Assembly (NCBI GenBank): GCA_029238315.1 | Contig: JAQWGI010000025.1 | Location: forward strand, 1-64,000 | Source of the DNA: Polaribacter sp. | GTDB lineage: Bacteria > Bacteroidota > Bacteroidia > Flavobacteriales > Flavobacteriaceae | Reading direction: 5' to 3' | Length of the DNA stretch: 64,000 nucleotides | Shown: piece after piece, positions 1 to 64,000 of the stretch | Layout: the number at the start of each line of letters is the position of its first letter | Numbering within the stretch: the first letter of the stretch is position 1 | Made by a program: the position numbers and the translations under genes | Notes under the pieces: model-generated | The model's input: only the letters and a program-made list of their open reading frames with translations | What the model was told of the DNA's origin: nothing | Databases searched by the model: none

Positions 1-153
1 TCTGCTACATTTACTGTAAAAGGAACAAACTTATATACATGGGTTAAGGATAGTGGATTAAAATTAGATCCTGAAGTACAAGCTTCTGGTTTTACAACTC
101 TAACTACACCACCAGTTAAGTCAATTGTTTTAGGTATTAACGTAAACTTTTAA
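1..153 (+). CDS. SusC/RagA-family TonB-linked outer membrane protein, C-terminal fragment (5' end outside window)
   Basis: Open frame from base 1 ending ...VKSIVLGINVNF* (aromatic C-terminus typical of outer-membrane beta barrels), directly upstream of a SusD-like gene. Confidence 0.75.
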   Translation, partial: SATFTVKGTNLYTWVKDSGLKLDPEVQASGFTTLTTPPVKSIVLGINVNF

Positions 154-158
154 TTAAA

Positions 159-1526
159 ATGAAAAAACTAATATATTCAGCATTTGCAGCAGTAATGTTA
201 TTTACTGCTACATCATGTTCAGATTCAGATTTAGATCCAACTTTAGCACAGTCTAAAGATTTAGAATCTAATGTTAAAACTGCAGAAGACTTAAGTGGTA
301 TCCTTTTAGGTGCATACAATAGAATGTCTTCTTCTGCTTATTATGGTAGAGATTACATCATTATTGGTGAAGTAAGATCTGACAATACATTTTCTAATGC
401 AAACTCAAACAGGTTTGTAAGAGAATCAAGAATGGACATACTACCTACTCAATCTGGAGGTGTATGGAACCAATTATATCGTGTAATTGGCTCAGCAAAT
501 ATTATTATTAACGCAACTGATGTTACTGGAGATCAGGCAACAATTGATCATTACAAAGGACAAGCATTAGCGATAAGAGCATTAGCACATTTTGACTTAG
601 TTAAGTTATATGGTCAACAACACGTTACAGGTAGTGACTTAGGAGTTCCTTATGTAACTACATTTAGAGAGCCAGGTGAATATTTTCCAACGAGAAAAAC
701 TGCTGCTGAAGTAAAAACGTTAGCTATTGCTGATTTAGATGCTGCCTTAGGGATGATGAATGCAGCTAATGATGACGCTAGTAAACAAACCATTACTTCA
801 CATGCAGTTAATGCAATTAAAGCTAAAATAGCATTATATTTTGGTGATATGGCAACTGCTTCAGCTGCTGCATTATTGGTAATAAACTCAAATGCATTTA
901 CCATTCCTGCTGCAGGAGATTTTGCTGCAACATTTGCAACAGATTCAGCTTCAAATTCAGTTTTTGAAATAGCTGCTAGTGCAACAGATAATAATGGTAT
1001 TAATGGTTTAGCTAATATTTACAGAGGTTCTGTTTATGGAGATATTGCTGTATTACAAGACTTAGTATCTATATATGGTGCTGGAGATGTAAGAGGTAGT
1101 GCTTCTTTTATCGCTGTTGATGGCGCTGGTTTCACAAGAAACATGGCGAAATATCCAAGTTCAGCTTTTGATGATAACATTTCTGTAATTAGATACGAAG
1201 AAGTTGTATTAATTTATGCTGAAGCTATTTTAGCAACAGATCCTGCTGGATCTCTAACTCACCTAAATAGTGTTGCAACTAAGAGAGGCGCAGCAGCATA
1301 TGGAGCTTCTTCTATGGCTAATATTTTATTAGAAAGAAGAAAAGAGTTTGCTTTTGAAGGTATGCGTTTTCATGATTTAGCAAGAAGAGGAATGAATATT
1401 CCTTTAGTTGATGCTATTAATCAATCACATGGAGGACCTGCTTATGGTAACTTTAAGTTTGCTTACCCTATTCCTGCTGGAGAGGTTGATGTAAACTCTA
1501 ACGTTGTTCAAAATCAAGGTTACTAA
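159..1526 (+). CDS. RagB/SusD family nutrient uptake outer membrane lipoprotein
   Basis: Lipoprotein signal (FTATSCSDSD), SusD-like body and C-terminal 'RRKEFAFEGMRFHDLARRG' motif. Confidence 0.9.
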   Translation: MKKLIYSAFAAVMLFTATSCSDSDLDPTLAQSKDLESNVKTAEDLSGILLGAYNRMSSSAYYGRDYIIIGEVRSDNTFSNANSNRFVRESRMDILPTQSGGVWNQLYRVIGSANIIINATDVTGDQATIDHYKGQALAIRALAHFDLVKLYGQQHVTGSDLGVPYVTTFREPGEYFPTRKTAAEVKTLAIADLDAALGMMNAANDDASKQTITSHAVNAIKAKIALYFGDMATASAAALLVINSNAFTIPAAGDFAATFATDSASNSVFEIAASATDNNGINGLANIYRGSVYGDIAVLQDLVSIYGAGDVRGSASFIAVDGAGFTRNMAKYPSSAFDDNISVIRYEEVVLIYAEAILATDPAGSLTHLNSVATKRGAAAYGASSMANILLERRKEFAFEGMRFHDLARRGMNIPLVDAINQSHGGPAYGNFKFAYPIPAGEVDVNSNVVQNQGY

Positions 1527-1550
1527 TTTTTAGTAAAAAAATAAATATAA

Positions 1551-1577
1551 AACCACCTCTATAGAGGTGGTTTTTTT
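1551..1577 (+). terminator. Rho-independent terminator after susD-like gene
   Basis: AACCACCTC-tata-GAGGTGG followed by T-run. Confidence 0.85.
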
Positions 1578-1586
1578 ATTTATATA

Positions 1587-1594
1587 TACATTTG
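1587..1594 (+). promoter_or_regulatory. Bacteroidetes -7 element TACATTTG upstream of rlmB
   Basis: Match to TANNTTTG, 4 nt before the ATG; no clear -33 TTG. Confidence 0.45.
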
Positions 1595-1598
1595 CAAC

Positions 1599-2351
1599 AT
1601 GGAAGTTAAAACAGAAATAATTTTTGGAATTAGAGCGATTATAGAAGCAATTAATAGTGGAAATACTATTAGTAAAATATATCTACAAAAAGAATCAAAA
1701 GGAGCTTTAATTTCTGAGTTAAATGGCCTAATTAAAGCAAATGGAATATCTACAAGTAATGTACCTGTAGAAAAGCTAGACCGCTTATCCAAAAACAATA
1801 ACCACCAAGGAGCAGTAGCACAAATATCTCCGATAGATTTTTATGATTTAGATGAATTGATTCAAAGTACATTAGATAAAAATAAAGTTCCTTTGTTTTT
1901 ATTATTGGATCAATTGTCTGATGTTAGAAATTTTGGCGCTATTATAAGAACTGCTGAATGCACCGGAGTAAATGGAATTGTAATCCAAAAAAATGGTAGT
2001 GCTCCCGTAAATGCTGAAACCATAAAAACTTCTGCTGGAGCAGCGTTTAAAATACCTATTTGTAAAGTAGATCACATAAAAGATGCCATATTTATCCTAC
2101 AAGCATCTAATATAAAGACAGTTGCAGCTACAGAAAAAACAGAAAATTCTGTTTATGACATTAATTTTAATCAGCCTATTGCAATTGTTATGGGATCTGA
2201 GCATAGAGGTGTAAATCCGTCTATATTAAAAATGGTAGACTATAAAGCAAAACTTCCGTTATTAGGAGAAATAGAATCTTTAAATGTTTCTGTTGCATGT
2301 GGTGCATTTTTATATGAAACTGTTAGACAAAGACTCACAACTAACAATTAA
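1599..2351 (+). CDS. rlmB: 23S rRNA (guanosine-2'-O-)-methyltransferase RlmB (TrmH/SpoU family)
   Basis: Motifs 'LLDQLSDVRNFGAIIRTAECTGVNGIV', 'VMGSEHRGV', 'LNVSVACGAFLYE'. Confidence 0.9.
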   Translation: MEVKTEIIFGIRAIIEAINSGNTISKIYLQKESKGALISELNGLIKANGISTSNVPVEKLDRLSKNNNHQGAVAQISPIDFYDLDELIQSTLDKNKVPLFLLLDQLSDVRNFGAIIRTAECTGVNGIVIQKNGSAPVNAETIKTSAGAAFKIPICKVDHIKDAIFILQASNIKTVAATEKTENSVYDINFNQPIAIVMGSEHRGVNPSILKMVDYKAKLPLLGEIESLNVSVACGAFLYETVRQRLTTNN

Positions 2352-2391
2352 TAAAACACTAAGTTACTATTTTTATCGAACTAGCTTAAAG

Positions 2392-3060
2392 TTAAAGTTC
2401 TTTTTCAATTTCTTCTTGTGGCGGACTAAAATTACCATTTTCATCAAAAAGCAAATCAAAATCTGTTTGTGTAAAATTATATACTTCTTTTACTATTCCT
2501 TTCTTTTTAAAAAGAATAGCTAGTATGAATCCTACAATAAAACCAGATAGATGTCCTTCCCAAGAAATACCTTCTTTAATTGGAAATACATACCAAACCA
2601 TACTTCCGTACAGAAAAATAACAATTAAGGATACGGCAACTAATTGATATTGTTTTTTTAGAATACCAGAAAAGAAAATAAAGCTAAAAAGCAAATAAAC
2701 AATTCCGCTTGCACCAATATGGTAGGCCTCTCTTGCAATAAACCAAGTAAGTAAACCGGAGAAAAACCAACCTAATAAAAGTACTTTTAAATACACTGTC
2801 CTATAAAAATAAATTAAAAAAGATAACAAAACCATCAACGGAATAGAATTATTAAATAAGTGATTGGTATCACTATGAATAAAAGGTGAAAAGAAAACAC
2901 CTCTTAAACCAATAATATTTCTTGGAAAAATTCCTGCCTTTGTAAAATTGAGTGAAAACTGAATTTCAATCCAATAAACGAACCAAATTAAAAAAAGAAA
3001 TAGTGTAGGTATTAATACTACTTCTGAAGTAAATTTAAATTTTGTATTTGTTTTCATCAA
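2392..3060 (-). CDS. Rhomboid family intramembrane serine protease
   Basis: Multi-TM protein with GASG catalytic Ser motif (YHIGASGIVYLL) and C-terminal GHLSGFIVG His motif. Confidence 0.88.
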   Translation of the reverse strand: MMKTNTKFKFTSEVVLIPTLFLFLIWFVYWIEIQFSLNFTKAGIFPRNIIGLRGVFFSPFIHSDTNHLFNNSIPLMVLLSFLIYFYRTVYLKVLLLGWFFSGLLTWFIAREAYHIGASGIVYLLFSFIFFSGILKKQYQLVAVSLIVIFLYGSMVWYVFPIKEGISWEGHLSGFIVGFILAILFKKKGIVKEVYNFTQTDFDLLFDENGNFSPPQEEIEKEL

Positions 3061-3133
3061 GGTAAAATTAGGAAAAATAAAACCAATTAAAATTTACTGA
3101 AAATCTGTCAGAAAACTTTCCTATTTTTACTTT

Positions 3134-4408
3134 ATGAACGAGCCACTAGCAGAAAGAATTAGACCTAAAAACTTAGATGACTATATTAGTCAACAACATT
3201 TAGTTGGAAAAAATGGAGTTTTAACAAATCATATTAAACAAGGAATTATACCTTCTTTAATTTTATGGGGACCACCAGGAATTGGAAAAACGACACTTGC
3301 CAACATCATTGCTAAAGAATCTGAAAGACCTTTTTACACACTTAGTGCAATTAGCTCAGGTGTAAAGGATGTTAGAGAAGTAATTGAAAAAGCCAAAAAC
3401 AGTGGCGGTTTATTTTCAAGTAAAAACCCTATTTTATTTATTGATGAGATACATAGATTTAGTAAGTCTCAACAAGATTCGCTCTTAGGTGCTGTAGAAA
3501 AAGGTTGGATTACCTTAATTGGGGCAACTACAGAAAACCCTAGTTTAGAGGTAATTCCCGCATTGCTTTCTCGATGTCAGGTATATATTTTAAATTCATT
3601 TGATAAAGAAGATTTAATTGCATTAATAGATAGAGCTGTTTTAAAAGATCAGTTTATATCAAAGCGGAATATTGAACTAGTTGAAACGGATGCTTTAATG
3701 AGGGTTTCTGGAGGTGATGCAAGAAAATTATTAAACGTTTTTGAGTTATTGGTAAACTCAGCTGAAGATCCCGTAAAAATTACCGATGCATTTGTATTGG
3801 AAAAGGTACAGAAAAACACTGCTCGTTATGACAAAACTGGAGAGCAACATTACGATATTATCTCTGCATTTATAAAATCTATCAGAGGAAGTGATCCTAA
3901 TGCAACGGTATACTGGTTAGCTAGAATGATTGAAGGTGGTGAAGATGTGAAATTTATAGCAAGAAGGCTAGTGATTTTAGCCTCAGAAGACATTGGAAAT
4001 GCAAATCCTACGGCTTTAATTTTAGCCAACAATACTTTTCAGGCAGTTTCAGCAATTGGGCATCCAGAATCAAGAATCATTTTAAGTCAGTGTGCTATTT
4101 ACCTGGCTAATTCAGAAAAAAGTAACGCGTCTTACAAGGCAATTGGTGATGCACAAGAACTTGTGAAAAAAACGGGCGATTTGTCTGTGCCCCTTCATTT
4201 AAGAAATGCTCCAACAAAATTAATGAAAGACTTAGACTATGGTAAAAACTATAAATATGCTCACAATTATGAGAATAACTTTGTAATTGAAGAATTTTTA
4301 CCAGAAGAAGTTGGCAACACAAAATTATATGAGCCAGGATACAACACTAGAGAAAACATCTTTAGAGAAGCTTTAAAAAATAGATGGAAAGACAAATATG
4401 ATTATTAA
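3134..4408 (+). CDS. rarA: Replication-associated recombination protein A (AAA+ ATPase)
   Basis: '[21 protein letters not shown]', Walker [10 protein letters not shown], '[14 protein letters not shown]'. Confidence 0.93.
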
Positions 4409-5112
4409 AATCTGATTTGATATTCTTCTTGAATTAAAATTTTATTTTGATAAAATTCTGCAAACCAACGATTCCCTTTTTTAAATAAAATACCATTTTT
4501 ACCTTCAATAATAAATCTATTTTCTTGATTTGTTTTTAAAATTTTAAAAATTACTTTTGGTGTGTTATCTACCAGTTGGTACCCAGTATCTGTGGCTTGT
4601 GCATATAAAATATTTTTTTTCTCTTTTGCAACTTCCTTTTCAGTAGTTTTAATTTTATTAGCTGTTGTTCTGATTTCTTCTTTAGGAGTATATGTATAAT
4701 TTTTAACAACAGGATCTTTAAAAGTATTTCTAATAGCTTCTTGATATGATTTCTTGTAAATTTTTTCTTTACTTTTTCCTATTGAACTTTTATAGACAAC
4801 TACATTATTGCAATCTTTTAAAAGTAAACTTAGCTTTGTTGTTAGCATTGACGATGAATTAACAACACTAGCATATAAAGAAGCACATCTATCTGTGGTA
4901 ATCGCTGTTGGTAATTGCTCTGTGTTTAAAAATGACGTAAATCCAACTTTATTGAAAAGAAACTTAGTTAAAGAGCTCGTTTGATATTGATCTGGGCTTT
5001 TTAAAAAATCATATTTAGTGTCTACCACTACATATTTATAATTATTGATTTTATGTTGACCATAAATTGCGAAGCAACTTATGAAAAGCGCTAAAAAAAA
5101 TATTTTTTTCAT
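4405..5112 (-). CDS. Hypothetical secreted protein
   Basis: Signal peptide MKKIFFLALFISCFAIYG; no recognisable domain; stop overlaps rarA 3' end by 4 bp. Confidence 0.7.
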   Translation of the reverse strand: MKKIFFLALFISCFAIYGQHKINNYKYVVVDTKYDFLKSPDQYQTSSLTKFLFNKVGFTSFLNTEQLPTAITTDRCASLYASVVNSSSMLTTKLSLLLKDCNNVVVYKSSIGKSKEKIYKKSYQEAIRNTFKDPVVKNYTYTPKEEIRTTANKIKTTEKEVAKEKKNILYAQATDTGYQLVDNTPKVIFKILKTNQENRFIIEGKNGILFKKGNRWFAEFYQNKILIQEEYQIRF

Positions 5113-5155
5113 GTTAATGAAGAATTAAATTAAACTCGTGTTTTAAAGTTAAGAT

Positions 5156-5839
5156 CTAAAGGTATTGCTTTATTTCTAAAAGATGAGATACAGATGTGTA
5201 TTTTTCATTTACAAACTTCTCTCCTTCTAGGTTAAAATGAATACAAGAAATATCACAATGTAAAGCACCCATAATATCTGCTTCTAAATTATCTCCAACC
5301 ATAACACTGTTATTAACCGTTGCTCTAGCCTCCTTTAAAGCAAATTTAAAAACTTTAGGATTTGGCTTCTTAACGCCTACAGATTCAGAAGTAACTATTT
5401 GATTAAAGTATTTTTTAATTCCAGATTTTTGTAATTTTAAATCTTGTACCTCTTCAAAACCATTTGTAATAATATGCAATTGGTACTTTGGGTACAAATA
5501 ATCCAACAGCTCTATTGTACCTTCAAAAAGATGATTGTGCGTGGGCAAAACATTTATATATTCTGAAGATAATATGTGAATCAAATCATCACTAACTTTA
5601 AATTTCAACTGATCAAAAGTGTCTTTTAAACGACCATACCTTAGTGTTTCTTTAGTAATTTTCTCATCTCTATATAATTTCCAATATTTAAAATTTATTG
5701 GCGAGTACACTTCTAAAAAATCAACCAGCTCTAGCTGAATATCATGAGTTTTAAAAAGCTGTTTAAAAGTAAGATTAGAGTTCTTTTCAAAATCCCAAAG
5801 TGTATGATCTAAATCAAAAAAAATGTGTTGTATTTTCAT
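5156..5839 (-). CDS. YjjG-family HAD hydrolase (noncanonical pyrimidine nucleotidase-like)
   Basis: 'FFDLDHTLWDFEKNS' HAD motif I, 'VMVGDNLEADIMGA' motif IV. Confidence 0.88.
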   Translation of the reverse strand: MKIQHIFFDLDHTLWDFEKNSNLTFKQLFKTHDIQLELVDFLEVYSPINFKYWKLYRDEKITKETLRYGRLKDTFDQLKFKVSDDLIHILSSEYINVLPTHNHLFEGTIELLDYLYPKYQLHIITNGFEEVQDLKLQKSGIKKYFNQIVTSESVGVKKPNPKVFKFALKEARATVNNSVMVGDNLEADIMGALHCDISCIHFNLEGEKFVNEKYTSVSHLLEIKQYL

Positions 5840-5908
5840 TTGCTAAAAATAGCAATATAAAGCTAACCTAAAAACTCTTTAAGTCTTTATATTTGTAAAT
5901 AAAGTATA

Positions 5909-7051
5909 TTGTTTTTGGCTAAAAATCTACACATTTTATTTCTATGCAGCTGGTTCCCTTCAGAAGAGTTTCCAACAAATGGAGATTTTATAAAGAGACA
6001 TGCAGAAGCCGTGAGTATCAATCACAAAGTTTCTGTATTACACATTGTTTCTAGTAAAAACAAGTCAAATACTATTATAGAGAAACACATCAATAATAAT
6101 TTGACAAGCTATACAGCTTATGTAAGGTCAACAAAAAATCCTTTATTAAAAGCGGTTCTATTTTTTAAGGCGTACATAAAGATCTTGACTTTAATAGGAA
6201 GTTACAGTTTAATACACCTTAACACTACCTATCCTTTTGGCATATTTGCACTGCATCAAAAATTATTTAAAAAGAAAAAATATATAATTTCAGAGCATTG
6301 GACAGGTTATTTAATTCGTCAGAAAAAAAGAATTTCTAGTACTCATAATTTTATAACAAAATACATTATTAAAAAAGCAACTTACGTCTGTCCTGTTAGT
6401 AATGAACTAAAGTTGGGTATGCAAAACCTTGGCTTTAAAGGAAATTATTTTCCAGTAGGTAATGTCATCAACACCACTATTTTTAAGCCCACAAAGGACA
6501 AAAAAGATCCTTTTACAATTGTACATGTTTCAGGTTTAAATGATGCGCAAAAAAACATTTCAGACATGTTAAAAACTGCAAAAAAATTAGAACAAAAATT
6601 AGGTCATTTTACTTGGAAATTTATTGGTGGAGCTGCCGACAGTTATCAAAAATTAATTACTGAGTTACAATTTAAATCTGCAAAAATTGAATTCACCAAT
6701 CATGTTTCTCAAAAAGAGTTGGCCAATCATCTAAAAAGGGCCTCTGTTTGTGTCTCTTTTAGCAACTATGAAACTTTTGGAATTGTTATGCCAGAAGCGA
6801 TTGCATGCGGAACGTTTGTTGTTTCAACAAATACTGGAATTTTAAACGAATTAGAGCCTCAAAATTTCTTTTCAATTATTGATATAAAAAACAGCAATGA
6901 TTTGGCTAAAGAAATTATAAATCAATATAAAAATCCAACGAAATTAAATACTGAAGATATGCGTAATTTTGTAAAAGAAAAATTCAGTAAACAGGTGATT
7001 TCTGAAATATTTTCAAATCTATATGCTGCAACATTAAATAGCAACAATTGA
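5909..7051 (+). CDS. Glycosyltransferase family 4 (TTG start)
   Basis: GT-B fold signatures: 'SWFPSEEFPTNGDFIKRHAEA', 'FSNYETFGIVMPEAIACGTFVV'. Confidence 0.85.
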   Translation: MFLAKNLHILFLCSWFPSEEFPTNGDFIKRHAEAVSINHKVSVLHIVSSKNKSNTIIEKHINNNLTSYTAYVRSTKNPLLKAVLFFKAYIKILTLIGSYSLIHLNTTYPFGIFALHQKLFKKKKYIISEHWTGYLIRQKKRISSTHNFITKYIIKKATYVCPVSNELKLGMQNLGFKGNYFPVGNVINTTIFKPTKDKKDPFTIVHVSGLNDAQKNISDMLKTAKKLEQKLGHFTWKFIGGAADSYQKLITELQFKSAKIEFTNHVSQKELANHLKRASVCVSFSNYETFGIVMPEAIACGTFVVSTNTGILNELEPQNFFSIIDIKNSNDLAKEIINQYKNPTKLNTEDMRNFVKEKFSKQVISEIFSNLYAATLNSNN

Positions 7052-8313
7052 GTTTATTAAAAAGCTACATACAAAACTTTATTTCTAGAGCCGGAGGTCA
7101 GATACTTTCTGCCTCAGTAATTGGAAGGTTTTTTTCTTTTGTTGCCTCTTGGGTTGCCCTCCAGCTAATACCAAATTCAGAATTAGGAATAGTACTTTTT
7201 GCTTACAGTATTGTTGTATTTATTACTCCAATTAGTGGTTTTGGCCTACACCAAGGCTTATTAAGATATGGCTCACTCTTAAAAACAACCCAAGAAAAAA
7301 ACAGTTTATTTAGATATGCCCTTATTAAAGGAATTTGGACAACCATATTGTTAATTTTTATTATTGGAATAATAAGTTTTTATATTGACTTTCAGTTTAA
7401 AAACACGCGCTATTATTTGATTTTCTTATCATTAAGCTTAGTTCCTATTTATATTTTTGAGCTCATTAAAATTCATTTTAGGCTGCATCATAAAAATAAA
7501 TTATTTGCACATACAGAAATTATTTTTAATATATTATTGGTGCTTTTAGTATTAATTTTAAGCTACTTTTTTAAAGAGAACGGTTATGCTATCGCTTTGG
7601 TTTTAACGCCAATTATTTCAATATTTTTCTTAGCAAGTAAGTTTGTTGTAGACCTAAAAGATAAAGAAAAACTAAGTACTATAACTTTTGAATTTTGGAA
7701 ATATGGCATTTTTGCAAGTTTATCAAATGTAGCAACTCAATTACTATTTGTTATTGATATATTACTGATTGGACTGTTATTAAACGATTCGGAAATGGTT
7801 ACCAACTATAAATACATATCATTGATTCCTTTAAGCTTGTTGTTTTTACCCAGAGCTTTTATAAATACAGATTTTGTAGCATTTACAGAACGTATTTTCG
7901 ATAAAAATCACATTGTTAAATACATCAAAAGTTATGTGCTTCTTTTTACAATTTTAAGTGTTTTTTTCTGTGTATTTTTTATCTTTTTTGCTGATTTCAT
8001 CTTAAACCTATTTGATAAAAGTTTTACACAATACAAAAAATCATTTATTATTTTAATAGTTGGCGTATCGGGTGTTTTAATCTTAAGAGGACTCTTTGGA
8101 AACTTATTATCATCAATAGGTAAAGCGCATGTAAACTTTTACATTACGTCTGCTGCATTATTAATTAATATACTTAGCAATTATTATTTGATCCCTAAAT
8201 ACGGTTTAAATGGCGCCGCAATTACCTCTGCTTCTTTAATGTGGCTTACTGGAATTGTATCTACTATTGTTTTTTGGAGGCTTTACAACAAAGGTCTACG
8301 AAGTAGGAAGTAA
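7048..8313 (+). CDS. Oligosaccharide flippase / polysaccharide biosynthesis membrane protein (TTG start)
   Basis: Multi-TM protein overlapping upstream GT; Wzx-like topology. Confidence 0.8.
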   Translation: MSLLKSYIQNFISRAGGQILSASVIGRFFSFVASWVALQLIPNSELGIVLFAYSIVVFITPISGFGLHQGLLRYGSLLKTTQEKNSLFRYALIKGIWTTILLIFIIGIISFYIDFQFKNTRYYLIFLSLSLVPIYIFELIKIHFRLHHKNKLFAHTEIIFNILLVLLVLILSYFFKENGYAIALVLTPIISIFFLASKFVVDLKDKEKLSTITFEFWKYGIFASLSNVATQLLFVIDILLIGLLLNDSEMVTNYKYISLIPLSLLFLPRAFINTDFVAFTERIFDKNHIVKYIKSYVLLFTILSVFFCVFFIFFADFILNLFDKSFTQYKKSFIILIVGVSGVLILRGLFGNLLSSIGKAHVNFYITSAALLINILSNYYLIPKYGLNGAAITSASLMWLTGIVSTIVFWRLYNKGLRSRK

Positions 8314-9185
8314 GTTTCTTTCTCTGCTCCAAAGCTTTTAAAAAATGTAGCAATACCAGATATCTGAGACCCTTCAAAATCTAAAATACGAGCTGTATTT
8401 GAAAACTCTTTTATTAAAGAGTTTAACAATAAACTAGCGACATTTTTTTCTTTACCTTCTGAAGATACAGCAGAAAATAAATATATAATTCTTTTATAAT
8501 CAAAAAGAAAAACAGCTCCTCCTATCAATTGATTTTTTGATTTTACTCCTAATATTCTCGCCTTTCCTTTACTTTTTAAAACGGACACCAATTTAGACAG
8601 CTTTAAATACTCATTTGCTCTAATCTCGTTAAAAGAATAATTTTCTTTTGATAAAATTAATAATTCTGAAAACAGAATATCATCAATTGAAAAATTTTGC
8701 TTTTCACCTTGATTAACTGCGTGTTTCCTCCCTTTAGAAAAACCTTTGTAAAGCGAACTATATTCTTTATCAAGTGTTAAAATGTAATTGTTTTTTTTTA
8801 TTAATTTTTTATTTAAAAAACGGTTTTCTGAATTAAGCTGTAAACTAATTTTCAAAAATTTTTTAGGAATATTTTTTATAAATTCTTCAATCTCTTTTTC
8901 AGAAATTTCTTCTGCAGAAAAAAAGCCTAATTGTTGCGTAAAAAATGGTTGTGTAATGTATTTTATTCCATATTTAATTTTCCAAGGTAAAGGCATTACA
9001 GCATCATAATCATCAAGAACTAAAACGCTCCAATTATCAGCAACAATATCTAAATACCAAGCGTATGCATAAATTCTAGATTGTATAGCCTTTTCGATAC
9101 AGTAATTGTATTTTTCTACATCAATTTGATTTCTATTAACAAAGCGTATCATATCAATCTGTTGCAACTTTAAGCATCGATTCAT
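8283..9185 (-). CDS. GNAT/FemAB-like acyltransferase family protein
   Basis: C-terminal 'LIGGAVFLFDYKRIIYLFSAVSSEGKEKNVASLLLNSLIKEF' resembles FemAB/GNAT fold; true start possibly MIRF at about 9152. Confidence 0.55.
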   Translation of the reverse strand: MNRCLKLQQIDMIRFVNRNQIDVEKYNYCIEKAIQSRIYAYAWYLDIVADNWSVLVLDDYDAVMPLPWKIKYGIKYITQPFFTQQLGFFSAEEISEKEIEEFIKNIPKKFLKISLQLNSENRFLNKKLIKKNNYILTLDKEYSSLYKGFSKGRKHAVNQGEKQNFSIDDILFSELLILSKENYSFNEIRANEYLKLSKLVSVLKSKGKARILGVKSKNQLIGGAVFLFDYKRIIYLFSAVSSEGKEKNVASLLLNSLIKEFSNTARILDFEGSQISGIATFFKSFGAEKETYFLLRRPLL

Positions 9186-10458
9186 AAACTTTACTCCAAC
9201 CTTTCCAACGCATATAATTACTTAAACTTTCGTTATGAAACAACGTTACAAAAGTACCATTTACTGCTTTTACTTGGTTTTTTAACTCTCTTATTTTCCC
9301 TAAAGATTGTCTTGGGGTTAAGTTTAAATAGTCATTTAAAGTGGTGTCCATTAAAGCAAAAGGCACAATTTTTAGAGGCGTTTGAATTTCGAAATCTAAA
9401 TCATAAAAATAAAATGGCGTACAGGTACTTGCTCTAAATCCAACATGACTTGCATATCCCATAGAATGATCTTCATGTATTTCTAAATCAATTAAATTTT
9501 GATACGTTTCTGGCAAACTAAACCTTAAATAATGCTGCCTAGATTTTTCCATTGGTGTATTGGTAATAGCTTCTAAACGCTCTTTCTCTTTCTTTAAAAT
9601 AACCTCATCTTTCATAGAAAAATAAGAAGGATGCAACCCTACTTTAGCATAATCTAACATTGATTTTATTAACAGTTTAAAACTATTTTTTGAAGAAGAA
9701 ACGTTGGTGTCAAAGGTGGTATAATCTGCAACTAAAAAAAAGAAAATTGTTGACACATTGTATTGTTTTTTTAAAGATAAAATGGAATCAAAAGTATTGT
9801 ATGGGTCTTTTTTTAAGTTGGTAATTACTGCTAAACGATTCCAAAAATCACTTAATTTTAATGTAAAAAAATCTTTTACAAAAGCTCCAAAAGTTCGCAT
9901 CAAACTTTTATGCTTATACGCATAAGCATTGTCTATATCTATAGTAGATATGTATTGATATGCTCTTGTCTTAAAATTATAATCAGGAAACTTTTCTTTT
10001 AAATTTTCTAATAATTTAAGGGCCCAAATATCTACCACTGGCTTTTCTAGAAATCGATATTTAAATGCTAAACTTTGCTCTGCTGTAAAACGTTCATGCA
10101 CATCTCTAACATGTGGTAAGTACTCTTCATACCTACTTAACAAATAGAAACTTGCAGCAAAAACATCAAACGGAATTGAAGATTTAGAACCTGCATTAAA
10201 AAAGCATGGTATTTCTTCCCAAGAAAATATATTTATATCTAAATCATTCACGCCTTGCTCAAATAACAAATTATTGCTCCTTATAAAAAATTCACTTCCT
10301 AAAGGCGCTTTACTATAAGTCATTTTTAGACCACTGTGTGCAATAAAGTCTTCAATTTTTGTTGTAAAATCTACAGGTATTTGTAAAATTCTAGTAAAAA
10401 TATGTTTGAAAACATATCGTAATCTTGGTGTAATTTTATGCGTGTAAACAAGTATCAA
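9154..10458 (-). CDS. Polysaccharide deacetylase family protein
   Basis: 'YISTIDIDNAYAYKHK', 'GLHPSYFS' and 'LFHNESLS' as in Bacteroidetes polysaccharide deacetylase-like proteins. Confidence 0.75.
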   Translation of the reverse strand: MILVYTHKITPRLRYVFKHIFTRILQIPVDFTTKIEDFIAHSGLKMTYSKAPLGSEFFIRSNNLLFEQGVNDLDINIFSWEEIPCFFNAGSKSSIPFDVFAASFYLLSRYEEYLPHVRDVHERFTAEQSLAFKYRFLEKPVVDIWALKLLENLKEKFPDYNFKTRAYQYISTIDIDNAYAYKHKSLMRTFGAFVKDFFTLKLSDFWNRLAVITNLKKDPYNTFDSILSLKKQYNVSTIFFFLVADYTTFDTNVSSSKNSFKLLIKSMLDYAKVGLHPSYFSMKDEVILKKEKERLEAITNTPMEKSRQHYLRFSLPETYQNLIDLEIHEDHSMGYASHVGFRASTCTPFYFYDLDFEIQTPLKIVPFALMDTTLNDYLNLTPRQSLGKIRELKNQVKAVNGTFVTLFHNESLSNYMRWKGWSKVYESMLKVATD

Positions 10459-10479
10459 ATTCTGTAAATAGGTTTCAAA

Positions 10480-11166
10480 TTAAAGCATGCTGTTATCTGC
10501 AAAGCTAAAATAATCTTTTTGTGTGATAATTAAATGATCTAGTAATTTTATATCTAAAGTTTCACCAGCATTTTTAATTTTCTTTGTTAATAATTCATCA
10601 AACTTACTAGGCTTTAACTTTCCAGAAGGATGGTTATGGCTAACTAAAATACCAACTGCAGCTAATGCAACTGCCTCTTTAAACAACAACCTTACATCTA
10701 CCATTGTAGCGGTAATTCCGCCTTTACTCAATTGTTTTTTTGCGAGTACTTTATTCGCATTATTAAGGTAAAGTACCCAAAACTCTTCATGTGCTAATTC
10801 GCCAATTATAGGTTGTAAAATCTCAAATGCTGTAGCACTACTCTGTACAATTGGCTTTTGACTAACCTGTTCAAAGCGCCTTCTTTTTCCTAATTCTAAA
10901 GCTGTAATTATAGATACCGCCCTCGCCTCTCCTATTCCATTAAACTTGATTAACTGCTCATAAGTTAAAGCAGCCAATTCATTGATATTATTATTCACAG
11001 AACTTAAAATTCTTTTACTTAATGCAACTGCACTTTCTTTTTTTGTTCCCGAGCCAATTAAAATAGCAATCAATTCTGCATCAGACAACACTGTTTTTCC
11101 TTTTAGCAATAATTTTTCTCTAGGACGATCTTCTAACGCCCAAGATTTAATAGTTAACTTTTTCAT
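10480..11166 (-). CDS. radC: RadC family protein (JAB/MPN domain)
   Basis: 'MKKLTIKSWALEDRPREKLLLKG' and 'ILVSHNHPSGKLKPSKFD' JAMM motif. Confidence 0.92.
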   Translation of the reverse strand: MKKLTIKSWALEDRPREKLLLKGKTVLSDAELIAILIGSGTKKESAVALSKRILSSVNNNINELAALTYEQLIKFNGIGEARAVSIITALELGKRRRFEQVSQKPIVQSSATAFEILQPIIGELAHEEFWVLYLNNANKVLAKKQLSKGGITATMVDVRLLFKEAVALAAVGILVSHNHPSGKLKPSKFDELLTKKIKNAGETLDIKLLDHLIITQKDYFSFADNSML

Positions 11167-11256
11167 TCTCGCTTTTTATTTATAAATATATAATTTATTT
11201 ACAGTATTAAATTTGAATATTAGATTCTTTTTTTTGTTGATGCCACTAAAGAACAA

Positions 11257-11264
11257 TACCTTTG
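11257..11264 (+). promoter_or_regulatory. Promoter of trkA: TTG (11234-11236) - 20 nt - TACCTTTG
   Basis: Fits flavobacterial TTG/TANNTTTG consensus and spacing. Confidence 0.5.
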
Positions 11265-11291
11265 TAGATTATCTTTCATTTTTTAATTTAT

Positions 11292-12641
11292 ATGAAAATC
11301 ATAATAGCTGGTGCAGGAGACGTTGGCTTCCATTTAGCCAAATTATTATCTTATGAAGCTCAAGACACCTATGTAATTGACTTTGATGGTGATAAATTAG
11401 AGTACATAAACAATCATTTAGATGTTTTTACTAAAAAGGGTGATGCTACGTCAATCAAACTTTTAAAAGAAATTGGAATTGATTCTGCTGATTTATTACT
11501 CGCTGTTACCGAATCTCAAAACACAAATTTTACGATTTCTGTAATTGGAAAAGCGCTTGGAGTACAAAAAACAATTGCTAGAATTAACAATCCTGAGTTT
11601 TTAAAGAATGATGTTGTTGATTTTAAAAAATTTGGAATTGATGTAATGATATCTCCTCAAGAGTTAGCGGCTAATGAAATTAAAATGCTACTAAATCAAT
11701 CTTGTTTTAATGATACTGTAGAATTTGAAAAAGGGTTATTTAATATCTTAGGAACAACTTTAGAATACAAATCTCCTATATTAGATTTAACGGTTAAAGA
11801 AGCTAAAGAAAAATTTCCTTCGGTTGATTTTATTACCATCGCTATCAAAAGAGAAGGAATATCTCAAACTATAATTCCGCGTGGAGATACTGTTTTCAAT
11901 ATAAAAGATCAGGTTTATTTTTCGGTGCCAAAAACAAGCATTGATAAATTACATCCAATAACCGGTCAAGAGCAAGTTACTATTAAAAACGTAATGATTC
12001 TTGGCGGAAGCAGCATTGGATACAAAACCGCTAGAAATCTTTGTAAAGAAAATTTTAAAGTAAAAATAATTGAAGAAGATAAAGACAGAGCTCTAGATTT
12101 GGCAGATAAACTATCTAATGCACTAGTAATACATGGAGATGGAAGAGATATTGAGTTACTAGAAGAAGAAAATATTAGAGAAATGGATGCTTTTATTGCT
12201 GTAACTGGCAATTCTGAAACAAATATTATGTCTTGTTTAGTCGCAAAATCTAAAGGCGTAAAAAAAACAATTGCCTTGGTAGAAAACATGGATTACATGA
12301 ACATCTCTCAAACGATTGGAATTGACACGCTGATTAACAAAAAACTTTTAGCAGCAAGTAGTATTTTTAAACACATTAGAAAAGGAGAAGTTTTAGCACT
12401 TGCTAATCTACACAATATTGATGCAGAAATTTTTGAATTTGAAGTGAAACCAAAATCTAAGGTTACCAAAAAACCAATTGGAGAATTAAAATTTCCAAGA
12501 GAAGCTGTTTTTGGCGGAATCATAAGAGATGGAAAAGCATTAATGTCTTTTGGAGATTTTCAAATAATTGCAGGAGACAAAGCCATTGTATTCTGTTTAC
12601 CAGATGCCATATCTACTGTAGAAGAACTATTCAAATCTTAA
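11292..12641 (+). CDS. trkA: Trk system potassium transporter TrkA (duplicated RCK-N/RCK-C)
   Basis: Two Rossmann RCK-N motifs (IIAGAGDVGFHLAKLL; MILGGSSIGYKTARNL). Confidence 0.92.
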   Translation: MKIIIAGAGDVGFHLAKLLSYEAQDTYVIDFDGDKLEYINNHLDVFTKKGDATSIKLLKEIGIDSADLLLAVTESQNTNFTISVIGKALGVQKTIARINNPEFLKNDVVDFKKFGIDVMISPQELAANEIKMLLNQSCFNDTVEFEKGLFNILGTTLEYKSPILDLTVKEAKEKFPSVDFITIAIKREGISQTIIPRGDTVFNIKDQVYFSVPKTSIDKLHPITGQEQVTIKNVMILGGSSIGYKTARNLCKENFKVKIIEEDKDRALDLADKLSNALVIHGDGRDIELLEEENIREMDAFIAVTGNSETNIMSCLVAKSKGVKKTIALVENMDYMNISQTIGIDTLINKKLLAASSIFKHIRKGEVLALANLHNIDAEIFEFEVKPKSKVTKKPIGELKFPREAVFGGIIRDGKALMSFGDFQIIAGDKAIVFCLPDAISTVEELFKS

Positions 12642-12644
12642 TAA

Positions 12645-14144
12645 ATGAATTCTCTAAACTTAAAAATCATTTACCGTTTCCTAGGCTTAACAGCGATATT
12701 AAACGGAATTTTTATGTTTATAGCAGTTCCTTTCAGTATGTACAACAAAGAGGCTGCAACATATGGTATTTTAAATGCAGGAATTGTAACTGTTTTCCTG
12801 GGATTAATACTCTATTTTTTTAACAAACCTACCTCTACTAACATTCAAAAAAAGGAAGGATACTTAATCGTCACCCTAGGGTGGTTAATCCTCTCTACAA
12901 CAGGTATGTTACCTTATCTTTTTAGCGGAGCAATACCCAATATTACAGACGCTTTTTTTGAAACGCTATCTGGATATTCCACAACCGGGTCCTCTATTTT
13001 ATCTGATATAGAAGGTATGCCAAAAGGCATCTTATTTTGGCGCAGTGCAACACATTGGATAGGCGGAATGGGAATTATTGTTTTAACAATTGCTATTTTG
13101 CCCTTATTAGGAATTGGAGGAATGCAGCTTTTCATGGCAGAAGCTCCTGGACCATCAACAGATAAATTACACCCTAGAATTTCTGATACCGCCAAACGCC
13201 TTTGGCTCATTTATGTAACATTAACTTTTAGTGAATTTTTCTTATTAAAATTTGCAGGAATGAGTTGGTTTGATGCCATAAATCATGCTATGTCTACAAT
13301 GAGTACAGGAGGTTTTTCTACAAAAAACGAGAGTTTAGCTCATTACAATTCAATGCCAATGGTACAATATATTGTAATTGCTTTTATGTTTATTGCAGGA
13401 ACCAATTTTGTGTTGACCTATTTTGCGCTTAAAGGAAAGATTCGTAAAATTTTTCAGAGCGAAGAATTTAAATATTACTTTTTTGGGACTCTTTTCGTTG
13501 CTACAATTATTGCCGTTATTATACTTTTTTATCAAGATCCAAATTTAACTACAACAGTTGCACATCCAAAAGTATATGGAGAAATAGAAAGTGCTATTAG
13601 GCACGCCCTTTTTCAGGTTATCTCAGTAATTACAACGACTGGTTTTGTAACAGCAGATTTCACCATGTGGAGTTTCTTAGCAACTAGTATCTTCTTCTCT
13701 CTATTTTTTGTAGGAGGTTCTGCTGGTTCTACAAGTGGTGGTGTAAAAATTGTTAGACACATAGTTATGCTAAAAAGTAGTTTTTTAGAATTTAAAAAAG
13801 CACTACACCCAAACGCTATAATTCCTGTGAGATATGATAATAAACCAGTAAACCATACCATTGTATTTAATATTATATCTTTCTTTATTATCTACATGCT
13901 CATTTTTGTAGTATCTTCTGTAATCTTAACTTTTTTAGGCCTAGATTTTATTTCTGCACTTGGAGCTGCCAGTTCTTCCTTAGGAAACATTGGGCCAGCA
14001 ATTGGCTCCGTTAGCCCTGTAGATAACTATGCTCATTTATCTGATGCTGCAAAATGGTTTTGTGCATTTTTAATGTTAATTGGTCGCTTAGAACTATTTA
14101 CTGTTTTAATTTTATTTTCTCCTTTCTTCTGGAGAAAAAACTAA
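12645..14144 (+). CDS. trkH: TrkH family potassium uptake protein
   Basis: Selectivity-filter like repeats 'SGYSTTGSSIL', 'STMSTGGFSTKN', 'TTTGFVTADF', 'SSLGNIGPAIG'; 3 nt after trkA. Confidence 0.92.
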   Translation: MNSLNLKIIYRFLGLTAILNGIFMFIAVPFSMYNKEAATYGILNAGIVTVFLGLILYFFNKPTSTNIQKKEGYLIVTLGWLILSTTGMLPYLFSGAIPNITDAFFETLSGYSTTGSSILSDIEGMPKGILFWRSATHWIGGMGIIVLTIAILPLLGIGGMQLFMAEAPGPSTDKLHPRISDTAKRLWLIYVTLTFSEFFLLKFAGMSWFDAINHAMSTMSTGGFSTKNESLAHYNSMPMVQYIVIAFMFIAGTNFVLTYFALKGKIRKIFQSEEFKYYFFGTLFVATIIAVIILFYQDPNLTTTVAHPKVYGEIESAIRHALFQVISVITTTGFVTADFTMWSFLATSIFFSLFFVGGSAGSTSGGVKIVRHIVMLKSSFLEFKKALHPNAIIPVRYDNKPVNHTIVFNIISFFIIYMLIFVVSSVILTFLGLDFISALGAASSSLGNIGPAIGSVSPVDNYAHLSDAAKWFCAFLMLIGRLELFTVLILFSPFFWRKN

Positions 14145-14215
14145 AAGCGCTCTTCTTATAAAGCATCTTTTGATTTAATTTATTTTTATTAACTTTAGTA
14201 AAAATTTTCAACGCT

Positions 14216-16513
14216 ATGAAAAATAAATACTCTTTAAGAGTAAGCATACTTGTATGCCTACTTTTCTTCTATTCAATTCTTAGTTTTTCTCAAACAGCAG
14301 GAGATATAGCTTTTATCGGTTTTAATACAGATGGAGATGATGATTTTGCAATTGTAGTTTTGGCAGACATCACTAATAAAACGATTTACTTTACGGATAC
14401 AGAAACTACCGGAATTGATACTCCAAGCACTTTAGAAACAGGTGAAGGAACCATAGTTTGGAGCACCGGTACAAAAACGATTAAAGCAGGAACAGTAATT
14501 ACTTTTACAGATGTTGACAACATAAGGAATCCTAATTTTGGGGTTTCTGTTGGTGCAATATCGAGATACGGATCTTTCAATTTATCTGCAAGTAAAGATG
14601 GTATAATTGCATTTATTGGCTCAGATATCAATACACCTACAACCTATATTGCAGCCATACAAATAGGAAATGACAACAGTTATCTTGGACCTTTTGATGG
14701 TGATGCAGTTACACTGACAAATACGGGTTTAGTGATAGGAACTTCAATTATTATAGCTGATAATTCTGCTTCTCCTGACGGTGGATATTACAGTATTGGA
14801 TCGAAATCTAGTGAAACATCTTTTAGTGCATACTATACGTTAATAAACACAAATAGTAATTGGTTAACCTCAAATTCTGATGGAGAACTATTTGTACCTT
14901 ATTCACAAGAAGCATTTACAACAAACAGCACAACTTGGACGGGTGCTGCTAGTTCTATTTGGAATTTGACAGAAAACTGGACAAACGGAATTCCTACTAG
15001 CGCTTCGTTGGTTTCCATACCAAATACAACAACATCTCCAATAATTAGTTCAAATACGACTGCTTTCGCAGGAAATATAACGATAAATACAGGTAGTACT
15101 TTAACAATTTATACTATAAATGCGCTCTCTGTAAATGGCAATTTAACAATTGATGGTGGTTTGATTTTAAAGAATGGAAGCTCATTAATTATCCACGGAA
15201 CTTCAACAGGTAATTTAAACTATACAAGACACTTACCAACCGCAAACTGGTACTTAGTATCAAGCCCAGTTATTGGTGAAACATCAGCAAATATAATTGC
15301 CAATTCACCAATAATTACCCAAAATACTGAGTTAGAATATGCAATTGGAACTTATGAAGATGGATGGACCTATAATTACAATGGACCATGGAATTCTGGA
15401 AATGGATTTACAATCAAAAAAACAACAAAGGGTTCTCTAAACTTCACAGGATTGCTACCTACTAAAGATTATGCATTAACGACATTTGACACAACTTCCG
15501 ATTTTGGCCTGTATGGAAACCCCTATCCGGCTTATATTGCTGCAAACAGCAATGCTGATGTTATAAATAATTTATTATCAGTAAATAGTACTAGAGGACA
15601 AGATGAATTGGCAGAATTAACCATCTGGTTTTGGAACCAATCTACAGCTAGTTATGAAGCTGTTAATCACGCATCAGCTGCGAGTTACATTGCTCCAAGT
15701 CAAGGTTTTTTTGTAAAGCTGAAAAATGGATTTGGAGATGGCAAACTAGATTTTAAAGAAGCAATGCAATCACACCAAACAACTGATATTTTTAAAAAAA
15801 ATAAAAAAAAACAAACTCCAAAAATTATAATCCTTGCCAACAGCAATATAGAAACTAAATCTACCAAATTACTTTATATTGATGGATGTTCTGAAGATTT
15901 TGATAACGGATTTGACAGCTCAATCTTTGCAGAAAAAGCATCGAATTTTGAATTGTATAGCGGCTTGGCATCTAAAACCAATAAACAAAAATTAGCAATA
16001 CAATCTTTACCTAACTGGAACTATGAAAATATAACAATTCCATTAGGAGTAACCCTAGACACTAACAAAGAGGTTACTTTCTCTATAAACCACACAAGTT
16101 TACCAACAGGTTTAATGGTATTTATTGAAGATAAAGTTCAAAAAACGATTACTAGGCTAGACAAAATTAACGATAATTATCACACCTTTTTAAAGAGTAT
16201 AAATAGTGGTTTTGGGAGGTTTTACTTAAGAACTTCATTTACAGACTTGAGAAAAACCTTAAATATTCGCAATTTTAACGCTCTTCAAACCCAAGTTTAT
16301 ATAAATTCAAAACGAAAATTAATAGTTTCTAAATTAAAAAATAATGCAACAGTTTTTGTGTATAATTATTTAGGTCAACAAGTACTTCATCAAAAAATAT
16401 TAAAAAATGAAAACTCAGAAATTCTGCTTTCAAATAGAATAAAAAGTGGAATTTATATCATCAAAATAAAAACAGTCAAAGGATTGGTTAACAAAAAAAT
16501 TTACATAAATTAA
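14216..16513 (+). CDS. T9SS type A sorting domain-containing secreted protein
   Basis: Signal peptide; C-terminal sorting domain '...VFVYNYLGQQVLHQKIL...SGIYIIKIKTVKGLVNKKIYIN'. Confidence 0.85.
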   Translation: MKNKYSLRVSILVCLLFFYSILSFSQTAGDIAFIGFNTDGDDDFAIVVLADITNKTIYFTDTETTGIDTPSTLETGEGTIVWSTGTKTIKAGTVITFTDVDNIRNPNFGVSVGAISRYGSFNLSASKDGIIAFIGSDINTPTTYIAAIQIGNDNSYLGPFDGDAVTLTNTGLVIGTSIIIADNSASPDGGYYSIGSKSSETSFSAYYTLINTNSNWLTSNSDGELFVPYSQEAFTTNSTTWTGAASSIWNLTENWTNGIPTSASLVSIPNTTTSPIISSNTTAFAGNITINTGSTLTIYTINALSVNGNLTIDGGLILKNGSSLIIHGTSTGNLNYTRHLPTANWYLVSSPVIGETSANIIANSPIITQNTELEYAIGTYEDGWTYNYNGPWNSGNGFTIKKTTKGSLNFTGLLPTKDYALTTFDTTSDFGLYGNPYPAYIAANSNADVINNLLSVNSTRGQDELAELTIWFWNQSTASYEAVNHASAASYIAPSQGFFVKLKNGFGDGKLDFKEAMQSHQTTDIFKKNKKKQTPKIIILANSNIETKSTKLLYIDGCSEDFDNGFDSSIFAEKASNFELYSGLASKTNKQKLAIQSLPNWNYENITIPLGVTLDTNKEVTFSINHTSLPTGLMVFIEDKVQKTITRLDKINDNYHTFLKSINSGFGRFYLRTSFTDLRKTLNIRNFNALQTQVYINSKRKLIVSKLKNNATVFVYNYLGQQVLHQKILKNENSEILLSNRIKSGIYIIKIKTVKGLVNKKIYIN

Positions 16514-16954
16514 TTTCAAAAAAACAATCAAAAAAATGCACAAAAGATCACTCGCAAACAAGCTTTCAAAATACTCGATAATATAGTAATCGTGATACTT
16601 TAAAAGGCATAGCGCCGACTTGATATTATTCTTGAAAGCAGCACAAGTAAAAAGTCTTATTTCTCTTGGAGGTAGTTTTAAGTTAAAATTGAATTCTAAG
16701 CAGTAAGATTTTTAAATATAAAACAGAACTCTACTAAAAAAAATCAACTAGTCGTATACATACTTCTAAAAGAGATGCAAAAATAGCGTGTTTTTAATTG
16801 CGAAATTTTAGAAGAAAAAAGAACACTTCATTAGCTGTATTTTTAATGCTAATAGAAATAATTGTGATACTAATATCTACTTCTATTAACAATAAAAGAA
16901 ATCTAAGGCCCTAGCTAGCTGAAATCACTCATTAAAAATAGTTTGTGCAACTTT

Positions 16955-18307
16955 TTAAATAAAGGCTTTTATTTCGTTAAAATTTAAACCACCATAATTA
17001 CCAGAACTCATCAGTAATAAAGCAGTATTCTGAAGGTTTTGAGAAAACAAAAAATCTTTAAACTCAACTGGATTTGTATAGATAATTAAATCATCTCTAT
17101 CAAAAGCAGCTGCTATTTGCTCTTTGGAAACTGCATCTAATTGTTTAATTTTCACAGCATCTGGAGAGTAAAACACTACTGCTTTATCAGCTGCATTTAA
17201 AGCACCTCTATATTCAGATAAAAATGTAGCATTTAAACTAGAATAAGTATGTAATTCTAAACAAGCTAAAACAGTTCTTTCAGAGTATTGTTCTTTAACA
17301 GCCTTAGTTGTAGCATTAACTTTAGAAGGAGAATGTGCAAAATCTTTAAATACGACAGTAGTTGTATTCTCTACAATTTTTTCTAGTCGTTTACTTGCAC
17401 CTTTAAATGACACTATAGCTTCATAAAAATCATCTTGATCAATGCCCATGTGCTGACAAATCCATTTTGCCCCTGCTAAATTTTGTAAATTATGGCTTCC
17501 AAAAAACTCTAAAGGCAGGTCTCCCTCTTCAGTATTTAAAAATGTAGTTCCGTTTTCAATAAAATGATCAGGTGTTCTATATGGATACTTTTTAATGGAT
17601 GCAGTAGATTCTTCAACCAGCTTTTTCACAATTTCATCTTCTTCATTGTAAACTAAAATTCCACCATTGGTAATCGAACTGATAAAAACCTCAAATTGTG
17701 ACACATAGCTCTCAAAAGTTGGGAATACATTTATATGATCCCAAGCAATACCACTTAACAATGCAATATTGGGTTTATAAAGATGAAATTTTGGCCTTAA
17801 ATCTATAGGTGAGCTAAGATATTCATCGCCCTCTAAAACAGAAAAATCATTTTCTTCTGTTAAATGTACCATAGTTTCAAAACCTTCTAACTGTGCGCCA
17901 ACCATAAAGTCTACCTCTTTTTCGTGGTAATGCAACACGTGTAAAATCATTGAAGTAATGGTTGTTTTACCATGAGAACCACCAATTACAACTCTAGTTT
18001 TATTTTTTGCTTGATCAAATAAAAACGCTGGATACGAATATATCTTAATTCCTAATTCTTGTGCTTTTTTTAATTCTGGATTGTCTTTTTTAGCATGCAT
18101 TCCTAAAATTACTGCATCTAAATTTTGATGAATTTTATCTGAAAACCAACCTAGTTCTTTTGGCAATAAACCATAGCTTTCTAATCTAGACTTTGATGGT
18201 TCGTGAATTGCATCATCACTACCAGTAATAATAAAACCTTTTTTTGATAATGCAATGGCAAGGTTATGCATTGCGCTTCCTCCAATAGAAATAAAGTGTA
18301 TGTTCAT
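16955..18307 (-). CDS. mpl: UDP-N-acetylmuramate:L-alanyl-gamma-D-glutamyl-meso-diaminopimelate ligase-like Mur ligase (Mpl)
   Basis: 'IHFISIGGSAMHNLAIAL', 'VIGGSHGKTTITSMILHVL', 'FKDFAHSPSKVNATTKAVKE'. Confidence 0.85.
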   Translation of the reverse strand: MNIHFISIGGSAMHNLAIALSKKGFIITGSDDAIHEPSKSRLESYGLLPKELGWFSDKIHQNLDAVILGMHAKKDNPELKKAQELGIKIYSYPAFLFDQAKNKTRVVIGGSHGKTTITSMILHVLHYHEKEVDFMVGAQLEGFETMVHLTEENDFSVLEGDEYLSSPIDLRPKFHLYKPNIALLSGIAWDHINVFPTFESYVSQFEVFISSITNGGILVYNEEDEIVKKLVEESTASIKKYPYRTPDHFIENGTTFLNTEEGDLPLEFFGSHNLQNLAGAKWICQHMGIDQDDFYEAIVSFKGASKRLEKIVENTTTVVFKDFAHSPSKVNATTKAVKEQYSERTVLACLELHTYSSLNATFLSEYRGALNAADKAVVFYSPDAVKIKQLDAVSKEQIAAAFDRDDLIIYTNPVEFKDFLFSQNLQNTALLLMSSGNYGGLNFNEIKAFI

Positions 18308-18494
18308 TTTAAAATTAAATCACCAATTATCGTTCAAAAATACGAAAACAATTAGGGGGTTAAATATATTTATTACTTTTATTTATATTGTGTACATTTG
18401 TAATATACTCCCCCCTAAAATGCAAAACTCACTCTAAGCTACATTTCCCCCCAGTGTATTAGATTAAGAAAAACAAACCTTACAAATTAAAACA

Positions 18495-18965
18495 ATGGGG
18501 AAATTATTTTTATTTTTTAGCTTATCAATTGCTACACTTTTTACAGCAAAATCACAAGTAATTTCTAAAAATGCAATTGGTCTTCGAGGGAATTACAATA
18601 ACGATTTTAGAACAGAAATAACTTATCAAAGCATTATTGGGTATACCAATAGGTTAGAAGTAAACTTGGGCCTTTTTAAACAAGAAGATGATGCTAAATA
18701 TTTTAAAGCAACAACTATTTTTCAATGGGTGTGGCAGCTTGCAAACAAACTTAACTGGCATTCTGGTTTTGGTGGTGGTGTTGGTAATTACAAAGACAAT
18801 TCAAAATCTAAAACATTTACATTTGCTACAGGAAGTGTTGGCATAGAGTACAATTTTAAGGCCCCAGTTATTATGGCTTTAGATTACCATCAAGAGTATG
18901 GTTTTTATGATGTCTATGAAGGATTAAAATCTAATATTGGTTTAAGTTTACGTTATCAATTTTAA
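18495..18965 (+). CDS. Hypothetical outer-membrane beta-barrel-like protein
   Basis: Signal peptide, alternating hydrophobic pattern, C-terminal LSLRYQF. Confidence 0.6.
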   Translation: MGKLFLFFSLSIATLFTAKSQVISKNAIGLRGNYNNDFRTEITYQSIIGYTNRLEVNLGLFKQEDDAKYFKATTIFQWVWQLANKLNWHSGFGGGVGNYKDNSKSKTFTFATGSVGIEYNFKAPVIMALDYHQEYGFYDVYEGLKSNIGLSLRYQF

Positions 18966-19058
18966 CTATTTATTTAGTAAGAATTTCTTTTAAGTAGAAG
19001 TTAGATTCTATAAATAAAAACAATATTTATTTTGTATTTTTGTTGAAAATATTTTTCA

Positions 19059-19877
19059 ATGGATATCACTTTAATTCCCAATATTAAACATACAGATTCA
19101 AACAATTTTTTTCTACTTGCGGGCCCCTGCTCTATTGAAGGAGAAGAAATGGCAATGCGAATTGCTGAAAAGGTATTAGAAGTTACCAATAAGCTAGAAA
19201 TTCCGTTTATTTTTAAAGGGAGTTTTAAAAAAGCAAACCGAAGTAGAGTTGATAGTTTTACAGGAATTGGAGATGAAAAAGCATTAAAAATATTACGTAA
19301 AGTCTCAGAAACTTTCAACGTACCAACAGTTACAGATATCCATGAAGTCTCTGATGCAGAAAAAGCAGCACAATATGTAGACGTGCTACAAATTCCTGCA
19401 TTTTTGGTTCGTCAAACAGATTTAGTTGTGGCAGCAGCAAAAACAGGAAAAGTTGTCAATCTTAAAAAAGGTCAATTTATGAGTCCTTCTGCAATGCAAC
19501 ATGCTGTAAAAAAAGTAACAGATTCTGGAAATGATCAGGTAATGATTACCGATAGAGGAACCATGTTTGGTTATCAAGATATGATAGTTGATTTTAGAGG
19601 GATTCCTGAAATGCGTCAATTTGCGCCTACTGTTTTAGACATTACCCACTCTTTACAGCAACCAAATCAAACTTCTGGTGTTACGGGAGGAAGACCAGAA
19701 ATGATTGAAACAATTGCAAGAGCTGGAATTGTAAATAATGTTGATGGACTGTTTTTAGAAACACATTTTGATCCTGCAAACGCAAAAAGTGATGGTGCAA
19801 ATATGTTGCATTTAAACCATTTAGAGGGATTATTGAGCAATTTAGTTGCCATTAGAAAAACGATAAACAACTTATAA
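19059..19877 (+). CDS. kdsA: 3-deoxy-8-phosphooctulonate synthase
   Basis: 'FFLLAGPCSIEGEEMAMRIAE', 'FKGSFKKANRSRVDSFTGIG', 'TGGRPEMI'. Confidence 0.95.
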   Translation: MDITLIPNIKHTDSNNFFLLAGPCSIEGEEMAMRIAEKVLEVTNKLEIPFIFKGSFKKANRSRVDSFTGIGDEKALKILRKVSETFNVPTVTDIHEVSDAEKAAQYVDVLQIPAFLVRQTDLVVAAAKTGKVVNLKKGQFMSPSAMQHAVKKVTDSGNDQVMITDRGTMFGYQDMIVDFRGIPEMRQFAPTVLDITHSLQQPNQTSGVTGGRPEMIETIARAGIVNNVDGLFLETHFDPANAKSDGANMLHLNHLEGLLSNLVAIRKTINNL

Positions 19878-19901
19878 CTTTTTATCTTACAAAGTTTATA
19901 A

Positions 19902-20111
19902 TTATCTCAGTTTTCGGAGTAAATCTTCCAATCCGTTTAATTTCAATTCATACACTAACCCCAACATCTTACCTAGCTTTCCTGGTGGAAAACCCTTGTT
20001 ATTATACCAAACAACATAATGTTCAGGCAACTCTATTAAGTAGCTGCCTTTGTATTTTCCAAAAGGCATTTTTGCTTTAGCAGTATCTAATAAAAACTGT
20101 CTGTTTTGCAT
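19902..20111 (-). CDS. DUF3820 family protein
   Basis: 'MPFGKYKGSYLIELPEHYVVWYNNKGFPPGKLGKML' signature. Confidence 0.85.
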   Translation of the reverse strand: MQNRQFLLDTAKAKMPFGKYKGSYLIELPEHYVVWYNNKGFPPGKLGKMLGLVYELKLNGLEDLLRKLR

Positions 20112-21319
20112 TAATCTTTAGTATCAACAAATTCTTGCAAATAAGAATAACGAGGTGTAAGTTTTCCATTTTCCGTCATTTTTGCTCTTGATAAAACACC
20201 TTTCTTATCATTGTTAAAAAAAGCAGGAATCACATTTTCTAAAAACAAAGAACCAAAACCTTCACTAGCATCTTTTGGCAATTCGCAAGGCAAGTTATCA
20301 ACCGCCATGACAACAATAGCACTTTCATGATTAAAACCTACTTCTGATCCTGTTTTTGGATTATAACCATAAATTGGGTCTGCAATGGTTGATGGACGAA
20401 TTGTTGATGCAACAGGGCCATCAATATCACAGGATATATCTGCCACAAATTTAATTTTAAAATCTGGTGATTTGGCATCTTCTTTAGTATATAAGAATGG
20501 AGAACCATCTCCAAAAAAATGACCAGCAATAAAATAATCGGTTACTTTAGCAAAACGATTAAAATCAGACATGTAGTTTTCTGGATGGTTGTAAAAATCT
20601 TTATTGTCAATAACCTGTCCATCTTTACGTTTGTTATAATCAAGCACATCAACCAAACAATATACTGGTTCAGTAAACGTATCTTTCAAATAAGAGTTTA
20701 CAGAAACTTTTTTGATAGCCATTGCGTCTAACATCTCCTTGGCTCCGTAAGCAACTTTTCCGCTTCCTGTTAATAAAATTTTTATTGCTGGCAACTCAAT
20801 ATTTTTAAGTTCAGAAATTAAACTCTTCTGATCAGTTAAACTTTCTGCCTTTGGTAAATTAAACGTTTTATTCTTTAAACCAATTGCTCTAAATCCGTTG
20901 TATGCACCTACGATTCCTGCATAACGCCCAAAGCCAATTAATCTAGCACCATTATCTTTAACAATGGTTTCATGGTCGTATAATTCGATTTTTTTTTCTA
21001 AAATCACCTGTAATAATCTACGATTATAAGGTTGCTTTTTTATGGTGTGCGAAAAGAAAAAATATTTTTTATTCGGAATTAAAGCTTCTTTAGGAACCTC
21101 TTTAACACCAAGCAATACATCACAATCACTAACATCATTAACAACTTCAAAACCTGCTTTTCTGTATGCTTCATCAGAAAACACACGAATATCGGAGCTT
21201 TCTACTTTAATAATTGCGTTTGAGAATTGTTTCTGAAACTCTTGTAATTTTGCAGGAGAAAAAACAACCCTTCTATCTGGTGGGTTTTTACGCTCTTTTA
21301 TAATTCCGAATTTCATCAT
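20111..21319 (-). CDS. NAD(P)-dependent oxidoreductase, alanine dehydrogenase/saccharopine dehydrogenase-like
   Basis: 'FGIIKERKNPPDRRVVFSPAKL' AlaDh/PNT N-terminal-like and 'ILLTGSGKVAYGAKEML'. Confidence 0.75.
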   Translation of the reverse strand: MMKFGIIKERKNPPDRRVVFSPAKLQEFQKQFSNAIIKVESSDIRVFSDEAYRKAGFEVVNDVSDCDVLLGVKEVPKEALIPNKKYFFFSHTIKKQPYNRRLLQVILEKKIELYDHETIVKDNGARLIGFGRYAGIVGAYNGFRAIGLKNKTFNLPKAESLTDQKSLISELKNIELPAIKILLTGSGKVAYGAKEMLDAMAIKKVSVNSYLKDTFTEPVYCLVDVLDYNKRKDGQVIDNKDFYNHPENYMSDFNRFAKVTDYFIAGHFFGDGSPFLYTKEDAKSPDFKIKFVADISCDIDGPVASTIRPSTIADPIYGYNPKTGSEVGFNHESAIVVMAVDNLPCELPKDASEGFGSLFLENVIPAFFNNDKKGVLSRAKMTENGKLTPRYSYLQEFVDTKD

Positions 21320-21481
21320 TTTAACAAGTATTTATTTTGCTCGAAGATATTCCATTTTATAAAGCTATACAAACGCAATTATTATTGTTTTTATTATTAA
21401 ATTTGCATGCTGTTCTTTAGAATGGTTTTTTGAAATCTTTTTTTTAAAAACTTTGTGTTTTACAAAAAAAACAAAAAAAAC

Positions 21482-21874
21482 GGGGACGACTGGTTTTGAC
21501 AGCGAGACGCGTTAAAATGTAAGCATACCGAGGAATGAAGTTACTACTCGTAAAACTTATTTCAACACTTTTAAACGGCGAAGATAACTACGCTTTAGCT
21601 GCATAATCTGAATTACAGTAAGATTGGCCTAGTCCCGCAAGGCGGGAAAGCTTTATGTCCACGAACAGCCTTGGTTTACGGCGTTTCACTTTTGGACATC
21701 GTAAAAGTAAACATAGAAATTTTGGCACTTCGACAAAGTTTTGAAACTAAAGAAGATAAGCTTTTAGTAGATTGTTTTTAATCAGCTATAAGACGAAAAT
21801 TAATTAAAAACTAAGTATGTAGAAAGCCTTTTGGCCGCTTGTTTGGACCCGAGTTCGATTCTCGGCGTCTCCAC
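21482..21874 (+). ncRNA. ssrA: Transfer-messenger RNA (tmRNA)
   Basis: 5' GGGGACGACTGGTTTTGACAGC and 3' GTTCGATTCTCGGCGTCTCCAC tRNA-like ends pair; tag ORF GGC GAA GAT AAC TAC GCT TTA GCT GCA TAA (GEDNYALAA) at 21577-21606. Confidence 0.96.
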
Positions 21875-21880
21875 TTTTAA

Positions 21881-21920
21881 AAACCTCAACTAAATGATAA
21901 TCATTATGTTGAGGTTTTTT
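21881..21920 (+). terminator. Rho-independent terminator of tmRNA
   Basis: AAACCTCAAC...GTTGAGGTTTTTT with inner palindrome AATGATaATCATT. Confidence 0.85.
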
Positions 21921-22060
21921 AATTAAACTTAATTTGCCAAAAAAAAAGTGTTTTTTTGTACTTTTTGATAAAACTCGTCTTAATTTTTGTTTAACTAAAA
22001 CATGGATTAATTAAACATTTTATATCTTTGTAAAAAGATATAAAAGAAACTATATTTTAA

Positions 22061-22480
22061 ATGTCAGAAAGCAAAAAACCAGATCAAGTAGTTTTTAATA
22101 CAGAAACTCAAAAATATGATGCAGCATTAAAGCCATATGCAACCTCTGTTGGTGCTCCAGTAATTACAACCACAGATACTATTGCTTGGAAAAACAGAAG
22201 TATCAACAAAGTAAATCATAAAGTAAAAGCAAGGTATCTAGAGCTGAAAGAGGCGTATGACAAAATGCTAGAAGAATATGAGTACAATCAACTTATTTAC
22301 AACGCAAAATTTACATTTGAGCCAATAATTGGAGAAACATACCATTTATACAAAAGAGAAAATGAGGAAACTTTCCTCTCGATTATTGCACCCGAACAAT
22401 GTAATTTTAATGCAATAGGAAGTTTTTATTTAGATGCTGATCAAATCTGGAAAAAAATAGATAACGAACATGACAGATAA
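22061..22480 (+). CDS. DUF2452 family protein
   Basis: 'KPDQVVFNTETQKYDAALKPYATSVGAPVI' and 'FEPIIGETYHLY' signatures. Confidence 0.75.
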   Translation: MSESKKPDQVVFNTETQKYDAALKPYATSVGAPVITTTDTIAWKNRSINKVNHKVKARYLELKEAYDKMLEEYEYNQLIYNAKFTFEPIIGETYHLYKRENEETFLSIIAPEQCNFNAIGSFYLDADQIWKKIDNEHDR

Positions 22481-22757
22481 TAAAAGTTATACAGAGAGAG
22501 AATTAGACAGAATTATAGAAATGGCCTGGGAAGATCGCACACCATTTGAAGCAATACTGTTTCAGTTTCAACTTACAGAAAAAGAGGTTATAAAAGTAAT
22601 GCGAGGAAACCTTAAACCTTCTAGTTTTAAACGTTGGAGAAAACGTGTAAATAGTGGGGTAAGTCAGAAGCATTTAAAAAAACGTAACTCAGATATTAAT
22701 CGGTTTAAATGTACTCGCCAAAAAGCAATTTCAGGAAATAAAATAAGTAAACGCTAA
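22470..22757 (+). CDS. TIGR03643 family small protein
   Basis: 'ELDRIIEMAWEDRTPFEAILFQFQLTEKEVIKVMRGNLKPSSFKRWRKRV'; overlaps upstream gene. Confidence 0.8.
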   Translation: MTDNKSYTERELDRIIEMAWEDRTPFEAILFQFQLTEKEVIKVMRGNLKPSSFKRWRKRVNSGVSQKHLKKRNSDINRFKCTRQKAISGNKISKR

Positions 22758-23876
22758 ATGGATGTATTCGAAAATGAAAACACCTTCTTCCCTACTTCGT
22801 ACGAAGAAGTTAAACAACGTTTAAAAACGATTGATCCTATTAAATATGGTAAAACTCGAAATTTCACTAACGGTGCTGTTACACATTTATCTCCCTACAT
22901 ATCACGGGGAATTATTTCAACAAAAATGATTTTTTTTGATGTTTTAAATCGTGGATACAATCCGAAACAAATAGAGAAATTTATTCAAGAATTGGCGTGG
23001 AGAGATTACTGGCAACAAATTTGGATTGCTAAAGGCGAAGCCATAAATCAGGATTTAAAAAACACACAAAATCCCGTTTCTAACACACAAATTTCTAATG
23101 CAATTGCTACTGCCACAACTAATATTGAAGCTATAGACAAAGCTATTACAGAGTTTTACAAAACAGGTTACATGCACAATCATTTAAGAATGTATGTAGC
23201 TGCTATTGCATGTAATATTGGGCAAAGCCACTGGTTAACTCCTGCAAAATGGATGTATTTTCATTTACTAGATGCAGACTGGGCTAGTAATGCTTTAAGC
23301 TGGCAATGGGTTGCTGGAGCTAATGCAAACAAAAAATATGTTGCCAATCAAGAGAACATCAATAAATATTGTTTTACCCAACAAAAAGATACTTTTTTAG
23401 ACATATCGTATGATGCATTTCAAACCTTAAAAACTCCAGATATCTTAAAACAAACAATTGTTCCTTATTTAACAACCGATTTACCTATATCAACAGAAAT
23501 TACAATAGATAAAAGTCTTCCTACTTGTATTTATAATTTTTACAATTTAGATCCTCTTTGGAAAAAAAACATTCAGGCAAACAGAATACTACTTTTAGAA
23601 CCCTCGCATTTTAAAAAATATCCCGTATCGCAAAAATCTATTGATTTTACAATTAGATTTTCTGACGAAAACATTGAAGATATTCAAATTTATGTAGGCG
23701 AATTTGATGCACTTATTTCAGAGCATACATTAGCAACGGTTTATTACAAAGAACATCCTTTAAGCATGCATTATGAAGGTGTAGAAGAATCTAGAGATTG
23801 GATGTTTGATGTGCAAGGATATCATTCATCTTTTTTTGCGTTCTGGAAAAAATGCAAAAAACAACTTAAATATTGA
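22758..23876 (+). CDS. FAD-binding photolyase/cryptochrome-like protein lacking N-terminal antenna domain, with C-terminal extension
   Basis: Photolyase C-terminal (FAD) domain motifs from residue ~10: 'TNGAVTHLSPYISRGIIS', 'ELAWRDYWQQIW', 'YMHNHLRMYVA', 'LDADWASNALSWQWVAG'; ~150 aa C-terminal extension. Confidence 0.85.
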   Translation: MDVFENENTFFPTSYEEVKQRLKTIDPIKYGKTRNFTNGAVTHLSPYISRGIISTKMIFFDVLNRGYNPKQIEKFIQELAWRDYWQQIWIAKGEAINQDLKNTQNPVSNTQISNAIATATTNIEAIDKAITEFYKTGYMHNHLRMYVAAIACNIGQSHWLTPAKWMYFHLLDADWASNALSWQWVAGANANKKYVANQENINKYCFTQQKDTFLDISYDAFQTLKTPDILKQTIVPYLTTDLPISTEITIDKSLPTCIYNFYNLDPLWKKNIQANRILLLEPSHFKKYPVSQKSIDFTIRFSDENIEDIQIYVGEFDALISEHTLATVYYKEHPLSMHYEGVEESRDWMFDVQGYHSSFFAFWKKCKKQLKY

Positions 23877-25333
23877 ACAAAAAGACTGTAAATATTGTTT
23901 GGTTAAAACGTGATATTCGTTCTCAGGATCATGAACCTTTGCAAAAAGCAATGCAAAGCGGAATTCCCTATTACATCATTTATATTTTTGAACCTTCTTT
24001 AATTGAGCATCCAGACACAAGCCCAAGGCATCTAAAGTTTATCTACCATTCAATCAAATCATTAAACAAAACGTTAGAACCTTTTAATAGAAATGTAGAA
24101 GTGTTTTATACAGAAGCTATTGAGGTATTTAATCACCTACAAGAAAATTATAATATTAAAACTATTTTCAGCTTTCAAGAAAGTGGCATACAACTTAGTT
24201 GGAATCGTGATAAAAAAATAAAAAAATTCTGCAGAAATCAACAAATCCACTGGAAAGAATATCAACGAGATGGTATACTTCGCGGTATAAAGAACAGAGA
24301 TTCTTGGAGTAAGCATTGGCATACTAAAATGCATACACCGGTAATTAAAAATTTTTATAGATTTACCAATCAAGAAAAAATAGAACACCCCTTTTCACTT
24401 CCTAAAGAGGTTAAAAATCAATGGGAAAAATACCCTAAACAATTTCAACCTGCTGGTGAAGAAAATGCATGGAAGTATTTAAAATCTTTTACAAATCAAA
24501 GAGGTTTTAACTATCAAAAGCATATTTCAAAACCAACCGAAAGCAGAATTGCTTGCAGTAGGCTATCGCCATTTTTAGCTTGGGGCAATTTAAGTATCAA
24601 ACAAGCATTTCAATTTATTGGTACGCATCCAAACGGCAAAAAAAATAGCAGGGCTTTTTCTGCAATGCTTACCAGACTACACTGGCATTGTCATTTTATT
24701 CAAAAATTTGAAACAGCTTGCAGCTACGAAACAGCTTGCATAAATAGTGGTTATGAATTATTAGTTCATAAAAAAAATGAGCATTTTTTAAAAGCATGGA
24801 AAACCGGTACAACAGGATATCCTTTAATTGATGCATGTATGAGAGCTGTAGAGCAAACAGGTTGGATTAACTTTAGAATGCGTGCAATGGTAGTTTCTTT
24901 TTTAACACTAAATTTAGATCAAGATTGGAGAGATGGCACGTATCCCTTAGCAAGACAATTTTTAGATTATGAGCCCGGCATCCATTATACGCAGTTTCAA
25001 ATGCAAGCAGGTACAACTGGAATTAATACTGTTCGCTTATACAATCCTGTAAAAAACTCTCAAGAACATGATCCAGAAGGAGTTTTTATAAAAAAATGGA
25101 TTCCAGAACTCGCAAATGTTCCAACTGAACATATTCATGAACCATGGAGGATGACAGCAATGGAACAAGTTTTCTGTAATGTTTCAATTGGCAAAGATTA
25201 TCCTTTACCAATCGTAAATTTAGAAGAAAGTGCTCGTGTAGCTAGAGAAAAAATTTGGGGACATAAAAAACATCCTGCTGTATTAAAAGAAAGAACGCAA
25301 ATACTGCAAGCACACGTAAATAGAAGAAAATGA
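23873..25333 (+). CDS. Cryptochrome/deoxyribodipyrimidine photolyase family protein (full length)
   Basis: '[18 protein letters not shown]' N-terminal antenna domain; '[14 protein letters not shown]', '[30 protein letters not shown]'. Confidence 0.92.
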
Positions 25334-25458
25334 AAAAACAACACCTTCCCAATAAAACATGTCTAGTATGTAAACTACCTTTTAATTGGCGGAAAAAATG
25401 GGAAAAGAATTGGAACGAGGTAAAATACTGTAGTGAACGCTGTAAAAGAAACAAATGA
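25330..25458 (+). CDS. DUF2256-like zinc-ribbon mini-protein (42 aa): [42 protein letters not shown]
   Basis: Not in the ORF track; ATGA overlaps with both neighbours; CxxC...CxxxC pattern and '[19 protein letters not shown]' signature. Confidence 0.88.
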
Positions 25459-26942
25459 AAGAAATCAACTTAATATTTCCGCATCAATTATTTAAAGAAT
25501 CACCAATTTTTGAATTGAATACCCCTATATATTTAATTGAAGAATTCTTGTTTTTCAAACAATATCCTTTTCATAAGCAAAAAATAGCATTTCATAGGGC
25601 AACGATGAAACGCTACCTAGATTTTCTTGAAAAAGAAAAAAAAAAAGAAGTAAACTATATCGAATCTATAACAGCTCTTTCTGATATTAGACTCTTAATT
25701 CCTAATTTAAAACAAAAGGGAATTGAACATATTAACTATATAGACACCACAGATAATTGGTTACAAAAAAGGTTGAAAACAGCTTTTCTAGAAAATGGAA
25801 TTACGGCAACAGAATATACTTCGCCTTTGTTTTTAAACACTAAAAAAGAATTAGGTCACTTTTTTAAAGCGGATAAGAAAAAGTTTCATCAAACTACATT
25901 TTATACAGAACAACGAAAAAAACAACACATACTCATTGATGATAATGGAAAACCTACTGGTGGTAAATGGACCTTTGATTCTGAAAATAGAAAAAAATAT
26001 CCTGCTAAAAAAATACCGCCTGTAATTCATTTTCCTGATGTAGATCGTTATTATGTAGAAGCTAAAAAATATGCAGAAACACATTTTAAAGAAAACTATG
26101 GAACTGTAACAACACAGTCCTTGTATCCAACAAATTTTAAAGAAACAGAATCTTGGTTACAGCAATTTTTTGACAACAGATTTATGGAATTTGGAACTTA
26201 TGAAGATGCAATTGTTGCAGAAAACTCTATCTTAAATCATAGCGTGCTAACACCCATGCTAAATATTGGCTTAATAACACCAAAAGAAATAATAAATGCA
26301 TGCTTAAATTACGCAAAAGAGAATACTATTCCTATTAATTCTACAGAGGGATTTGTACGACAGATTATTGGTTGGAGAGAATTTATAAGAGGTGTTTATG
26401 AAATTAAAGGAAGTGAAGAACGCACCACTAATTTCTGGAAATTTACAAAGAAGATTCCTGCTTCTTTTTACAACGGAACAACAGGTATAGCACCCATTGA
26501 TATTACTATTAAAAAAATACTAAAAACAGGTTACTGCCATCACATAGAGCGGCTAATGGTTTTAGGAAACTTTATGCTTCTGTGCGAATTTGATCCAGAT
26601 GAGGTTTACAAATGGTTTATGGAAATGTTTATAGATGCCTATGACTGGGTAATGGTTACAAACGTATATGGTATGAGTCAGTTTGCAGACGGTGGCCTAA
26701 TGGCAACAAAACCATACATAAGTGGCAGTAATTATTTAATGAAAATGAGCAACTATAAAAAAGGGCAATGGCAAGAAGTATGGGACGGACTTTTTTGGCG
26801 ATTTATGCACACGCACCGTGATTTCTTTTTATCTAATCCACGATTAGGAATGCTAGTTAGAATGTTTGATAAAATGCCAAATGAAAAACAACAAACACAT
26901 CTAAGCAATGGTGAAAACTATTTAAAAACTATAAATTTATAG
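25455..26942 (+). CDS. Photolyase of the FeS-BCP/PhrB-like (prokaryotic 6-4 photolyase) family
   Basis: '[10 protein letters not shown]', 'REFIRGVYE', '[17 protein letters not shown]', '[35 protein letters not shown]'. Confidence 0.88.
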
Positions 26943-27026
26943 CTATTATTAATTTTTATAATACACAAAAACAGGAAATAAAAATTGTAATTTATCGACA
27001 AATTTTAGAACTTAAAACAAATAAAA

Positions 27027-27473
27027 ATGACATGGAAAGATGTAATTAACTATGCAACAAACGGCAACTTAAAACCAGACAGAACTAGTATCAAAACCTC
27101 TTCTGAATGGCAAGATTTACTTACTGCAGAGCAGTATCAAATTACGCGTTTAAAAGGCACCGAACGTGCTTTTTCTGGTGAGCATTGCACTTCTTATGAG
27201 ACCGGAAAATACAGCTGTACATGCTGCAACACAGAACTGTTTGATTCTAGTATAAAATATAATTCAAATAGCGGATGGCCAAGTTTTACTGAACCTATTA
27301 AGGAGAATGCAGTTAAATACATTAAAGATACAACGCATGGAATGATCCGTGTAGAAATCTTATGCAATTCTTGCGACGCACATTTGGGACATGTGTTCCC
27401 TGACGGTCCAAAACCCAGCGGTTTACGTTTTTGCGTAAATTCTATTTCAATACAATTAAAAAATGAAGAATAA
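27027..27473 (+). CDS. msrB: Peptide-methionine (R)-S-oxide reductase
   Basis: 'SGWPSFTEPI', 'CNSCDAHLGHVFPDGPKPSGLRFCVNS'. Confidence 0.93.
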   Translation: MTWKDVINYATNGNLKPDRTSIKTSSEWQDLLTAEQYQITRLKGTERAFSGEHCTSYETGKYSCTCCNTELFDSSIKYNSNSGWPSFTEPIKENAVKYIKDTTHGMIRVEILCNSCDAHLGHVFPDGPKPSGLRFCVNSISIQLKNEE

Positions 27474-27999
27474 TATAGAAACAGTTGTCCTTGGTGGTGG
27501 ATGCTTTTGGTGTACAGAAGCTATATTTGAAGCCGTAAATGGTGTATTAGATGTAACCTCTGGTTATGCTGGAGGAACTGTACCAGGAAAACCAACTTAT
27601 AGAGAAATATGCTCTGGATTAACAGGACACGCAGAAGTAGTGAAAATTACATTTGACAGCAGTATAATCTCGTTAGAAGATCTCATTTTAATTTTTATGA
27701 CCACACACAATCCAACAACATTAAACCAACAAGGAGCAGATAAAGGAACACAATATAGGTCTGTAATATTTTATCAAAATACAAATCAAAAAATAACTTC
27801 AGAAAAAATAATTGAAAGTTTAGCCAATGTTTTTGACGCCAAAATTGTAACAGAAGTAAGTTTGTTGCCAACTTTTTTTGAAGCAGAAAAAGAACATCAA
27901 GATTTTTACAAAGAAAATACAGAACAACCTTATTGTAACTATGTGATTACTCCAAAATTAAATGCATTAAGAAAATTGCATGCTGAGAAACTAAAGTAA
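27463..27999 (+). CDS. msrA: Peptide-methionine (S)-S-oxide reductase
   Basis: 'VLGGGCFWCTEAIFEAVNGV', 'GYAGG', overlaps msrB by 11 bp. Confidence 0.95.
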   Translation: MKNNIETVVLGGGCFWCTEAIFEAVNGVLDVTSGYAGGTVPGKPTYREICSGLTGHAEVVKITFDSSIISLEDLILIFMTTHNPTTLNQQGADKGTQYRSVIFYQNTNQKITSEKIIESLANVFDAKIVTEVSLLPTFFEAEKEHQDFYKENTEQPYCNYVITPKLNALRKLHAEKLK

Positions 28000-28108
28000 A
28001 TCATAAAATTAAGTTAAAATAAACTACTGATATGCAGGGAAATAAATAAAAATCAGTACATTTAAATATATAATAAGAATTTCTTATTATTCTTTTTCAT
28101 AGCAATTT

Positions 28109-28139
28109 CCCGTTTCATTAATTTGAAACGGGTTTTTTT
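28109..28139 (+). terminator. Rho-independent terminator downstream of msrA
   Basis: CCCGTTTCA-ttaatt-TGAAACGGG + TTTTTTT. Confidence 0.9.
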
Positions 28140-28163
28140 ATATCTTGCATAAAAAGTAAATTC

Positions 28164-29249
28164 TTGAAAAATATTATAATTTCTGTTACAAATGACTTAA
28201 TAACTGATCAAAGGGTTGAAAAAATTTGCAACAGCCTCTTTAACAATAATTACAATATTGTACTTATTGGTAAAAAATTAAAAAGTAGTATTCCTATTAA
28301 TAGAAAGTATAAAATAATTAGAATGTCTTTACTTTTTAATAAAGGATTCTTATTTTATGCTGAATATAATCTACGCTTATTTTTTAGAATTTTGTTCCTA
28401 AAAAAAGATATTTTAGTTTCAAATGACTTAGATACTCTTTTACCAAACTATATAGTAAGCAAATTGCAATCAAAAAAAATTATTTATGACAGTCACGAAT
28501 TGTTTACAGAAATTCCAGAGCTTATCAATAGGCCAACCGTAAAAAAAATATGGCTGGAAATCGAAAAAAGTATAGTGCCTAAATTAAAAAATTGCCACAC
28601 TGTATCTGATTCAATAGCCAATTTTTACTTCAACAAATACAATACAAATTTTTTAACTATCAGAAACTTACCCATTGCAAAAAATATAATTTTAGGAAAT
28701 TTTCCTTTTGACACAAATGGTCAAAAGATTATTCTATATCAAGGAGCAGTTAACAAGGGAAGAGGAATTGAATTGATGTTAGAAAGCATGAAGTATCTTA
28801 AAAATTATATTTTTGTGATAATTGGTACTGGTGATGTTTTTGAAGATGTAAAGCTACAAGCATCAAAATTAATTTCTCAAAAAAAGGCTTATTTTTTTGG
28901 TAAATTACCTCCTCTAGAAATGCAAAAATTAACACCTTTAGCAGATATTGGTATTTCTTTTGAAGAAGATTTAGGATTGAATTATAGATATGCTTTGCCA
29001 AATAAAATATTTGATTATTTACATGCAGGAGTTCCTGTTTTAGTTTCAAATTTACCTGAAATGCATAAAATTGTTAATGAATATAAATTTGGTGAAACTA
29101 TAAAAAACAGAAACCCACAAGTAATAGCAAAACAAATTGAAGCATTTTCTTTTAAGAAGAATTCGACAGAAATTATCAATGCAAAAAATAAATTAAACTG
29201 GAGAAGTGAAGAAGAAAAATTAATTTCTCTGTATCAAAATGCAAAATAG
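28164..29249 (+). CDS. Glycosyltransferase family 4 (TTG start)
   Basis: GT-B pattern 'VTNDLITDQRVEKICNSL', 'FDYLHAGVPVLVSNLPEM'. Confidence 0.8.
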   Translation: MKNIIISVTNDLITDQRVEKICNSLFNNNYNIVLIGKKLKSSIPINRKYKIIRMSLLFNKGFLFYAEYNLRLFFRILFLKKDILVSNDLDTLLPNYIVSKLQSKKIIYDSHELFTEIPELINRPTVKKIWLEIEKSIVPKLKNCHTVSDSIANFYFNKYNTNFLTIRNLPIAKNIILGNFPFDTNGQKIILYQGAVNKGRGIELMLESMKYLKNYIFVIIGTGDVFEDVKLQASKLISQKKAYFFGKLPPLEMQKLTPLADIGISFEEDLGLNYRYALPNKIFDYLHAGVPVLVSNLPEMHKIVNEYKFGETIKNRNPQVIAKQIEAFSFKKNSTEIINAKNKLNWRSEEEKLISLYQNAK

Positions 29250-30354
29250 CAAAAAACTACATATTGTTTCTTTTAATATTCCGTACCCTCCAAATTATGG
29301 GGGAATTATTGATGTTTTTTATAAAATAAAAGAATTACATAAATTAAATATTGAGCTTTATTTACACTGTTTTGAATATGACAGGCCCCAGCAAAAAGAA
29401 TTAGAAAAATACTGTAAAGAAGTATTTTATTATTCAAGAAAATCAAAAACTAAAACTCTTTTCTCAACAACGCCTTATATTGTTAAAAGTAGAGAAAACA
29501 ATTTGTTAATTGATCGCTTAAAAAAGACCAATGCTCCTGTTTTATTTGAAGGCTTACACACAAGTTTTTCACTCACAAAAACAACTTTTAAATCAAAAGT
29601 ATTTATTAGAACTCATAATATTGAACATGAATACTTTAAAGGTTTAGCAAAAAGTGAGTCCAACTTTTTAAAGAAGATATTTTATCAATTAGAAGCTTTA
29701 AAATTTAAGAAATATGAAAAAATCATTCGAAAAGCAGATGGTATTTTCAGTATTTCTGCTTTTGAACAAAAATATTTTTTATCAAAATATGGAAAAAAGT
29801 GCAATTACATACCTGCTTTTCACAAAGCAAATTTCTCTAAAAATACTCTTAATAGAGGAGATTACATTTTGTACCATGGAGATTTAAGAATTTCAGACAA
29901 TATTAAATCTGCGTTGTATTTAATAGACATTTACAAGAACAGTTCTTTTAAATTGCTAATTGCTAGCAATGACAATTCTTTCATAAAAAATGAAGTAAAA
30001 AAACATAAAAATATTGAATTTAAGCGTATCAAAAATCAAGAAGAATTAAAAAACTTATTTGAAAGCGCACATATAAACACATTGATAACTTTTCAAAAAA
30101 CAGGTATTAAGTTAAAATTACTAAATGCTATGTATCAAGGAAAATTTATCATTGCAAATACAGAAATGATTGCCGATACCGGTCTAGAAAACTTGTGTGA
30201 AATGGCAAATACTAAAGAAGAAATTTTACAGAAAACAGAGCTATTATTCAGTAGAGATTTTTGCGAATCTGAATTAAAAAAACGCAAAAAAAAACTAAAT
30301 GGTTTTAATCCTGAAGCATCAGCAAAAAGAATGATTGAAATTATTTTTAAATAG
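29239..30354 (+). CDS. Glycosyltransferase (GT-B fold)
   Basis: 'VSFNIPYPPNYGGIIDVFYKIKELHKLNIELYLHCFEY', C-terminal 'LLNAMYQGKFIIANTEMI'. Confidence 0.75.
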   Translation: MQNSKKLHIVSFNIPYPPNYGGIIDVFYKIKELHKLNIELYLHCFEYDRPQQKELEKYCKEVFYYSRKSKTKTLFSTTPYIVKSRENNLLIDRLKKTNAPVLFEGLHTSFSLTKTTFKSKVFIRTHNIEHEYFKGLAKSESNFLKKIFYQLEALKFKKYEKIIRKADGIFSISAFEQKYFLSKYGKKCNYIPAFHKANFSKNTLNRGDYILYHGDLRISDNIKSALYLIDIYKNSSFKLLIASNDNSFIKNEVKKHKNIEFKRIKNQEELKNLFESAHINTLITFQKTGIKLKLLNAMYQGKFIIANTEMIADTGLENLCEMANTKEEILQKTELLFSRDFCESELKKRKKKLNGFNPEASAKRMIEIIFK

Positions 30355-31033
30355 TTGCTTGTTGGACAACTTCAAATAATTCTCCTCCTTCGCACTTAAT
30401 CGTTTTTTGTTTAAATTTTACAATTAGTGCATAATCATGAGTTGCCATTAAAATAGATTTTCCGCTTTGATGAATTTCATTTAAAAGCTGCATTACTTCT
30501 AACGAAGTTTTAGGGTCTAAATTACCAGTTGGTTCATCTGCTAATATTAAATCTGGATCATTTAGCAAGGCTCTTGCAATAGCAATTCTTTGTTGCTCTC
30601 CACCTGAAAGTTCAAAAGGCTTTTTAAAACCTTTAGTTTTCATTGCTACTTTATCAAGGACTTCATTAATTTTAGAGGTCATTTTTTCTTTATCCTTCCA
30701 ACCAGTTGCTCTTAATACAAATAATAAATTATCAAAAACAGTTCTATCGTTTAACAATTTAAAATCTTGAAAAACAATCCCTATTTTTCTACGTAAAAAC
30801 GGAATGTCATTTTCTTTTAATTTCTTTAAATCAAATCCAACAATATTTCCTTCTCCTTTATTTAAATGTAAATCACCATAAAGGGTTTTCATCAAACTAC
30901 TTTTTCCACTTCCTGTTTTGCCTATTAAATAGAAAAAATCTCCTTTTTCAATTTTTAAATTGACCTGTGATAGCACCAAATTATCTCTTTGATAAATATC
31001 TGCGTCTTCTAAATGTAAAATTGCATCTGTCAT
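30347..31033 (-). CDS. ABC transporter ATP-binding protein, FtsE-like
   Basis: Walker A GKTGSGKSS, signature LSGGEQQR, Walker B LILADEPTGNLD. Confidence 0.85.
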   Translation of the reverse strand: MTDAILHLEDADIYQRDNLVLSQVNLKIEKGDFFYLIGKTGSGKSSLMKTLYGDLHLNKGEGNIVGFDLKKLKENDIPFLRRKIGIVFQDFKLLNDRTVFDNLLFVLRATGWKDKEKMTSKINEVLDKVAMKTKGFKKPFELSGGEQQRIAIARALLNDPDLILADEPTGNLDPKTSLEVMQLLNEIHQSGKSILMATHDYALIVKFKQKTIKCEGGELFEVVQQATI

Positions 31034-31213
31034 AAAAAAGTAGTTTTTACAAACTTATCATTTTCTTGTGAGTTTAAAGAAATATTAAGAGAATTAATCT
31101 ACAACAATCTTTATATTTGATTTTTTATTGTGCGATATTTTTTCGGATTGCATATCAAACAAAAATAAAAAAAATGCGTTATAGTTTTCAAACAGCAAAA
31201 ACCTTTTATAAAA

Positions 31214-34200
31214 ATGAACATTCGCTTTGATATAAAAATTGCATTATTAATTGTTTTTACGTTAAATTTTAATGTTGTTTTTGGGCAACAAAGTAAAGCT
31301 TTCACCAATGAGTTTGCGAAGTACAACAATGCTTTAGAATTTTACAATAACAAGGCATATGCTGTGGCACAGAAAAAATTTAACAAACTAACAAACAAAA
31401 AAAACACTACCACAATAATAAAGGCTGATGCTACTTATTACGCAGCAATGAGTGCTATAAAACTGAATCAATCTGAGGCAGAGCAACTTGTTTTAAGTTT
31501 TATTCAAAACCATCCAAATAGCAATAAAAAAGAAGCTGCCTTTTTTAATGTTGGCACACACTACTTTGCACATAACAAAATGAGTTCTGCTTTAAAATGG
31601 TACACAAAGGTAAATCGAAATTTACTTCAAAGGGCACAACAAAAAGAGTTGGATTTTAAAATGGGCTACGCACTATTTGCTTCAGGAAAACTAACATTAG
31701 CCCAAGATAAATTTTTAGCATTAATTACAGATAGCACTTATGGAGATGATGCAAAATATTACTATGGATATATTGCATACAAACAAGCAGACTACAAAAC
31801 TGCAGAATCCTATTTAACAGAAGTTGCTCAAAAGAATTCATATAAAAATGAAACTACTTACTACTTATTAGACATTAATTTTAAAGCTGGTAAATTTGAA
31901 AAAAGTATTGAAATTGGTAAAAACTTATTGCAAAGTAAAAAGCAAAAACAACATTCTGATATTTCTAAAATTATTGGAGAAAGTTATTTTAACTTAAAAA
32001 ATTACAAAGAAGCTTTACCATATTTACAAGCATATAAAGGAAAACGTGGTAAATGGAATAATACCGATTATTATCAATTAGGATATGCTTTTTACAAGCA
32101 AAATGATTTTGAAAATGCAGTAAAAAACTTTAATAAAATTATAAGCCTAAAAAATGCGGTTTCTCAAAATGCATCTTATCATTTAGCAGAATGCTACTTA
32201 TATTTAGACAAAAAAACTGAAGCTTTAAATGCGTTTAAAAATGCCAGTGAAATGGAATTTGATCCTAAAATTAAAGAGGATGCATTTTTAAATTACGCCA
32301 AATTAAGTTACGAACTAGGTAACCCTTACAAAAGTGTTGCAGCTGTATTGCAAGATTTTTTAAAGGAATATCCAACATCAAAATTTTATCAAGAAATAAA
32401 TCAATTAGTTGTAACCTCATACTTACATCAACGAGATTTCAAAGGCGCATTAGAGTATTTAGCTAAAAAGAAAAGTAGCGAAAACAATAAATTCACAAAA
32501 GACGTTTCGTATTACAGAGGTGTACAATTATTTAATCTTAAAAAATTACAAGAAGCCTATCCTTATTTTTTAACTGCATCAAAATCTTCAGATACTACAA
32601 TTAAAGTTTCTGCACTGTATTGGAAAGCAGAAACAGACTTTCAACTAAATAATTACAAAAAGTCTTTAGAAGGATTTATATCTTTTAAGAATACACTAGG
32701 TGCATCAAGAATTAATGAGTTTAAATCAATTGATTACAATGTTGCTTACTGCTATTTTAAGTTAAAGGAATATGAGAACGCAGCAAACGCATTCAATAAT
32801 TTCATTAAAAAAATAGACGCTAAAAATGCATTATTTGATGATGCTAATATTAGATTAGCAGACTGTTATTTTGTTACAAAAAAATATACAAATGCAATTT
32901 TAGCTTATGATAAGGTTATCAATAATAATGGTGTTGGTGCCGATTATGCAACTTATCAAAAAGCAATAAGTTTCGGTTTTTTAGGAGATAATATTAAAAA
33001 AATAACCTATTTAAAAAATTTAGTTTCTAATTTTGAATTGACAACGCTACAAGACGATGGATTATTTCAATTAGCAAATACTTATGTTTCCACAAAAAAC
33101 ATAACAAAAGCACACGAGACCTTCAATACATTAATTCAAAAACACACAAAAAGTGCATATCTTTCTAAAGCGCTACTGAGACAAGGGTTGGTATATTACA
33201 ACAATAATGAAAGCGAAAAAGCTTTGCTTAAATTTAAGAGAATTGTAAGCGCATACCCAAATTCTAACGAAGCAAAAGAAGCAGTTTCTAACGTAAGAAA
33301 TGTATATGTAGATTTAGGTCAGGTTGAAGCATATGCTGCTTGGGTAAAAAATATTTCTTTTGTAAATGTAACTGATGCAGATTTAGATAACACAACTTTT
33401 GAAGCTGCAGAAAACAAGTTTTTAGAAAACAACACTGCAAAAGCTATTAATGGTTTTACTAAATATATTGCAACATTCCCTAATGGACTGCATGCTTTAA
33501 AGGCAAATTTTTACTTAGCTCAATCCTTGTCTAAAATAAATCAGCAAGAAAAATCCTTACCTTATTACGAGTATGTGGTTGCTCAAAATTTTAGCGAATT
33601 TAGCGAGGAATCTTTAAGCAAACTAGCACAAATATATCTCGAAAAAGAAGATTGGAAAAACGCAACTCCGCTATTAATTAGGCTAGAACAAGAAGCAAAT
33701 TACCCTCAAAATATTTTATTTGCACAAAGCAACTTAATGAAAAACTATTACCAAGAAAATGAGTTTACAAATGCTGTTGCCTATGCAGAGAAAATTCTCC
33801 AAACAGAAAAGCTAGAAGAAAACTTGGTGTTTGAGGCTAAAATAATTATTGCACGAGCTGCCTTCAAAACAGATGATTTAAAAACTGCAGAAAAATTTTA
33901 CAAAGAAATAGCAACAAAAACGAGTGGTGAATTAAAGGCTGAAGCCTTGTATTTTGATGCCTATTTTAAAAATATGGATAAAAAATATACTGCATCCAAT
34001 AAATTAATACAAATATTAATTGCAGAAAATGCTTCATACAAGTATTGGGGTGTAAAAAGTTATGTAATTATGGCGAAAAACTATTATGGATTAAAAGATG
34101 CCTATCAAGCAACTTATATTTTAGAAAATATAATTAAAAATTTCAAACAGTTTGATGATGTAATTTTAGAAGCAAAAAAAGAACTTGCTACCATAAAAGA

Positions 34201-34246
34201 AAATGAAGCAAAAACAAACGAATCTGTTACTCCAAACAACAATTAA
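31214..34246 (+). CDS. Large tetratricopeptide-repeat secreted protein
   Basis: Multiple TPR-like units ('DYYQLGYAFYKQNDFENAVKNFNKII', 'AYCYFKLKEYENAANAFNNFI'). Confidence 0.85.
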   Translation: MNIRFDIKIALLIVFTLNFNVVFGQQSKAFTNEFAKYNNALEFYNNKAYAVAQKKFNKLTNKKNTTTIIKADATYYAAMSAIKLNQSEAEQLVLSFIQNHPNSNKKEAAFFNVGTHYFAHNKMSSALKWYTKVNRNLLQRAQQKELDFKMGYALFASGKLTLAQDKFLALITDSTYGDDAKYYYGYIAYKQADYKTAESYLTEVAQKNSYKNETTYYLLDINFKAGKFEKSIEIGKNLLQSKKQKQHSDISKIIGESYFNLKNYKEALPYLQAYKGKRGKWNNTDYYQLGYAFYKQNDFENAVKNFNKIISLKNAVSQNASYHLAECYLYLDKKTEALNAFKNASEMEFDPKIKEDAFLNYAKLSYELGNPYKSVAAVLQDFLKEYPTSKFYQEINQLVVTSYLHQRDFKGALEYLAKKKSSENNKFTKDVSYYRGVQLFNLKKLQEAYPYFLTASKSSDTTIKVSALYWKAETDFQLNNYKKSLEGFISFKNTLGASRINEFKSIDYNVAYCYFKLKEYENAANAFNNFIKKIDAKNALFDDANIRLADCYFVTKKYTNAILAYDKVINNNGVGADYATYQKAISFGFLGDNIKKITYLKNLVSNFELTTLQDDGLFQLANTYVSTKNITKAHETFNTLIQKHTKSAYLSKALLRQGLVYYNNNESEKALLKFKRIVSAYPNSNEAKEAVSNVRNVYVDLGQVEAYAAWVKNISFVNVTDADLDNTTFEAAENKFLENNTAKAINGFTKYIATFPNGLHALKANFYLAQSLSKINQQEKSLPYYEYVVAQNFSEFSEESLSKLAQIYLEKEDWKNATPLLIRLEQEANYPQNILFAQSNLMKNYYQENEFTNAVAYAEKILQTEKLEENLVFEAKIIIARAAFKTDDLKTAEKFYKEIATKTSGELKAEALYFDAYFKNMDKKYTASNKLIQILIAENASYKYWGVKSYVIMAKNYYGLKDAYQATYILENIIKNFKQFDDVILEAKKELATIKENEAKTNESVTPNNN

Positions 34247-34259
34247 AAGAGATTAAATA

Positions 34260-36011
34260 ATGCGAAAAATTGTATTCACACTTTGCGCCTGCACTTTGAG
34301 TAGTTTCTTAAATGCTCAAACAAACAAAGCGAAAGACACTATAAAAACAGAAGTTATAAATGTAATTACTTCTTACACACCAACAATTTCAGATGCGTTT
34401 AAAATAAGGAAGAATCCAAAAATAAAACTTGGGGTAAATTCACAAAGGAAACAATTGAAGTACCAAATATTCTCTGCGCCAGTTGCTTCTACTTTTACAC
34501 CAAAAACAGGCATTGCAAAAAGCCTTAATATTGGAGCTAGAGATCAAATATTTAAAAACTATATTGCTGCTGGTTTTGGAAATAACTCAACCCCTTTTCT
34601 CGAAGCATTTTTAAATCATTCAATCAAACCTAAAAATAACATTGGTGTTTACACAAAATACATTTCATCAGAAAACAGTATTGATGCGACCCTTTTAAAT
34701 AGTAATTATTCTCAAATGTATTTTGGCGCTTTTTACAAGCAAGAAGAACAAGATTACACATGGAAAGTTAATACAAACTATCAACAAAACACATATAACT
34801 GGTATGGTTTACCAAGCACAATTACTTATTTACCAACTACAATTGCAACAATTGAAGAAGCACAAACTTATACCAACTTTAACACTAATGCAGAAATTAT
34901 TTTAGAAGATTCATTTCTAAAATCAACTCAAATAAAGCTCTCTCTATTCAGTGATGCATTTTCTAGCAAGGAACTACGTTTTGTAGCAAAACCTAAGTTT
35001 AAAATATCACTTAAAAATATTGGTAAAAATTTTAACGAGCTTGTTTTAAATACTTCTTTAGATTATCTAAATGGGCATTCGCAACAATCCTATAGCGCTC
35101 CAACAAAATTAGAACACAGCTTTTTTACGCTTGGAGTTTTTCCAAAATATAATTTTGAGCACAAGAAATTCAACTTTAGTGTTGGAACAAAAATATATTT
35201 CACATCCGATATAGAAAACAAAGCACATCAATTCTATGCATATCCAGATATCAACATAAATTATCCAATAGTTGAAAATCATATGTATTTGTATGTTGGT
35301 GCTAGCGGGGATTTAAACACCAATACAATTCAAAATTTAACAGAGCTAAATCCATACATTTCTCCAACACAATTTATTACACAAACGAATCAGAAATATG
35401 ATTTTTTTAGTGGATTGCATGGAAAACTATTATCTAACATAAGTTATAACTTGAAAGTAAGTTATAGTGATGAAGACGACAAAGCCTTGTTTGTTCAAAA
35501 CAACTCAAAAACTGATGGAATAACAAGTGCCGGATTGTTGGGATATGAATACGGAAACTCTTTTTCTGTGATTTATGATGATGTACAAACACTTTCTTTT
35601 TCCGGGAAAATTAGTATGGATATTGACAAAAACTTAGTTGTTGGAGCATACGGAGAGTTCAATTCGTTTACATTAGCAAATCAAACAGAAGCTTGGAATT
35701 TACCATCAATAAATACTGAAATATTCGCAAATTACAAAACATCAAAATGGTATGCTGGTGCAACTATTTTTGCTGTTTCTCAAAGAAAAGACGTAACTTT
35801 TAACACAACATACCCATCTTCAATTAACGGAACACAAACCTTAAAATCTTTTCTAGATTTGAACATTAATGGAGGATATCACATAAACAATCAATTTACA
35901 GTTTTTTTAAAAATAAATAATATTACAAACTCAAAGTATCAGCAGTTTAGTAATTTTAATGTTCAAGGGCTTCAGGTTCTAGGTGGCGTGAGTTATCAAT
36001 TTGACTTTTAA
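34260..36011 (+). CDS. TonB-dependent receptor-like outer-membrane protein
   Basis: Signal peptide, beta-barrel-like alternating pattern, C-terminal 'LQVLGGVSYQFDF'; 13 nt after the TPR gene. Confidence 0.65.
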   Translation: MRKIVFTLCACTLSSFLNAQTNKAKDTIKTEVINVITSYTPTISDAFKIRKNPKIKLGVNSQRKQLKYQIFSAPVASTFTPKTGIAKSLNIGARDQIFKNYIAAGFGNNSTPFLEAFLNHSIKPKNNIGVYTKYISSENSIDATLLNSNYSQMYFGAFYKQEEQDYTWKVNTNYQQNTYNWYGLPSTITYLPTTIATIEEAQTYTNFNTNAEIILEDSFLKSTQIKLSLFSDAFSSKELRFVAKPKFKISLKNIGKNFNELVLNTSLDYLNGHSQQSYSAPTKLEHSFFTLGVFPKYNFEHKKFNFSVGTKIYFTSDIENKAHQFYAYPDININYPIVENHMYLYVGASGDLNTNTIQNLTELNPYISPTQFITQTNQKYDFFSGLHGKLLSNISYNLKVSYSDEDDKALFVQNNSKTDGITSAGLLGYEYGNSFSVIYDDVQTLSFSGKISMDIDKNLVVGAYGEFNSFTLANQTEAWNLPSINTEIFANYKTSKWYAGATIFAVSQRKDVTFNTTYPSSINGTQTLKSFLDLNINGGYHINNQFTVFLKINNITNSKYQQFSNFNVQGLQVLGGVSYQFDF

Positions 36012-36052
36012 CATAACCTTACGCTCAATTAGATGTAACTCCCTAAAACACA

Positions 36053-36087
36053 AAAGAAAGCTTATCTTTAAGTTAAGCTTTCTTTTT
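36053..36087 (+). terminator. Rho-independent terminator
   Basis: AAAGAAAGCTTA-...-TAAGCTTTCTTTTT. Confidence 0.75.
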
Positions 36088-36134
36088 GTCATTGATTTTA
36101 TGTAGATTTATACACTATTATAAAACAACAACTA

Positions 36135-37568
36135 ATGAAAAAACTATCCATCCTTTTTCTATTCGCAATATTTATAATTGCTTGCAATGAAAAGAAAGAC
36201 ACAGAACAAGCAATCAAGGAATTAACTGCAGAAGAAAAAATTGACAAAACCAATATCAAATCTATCTTTGACACTGCTTTAACTAAGGGAAAATCTTACG
36301 AATGGCTTCGCGATTTAACCACAAATATTGGCGGAAGATTATCGGGATCTCCTGAAGCAGCAATGGCAGTAAAATGGGGAGAGAAAGTAATGAGAGAAGC
36401 TGGCTTAGATTCTGTTTGGCTACAACCAGCAATGGTTCCACATTGGGTTAGAGGAGAAAAAGAAGTTTCTTATTTTGTGTCTAACGGAAAAAAAGTTGAC
36501 ATGGCAGTTTGTGCTTTAGGAAGCTCAATAAGTACACCAACAAACGGGGTTTTTGCAGAGGTAATTGAAGTTTTTAGCTTAAAAGAAGCTGAAGCTTTAG
36601 GTGATAAAGCAAAAGGGAAAATTATCTTTTACAACAGACCTTTTGACAATACAATTATAAATACATTTAGCGCATACGGCGGTTGTGTAGATCAACGAGG
36701 AAGTGGCGCTGCAACTGTTGGTAAATTTGGAGCTTTGGCAGTAATTGTACGTTCAATGACAAATAATATTGACAATTATCCACACACAGGAACGATGCGT
36801 TATGGAAATATTCCAGAAAGCGAATACATTCCTGGAGCAGCAATTAGCACATTAGCTGCTGAAACATTAAGTAAACAATTAAAAAAAGATCCAAACTTAA
36901 AAGTATATTTAAAACAGAGCAGTAAAAACTTACCAAAAGAAAAATCGTTTAATGTGATTGGTGAAATTAAAGGTTCAGAAAATCCTGAAAAAATTATTGT
37001 TGTCGGTGGTCATTTAGATTCTTGGGATTTAGGTGATGGAGCACATGATGATGGAACAGGAATTGTACAGTCTTTAGAAGTTTTACACATTTTAAAGACA
37101 AATAATATTAAACCAAAAAACACCATTCGTGTGGTTTTCTTTATGGATGAAGAACAAGGCGGTGGTGGTGCAGATGCATATGCAGATGCTGTAAAAACCA
37201 CAAAAGAAATTCATATTGGAGGTTTAGAATCTGATGCTGGCGGGCACACGCCAAGAGGATTTACAATAGATGCAAATGCTGCAAATACAGAGATGTTAAA
37301 GAGTTGGAAAAAACTTTTAGCTCCTTATGGATTACACGATATTATGAAAGGTGGAAGTGGCGCAGATATTAGTCCATTAAAGTCTGATGGTGTTACCCTT
37401 GTTGGGTATCGTCCAGATCCGCAGCGTTATTTTGATTATCATCATGCAGCAACAGATACTTTTGATAAAGTAAACAAAAGAGAACTTGAGCTAGGAAGTG
37501 CTTCTATGGCAAGTATGATTTATTTAATGGATAAATATTTATACAATAACACGCCAATTATACCCTAG
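36135..37568 (+). CDS. M28 family metallopeptidase (lipoprotein)
   Basis: 'VVGGHLDSWDLGDGAHDDGTGIVQSLEVL', 'FFMDEEQGGGGADAYA'. Confidence 0.88.
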   Translation: MKKLSILFLFAIFIIACNEKKDTEQAIKELTAEEKIDKTNIKSIFDTALTKGKSYEWLRDLTTNIGGRLSGSPEAAMAVKWGEKVMREAGLDSVWLQPAMVPHWVRGEKEVSYFVSNGKKVDMAVCALGSSISTPTNGVFAEVIEVFSLKEAEALGDKAKGKIIFYNRPFDNTIINTFSAYGGCVDQRGSGAATVGKFGALAVIVRSMTNNIDNYPHTGTMRYGNIPESEYIPGAAISTLAAETLSKQLKKDPNLKVYLKQSSKNLPKEKSFNVIGEIKGSENPEKIIVVGGHLDSWDLGDGAHDDGTGIVQSLEVLHILKTNNIKPKNTIRVVFFMDEEQGGGGADAYADAVKTTKEIHIGGLESDAGGHTPRGFTIDANAANTEMLKSWKKLLAPYGLHDIMKGGSGADISPLKSDGVTLVGYRPDPQRYFDYHHAATDTFDKVNKRELELGSASMASMIYLMDKYLYNNTPIIP

Positions 37569-37573
37569 TTAGT

Positions 37574-37936
37574 ATGACAATTACAGTTCAAATCATTAAA
37601 ATTGTTTTTGGTATATTTTTTATGTTTGCAGGCATTATGCACATTATAAAACCATCTTTTTTCAAACATTTTATTCCAAATTCATTGCCAAAAAAAACAG
37701 TAAATTATGTAGTTGGCGTAATTGAATTCAGTTTAGGATTGGGCTTGTTTTTTAATGAAACTACTCAAAAATCTGCCATTGGTATTTTTGTTTTAATGAT
37801 CGTATTTTTGCCCATTCATGTTTGGGATGCAACCAAAGAACGTCCTGCAATAGGATCAAAACGAACAGCAATTATTAGAATTCCTTTGCAATTTTTATTA
37901 ATGTATTGCGCTTATTTAATTTACACAACACCATGA
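37574..37936 (+). CDS. DoxX-like family membrane protein
   Basis: 'FGIFFMFAGIMHIIKPSFF', four hydrophobic segments. Confidence 0.75.
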   Translation: MTITVQIIKIVFGIFFMFAGIMHIIKPSFFKHFIPNSLPKKTVNYVVGVIEFSLGLGLFFNETTQKSAIGIFVLMIVFLPIHVWDATKERPAIGSKRTAIIRIPLQFLLMYCAYLIYTTP

Positions 37937-39555
37937 AAAAATTTATTTTAACACTTAGTATTATCGGTTTGTTTACCGCTTGTCAACAACAAGAAAAAGC
38001 AGATTTTATTGTTATCAATGCAAATGCATATACAGTTAACGAAGGATTTGACAAAGCAGAAAGTTTTGCTGTAAAAGACGGAAAATTTATTGGAGTTGGC
38101 TCTAATGACGCCATCCAAAATAGTTTTATATCAACAGAAACAATTGACGCAAAAAATCAAACTATTGTTCCTGGATTAATTGACGCACACTGTCATTTCT
38201 ACGGATTGGGATTAAGTCTCCAAAAAGTAGATTTACGTGGCACAAAAAGCTATGACGAAATTTTAGAAAAATTAAAAGCATTTAAAGAAGAAAAAAAGGC
38301 AGATTACATTACGGGTCGTGGCTGGGATCAAAATGATTGGGATGTAAAAGTATTTCCAACAAAAGAAAAATTAGACAAGTTATTTCCAAATACACCTGTT
38401 GCCATTACTCGTGTTGATGGACATGCTTTATTTGTAAATGAAGCTGCTTTGAAATACTCAGGATTGTCAAGCACCAAATTTCCAAAGAAAATTACTGGCG
38501 GTGAATTCATTACAAAAAACGGAAAATTAACAGGTGTTTTAATTGATGCTGCAATGGGTTATATTAAAACTCCTAGTACCACAAAAAAGGAAGAAATTCA
38601 AGGATTATTAGATGCTCAAAAAGTAACTTTTAGCTACGGATTAACAACTGTAAATGATGCAGGAGTTAGCAAATCTACCATCGACTTAATGGATAGCTTG
38701 CAAAAAACTGGAGATTTAAAAATGCGTATTTACGCAATGGTTTCTGTAAGTCAGAAAAACTTAGATTACTATTTGCCTAAGGGAATTATTAAAACAAATC
38801 GTTTAAATGTGCGTTCTTTTAAAGTCTACGGAGATGGCGCATTAGGCTCTCGTGGTGCTGCAATGCGTAAATCGTACAGCGATAGAAATAATCATTTTGG
38901 TGCATTGATTTTTGAACCAAAGAGATATACAGAAATTGCAGCACAAATCGCAAAATCTGACTACCAAATGAACACACACGCAATTGGAGATTCTGCAAAC
39001 ACACATATTTTAAAAACGTATAAATCAGCTTTAAAAGGTCAGAATGATAGACGTTGGAAAATTGAGCACTCTCAAATAGTATCTCCAGAAGATTTTGACA
39101 TGTTTGACAATATTGTTCCTTAAATTCAACCAACAAACGCAACTTCTGATATGTATTGGGCTGGTGATAGAATTGGAAAAGAACGTTTAAAAGGGGCATA
39201 CGCTTTTAAAGATTTATTAAACAAATACGGAAGTGTTGCTTTAGGTACAGATTTCCCAGTAGAACAAGTAAGTCCATTTTTAACATTTTCTGCAGCAGCA
39301 ACACGCCAAGATATTGAAGGGTATCCTGAAGGCGGATTTCAAATGGAAAACGTTTTAAGTAGAGAAGAAACTTTACGCGGAATGACTATTTGGGCTGCAC
39401 ATTCTAACTTTGAAGAAAACGAGAAAGGTAGTATTGAAGTTGGTAAGTTTGCAGATTTTGTAATTCTAAACCAAAACATAATGGAGGTTGAAGGCAATAA
39501 AATTCATAAAACTAAAGTAATCGCAACCTATTTAAACGGAGAGAAAGTGTATTAA
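37933..39555 (+). pseudogene. YtcJ-like amidohydrolase interrupted by an in-frame TAA at 39121-39123
   Basis: Upstream 'GLIDAHCHFYGLG...QIVSPEDFDMFDNIVP' and downstream 'IQPTNATSDMYWAGDRIGKERLKGAYAFKDLL...' are in the same frame, separated only by TAA. Confidence 0.8.
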
Positions 39556-39610
39556 AGCAAGTAATAATTTCTTGCTTAACAAAACAAACTACATATCTAA
39601 GGTGTAGACT

Positions 39611-39642
39611 AAAAAAAGCGAACGGTATTGTTCGCTTTTTTT
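39611..39642 (+). terminator. Rho-independent terminator
   Basis: AAAAAAAGCGAAC-ggtatt-GTTCGCTTTTTTT. Confidence 0.85.
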
Positions 39643-39744
39643 ATTTTCAAAATTTAGATTCCAAAAAACATGTCCTTTATTTTTATTATTAAGTATCCTA
39701 AAAATCATATATATTCGCCATTCAAAATACAAATATCCAAAAGC

Positions 39745-40185
39745 ATGAAACCATATTTAGTTTTATTTTTAATGATTTTTTTTATTTCTTGCAGTAACGA
39801 TGAAGATAATTACAGCACAGAAAATGATTTAGAAATTCAAGAATACATTAAAAGGAACAACTTAAACGCCACCAAAACTGCAAGTGGATTATACATTGTG
39901 ATAACTGATCAAGGAAATGGCGCAAAACCAACTTCTAGCTCTTCTGTAACAGTAAATTATAAAGGTTATTTTACTGATGGAAGCCGTTTTGATCAAGGGC
40001 AAAATGTAACATTTAATTTAAATCAAGTGATTACAGGTTGGTCTGAAGGATTAACACATTTTAATGAAGACACTCAAGGTTGGCTCTTGGTCCCGTCTCA
40101 TTTAGGCTACGGAAGCAACGGATCTAATTCAATTCCTGGTGGATCTGTATTAATTTTTAGTATTCATTTATTAAAAATTAATTAA
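39745..40185 (+). CDS. FKBP-type peptidyl-prolyl cis-trans isomerase lipoprotein
   Basis: ORF track gives 39670; MKPYLVLFLMIFFISCS lipoprotein signal at 39745 preferred; 'VTVNYKGYFTDGSRFDQG', 'IPGGSVLIFSIHLLKI'. Confidence 0.88.
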   Translation: MKPYLVLFLMIFFISCSNDEDNYSTENDLEIQEYIKRNNLNATKTASGLYIVITDQGNGAKPTSSSSVTVNYKGYFTDGSRFDQGQNVTFNLNQVITGWSEGLTHFNEDTQGWLLVPSHLGYGSNGSNSIPGGSVLIFSIHLLKIN

Positions 40186-40943
40186 CGAATCGATGTTATA
40201 AAATCACTTATTTTATCAGTACCGTTTATAGCTAATTCCTTAATAAAAGCAGAACCAATAATGGCTCCACCTGCATATTTACAAGCTGTTTTAAATGTTT
40301 TATTATCAGAAATTCCAAATCCAATAATTAAACTACTCTTTAAATTCATTGCTTTGACACGCTCAAAATAAGCAATCTGATTGTTAGAAATATCTCCTTT
40401 TGCCCCAGTAATTGAAGCAGATGCAACAACATAAATAAAAGCATCTGTTAACGCATCAATTTTTCTAATTCTTTCTTCAGATGTATGTGGCGTAATTAAA
40501 AACACATTTGTCAATCCATATTTATTAAATAATTGTTGGTAATGACTTTCATATTCAACCATTGGTAAATCTGGAAAAATAACTGTTTCAATTCCGCAAT
40601 CTACACATGCTTGACAAAATTTATCCTCTCCATACTTTAATAACTGATTCAAATAACCCATTAAAACTAACGGTGTAGAGTTTGTTTCTTTAATTGATTT
40701 TAATTGCTCAAAAACAACATCTAAATTCATACCGTTTTGTAAAGCAACTTGACTACTATCTTGTATTGTTGGTCCATCGGCTAAAGGATCTGAATAAGGC
40801 AAACCAACCTCAATAAAATCTACACTATTATCGCTTAATTTTTCAATAATTTTTGTTGTGTCGTTTAATTTTGGATAACCAGCTGTAAAGAAAATCGACA
40901 ATAAATCTTTCTTTTGTTGAAATATGTTTGTTAATGAATTCAT
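40182..40943 (-). CDS. trpA: Tryptophan synthase alpha chain
   Basis: 'FFTAGYPKLNDTTKIIEKL', 'FIEVGLPYSDPLADGPTIQ'. Confidence 0.96.
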   Translation of the reverse strand: MNSLTNIFQQKKDLLSIFFTAGYPKLNDTTKIIEKLSDNSVDFIEVGLPYSDPLADGPTIQDSSQVALQNGMNLDVVFEQLKSIKETNSTPLVLMGYLNQLLKYGEDKFCQACVDCGIETVIFPDLPMVEYESHYQQLFNKYGLTNVFLITPHTSEERIRKIDALTDAFIYVVASASITGAKGDISNNQIAYFERVKAMNLKSSLIIGFGISDNKTFKTACKYAGGAIIGSAFIKELAINGTDKISDFITSIR

Positions 40944-40966
40944 TGTTTTGTCTTTTTTTTTGTTTT

Positions 40967-41033
40967 GTCATTCCCGAGAAATCGGGAATCTATTTTTATC
41001 GAAGTTTGGATTCCGCATCAAGTGCGAAATGAC
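40967..41033. repeat. Palindromic intergenic repeat (GTCATT...AATGAC) between trpB and trpA
   Basis: ATTCCCGA-gaaa-TCGGGAAT hairpin at 40970-40989 plus GCATCAAGTGC; outer GTCATT/AATGAC ends. Confidence 0.7.
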
Positions 41034-41035
41034 AA

Positions 41036-42220
41036 TTAATCTTCTAAATGATTGATATACGTTTCTAGATCTTTATCGCCTCTTCCAGATAAATTTATAA
41101 CTACCACTTGGTCTTTTTTTAGTTGCATCTTAGGCAATACTGCTAAGGCATGTGCTGTTTCTAAAGCAGGAATAATTCCTTCAATTTTTGTCAACTCATA
41201 AGCTGCAACAAGCGCTTCATTGTCTGTTGCGTTCATAAACTTTGCTCTTTTAGTTTCATATAAAAAAGCGTGTAAAGGTCCAACTCCTGGATAATCTAAT
41301 CCAGCAGAAATTGAATAAGGCTCTACAATTTGTCCGTATGTATCTTGCATTAAAATGGTTTTACTTCCATGAATTACACCCACTTCTCCTAATTGAGAAG
41401 TAGCTGCACTTTCTCCAGAATTAACTCCCAAACCAGCAGCTTCTACAGCAATTAGCTCTACATCTTCATCATCTAAATAATTATAAAAAGCCCCAGCAGC
41501 ATTTGAGCCACCACCAACACATGCAATAATTGTATCTGGGTTTTCTTTACCCGTTTTTTCTTTTAATTGCCATTTCATTTCTTCAGAAATAATTGCTTGT
41601 AAACGTGCAACCATATCTGGATGAGGCGCAGGGCCAACTACAGATCCAATTAAATAAAAAGTTTCTGGATGCTGAATCCAATATCTTATGGCTTCATTTG
41701 TAGCATCTTTTAACGTTTTAGAACCAGAGGTTGCTGCAACAACCTTGGCACCTAACATCTTCATTCTAGCTACATTTGGCGCTTGTCTAACAATGTCTTT
41801 TTCACCCATAAAAACGGTACAATCTAAACCCATCAGAGCACAAACCGTAGCTGTAGCAACACCATGTTGCCCCGCTCCTGTTTCTGCTATAATTTTTGTT
41901 TTACCTAATTTTTGGGCAATCAAAATTTGTCCAATTGTATTATTTACTTTGTGAGCTCCAGTATGATTTAAATCTTCGCGTTTTAAATAAATAGTTGCTC
42001 CATACTTCTCAGACAAACGTTTTGCAAAGTACAAAGGCGTTGGTCTTCCAACATAATCTTTTAACAACGATTTATATTCTGTTTGAAATGCTTCCGACTC
42101 TATAATTTGTATATAGTTATCCGCTAATTCTTGCACGTTTGGATGCAACAATTCAGGAATAAATGCACCTCCAAATTGTCCGTAATATCCGTTTTTATCT
42201 GGTTGAAATTTTGATTTCAT
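41036..42220 (-). CDS. trpB: Tryptophan synthase beta chain
   Basis: '[20 protein letters not shown]', '[10 protein letters not shown]'. Confidence 0.97.
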
Positions 42221-42234
42221 ATGTATAATATTCT

Positions 42235-42294
42235 GTCATTGCGAGGAACGAAGCAATCTTTATCTTGAAATTACTTCACTTTGTTTGTAATGAC
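42235..42294. repeat. Dispersed repeat GTCATTGCGAGGAACGAAGCAATCTT...TTACTTCACTTTGTTTGTAATGAC overlapping trpF 3' end
   Basis: Inverted GTCATT/AATGAC ends; related copy at 47766-47832. Confidence 0.75.
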
Positions 42295-42918
42295 GATTTT
42301 TTTAAATTTATTTATATTTTCTACTGATTTCAAACCAGCCTTTAATTCAAATTTACTGTTAACATCAAGGGCATAAATAGGCAAATTTGTTTTTGCAACT
42401 TGTTTTATTTCTTTTACTTGATCTAGACCAATTCCGCCACTTAAAAAAAAAGGTTTTTCAAAAAGATAATTTTCTAATACTTTCCAATCAAAAGTAATTC
42501 CATTACCTCCTCGTTCTTTACCCTTTGTATCAAATAAAAAATAATCAACAACTTCTATATAAGGTTGTAGCATATTAAAATCGAATTCGTCTTTTATGCT
42601 GAAAACTTTTATAATCTCTATCGAAATGTCATCTCGAGCACAGTCGAGAGATCTTAATTCCTCGATGTATTGCACACTTTCATCTCCATGTAATTGCACC
42701 GCCTTCAAATTGTATTTATTTACTTTTGAGGCAACTTCATCAATAGTTGCATTTACAAAAACACCTGTTTTTTTTATTGATTTTGGAAGCTCCGGAATTA
42801 TTCCATCAAAATTTCTTTTTGATTTATCGTAAAAAATAAACCCTAAATAATCAGGTTGTAAATCAGCTACTTGCTGAATATTTTCTACATATTTCATTCC
42901 ACAAACCTTCAGTTTCAT
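42271..42918 (-). CDS. trpF: Phosphoribosylanthranilate isomerase
   Basis: 'LKVCGMKYVENIQQVADLQPDYLGFIFYDKSKR', 'AVQLHGDE', 'FFLSGGIGLDQV'; contains repeat-encoded insertion. Confidence 0.92.
   Translation of the reverse strand: MKLKVCGMKYVENIQQVADLQPDYLGFIFYDKSKRNFDGIIPELPKSIKKTGVFVNATIDEVASKVNKYNLKAVQLHGDESVQYIEELRSLDCARDDISIEIIKVFSIKDEFDFNMLQPYIEVVDYFLFDTKGKERGGNGITFDWKVLENYLFEKPFFLSGGIGLDQVKEIKQVAKTNLPIYALDVNSKFELKAGLKSVENINKFKKIVITNKVK
42628..42653. repeat. Small palindromic repeat inside trpF coding sequence
   Basis: GTCATCTCGAGCACAGTCGAGAGATCT; palindrome CTCGA-gcacag-TCGAG; translated in frame as RSLDCARDD. Confidence 0.75.
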
Positions 42919-42919
42919 C

Positions 42920-43708
42920 TTATCGTATTTGACTAATAAATTCTTGACAAGCTTCTCCCGGGTTTTCTGTCTTCATAAATGTTTCACCTATTAAAAAACC
43001 TTGAAAACCATATTCTTTTAATCCAGTAATAATTCTCGGATCTGAAATTCCGCTCTCAGAAACCTTTATACAAGAAGCAGGAATTTGATTTGCCAATAAC
43101 ATAGAGTGTTCTAAATCTACTTCAAACGTTTTTAAATTACGGTTATTAATTCCGATAATTTTATTATCTAAATCATTAATTTTATCTAAATCTTCTTGCG
43201 TATGCACTTCATATAAAACCTCTAAACCTAAATCGTTTGCAAGGTTTCCATAGTTTTTTAATTCTATTGATGTTAAACAAGATGCGATTAACAAAATAAC
43301 ATCAGCTCCAATTGCTTTTGCTTCTACAATTTGAAATCCATCAACAACAAAATCTTTTCTTAAAATAGGTTTTTGTTGATTTACAATTCTTGCTTCCATC
43401 AAATCTGCCATCGTTCCACCAAAAAAAGAAGTATCTGTTAAAATAGATTGCGCAGCTACATTAGCGTCTAAATAACCATTAGTTACTTCTTCAATTGTTG
43501 CCTTATCATTAATTATTCCTTTGGATGGAGACTGGCGTTTAAATTCAGCAATAATTCCTGTTGAACCCACTTCTAATAAAGAAGATTTTAATGAAATTCC
43601 TGTTCTTTTAAATTTCGGACTTTCCACTAATTTTTTAACAGGAACTTCTGCTTTTATCTTTGCAATTTCCTTCTTTTTAAATGCGATTATTTTATCTAAA
43701 ATTGTCAT
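42920..43708 (-). CDS. trpC: Indole-3-glycerol-phosphate synthase
   Basis: 'IIAEFKRQSPSKGIIND', 'ILRKDFVVDGFQI', 'IIGINNRNLKTFEVD'. Confidence 0.96.
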   Translation of the reverse strand: MTILDKIIAFKKKEIAKIKAEVPVKKLVESPKFKRTGISLKSSLLEVGSTGIIAEFKRQSPSKGIINDKATIEEVTNGYLDANVAAQSILTDTSFFGGTMADLMEARIVNQQKPILRKDFVVDGFQIVEAKAIGADVILLIASCLTSIELKNYGNLANDLGLEVLYEVHTQEDLDKINDLDNKIIGINNRNLKTFEVDLEHSMLLANQIPASCIKVSESGISDPRIITGLKEYGFQGFLIGETFMKTENPGEACQEFISQIR

Positions 43709-43737
43709 ATAAATAATTACTAATTTTTAATTATGAA

Positions 43738-44097
43738 TTACGAGTTTGAATTTCTAATTGTCTTTTGAATACTTCCGATAATCTTTAATATTTCTTCAAT
43801 ATCTTTTAATAAGGATTCTGATTCTTTTTCCGACAAATAATCAGTGTCTTTTAAAAGTCGAATCCAATAATGAGATTCTCTAGCTTCTTTATAAGCAATT
43901 GTTAACTTTGCGAAGAAATCTTTTCTGCTTTGATTTCCAATTGCTTCTTCTACATTTGCTCCAATAGATGTTCCTGATCGTAATAACTGTTTACTTAAAA
44001 CAAATTCTTTTTTTTCTTGAGATAAATGCTTGTATAATTTCACAACTCTAACAGCAAAATCATAACTTTTTATCTGAATTATATTATCTTTTTTCAT
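43738..44097 (-). CDS. Four helix bundle protein (S23/TIGR02436 family)
   Basis: 'SYDFAVRVVKLYKHLSQEKKEFVLSKQLLRSGTSIGANVEEAIGNQSRKDFFAKLTIAYKEARESHYWIRLL' signature. Confidence 0.92.
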   Translation of the reverse strand: MKKDNIIQIKSYDFAVRVVKLYKHLSQEKKEFVLSKQLLRSGTSIGANVEEAIGNQSRKDFFAKLTIAYKEARESHYWIRLLKDTDYLSEKESESLLKDIEEILKIIGSIQKTIRNSNS

Positions 44098-44120
44098 AAC
44101 TAAAAATTTATAATTCGTAA

Positions 44121-45113
44121 TTACGAACTCGCAATTAACTTTTCTAAACTTTGTTTTGCTTTTCCTGAAAACAATGATTCTTTAGCTTCTGCAAAAGTAT
44201 CATGAAAAGATTTCTTTTCATCAACAATTTTCAAAGCAAATGCGGCATTAGTTAACACTACATTATTTTGTGCTTCGCTTCCATTTCCTTCTAAAATATT
44301 TTTGAAAATTTTTGCTGCATCAGCAACAAAATTGCCTCCAAAAATTTCTGATTGTTGAATTCTTTTTTGACCTAAATCTTCTGGATTTATGAATTGCTCT
44401 CCATTTTTTGTAAATAATTTAAATCCGCTTGTTAAAGAGATTTCATCATAACCATCTAATGCGTGTACAATACCGTAATTGGTCTTTTCCTCTTGTAAAA
44501 TATAATTATACAAACGTGCAACCTCAACATTAAAAGTTCCTAATAATTGATTTTGCGGCGAACTCGGATTGACCAAAGGACCTAACATATTAAAGAACGT
44601 TTTTAACTTTAACGCTTTTCTGGTTGGTCCAACTGCTTTCATTGCAGGATGAAATTTTGGCGCATGTAAAAAACAAATATTCGCTTTTTCTAAATGTTCT
44701 TTTAAAATATTTTCGTCATTTGTGAATTCGTAACCAAAACTGGCTAACATATCTGAAGAACCAGATTGTGAAGACACAGAATAATTTCCGTGTTTTGCAA
44801 CTTTCTGACCAGTTCCTGCAACAATAAATGATGTTAATGTAGAAATGTTAAACGTATCTTTTCCGTCACCGCCAGTTCCAACAATATCAATGGTATTATA
44901 ATCTGAAAAATCTACTTTAATTGCCAATTCTTTTAATGCATTTCTAAAACCAGAAAGCTCATCTACCGTAATTGGACGCATCATAAAAACCGTCATAAAC
45001 GAAGCTAAATGTGCATCGTTATATTTCTCTGCCGCAATGTTAATCAAAACCTCTTTTGCTTGAGATTGTGTTAATCTTTTATGCTGATATAAATCGTTTA
45101 AAATATCTTTCAT
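44121..45113 (-). CDS. trpD: Anthranilate phosphoribosyltransferase
   Basis: 'DIVGTGGDGKDTFNISTLTSFIVAGTGQKVAKHGN', 'GPTRKALKLKTFFNMLGPLVNP'. Confidence 0.96.
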   Translation of the reverse strand: MKDILNDLYQHKRLTQSQAKEVLINIAAEKYNDAHLASFMTVFMMRPITVDELSGFRNALKELAIKVDFSDYNTIDIVGTGGDGKDTFNISTLTSFIVAGTGQKVAKHGNYSVSSQSGSSDMLASFGYEFTNDENILKEHLEKANICFLHAPKFHPAMKAVGPTRKALKLKTFFNMLGPLVNPSSPQNQLLGTFNVEVARLYNYILQEEKTNYGIVHALDGYDEISLTSGFKLFTKNGEQFINPEDLGQKRIQQSEIFGGNFVADAAKIFKNILEGNGSEAQNNVVLTNAAFALKIVDEKKSFHDTFAEAKESLFSGKAKQSLEKLIASS

Positions 45114-45116
45114 TTT

Positions 45117-45197
45117 ATGCTGAATTTACTTGTACTGAACTTGGTTCAGTATTTCAGTATCTTTTCTATTATTTAGATGCTGAATCAAGTTCAGCAT
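45117..45197. repeat. Cluster of ATGCTGAA...TTCAGCAT-type palindromes between trpG and trpD
   Basis: TACTGAACTTGGTTCAGTA (45133-45151) and ATGCTGAATCAAGTTCAGCAT (45177-45197). Confidence 0.75.
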
Positions 45198-45774
45198 TCA
45201 ACTCTACCGAGTTGATAAAATTTCTTACAATTTGCTCTCCAACTTCTGTTAAAATACTTTCTGGATGAAATTGTACAGCAGAAATTGGAAATGCTTTATG
45301 TTCTATGGCTTGAATTCCGCCTTTTTCATCTCTTGCAGTAACAATTAATTCTGAAGGAAAACCTTCATCGGAAGCCAACCAAGAATGATAACGTGCTGCT
45401 AGAAATGTTTTAGGAATATCTTTAAAGATAACGCAGTCGTCATTTATTACCTTCATTTCTGTTGCAACTCCGTGAAAAACTTCTTCTAAGTTGATAATTG
45501 TTCCACCAAAAACCTCTGTAATTGCTTGTAGCCCCAAACAAACACCAAATATGGGTTTTTTATCTGAATACGTTTTAATAACGTCTTTTAAAATGCCCGC
45601 TTCATCAGGAATTCCAGGGCCTGGAGAAAGCATAATTAAATCGAACTTCCCTACTTCTTCGAGGCTAATTTCATCGTTTCTAAAAACTGCAGGAGATACT
45701 CCTGTTATTTTTTCAACCATGTGAACCAAATTATAAGTAAACGAGTCGTAATTATCTAATATTAATATGTTCAT
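45169..45774 (-). CDS. trpG: Anthranilate synthase component II (glutamine amidotransferase)
   Basis: 'LILDNYDSFTYNLVHMVE', 'PIFGVCLGLQAI', 'AVQFHPESILTEVG'. Confidence 0.95.
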   Translation of the reverse strand: MNILILDNYDSFTYNLVHMVEKITGVSPAVFRNDEISLEEVGKFDLIMLSPGPGIPDEAGILKDVIKTYSDKKPIFGVCLGLQAITEVFGGTIINLEEVFHGVATEMKVINDDCVIFKDIPKTFLAARYHSWLASDEGFPSELIVTARDEKGGIQAIEHKAFPISAVQFHPESILTEVGEQIVRNFINSVELNAELDSASK

Positions 45775-45851
45775 TTTTTATTTATTCAAAAATTGAATGA
45801 TTAAATAATTTAAAAATCCTTGAATCTTTAAATTTTCAATCTTTTAATAAC

Positions 45852-47243
45852 TTATATCTTTTCTGCTAAAAGCAACGCTTTCTTTAACGCTGCTAATTTA
45901 TTATTTACTTCTTGCAATTCCTTTTCTTCATCAGAATGAATTACAATCCCTGCTCCTGCTTGAGAATACAATACATTATTTTTACTCACAAAAGAACGAA
46001 TTGCAATCGCCAAATTTACTGAGCCATTTAGTCCGATAATCCCGACTGCACCACCATAAAATCCGCGAGTTTGATTTTCATATTTATTAATCAATTCCAT
46101 TGCTTTGTATTTGGGTGCGCCACTTAAGGTTCCTGCTGGAAAAGTATCTCCAACAATTTCAATCGGATTTCCTTTTATTTTTCCACGAACTGTAGAAACT
46201 AAATGAATTACATGGCTAAAATACTGCACTTCTTTAAACACCTCAACAGTTACATTATCTGCATGTTTACTCAGATCATTTCTAGCTAAATCTACCAACA
46301 TTACATGTTCTGCAGTTTCTTTTTTATCTTCAGAAAGTTTCTTACCTAACTGAATATCTTTGGTCATATCTCCTGTTCTTCTAAAAGTTCCGGCAATAGG
46401 ATTTATAGTTGCTTTTCCTTCAGAAATTTTAATTTGCGCCTCTGGGGAAGAGCCCATTAACTTAAAACTTCCGTAGTCAAAATAAAATAAATATGGTGAC
46501 GGATTTATAGAACGCAAAGCTCTGTATACATTAAATTCGTCTCCTTTAAACTTTTGTTGAAATTGGCGCGATAACACTAACTGAAACACATCTCCTCTTT
46601 TACAATGCTCTTTTGCTTTTACTACATACTCTTTAAAATCTTCATCCGAGCAATTTGACGTTTCACTACCAACAATATCAAATTTTTGCGTATTAAAAGT
46701 TTGTGCTTCAATAATGGTTTCAATTTCTGAAATTCTTGATTCGGTTCCTTCTTCTATATTTTCAATTAAGGTCATTTCATCATTAAAATGATTGATGGCA
46801 ATAATAAATCGATAAAAACTATACTGCATTTCTGGAATTGCAGAAGGCGCATCTTGATTGTCAAATTTGATGGTTTCAAAATACTGAACAGCATCAAAAG
46901 TTGTGTACCCATACAAGCCATTAAACGATTTAATTTCTTCATCACACTCTAAAGCTACCTTGTTAGAAAAGTGATCAAATAACTGATAGAAATTACCATC
47001 AATTTTCTGGCTATCAATATCTTTTCCTTTATAGTTTGTAGCAAAATTATTTTTATTCACTTTCATAGAAAACACAGGTTCTATCGCAATAAAAGAAAAA
47101 CTTTCTTCTTTACTGTGATAGTCTGAACTTTCTAACAATAATGTATTAGAGAATTGATCTCTAAAACGCAAATACAAACCAACGGGCGTAATGGTGTCTG
47201 AAATTCGTTTTTTAGTTATTGTATTAAATTTAATTTTCTTCAT
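45852..47243 (-). CDS. trpE: Anthranilate synthase component I
   Basis: 'GDVFQLVLSRQFQQKF', 'NPSPYLFYFDYG', 'ARNDLSKHADNVTV', 'YSQAGAGIV'. Confidence 0.95.
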   Translation of the reverse strand: MKKIKFNTITKKRISDTITPVGLYLRFRDQFSNTLLLESSDYHSKEESFSFIAIEPVFSMKVNKNNFATNYKGKDIDSQKIDGNFYQLFDHFSNKVALECDEEIKSFNGLYGYTTFDAVQYFETIKFDNQDAPSAIPEMQYSFYRFIIAINHFNDEMTLIENIEEGTESRISEIETIIEAQTFNTQKFDIVGSETSNCSDEDFKEYVVKAKEHCKRGDVFQLVLSRQFQQKFKGDEFNVYRALRSINPSPYLFYFDYGSFKLMGSSPEAQIKISEGKATINPIAGTFRRTGDMTKDIQLGKKLSEDKKETAEHVMLVDLARNDLSKHADNVTVEVFKEVQYFSHVIHLVSTVRGKIKGNPIEIVGDTFPAGTLSGAPKYKAMELINKYENQTRGFYGGAVGIIGLNGSVNLAIAIRSFVSKNNVLYSQAGAGIVIHSDEEKELQEVNNKLAALKKALLLAEKI

Positions 47244-47246
47244 GTA

Positions 47247-47316
47247 TGCTGAACTTATTTCAGTATCCTAATATCTTATTATTTAATTCTAAATGATGCT
47301 GAAATAAATTCAGCAT
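47247..47316. repeat. Two CTGAA/TTCAG palindromic repeats between the trp attenuator terminator and trpE
   Basis: TGCTGAACTTATTTCAGTA (about 47247-47265) and ATGCTGAAATAAATTCAGCAT (47296-47316). Confidence 0.7.
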
Positions 47317-47351
47317 AAAAAAAGGCTTATCGTGAGATAAGCCTTTTTTTT
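47317..47351 (-). terminator. trp attenuator terminator
   Basis: Minus-strand GGCTTATC-TCAC-GATAAGCC followed by T-run, 74 nt upstream of trpE start. Confidence 0.85.
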
Positions 47352-47379
47352 ATATTTTACATATAGGTTTTCTTCTCAC

Positions 47380-47427
47380 TTATTGATTAAGAGAGTTCCA
47401 CCACCATATATTTTGTTGTTTCATCAT
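47380..47427 (-). CDS. trpL: Putative trp operon leader peptide MMKQQNIWWWNSLNQ
   Basis: Three consecutive TGG codons in a 15-codon ORF between a TTG/TACATTTG promoter and an intrinsic terminator upstream of trpE. Confidence 0.85.
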   Translation of the reverse strand: MMKQQNIWWWNSLNQ

Positions 47428-47434
47428 TGAATTA

Positions 47435-47464
47435 CAAATGTATGATAGATTTTTATTCTGACAA
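47435..47464 (-). promoter_or_regulatory. trp operon promoter
   Basis: Minus strand TTG-N19-TACATTTG (TTG = complement of 47462-47464; TACATTTG = complement of 47435-47442), fitting flavobacterial consensus. Confidence 0.7.
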
Positions 47465-47765
47465 ATATTATTTCGTTTTTTTCTAAAAAAGCAGAAATCT
47501 CTTTTTAATTTAAAAAACAACATGGATAAAACATCGCTTTTGAGAGGTTTTTTTGATTTATTAAAAAACAACACAAAATCAAAACCTGTAAATTAAAAAA
47601 TAACGTAGTTTTTAAGCGATTTAAGAGACTTTTGCGCAATTAACAAATGTTGATAAATACAACAAAAATCAATCGTTTCTCTTTTAAAAAAAGCCATAAT
47701 TGATTAAATTTGTTTTATTAAATTTCGTTTTTTGATAAGCGATTTTTATAGACAAAAAATCAATC

Positions 47766-47832
47766 GTCATTGCAAACAAAGTGAAGCAATCTCTCATTAA
47801 AAGATTACTTTATCATTTTTCCTCGCAATGAC
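47766..47832. repeat. Dispersed repeat GTCATTGC...GCAATGAC immediately upstream of gyrB
   Basis: GTCATTGCAAACAAAGTGAAGCAATCT ... CCTCGCAATGAC; related to 42235-42294. Confidence 0.75.
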
Positions 47833-47840
47833 CTAATTAA

Positions 47841-49787
<1,947 letters not shown>

Positions 49788-49810
49788 CTCAATTGATCTA
49801 TAATTAGTTA

Positions 49811-49846
49811 AAAAATACAGTTCGTAATTGAACTGTATTTTTTTTT
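49811..49846 (+). terminator. gyrB terminator
   Basis: AAATACAGTTC-gtaatt-GAACTGTATTTTTTTT. Confidence 0.88.
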
Positions 49847-49958
49847 GATTTATTAGCATTCAGTTTTTAATATAAAAAAGCATAAGACGAGTTTAAAAAC
49901 ATTTAAAAAAATAAAAAACAGTCTTATTTTGATTTCGTTAATTATGAATAATTTATAG

Positions 49959-49966
49959 TACTTTTG
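49959..49966 (+). promoter_or_regulatory. TANNTTTG element (TACTTTTG) upstream of mdh
   Basis: Consensus match about 40 nt before the likely ATG. Confidence 0.4.
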
Positions 49967-50004
49967 TGGAACAAAATTTATTATCACAATTAAAAAAAAT
50001 AAAA

Positions 50005-50931
50005 ATGAAAGTAACAGTTGTAGGCGCTGGTGCAGTTGGCGCAAGTTGTGCAGAGTACATCGCTATTAAAAATTTCGCATCAGAAGTTGTAGTTTTAGAT
50101 ATTAAAGAAGGCTTCGCAGAAGGTAAAGCTATGGATTTAATGCAAACCGCTTCTTTAAACGGTTTTGACACAAAAATTACCGGTTCTACGAACGACTATA
50201 CAAAAACAGCAAATTCTGATATTTGTGTAATTACATCTGGGATTCCTAGAAAACCAGGGATGACCCGTGAAGAATTAATTGGTATTAATGCAGGAATTGT
50301 AAAAATGGTTTCCGCAAGCTTAATTGAACATTCTCCGAATACAATTATCATTGTAGTTTCTAACCCAATGGACACAATGACTTACTTAGTACACAAAACA
50401 ACTGGCTTACCAAAAAATAGAATTATAGGAATGGGTGGAGCTCTAGATTCTGCTCGTTTTAAATACCGTTTAGCGGAAGCATTAGATGCTCCAATTTCTG
50501 ATATTGACGGAATGGTAATTGGAGGACATTCTGACAAAGGAATGGTGCCTTTAACACGTTTAGCTACAAGAAATTCTGTTCCGGCTTCTCAATTTATCTC
50601 TGAAGAAAGATTAGCCCAAGTTTTACAAGACACTAAAGTTGGTGGCGCAACATTAACTGGATTACTAGGAACTTCTGCCTGGTATGCACCAGGTGCAGCA
50701 GTTTCTGGATTAGTACAAGCAATTGCTTGTGATCAAAAGAAAATTTTCCCTTGCTCTGCTTTATTAGACGGAGAATATGGATTGAACGATTTATGTATCG
50801 GAGTTCCTGTTGTTTTAGGGAAAAACGGAATTGAAAGTATTGTAGAAATTGAACTAAGCGATGCTGAAAAAGCACAAATGCAAGAATCTGCTACTGGAGT
50901 TAAAGCTACAAACGGATTACTAGAACTATAA
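50005..50931 (+). CDS. mdh: Malate dehydrogenase
   Basis: MKVTVVGAGAVGASCAEYIA; 'GIPRKPGMTREELI'; ORF-track start 49966 is likely an upstream extension. Confidence 0.93.
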   Translation: MKVTVVGAGAVGASCAEYIAIKNFASEVVVLDIKEGFAEGKAMDLMQTASLNGFDTKITGSTNDYTKTANSDICVITSGIPRKPGMTREELIGINAGIVKMVSASLIEHSPNTIIIVVSNPMDTMTYLVHKTTGLPKNRIIGMGGALDSARFKYRLAEALDAPISDIDGMVIGGHSDKGMVPLTRLATRNSVPASQFISEERLAQVLQDTKVGGATLTGLLGTSAWYAPGAAVSGLVQAIACDQKKIFPCSALLDGEYGLNDLCIGVPVVLGKNGIESIVEIELSDAEKAQMQESATGVKATNGLLEL

Positions 50932-50939
50932 CAAAAATA

Positions 50940-50974
50940 AAACCTCACTCGTTTTTTCTTGTGAGGTTTTTTTT
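50940..50974 (+). terminator. mdh terminator
   Basis: AACCTCAC-tcgttttttctt-GTGAGGTTTTTTTT. Confidence 0.85.
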
Positions 50975-51000
50975 ATAAAAAAACAAAACCCTAAAAAACA

Positions 51001-51651
51001 ATGAAAAGAGCATTAATTTTATTAGCATTATCTTTAACAGTAGTAGTCTCTGCACAAAAAAAAATAAGTCAAGGAGTTATTATTTCTAAACAAACAATGA
51101 CAAGTGATAACGATCAAGCAAACCAACAATTTGCAATGATGGGAGATGTAAAATCTACAACCTTTTTTAAAGGAGCCAAATCTAGATCAGAAATATCAAA
51201 TCCAATGTCTGGTGATGTTACAACTATTACTGATCAAAAAACAGGAAGCATACTTGTTTTAATGGAAAACCCAATGCTTGGTAAAGTATACATGTTACAG
51301 AATAATGATGTTACTGAAGAAGATTTAAAAAACATAAAAATTACAGCTACCGGCAAAACTAAAGTTGTTTTAGGACACACGTGTAAACAATACATTATCA
51401 CTGGAGAAACGCAAGGTCAAAGTATTGACATGGAGCTATTTACAACGGAAGCAATTAATATTGCATCGCAACAAACAGCAATGCTCGGTAATAAACTAAA
51501 AGGTTTTCCATTGTATTCTATAATGAAAATGAACCAAATGGGTGTTAATATGACCATCACAACTGAAGTTACAGAAATACAAAAAGAGGTTGATGTGAAA
51601 GATAAAAGCTTTAGCTTAACACCACCTGAAGGTTACGAAAAAATGAATTAA
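51001..51651 (+). CDS. DUF4412-like secreted protein
   Basis: Signal peptide; 'TKVVLGHTCKQYIITGE' pattern. Confidence 0.6.
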   Translation: MKRALILLALSLTVVVSAQKKISQGVIISKQTMTSDNDQANQQFAMMGDVKSTTFFKGAKSRSEISNPMSGDVTTITDQKTGSILVLMENPMLGKVYMLQNNDVTEEDLKNIKITATGKTKVVLGHTCKQYIITGETQGQSIDMELFTTEAINIASQQTAMLGNKLKGFPLYSIMKMNQMGVNMTITTEVTEIQKEVDVKDKSFSLTPPEGYEKMN

Positions 51652-51680
51652 AAAGTTTTATAAAAACATTTTAACGTAAA

Positions 51681-51709
51681 AAAATCCAGCCTAAAGGCTG
51701 GATTTTTTC
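51681..51709 (+). terminator. Rho-independent terminator
   Basis: AAATCCAGCC-taaa-GGCTGGATTTTTT. Confidence 0.88.
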
Positions 51710-51739
51710 TTTTCTCTATTTTACATTTTACACCAATAA

Positions 51740-53416
51740 TTAAGACAACCCCGAAATTACTCCGTTATTATCTATCGTCATGTTTTCAGAAGCTGGTTTT
51801 CCAGGCAAACCTGGCATACGCATCATCTTTCCTAAAATCGGAATTATAAATTGTGCTCCTGCCGCTATTTCAATTTCTCTTACAGTAACTGAAAATCCAG
51901 TTGGTCTTCCAATTAATTTATCATCATCAGAAAAAGATTTTTGTGTTTTTGCCATACAAATAGCAAAATCATTAAATCCTAAACGATCAATTCTTCGTAA
52001 ATTTAATTCGGCTTTTTTATCATAAATAACAGCATCAGCACCATAAATTTCTTTTGCAATGGTTGCTATTTTATCTTTTACAGGGCTTTTCCAATCATAT
52101 AAAGGCTTAAATTGCGTAGCTTTATTTTCAACAACATTTACAACTGCAGTTGCTAAATTGCTTGTTCCCTCTCCTCCTTTTGCCCATCCCTCAGACAATA
52201 CAGCTTCCACTCCTATACTAGCACAAGTATCTTTTATAAACTGTACTTCTTCATCAGAATCTGATACAAAAGAATTAATTGCTACAACAGGCTCAATATT
52301 AAATTTACGAATGTTTTCGATGTGTTTTTCAAGGTTTTTAAATCCTTCTCTAACTTTATCTAAACTTGGCGTATTGTATGCATCTGGTTTTGCTCCTCCG
52401 TGATGGCGCAATGCTCTTATTGTAGCAACCAGCACAACACACTTTGGGTTTAAACCAGCAAATGCTGATTTGATATTCAAGAATTTTTCCGCCCCCAAGT
52501 CTGCACCAAAACCTGCTTCTGTAACCACATAATTAGACAAAGACAATCCCATTTTTGTTGCCAAAACCGTGTTTGTTCCTTGTGCAATATTTGCAAAAGG
52601 ACCGCCATGAATAATTGCTGGATTTTCTTCTAAAGTCTGCACTAAATTTGGCTTTATGGCATCTTTTAATAAAATTGCCATGGCGTTTTCTGCATTTAAA
52701 TCGCGTGCAAAAACTGGTTCTTTATCAAATGTAAATCCGATAAAAATATCCCCTAAACGTTTTTTTAAATTTTCAAAATTAGTAGCCATACATAAAATCG
52801 CCATCACCTCAGAAGCTGGTGTAATATTGAATCCGTCTTGCCTTGGTATTCCGTTTGCTGTTCCGCCTAAACCAATAGTAATATCTCGCAAAGCTCTATC
52901 ATTCATGTCAATAACACGTTTCCATAAAATAGTACGCGGATCAATATTTAAATTTCCAACTTTGCTTTGTAAATTATTATCAATTAAAGCAGACAATAAA
53001 TTATTTGCTTTTTCAACCGCATTAAAATCGCCCGTAAAGTGCAAATTAATATCTTCCATTGGCACAACTTGTGAGTGACCTCCTCCAGCAGCTCCTCCTT
53101 TTATTCCAAAAACTGGACCTAAAGATGGCTCTCTTAAAACTACAGTTGCCTGCTTTCCGATTTTATTTAAACCCTCTGTTAAACCAATAGAAACTGTTGT
53201 TTTTCCTTCGCCAGCAGGTGTTGGCGTTAAAGCAGTTACCAACACTAAATTATTTTGCTTAATATCTTCTTCATTAATTAAATCTAACGGTAACTTGGCT
53301 TTGTATTTTCCATACATTTCCATACTGTCTTCATCAATATTTAATTTTGCTGCAATTTCTTTAATGTGCACTAGATTTTTAGCTTGTGCAATTTCAATAT
53401 CAGTTTGATAAGCCAT
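51740..53416 (-). CDS. fhs: Formate--tetrahydrofolate ligase
   Basis: 'TALTPTPAGEGKTTVSIGLTEGLNKIGK', 'REPSLGPVFGIKGGAAGGGHSQVVPMEDINLHFTGD'. Confidence 0.97.
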   Translation of the reverse strand: MAYQTDIEIAQAKNLVHIKEIAAKLNIDEDSMEMYGKYKAKLPLDLINEEDIKQNNLVLVTALTPTPAGEGKTTVSIGLTEGLNKIGKQATVVLREPSLGPVFGIKGGAAGGGHSQVVPMEDINLHFTGDFNAVEKANNLLSALIDNNLQSKVGNLNIDPRTILWKRVIDMNDRALRDITIGLGGTANGIPRQDGFNITPASEVMAILCMATNFENLKKRLGDIFIGFTFDKEPVFARDLNAENAMAILLKDAIKPNLVQTLEENPAIIHGGPFANIAQGTNTVLATKMGLSLSNYVVTEAGFGADLGAEKFLNIKSAFAGLNPKCVVLVATIRALRHHGGAKPDAYNTPSLDKVREGFKNLEKHIENIRKFNIEPVVAINSFVSDSDEEVQFIKDTCASIGVEAVLSEGWAKGGEGTSNLATAVVNVVENKATQFKPLYDWKSPVKDKIATIAKEIYGADAVIYDKKAELNLRRIDRLGFNDFAICMAKTQKSFSDDDKLIGRPTGFSVTVREIEIAAGAQFIIPILGKMMRMPGLPGKPASENMTIDNNGVISGLS

Positions 53417-53570
53417 TCTATTATAGTTTAAGTTGTGTATCTACTTATTTTGATAAGTAAATATATAAAAAATTAATATGCAATTTTAATCAATTGTATT
53501 AATGAATTGAAAAACAAGAATCTTATGATACAAATATGAGAAAACAATTGGTTACTCTTTTTTGAAATAC

Positions 53571-53578
53571 TATATTTG
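53571..53578 (+). promoter_or_regulatory. TATATTTG element upstream of secDF
   Basis: TANNTTTG consensus 41 nt before ATG. Confidence 0.45.
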
Positions 53579-53619
53579 CACGTTTTTACAAAGAAGTCGA
53601 TTAATATATACATAAGAAG

Positions 53620-56604
53620 ATGCAAAACAAAGGACTTATCAGATTATTCGCAATCCTTTTTGGGTTAGTGAGTTTATATCAATTATCATTTACCTATTTC
53701 GCAGGAAATATTGAAGATGCTGCTAAAGTGTATTCAAAAAAGAAAGCAACCGATAATAACGGTAGAGCTCTAGCTAATTTCGAGAATAAATACTTAGACA
53801 GTGTTGGGAATATCAAATCTATAAACTTAGGATTTACTGAGTATAGCTATAATGATATTAAAGACAAAGAAATGAATCTTGGCCTTGATTTAAAAGGTGG
53901 AATTAACGCTATTTTACAAGTTTCCGTAAAAGACATCTTAGTTGGATTGTCTAACGAATCTAGCAATACAGTTTTTAATGAGGCTCTAGTTGCAGCGGAT
54001 GCAGCACAAAAAAATAGTTCTGATACGTATTTAAATTTGTTCTTCGCTGAATTTGAAAGATTAAGCAACGGAACAATTAAGTTAAGTGATCCTTCTATAT
54101 TTGGAACAAAAAATTTAGCTGAGAAAGGCATCGACTTTAACAAAACAAATGTAGAAGTTAAGCCAATTATACAAACTGAAATAGACAGTTCTATTGATAC
54201 TGCTTTCGAAGTATTACGTAGTAGAATTGATAAATTCGGGGTAACACAACCAAGCATTCAACGTGTTGGAAACTCTGGAAGAATTCAAATTGAATTGCCA
54301 GGAGCAAAAGATATTGAGCGTGTTAGAAAATTATTAGAAAGTACTGCAAAATTACAATTCTGGGAAGTTTTTACAAATACAGAAGTTCAAAATTTCTTTT
54401 TTGAAGCGAACTCAAAAGTAACTGAGCTTTTAAAAGTTGAGATAACTACTGAAAAGGAAGCTGTAAAAAAAGATAACATTGATAATTTATTAGGAGAAAG
54501 TGACTCTACCGAAGTAAACAACCAAAAAACATTATTTACGTATTTATATCCAAACGTTGCTCAAAATCAACAGCAAGTTAGCTCTTTAGTTGCACAAGCA
54601 AAAGTATCTGATACAGCAACTGTAAATAGTTTATTAAACAGAAAAGAAGTAAGAGCTCTATTGCCTAATAATTTAAGGTATGTGAAATTCTTATGGGATT
54701 ACAAAGCACAACCAAACGCAGATAAAACTGCTGAAGTTATTAGCTTATATGCAATCAAATCAAACAGAAAAGATGTTGCTACCATAGAAGGAGATGTTAT
54801 TATAGATGCTGCACAGGTTTTTGACCAATTAGGAAACAAACCAGAAGTAAGTATGACGATGAACAGTTCTGGTTCTAAGCAATGGGAAAAAATGACTACA
54901 GAAAATGCTGGTAAATTTGTTGCTGTGGTTTTAGATGATTATGTGTATACCGCACCTTCTGTAAACCAACCAATTTCTGGAGGTAGAACTTCAATTTCTG
55001 GTGGATTAATGACTATTACAGAAGCACAAGATATTGCAACGGTTTTAAAAGCCGGTAAATTACCTGCTGCTGCAAGAATTATTCAAGCAGAAGTGGTTGG
55101 ACCCTCTTTAGGTCAAGAATCTATTGATCGTAGTTTTAGTTCTTTCGGATTAGCAATACTTTTAGTATTAGTATGGATGATGTTCTATTACGGTAAAGCT
55201 GGAGCATATGCAAATGTTGCTTTATTAGTAAACATCTTATTTATCTTCGGAATCTTAGCGTCTTTTAGCGCCGTGTTAACATTACCTGGAATTGCAGGTA
55301 TTATCTTAACAATTGGTATGTCTGTAGATGCAAACGTTATTATATTTGAAAGAATTAAAGAAGGTTTAAGAGGCGGAAAAGGCTTAAAACTAGCCGTTGA
55401 AGAAGGCTTTAGTGTAAAAGGTGCTTTATCTGCAATTATTGATGCAAATATTACGACTCTATTAACAGGTATTATTTTATATGTTTTTGGAACAGGACCA
55501 ATTAAAGGTTTTGCTTTAACATTAATGATTGGTATTGCAACATCATTATTTACTGCTGTATTTATTACAAGAATGTTAATTGATGGTGCTGTAAATAAAA
55601 ATAGTAAATTAACGTTTAATACTTCTATTTCTAAAAACTGGTTCCAAAACATCAATATAGAGTTCTTAAGAAAACGTAAAATTGCTTACGTAATTTCTGG
55701 AGCTATTATTTTGGGAGGAATTGCTTCTATGGCAACACTTGGATTAAAACAAGGAGTAGATTTTAAAGGAGGACGTTCTTATGTTGTTCGTTTTGATCAA
55801 CCAATGAACTCAACTGAAGTTGCTGAAGATTTAAAAGCTGTATTTGGTTCTGCTCCAGAAGTAAAAACGTATGGTTCTTCTAATCAATTAAAAATAACAA
55901 CTGTTTTTAAAATTGATGATGAAGGTGTAACAGCTGATGAAGATGTACAAAACGCATTATTTACAGGGTTAAAAGCTCATTTAGGAAACACAACATACGA
56001 AAACTTTAAACCAGGTTTTGAAAAAGCAGAAAATGCTAGCGGAATTATGAGTTACATGAAAGTTGACCCAACCATTGCCGATGATATTAAAACATCTGCA
56101 TTATGGGCAGTTTTAGGTTCTTTAATCGTAGTTTTCTTATACATCTTATTACGTTTTAGAAAAATATCATTTAGTGTTGGTGCTGTAATTGCGGTATTCC
56201 ACGATGTATTAATTGTACTAGGAGTTTTCTCAATATTATACAAATTTATGCCGTTTGATATGGAAGTAGGACAATCATTTATTGCAGCCATATTAACAGT
56301 AGTTGGTTACTCTCTAAATGATACCGTGGTAATTTTTGATAGAATTAGAGAATTCGCTGGAATTCACACAAAGTGGAAATATTCTGAAGTTGTAGACAAA
56401 GCATTAAGCTCTACCTTAGGAAGAACAATAAATACTTCTTTAACAACATTATTAGTAATGTTAGCAATCTTCTTTTTCGGAGGAGATTCTATTAAAGGAT
56501 TTATGTTTGCATTAATTGTTGGTGTTGTAGTTGGAACATACTCTTCATTATTCGTAGCAACACCAATTATGTTTGATTCTTCTAAGAAAGAAGAAAAGGC
56601 ATAA
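53620..56604 (+). CDS. secDF: Protein translocase subunit SecDF (fused)
   Basis: 'LGLDLKGGINAILQVSVKD', 'IGMSVDANVIIFERIKEGLR', SecF half 'GVDFKGGRSYVVRF', 'VVGYSLNDTVVIFDRIRE'. Confidence 0.95.
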   Translation: MQNKGLIRLFAILFGLVSLYQLSFTYFAGNIEDAAKVYSKKKATDNNGRALANFENKYLDSVGNIKSINLGFTEYSYNDIKDKEMNLGLDLKGGINAILQVSVKDILVGLSNESSNTVFNEALVAADAAQKNSSDTYLNLFFAEFERLSNGTIKLSDPSIFGTKNLAEKGIDFNKTNVEVKPIIQTEIDSSIDTAFEVLRSRIDKFGVTQPSIQRVGNSGRIQIELPGAKDIERVRKLLESTAKLQFWEVFTNTEVQNFFFEANSKVTELLKVEITTEKEAVKKDNIDNLLGESDSTEVNNQKTLFTYLYPNVAQNQQQVSSLVAQAKVSDTATVNSLLNRKEVRALLPNNLRYVKFLWDYKAQPNADKTAEVISLYAIKSNRKDVATIEGDVIIDAAQVFDQLGNKPEVSMTMNSSGSKQWEKMTTENAGKFVAVVLDDYVYTAPSVNQPISGGRTSISGGLMTITEAQDIATVLKAGKLPAAARIIQAEVVGPSLGQESIDRSFSSFGLAILLVLVWMMFYYGKAGAYANVALLVNILFIFGILASFSAVLTLPGIAGIILTIGMSVDANVIIFERIKEGLRGGKGLKLAVEEGFSVKGALSAIIDANITTLLTGIILYVFGTGPIKGFALTLMIGIATSLFTAVFITRMLIDGAVNKNSKLTFNTSISKNWFQNINIEFLRKRKIAYVISGAIILGGIASMATLGLKQGVDFKGGRSYVVRFDQPMNSTEVAEDLKAVFGSAPEVKTYGSSNQLKITTVFKIDDEGVTADEDVQNALFTGLKAHLGNTTYENFKPGFEKAENASGIMSYMKVDPTIADDIKTSALWAVLGSLIVVFLYILLRFRKISFSVGAVIAVFHDVLIVLGVFSILYKFMPFDMEVGQSFIAAILTVVGYSLNDTVVIFDRIREFAGIHTKWKYSEVVDKALSSTLGRTINTSLTTLLVMLAIFFFGGDSIKGFMFALIVGVVVGTYSSLFVATPIMFDSSKKEEKA

Positions 56605-56625
56605 TTTAAAAAATAAACAATAAAG

Positions 56626-56677
56626 AAACCGTTTTGCATGTGCTGAATTTATTTCAGTAAATTCAAAACGGTTTTTT
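56626..56677 (+). terminator. Terminator of secDF carrying a CTGAA-type palindromic repeat in its loop
   Basis: AAACCGTTTTG ... CAAAACGGTTTTTT enclosing TGCTGAATTTATTTCAGTA. Confidence 0.8.
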
Positions 56678-56695
56678 CATTCAATAACAAGCGCG

Positions 56696-56703
56696 TATCT
56701 TTG
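56696..56703 (+). promoter_or_regulatory. TATCTTTG element 4 nt upstream of hpt-adk ATG
   Basis: TANNTTTG consensus. Confidence 0.5.
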
Positions 56704-56707
56704 CAAA

Positions 56708-57832
56708 ATGAACACCGTTAAACTACACGATTTAAGTTTCAACTCTTTTATAGAAGAAGAAGAGATTAGTAACATCGTACAATCATTAGCTACTCAAATA
56801 GCAAAAGATTGCGAGGGAGAAACGCCATTGTTTATTGGTATTCTTAACGGCTCGTTTATGTTTGTTTCTGACTTTGTAAAGAAATACAAAGGAGATTGCG
56901 AAATTTCTTTTGTAAAATTAGCTTCTTACGAAGGCACCTCTTCTACAGAAAATGTAAAACAACTTGTTGGAATTAACGAAGACTTAGAAGGAAGAACTGT
57001 AATAATTTTAGAAGATATTATTGATACAGGAAACACACTTCAAGAAATATATAACATCTTTGAAAACAAAAAAGTGAAACAATTAAAAATTGCAACACTA
57101 TTTTTTAAACCAGATGTATTTAAAAAAGAATTACCTATAGATTATATTGGCAAAAGCATTCCAGACAAATTTATTGTTGGTTATGGCTTAGATTACAATG
57201 GCCTTGGAAGAAATTTACCAAAAGTTTATCAACTAACAGCGCAACACAATACTAAAAAAATGAAAAACATTGTATTATTCGGTCCTCCAGGAGCAGGAAA
57301 AGGTACACAAGCAGATTTATTAAAAGAGAAATATAACTTAGTTCATATTTCTACAGGAGATGTTTTTAGATTCAATATCAAAAATGAAACAGATTTAGGT
57401 TTATTAGCTAAAAAATATATGGATGAAGGAGATTTAGTTCCGGATGAAGTAACAATTAACATGCTAAAAGCAGAAGTAAATAAAAATACTGATGCCAACG
57501 GATTTATCTTTGACGGTTTCCCTAGAACAGAATCTCAAGCAAAAGCATTGGATGCTTTTTTAGCTGAAAAAGGAGAAAAAATAAACGGAATGGTAGCTTT
57601 AGAAGTTTCTGAAGATTTATTAGTAGAACGTTTATTAGAAAGAGGAAAAACAAGCGGAAGAACAGACGATACTGATGAAAGTAAAATTAGAAATCGTTTT
57701 AACGAATACAATACAAAAACTGCCATTTTAAAAGATTTTTATCAGGCACAAGGAAACTACTATGGAGTAAACGGAGTTGGTTCTATTGATGCTATTACAA
57801 ATCGTTTGGCAGCAATTTTTGACAAACTATAA
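56708..57832 (+). CDS. adk: Fused hypoxanthine phosphoribosyltransferase - adenylate kinase
   Basis: HPRT domain ('VIILEDIIDTGNTLQEI', 'VGYGLDYNGLGRNLPKVY') then Adk ('MKNIVLFGPPGAGKGTQADLL', 'FDGFPRTESQAKAL') in one frame. Confidence 0.92.
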   Translation: MNTVKLHDLSFNSFIEEEEISNIVQSLATQIAKDCEGETPLFIGILNGSFMFVSDFVKKYKGDCEISFVKLASYEGTSSTENVKQLVGINEDLEGRTVIILEDIIDTGNTLQEIYNIFENKKVKQLKIATLFFKPDVFKKELPIDYIGKSIPDKFIVGYGLDYNGLGRNLPKVYQLTAQHNTKKMKNIVLFGPPGAGKGTQADLLKEKYNLVHISTGDVFRFNIKNETDLGLLAKKYMDEGDLVPDEVTINMLKAEVNKNTDANGFIFDGFPRTESQAKALDAFLAEKGEKINGMVALEVSEDLLVERLLERGKTSGRTDDTDESKIRNRFNEYNTKTAILKDFYQAQGNYYGVNGVGSIDAITNRLAAIFDKL

Positions 57833-57874
57833 AACTGTTAGTTTTTAAACAAATTAACATAAATAATAGAAATA

Positions 57875-58864
57875 ATGACTGAAGGAAATTTTGTTGACTA
57901 CATAAAAGTATATGCTTCTTCTGGTAACGGAGGTAGTGGATCTATGCATTTGCATAGAGAGAAATTTATTACAAAAGGTGGTCCAGATGGTGGAGATGGC
58001 GGTCGTGGCGGACATATTATTATTCGTGGTAATAAAAATATGTGGACATTATTTCACTTAAAATTTAAAAAACACTTTAGAGCAGAACAAGGTGGTTCTG
58101 GATCTAAAAGTAGAAGTACTGGACATGATGGAGATGATGTTTATGTAGATGTACCTTTAGGAACAATTATTAGAGATGCAGATACTAATAATATTCTTTT
58201 TGAAATAACAGATGATCAGCAAGAAATAGTTTTGCTAAGAGGCGGAAAAGGGGGGTTAGGTAACTGGCATTTTAAATCTTCAACAAATCAAACACCGCGT
58301 TATGCACAACCAGGAATGGAAGGACATGAAGGTTGGTTTTTATTAGAATTAAAGTTGTTGGCAGATGTTGGTTTGGTTGGATTTCCAAACGCAGGAAAAT
58401 CTACGTTATTATCAGTAGTTACTTCTGCAAAACCAAAAATTGCAGATTATGCTTTTACTACCTTAAAACCCAACTTAGGTATTGTAGAATACCGAGATTT
58501 TAAAAGTTTTGTAATTGCAGATATTCCAGGAATTATAGAAGGAGCTGCTGAAGGAAAAGGATTAGGACATCGTTTTTTACGTCATATAGAGCGTAATTCA
58601 ACATTATTATTTCTAGTTCCTGCAGATAGTGAAGATATCAATAAAGAATATGAAATCTTATTGAACGAGCTAAAAACACACAACCCAGAGTTGTTAGATA
58701 AACAACGCTTATTAGCAATTTCAAAAGACGATATGTTAGATGATGAATTAAGAGCAGAAATTACAAAAGAATTGCCTGACGGAATTCCACATATATTTTT
58801 CTCTTCAATAGCTAACACGGGTCTCGTTGAATTAAAAGATCAACTTTGGAAAATGTTAAACTAG
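57875..58864 (+). CDS. obgE: GTPase Obg/CgtA
   Basis: '[26 protein letters not shown]', '[16 protein letters not shown]'. Confidence 0.96.
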
Positions 58865-58885
58865 AAAATTTTCTAGTTTAACATT
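58852..58885. repeat. 34-bp perfect palindrome (17-bp arms, no spacer) spanning the obg stop codon
   Basis: AATGTTAAACTAGAAAA|TTTTCTAGTTTAACATT. Confidence 0.95.
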
Positions 58886-58903
58886 CTGAACTTGTTTCAG
58901 AAT
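58883..58903. repeat. CTGAA/TTCAG-type palindromic repeat
   Basis: ATTCTGAACTTGTTTCAGAAT, adjoining the obg palindrome. Confidence 0.75.
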
Positions 58904-58973
58904 CTTATCAATGAGATTTCTCGTCTCTCATTCTTCGTTCTTTCGAAATGACGAGGAACTTTAAATAACAATA

Positions 58974-59005
58974 TAAAATAGATTTTCGTTTCGGAAATCT
59001 ATTTT
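58974..59005 (-). terminator. Terminator-like hairpin between convergent obg and TonB-C-like gene
   Basis: AAAATAGATTT-tcgtttcgg-AAATCTATTTTT, A/T-runs on both sides. Confidence 0.6.
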
Positions 59006-59478
59006 TAGTTTGCGTTAATTTGAATCGGAATTTGATATTGAGTAGTAACTGGAATTCCTCTTTTTGTTGCAGGAAAAAGTTTTGGTAAATTTTGCAAACT
59101 CGCAGTTATCAAACTATCAATTTCAGGAATTTCTGTTTTTAAAACAGTTGAAGTTGTAATTTTTTGAATTGACACATTTCCTTTGTTGTTAATCAACACC
59201 ACAACATTTACCGTTTCGTTTACTGGGTTTTTAACTTCAATCTTGGTTTTGGCTAAATTTTTAGAAATATGTTGATGAATGGTTTCTATAAAACAATCGG
59301 TCTTTTTTTCTTTATCAATAAAGCTTTTGCAAGCATCAAAAGTTGGAAAAACATCTACAGAAGAAAAATCTATAATGGTATCAATTTCTTGTAATTGCGA
59401 TTTATTTTTCAAACTGAAAAACTCACAAGATGTACCAATTAAAATGATTAAAAAAAGAGAAAGTACTCGAAATCGCAT
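59005..59478 (-). CDS. Lipoprotein with TonB C-terminal-like domain
   Basis: Lipoprotein signal 'LFLIILIGTSCEFF'; 'VVVLINNKGNVSIQKI...LPKLFPATKRGIPVTTQYQIPIQIN'. Confidence 0.65.
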   Translation of the reverse strand: MRFRVLSLFLIILIGTSCEFFSLKNKSQLQEIDTIIDFSSVDVFPTFDACKSFIDKEKKTDCFIETIHQHISKNLAKTKIEVKNPVNETVNVVVLINNKGNVSIQKITTSTVLKTEIPEIDSLITASLQNLPKLFPATKRGIPVTTQYQIPIQINAN

Positions 59479-59543
59479 TGTATAAATTTACTAGGTAAAA
59501 GTACAATTTATAAACTATTCTAAAAAACAAACTAGATGTAAAG

Positions 59544-59577
59544 AACAAAAGACAGAAATTGACTTCTGTCTTTTGTT
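59544..59577 (-). terminator. Strong hairpin downstream of the M56 peptidase gene
   Basis: AACAAAAGACAGAA-attgac-TTCTGTCTTTTGTT, 14-bp perfect stem. Confidence 0.6.
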
Positions 59578-59599
59578 ATAATTCTTCTAATTTTAAATA

Positions 59600-60913
59600 T
59601 TATTCTACGTTAAAAGAAATTGGTAAGGTGTACATCATTCCTACAGTTTTACTACGCTGTTTTCCAGGAACCATTTTTGGCAATAATTTAATCACTCTTT
59701 TTACTTCTTCACCAAGTTTGGTGTTTGGAGATTTAATAACTTTAACATCTTCAACACTTCCTTTTTCGTCAATTCTGAATTGCGCCCAAATTTTTTTCTT
59801 TCCTTTAGACAAACCAGTTGTTTTAGCTAAATCTCCATTAAAGTTTATAACAACAAATTTTCTAATACCACTATTTAAACATTTTATTTTTTCTTCTCTT
59901 GTACCATTACAACCTGGGAAAACTGGAGGATGTTCAATAACAGCCATAGGGATATCATTTACTGTTTCCTCAACTATTTCAACCTCTTTAATTTCATCTA
60001 AGTTGTTAATTTTTGGTAACTTTTCATTAACAACTTCTATTTCTTCTATTGTTTCTTCATTTTTAACACAAGAAGTATAAATTAACATACTTGCTAATAA
60101 CGGTAATAGCAATAAATACTTTGCTTTTCTGATTTGATTTGATTTGTTTTTTGTCATCATAATAATTCTTTTTTTAATTAATGAATGTTTGTAAAATTGA
60201 TTGACAAACGAAATGTTTTCAACCTGAAAAGTTTGGTTTAGTAAGGTGTTGAAATATGATTGTTTTTGGGTAGTTTTTATAATTGCTGCGTCAGAAATAT
60301 ACTCGTGCAACAACGTAATTCTTCGTTGATAGAAATAAATCATTGGATTAAACCACATCACAATTTTTAACAATTCAAAGAATAATAAATCTACAGAATG
60401 CTTTTGTTTAGCGTGAATTAATTCGTGCTCAATAATTTCATCTTTTTTGTTTGACGGAATTTCTTTTCCTAAAAAAATGTAATTAAAAAACGAAAATGCA
60501 TTGTTTCGTTTTGGCAATAAAACCAATTTATAAAAGTGTGTTTTTATCGTTTCGTTTTGCACAATTAATTGCACAATTTTAAACAGTTTTACTAAAAATA
60601 CAATTGTAAAAATTGACACACCAATCCAGAAGAATAAACTTACGTAACTGATAGATCCATCCGTATAATAAGTAGTTTCTTCAATTACTTTTTGCGGAGA
60701 CAACATAACTTCTGGTAATAAAACCATAATTTCTTGCGGCATCGCTTTTTGAAAAGTTGGAATTTTTATCAACGGCAACACGAAAGATAAAATAGGTGTT
60801 CCTAATAAATACCAACGGTTGTATTTATGAAACGTTTCTTTGCTTAAAAAGAAATCATAAACTGCTAAAAACAGTACTTGAAAAATGATGATTTGTAATA
60901 TATACGTAAACAT
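59600..60913 (-). CDS. BlaR1/MecR1-like M56 family metallopeptidase with C-terminal TonB-like domain
   Basis: 'IIEHELIHAKQKHSVDLLFFELLKIVMWFNPMIY' HExxH; C-terminal 'WAQFRIDEKGSVEDVKVIKSPN...YTLPISFNVE'. Confidence 0.9.
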   Translation of the reverse strand: MFTYILQIIIFQVLFLAVYDFFLSKETFHKYNRWYLLGTPILSFVLPLIKIPTFQKAMPQEIMVLLPEVMLSPQKVIEETTYYTDGSISYVSLFFWIGVSIFTIVFLVKLFKIVQLIVQNETIKTHFYKLVLLPKRNNAFSFFNYIFLGKEIPSNKKDEIIEHELIHAKQKHSVDLLFFELLKIVMWFNPMIYFYQRRITLLHEYISDAAIIKTTQKQSYFNTLLNQTFQVENISFVNQFYKHSLIKKRIIMMTKNKSNQIRKAKYLLLLPLLASMLIYTSCVKNEETIEEIEVVNEKLPKINNLDEIKEVEIVEETVNDIPMAVIEHPPVFPGCNGTREEKIKCLNSGIRKFVVINFNGDLAKTTGLSKGKKKIWAQFRIDEKGSVEDVKVIKSPNTKLGEEVKRVIKLLPKMVPGKQRSKTVGMMYTLPISFNVE

Positions 60914-60915
60914 AA

Positions 60916-61278
60916 CTATTTCTTTTTCTTATTAATTTCCTTTAAAATAGTTTCCAATTCAGAAATATCCATATCGTTCTTTTTTACAAAAAACGAAACC
61001 ATACTTTTAAATGATCCATCAAAATAACCATCCATTACTTTATGCAAAGTTTGATTACTATACACATCTTTATCCACAATCGGAAAATACACATAACCTC
61101 TTCCTTTGGGTCTGTGGCTTACAAACTTTTTAGTTTCTAAAATCCTAATAATTGTAGAAACCGTATTGTAAGCAGGTTTCGGATTTGGTAATTGTGCTAT
61201 AATTTCTTTCACAGAAGCTTCTTCCAAACCCCATAAAACTTGCATAAACTGCTCTTCTGCTTTTGTTAATTGTTTCAT
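60916..61278 (-). CDS. BlaI/MecI/CopY family transcriptional regulator
   Basis: 'LTKAEEQFMQVLWGLEEASVKEIIAQLPNPKPAYNTVSTIIRILETKKFVSHRPKGRGYVY'. Confidence 0.93.
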   Translation of the reverse strand: MKQLTKAEEQFMQVLWGLEEASVKEIIAQLPNPKPAYNTVSTIIRILETKKFVSHRPKGRGYVYFPIVDKDVYSNQTLHKVMDGYFDGSFKSMVSFFVKKNDMDISELETILKEINKKKK

Positions 61279-61449
61279 ATTTTTAACTAAATTTTTAGTT
61301 TAAACTAATTTTTTAGTTAAAAAATTTCGTAACAAAGTTGTTGTGTTTTCGTCTTACAATATAAATAACGTCATTAGCAAAAAGAATGACGAAGAAAACT
61401 AAAAATAAGATTGCCACAAGTAATTTAATTTGGGCAATGAGATTAATAT

Positions 61450-61950
61450 ATGGACATACTATTACTTTTTCTAGGTTTAATTTGCATGATTTTAGGAGTA
61501 ATCGGAGCTTTTTTACCAATTTTACCAGGCCCTATAACTGGATGGCTTGGATTGTTATTATTAAGTTTTACATCTGTAGTTCCGAAAGATTGGACTTTTC
61601 TAGGAGTTACTTTAGCAGTTGCAACCTTAGTTTGGATTCTCGATTATTTTATTCCTGCGATGGGAACAAAACGTTTTGGAGGAAGTAAATACGGTGTTTA
61701 TGGTACTACTGTAGGGTTAATAATTGGGTTGCTCTCTCCCATTCCGTTTGGAATGTTAATCGGTGCATTTGTTGGTGCTTTTATAGGAGAAACTGTCTTT
61801 GATAAAAAGAGATCAGACAGAGCTTTAAAGGCTTCTTTTGGTTCTTTATTAGGTTTTTTTGTATCAACAGGCTTAAAGTTTGGTGTTGGATTGGTCTATT
61901 TTTGGTTTTTTATTAGCACTTTTTGGGACTATAAATCGAGCTTTTTTTAA
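61450..61950 (+). CDS. DUF456 domain-containing membrane protein
   Basis: 'LPILPGPITGWLGLLLLSFT', 'MGTKRFGGSKYGVYGTTVGLIIGLLSPIPFGMLIGAFVGAFIGE'. Confidence 0.88.
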   Translation: MDILLLFLGLICMILGVIGAFLPILPGPITGWLGLLLLSFTSVVPKDWTFLGVTLAVATLVWILDYFIPAMGTKRFGGSKYGVYGTTVGLIIGLLSPIPFGMLIGAFVGAFIGETVFDKKRSDRALKASFGSLLGFFVSTGLKFGVGLVYFWFFISTFWDYKSSFF

Positions 61951-62086
61951 TTATCTCTTCCTTAATGCAGAGGTAAAATTCTAAAATTTATTCGTTAAAG
62001 TTTTCCTGTTGTAAAATAACAAGATAATAGTTATTGTTAAGAAATCAATAATCTTAATTGCTATTAATAAAACTAACAAATAAACT

Positions 62087-62170
62087 TAGCCCTGATTGCA
62101 GCTATTTTTTGAGCTCTAACGCTTTTTTGCGTTAAGCGAGTGCGAAAAGCAGGAAATGCTTCAAAAAAGT
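62087..62170 (+). repeat. Candidate flavobacterial structured intergenic element (TAGCCCTGATTGCAGC...GCGAAAAGCAGG)
   Basis: Starts TTAGCCCTGATTGCAGC, central AACGC-tttttt-GCGTT hairpin, closing GCGAAAAGCAGG; resembles a recurring Flavobacteriia intergenic pattern from memory. Confidence 0.35.
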
Positions 62171-62177
62171 TTAAAGC

Positions 62178-62287
62178 AAAAAAAAAGCGTCCCATCTCAG
62201 GGAAGCTTTCCATTGGTTAACAAAACCACGACACTTTTATGAAAGTGCCAAAACAACACAACTAAATGCTACCTTTAAAAAAAGCAG
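62178..62287 (-). ncRNA. Candidate small structured RNA
   Basis: Minus strand: TTG-N19-TATATTTG promoter, several hairpins, then GCTTCCC-TGAGAT-GGGACGC + T9 terminator. Confidence 0.6.
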
Positions 62288-62291
62288 CCTG

Positions 62292-62321
62292 CAAATATAC
62301 AAGGTTTTTTAAATCTGGCAA
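62292..62321 (-). promoter_or_regulatory. Promoter of candidate sRNA
   Basis: Complement of CAAATATA (62292-62299) = TATATTTG; complement of CAA (62319-62321) = TTG; 19-nt spacer. Confidence 0.6.
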
Positions 62322-62362
62322 CTTATTTTTAAGTTTTCAATTAAAATCTACATACATGCAAA

Positions 62363-62393
62363 TTGTTTAATCATTTTATTGATTGTATCTTTG
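62363..62393 (+). promoter_or_regulatory. lysS promoter
   Basis: TTG (62363-62365) - 20 nt - TATCTTTG (62386-62393). Confidence 0.6.
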
Positions 62394-62429
62394 CGCCTTT
62401 GTTAAATATCCTATAAAGAATACCGCAAT

Positions 62430-64000
62430 ATGCAATTATCAGAACAAGAAATTGTCCGTAGAGAAAAACTATCAAAATTACGCGCATTAGGCATTAATCC
62501 TTACCCAGCAGATTTATTTCCTGTAAATCATACTTCTAAACAAATTAAGGAGCATTTTGCCGAAGATAAACAGGTAGTTATTGCTGGTAGATTAATGGCT
62601 ATTAACATTCAAGGAAAAGCTTCTTTTGCACAATTACAAGATGCAGAGGGTAAAATTCAAGTCTATTTTAATAGAGACGAAATTTGTGCTGGAGAAGACA
62701 AGACAAAGTACAATGATGTCTTTAAGAAATTATTAGATTTAGGAGATTTTGTTGGTATTGAAGGAGAATTATTTATCACAAAAGTAGGTGAAAAAACAGT
62801 TAAAGTTAAAGATTTTACATTGTTAAGTAAAGCTTTAAAACCTTTACCGCTACCAAAAGAAAAAGATGGCGTTGTGTTTGATGCGTTTACAGATCCAGAA
62901 ATGAGATACAGACAACGTTATGCAGATTTAGCTGTAAATCCGCATGTAAAAGAAGTTTTTATCAAACGAACAAAATTATTCAATGCCATGCGTAATTTCT
63001 TTAATGATGCTGGATATTTTGAAGTTGAAACTCCGGTTTTACAACCAATTCCTGGAGGCGCAGCAGCAAGACCTTTTGTTACGCATCATAATTCGTTAGA
63101 TATTCCGTTATACATGAGAATTGCTAATGAGCTGTACTTAAAAAGATTAATTGTTGGTGGTTTTGATGGTGTGTATGAGTTTTCTAAAAACTTTAGAAAC
63201 GAAGGAATGGACAGAACACACAATCCAGAATTTACAGCAATGGAAATTTATGTTGCCTACAAAGATTATAATTGGATGATGGAGTTCTGCGAGCGTTTGT
63301 TAGAGCATTGTGCAATTGCTGTAAACGGAACTACAAAAGCAACCTTTGGGGCACACGAAATTGATTTTAAAGCGCCTTATGCAAGAGTAACAATGGCAGA
63401 CTCTATTAAACATTTTACTGGTTTTGATATTACCAATAAAACAGAGGAAGAAATTTTTGCAGCTGCAAAAGGAATGGGTATTGAGGTAGATGCAACCATG
63501 GGAAAAGGAAAATTAATTGATGAAATTTTCGGAGAAAAATGTGAAGGAAACTACATTCAGCCAACATACATAACAGATTATCCAAAAGAAATGTCTCCAC
63601 TTTGTAAAGAACACAGAGACAACCCTGAACTAACAGAGCGTTTTGAGCTAATGGTATGTGGGAAAGAAATTGCAAATGCTTATTCAGAATTAAATGATCC
63701 AATTGATCAAAGAGAACGTTTTGAGCATCAATTAAAACTAGCCGCTAAGGGAGATGATGAAGCTACAGAATTTATTGATCATGATTTCTTAAGAGCTTTA
63801 GAATACGGAATGCCTCCTACATCTGGAATGGGAATTGGTATGGATCGATTAATTATGTTCTTAACCAATAACCAATCTATACAAGAAGTGTTGTTTTTTC
63901 CGCAAATGAGACCAGAGCAGCGAATCGCTGCAGACGTTATACTTACTGATGAGGAGAAATCTTTGTTAGATATCATTACCAAAGCAGAAAAAATAGCGTT
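62430..64000 (+). CDS. lysS: Lysyl-tRNA synthetase (class II), 3' end outside window
   Basis: Frame [30 protein letters not shown]...'[12 protein letters not shown]', '[17 protein letters not shown]'-type motif; no stop before window end. Confidence 0.93.

Follow-up and report, generated by a model that had tools for sequence, protein, structure and literature searches.

A probable ribosome-mediated tryptophan attenuator of the Bacteroid-trp family in Polaribacter, with a predicted near-leaderless start

Introduction

In the trpL leader of Escherichia coli, tandem Trp codons, the alternative pairings 1:2, 2:3 and 3:4, and a terminator placed before trpE together make up the textbook case of ribosome-mediated attenuation. 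A counterpart in Bacteroidota has been catalogued as the Bacteroid-trp RNA, published by Weinberg et al. in 2010 (PMC2864571) and held in Rfam as RF01692. The family model describes one structure, the pairing of regions 1 and 2, and ends within the 5' arm of the terminator. A 2019 study discusses Bacteroid-trp for the trp operon of Flavobacterium psychrophilum (PMC6414381), and a 2021 transcriptome study of the same species describes strong clues that amino-acid operons are preceded by leader-peptide attenuators (PMC9723704). Also on record are attenuator peptides with the AUG at the 5' end of the transcript or beside it. The trpL of Sinorhizobium meliloti is leaderless (PMC7298713), and leaderless poly-Cys attenuators of mycobacteria are cited in PMC9031893.

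Flavobacterial promoters follow the consensus TTTG/TANNTTTG, and transcription in F. johnsoniae starts 4–5 nt past the TAnnTTTG box (PMC6847099), in keeping with the span of -12 to -5 given for this box in F. psychrophilum (PMC9723704). Here, we analyze the region upstream of trpE in a window of 64,000 nt from Polaribacter sp. (contig JAQWGI010000025.1, positions 1 to 64,000).

Locus anatomy and family membership

The leader lies on the minus strand of the window, immediately upstream of a trp operon (Table 1). A preliminary description, made from the letters alone, had read in this interval a promoter, a Trp-rich mini-ORF, a protector hairpin, a GTGAGA element able to pair with TCTCAC, a terminator, and then trpE; every one of these elements was found at its place. 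In the protector, CTCTCTTA (47395–47388) stands opposite TAAGTGAG (47382–47375) with one T:T mismatch, while GTGAGA (47379–47374) is complementary to TCTCAC (47337–47332). Region 2 extends beyond GTGAGA, as its CCT at 47367–47365 has a further partner in the AGG of the terminator arm. The same description had noted that the leader is hidden in a false 64-aa ORF, which proved to be a GTG-initiated frame at 47380–47574 that engulfs it, and its count of 7 nt from TACATTTG to the first ATG is borne out by the sequence. An ATG-initiated frame containing WWW and a stop codon arose in none of 4000 dinucleotide shuffles of 47244–47464, and one containing WW in eight.

Table 1. Features of the trp leader and its surroundings, in window coordinates
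Feature	Position	Strand	Basis or detail
-33 TTG element, Bacteroidota sigma-A-type promoter	47462..47464	-	19 nt (N19) 5' of the -7 box
-7 box TACATTTG (TAnnTTTG consensus)	47435..47442	-	sequence and published promoter spacing
Rfam RF01692 Bacteroid-trp match, full length	47336..47447	-	49.7 bits
Leader peptide ORF MMKQQNIWWWNSLNQ, then stop	47380..47427	-	15 codons and TAA; WWW or GWW/SWW conserved
Sensor, three tandem Trp codons TGGTGGTGG	47398..47406	-	sequence, relatives, shuffles
Region 1, ATATGGTGGTGG...CTCTCTTA	47388..47411	-	pairs with region 2 (protector); no-ribosome fold and Rfam alignment
Region 2, TAAGTGAGAAGAAAACCTATAT	47361..47382	-	partner is either region 1 or region 3; folds
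Region 3, AAGGCTTATCTCAC	47332..47345	-	terminator 5' arm and loop; forms the antiterminator with region 2
Intrinsic terminator hairpin AAGGCTTATC-TCAC-GATAAGCCTT (core GGCTTATC-TCAC-GATAAGCC, 47343-47324)	47322..47345	-	-12.8 kcal/mol; conserved
Terminator T-run	47317..47323	-	sequence
Operon trpE-trpG-trpD-[23S_rRNA_IVP gene]-trpC-trpF-trpB-trpA	40182..47243	-	gene order and Pfam
tmRNA gene	21482..21876	+	Rfam RF00023, 148 bits

The locus is a real, already catalogued and ordinary member of the published family. First, searching the window for Rfam families returned Bacteroid-trp over model positions 1–131 with a score that passes the gathering cut-off of 49, though only just. Second, the element stands directly upstream of tryptophan biosynthesis genes, with trpE starting at 47243 and the operon identified by Pfam. 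Third, the short tandem-Trp ORF is conserved in relatives. The element thus shares with RF01692 the covariance-model match, the position 5' of trpE, the Trp-codon leader and the terminator arm, and differs in being slightly shorter than the consensus and weakly scoring. The F. psychrophilum trp leader (PMC6414381, PMC9723704) belongs to a different genus.

Several further features were observed in and around the operon. Between trpD and trpC lies a gene for a 119-aa protein of the 23S rRNA-intervening-sequence family (43738–44097, minus strand; PF05635, four-helix bundle). The inverted repeat TGCTGAA-N5-TTCAGCA occurs in the gap between terminator and trpE (47297–47315) and again at the end of trpG (45178–45196); with spacers of N2..8, only three sites match genome-wide, and the two given here both fall within the trp operon. 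An imperfect inverted repeat, ACTGAAATAAGTTCAGCAT, occupies 47244–47262 directly before the trpE ATG. The trpF gene (42271–42918, minus strand) contains the stretch RSLDCARDD, which presumably resembles a translated dispersed repeat.

Distribution and conservation

At E up to 0.1, RF01692 matches were present in 58 of the 60 genomes of the genus (28 over the cut-off); matches were also present in 210 of 301 family genomes and in a few genomes outside the family. The closest named relatives by protein similarity are Tenacibaculum and Polaribacter. The Rfam-found sample comprised 160 loci, two of which (L086 and L089) are weak matches without tandem Trp codons; among the other 158, the leader reads WWW in 154 (L062 included) and GWW in four (L039, L041, L049, L050). 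A second sample of 80 trpE loci was drawn by protein similarity alone, independent of Rfam but sharing organisms with the first, and a tandem-Trp leader and a terminator precede trpE in all 80 (79 by script, L291 by eye). The comparison of trpE upstream regions that had been proposed as a check on the attenuator reading therefore came out in its favor. In four leaders (L124, L134, L144, L159), no in-frame ATG stands where the start is expected; TTG apparently serves in three, which belong to the leadered class, and GTG, 5 nt past the promoter box, in one. When His-type leaders of the same architecture were sought in the 60 genus genomes, many matches were returned, and those listed look like chance.

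This pattern bears on how the terminator is run. T-box and TRAP-type systems control trp genes in Firmicutes, and a reading in which uncharged tRNA or a Trp-binding protein operates the terminator, with the peptide incidental, could draw on that precedent and on the conserved terminator that every such scheme has in common. We give it almost no credence: the Rfam scan of the window placed no T-box family at gathering score, the family that was matched is a peptide-leader family, and the sole strongly conserved coding feature is the run of tandem Trp codons in frame with the ATG. Sensing by a ribosome translating the leader is the reading that we pursue below.

Alternative pairing

Folded with no ribosome, the leader adopts as its best structure the region 1:2 pairing, which includes the Trp codons, plus the terminator. 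The 1:2 pairs are ATATGGTGG with ACCTATAT and CTCTCTTA with TAAGTGAG, and this fold corresponds broadly to the consensus structure of RF01692. A stalled ribosome was represented by a mask on the RNA that ran 13 nt beyond the start of each Trp codon, with the 3' arm of the terminator not yet made. Masking at any of the three codons gave the region 2:3 structure (-8.1 kcal/mol), in which GTGAGA pairs with TCTCAC, AG with CT, and CCT with AGG, capped by an AU hairpin. A ribosome placed at the stop codon hides region 2, and the fold retains only the terminator. By this masked-segment folding here, and across the 158 loci examined, the protector, antiterminator and terminator helices are mutually exclusive. 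Since the completed terminator is far more stable than region 2:3, we infer from the folds that the switch has to be kinetic, and the decision would then fall while RNA polymerase passes the terminator loop.

The energy of the duplex between region 2 and the terminator was reached by six of 300 dinucleotide-shuffled upstream segments. Pairing of regions 2 and 3 is predicted in 56 of the 57 genus (clade) loci and in all 101 loci from the rest of the family; against dinucleotide shuffles, the mean z is -2.5 and -3.3, respectively. In the clade, GTGAGA of region 2 faces TCTCAC; in the rest of the family, (G/T)TCGTGA(A/G) faces TCACGA. When regions 2 and 3 were re-paired across species of the family, no sign of covariation emerged (6.99 observed, 7.00 after re-pairing), a test that is uninformative within the family because the cores of both regions are nearly invariant. 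An apparent association of A with T and of G with A at the flanking positions is no base pairing in the second class and was dropped as evidence.

In distant members of the class, outside the family, the pairing is kept by different sequences: GTCGTAAGG with CTTTACGGC in L228, GTCGTGAG with CTTACGAC in L225, and GTGAACAGC with GCTGTTCTC (core GUGAACAGC with GCUGUUCUC) in L229. No more than 26 of 300 shuffles equalled or bettered any of these duplexes; taken singly the cases are thus modest, and it is the set that carries the support. Such changes are of the compensatory kind that the preliminary description had put forward as a further check. In one species (locus L076 of genome G303), the terminator keeps its arms but has an inverted loop that reads GTGA for TCAC; the core region 2:3 pairing is thereby broken, which counts against the attenuator reading and makes the locus a natural experiment.

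The pairing also weighs on a second reading, in which the hairpin would constitutively end a small transcript, either peptide-coding or an sRNA, and trpE would have a promoter of its own downstream. In its favor, nearly 80 nt separate the terminator stem-loop from the trpE ATG here, and the attenuated leader rnTrpL of Sinorhizobium also acts as an sRNA (PMC7298713). In some relatives (e.g., L291), however, trpE follows close behind the terminator, and the strict linkage to trpE and the alternative pairing favor attenuation, making a constitutive terminator very unlikely.

Proposed mechanism

Taken together, the element is very probably a ribosome-mediated tryptophan attenuator of the Bacteroid-trp family. 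The conserved Trp codons, the terminator and the alternative pairing make classic trp attenuation, as initially proposed, the best reading of the locus, with the order of events and the response to tryptophan modelled on E. coli trpL. Transcription would start about 2–3 nt before the leader AUG, and a ribosome following RNA polymerase would translate MMKQQNIWWWNSLNQ. Under a shortage of charged tRNA-Trp, the ribosome would stall on the UGG triplet and cover region 1, allowing regions 2 and 3 to form the antiterminator with its AU hairpin cap, and trpEGD-CFBA would be transcribed. When tryptophan is plentiful, the ribosome would reach the UAA beside region 2 and mask it, and the terminator would form. 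Without translation, region 1 would take up region 2, again leaving the terminator to form. In either case, transcription would end near 47320.

The locus resembles E. coli trpL in its tandem Trp codons, alternative pairing and terminator preceding trpE. It differs in having three Trp codons, in the absence of a Shine-Dalgarno sequence (which the phylum lacks), in a predicted 5' UTR of 2–3 nt, and in a short 2:3 helix in which region 2 engages chiefly the terminator loop and some of the 5' arm.

The predicted near-leaderless 5' end

By analogy with mapped flavobacterial promoters, the transcription start is expected about 5 nt 3' of the G of the -7 box, at about 47429–47430. A box-to-ATG distance of 7 nt and a start 4–5 nt past the box predict the leader 5' UTR of 2–3 nt. 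This spacing is of the leaderless type, with the start codon a few nucleotides from the expected start site, and the arrangement TAnnTTTG-N7-ATG is conserved in the clade. Among Rfam-found clade loci with a box, the spacing is always 6–9 nt and exactly 7 in 46 of 57; in the trpE-similarity sample it is 6–10 nt in 72 of 80 loci and exactly 7 in 48 (L291 counted). The sequence of the linker from box to ATG varies despite its constant length. Other family members show a bimodal distribution, with 4–8 nt in 29 of 97 and 14–22 nt in 56, and the latter class also has a clear box.

A promoter further upstream would give the leader a normal 5' UTR and leave TACATTTG without a role as start signal, the Trp codons and terminator being real all the same. 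It would agree with general leader lengths, taken here from the published figures for two Flavobacterium species: in F. psychrophilum, just 5.5% of the mRNAs mapped are leaderless (PMC9723704), and leaders exceed 10 nt in 87% of cases in F. johnsoniae (PMC6847099). Such a promoter is nevertheless unlikely, given that the distance from TAnnTTTG to ATG holds at 6–10 nt in nearly all clade members over a variable linker and that the second spacing class likewise carries a clear box. We therefore favor a start directed by the -7 box. In the Polaribacter/Tenacibaculum clade and scattered other Flavobacteriaceae, the attenuator peptide probably begins 0–3 nt from the 5' end, judging by promoter spacing, and the family would alternate between this mode and one with a UTR of 10–17 nt, with few intermediates.

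Across the whole genome, TAHHTTTG-N7-ATG has 38 matches, a mild excess over the 27 in a reversed control. Among 30 loci taken from these matches, no other amino-acid leader peptide with this start was recognisable; L189 and L180 were considered as further leader peptides and rejected, being located in or against unrelated genes.

The preliminary description had regarded the almost absent 5' UTR as an unusual mode of initiation for an attenuator. The near-invariant spacing in the clade supports the short UTR, but its novelty is tempered by leaderless attenuator peptides outside Bacteroidota. Those of S. meliloti (trpL; PMC7298713) and of mycobacteria (poly-Cys; cited in PMC9031893) belong to unrelated phyla with other promoters and have 0 nt before the AUG, against the 2–3 nt predicted here. 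Given these precedents, the near-leaderless start is a lineage-level detail and not a new kind of attenuator. In the searchable literature, we found no report of a near-leaderless start for a trp attenuator in Bacteroidota, and the conserved spacing from -7 box to leader ATG in the clade appears to be unreported there.

Implications

This analysis supplies region 2 and the antiterminator, both absent from the Rfam model of RF01692, and adds many genomes in support of the working of an RNA family that is catalogued but little studied. Should the near-leaderless start hold, the sensing ribosome would have to load where next to no mRNA lies upstream, in a setting in which its timing against RNA polymerase is critical. 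These leaders would then offer a test in nature of how ribosomes of Bacteroidota, whose mRNAs lack Shine-Dalgarno sequences, load on such a message.
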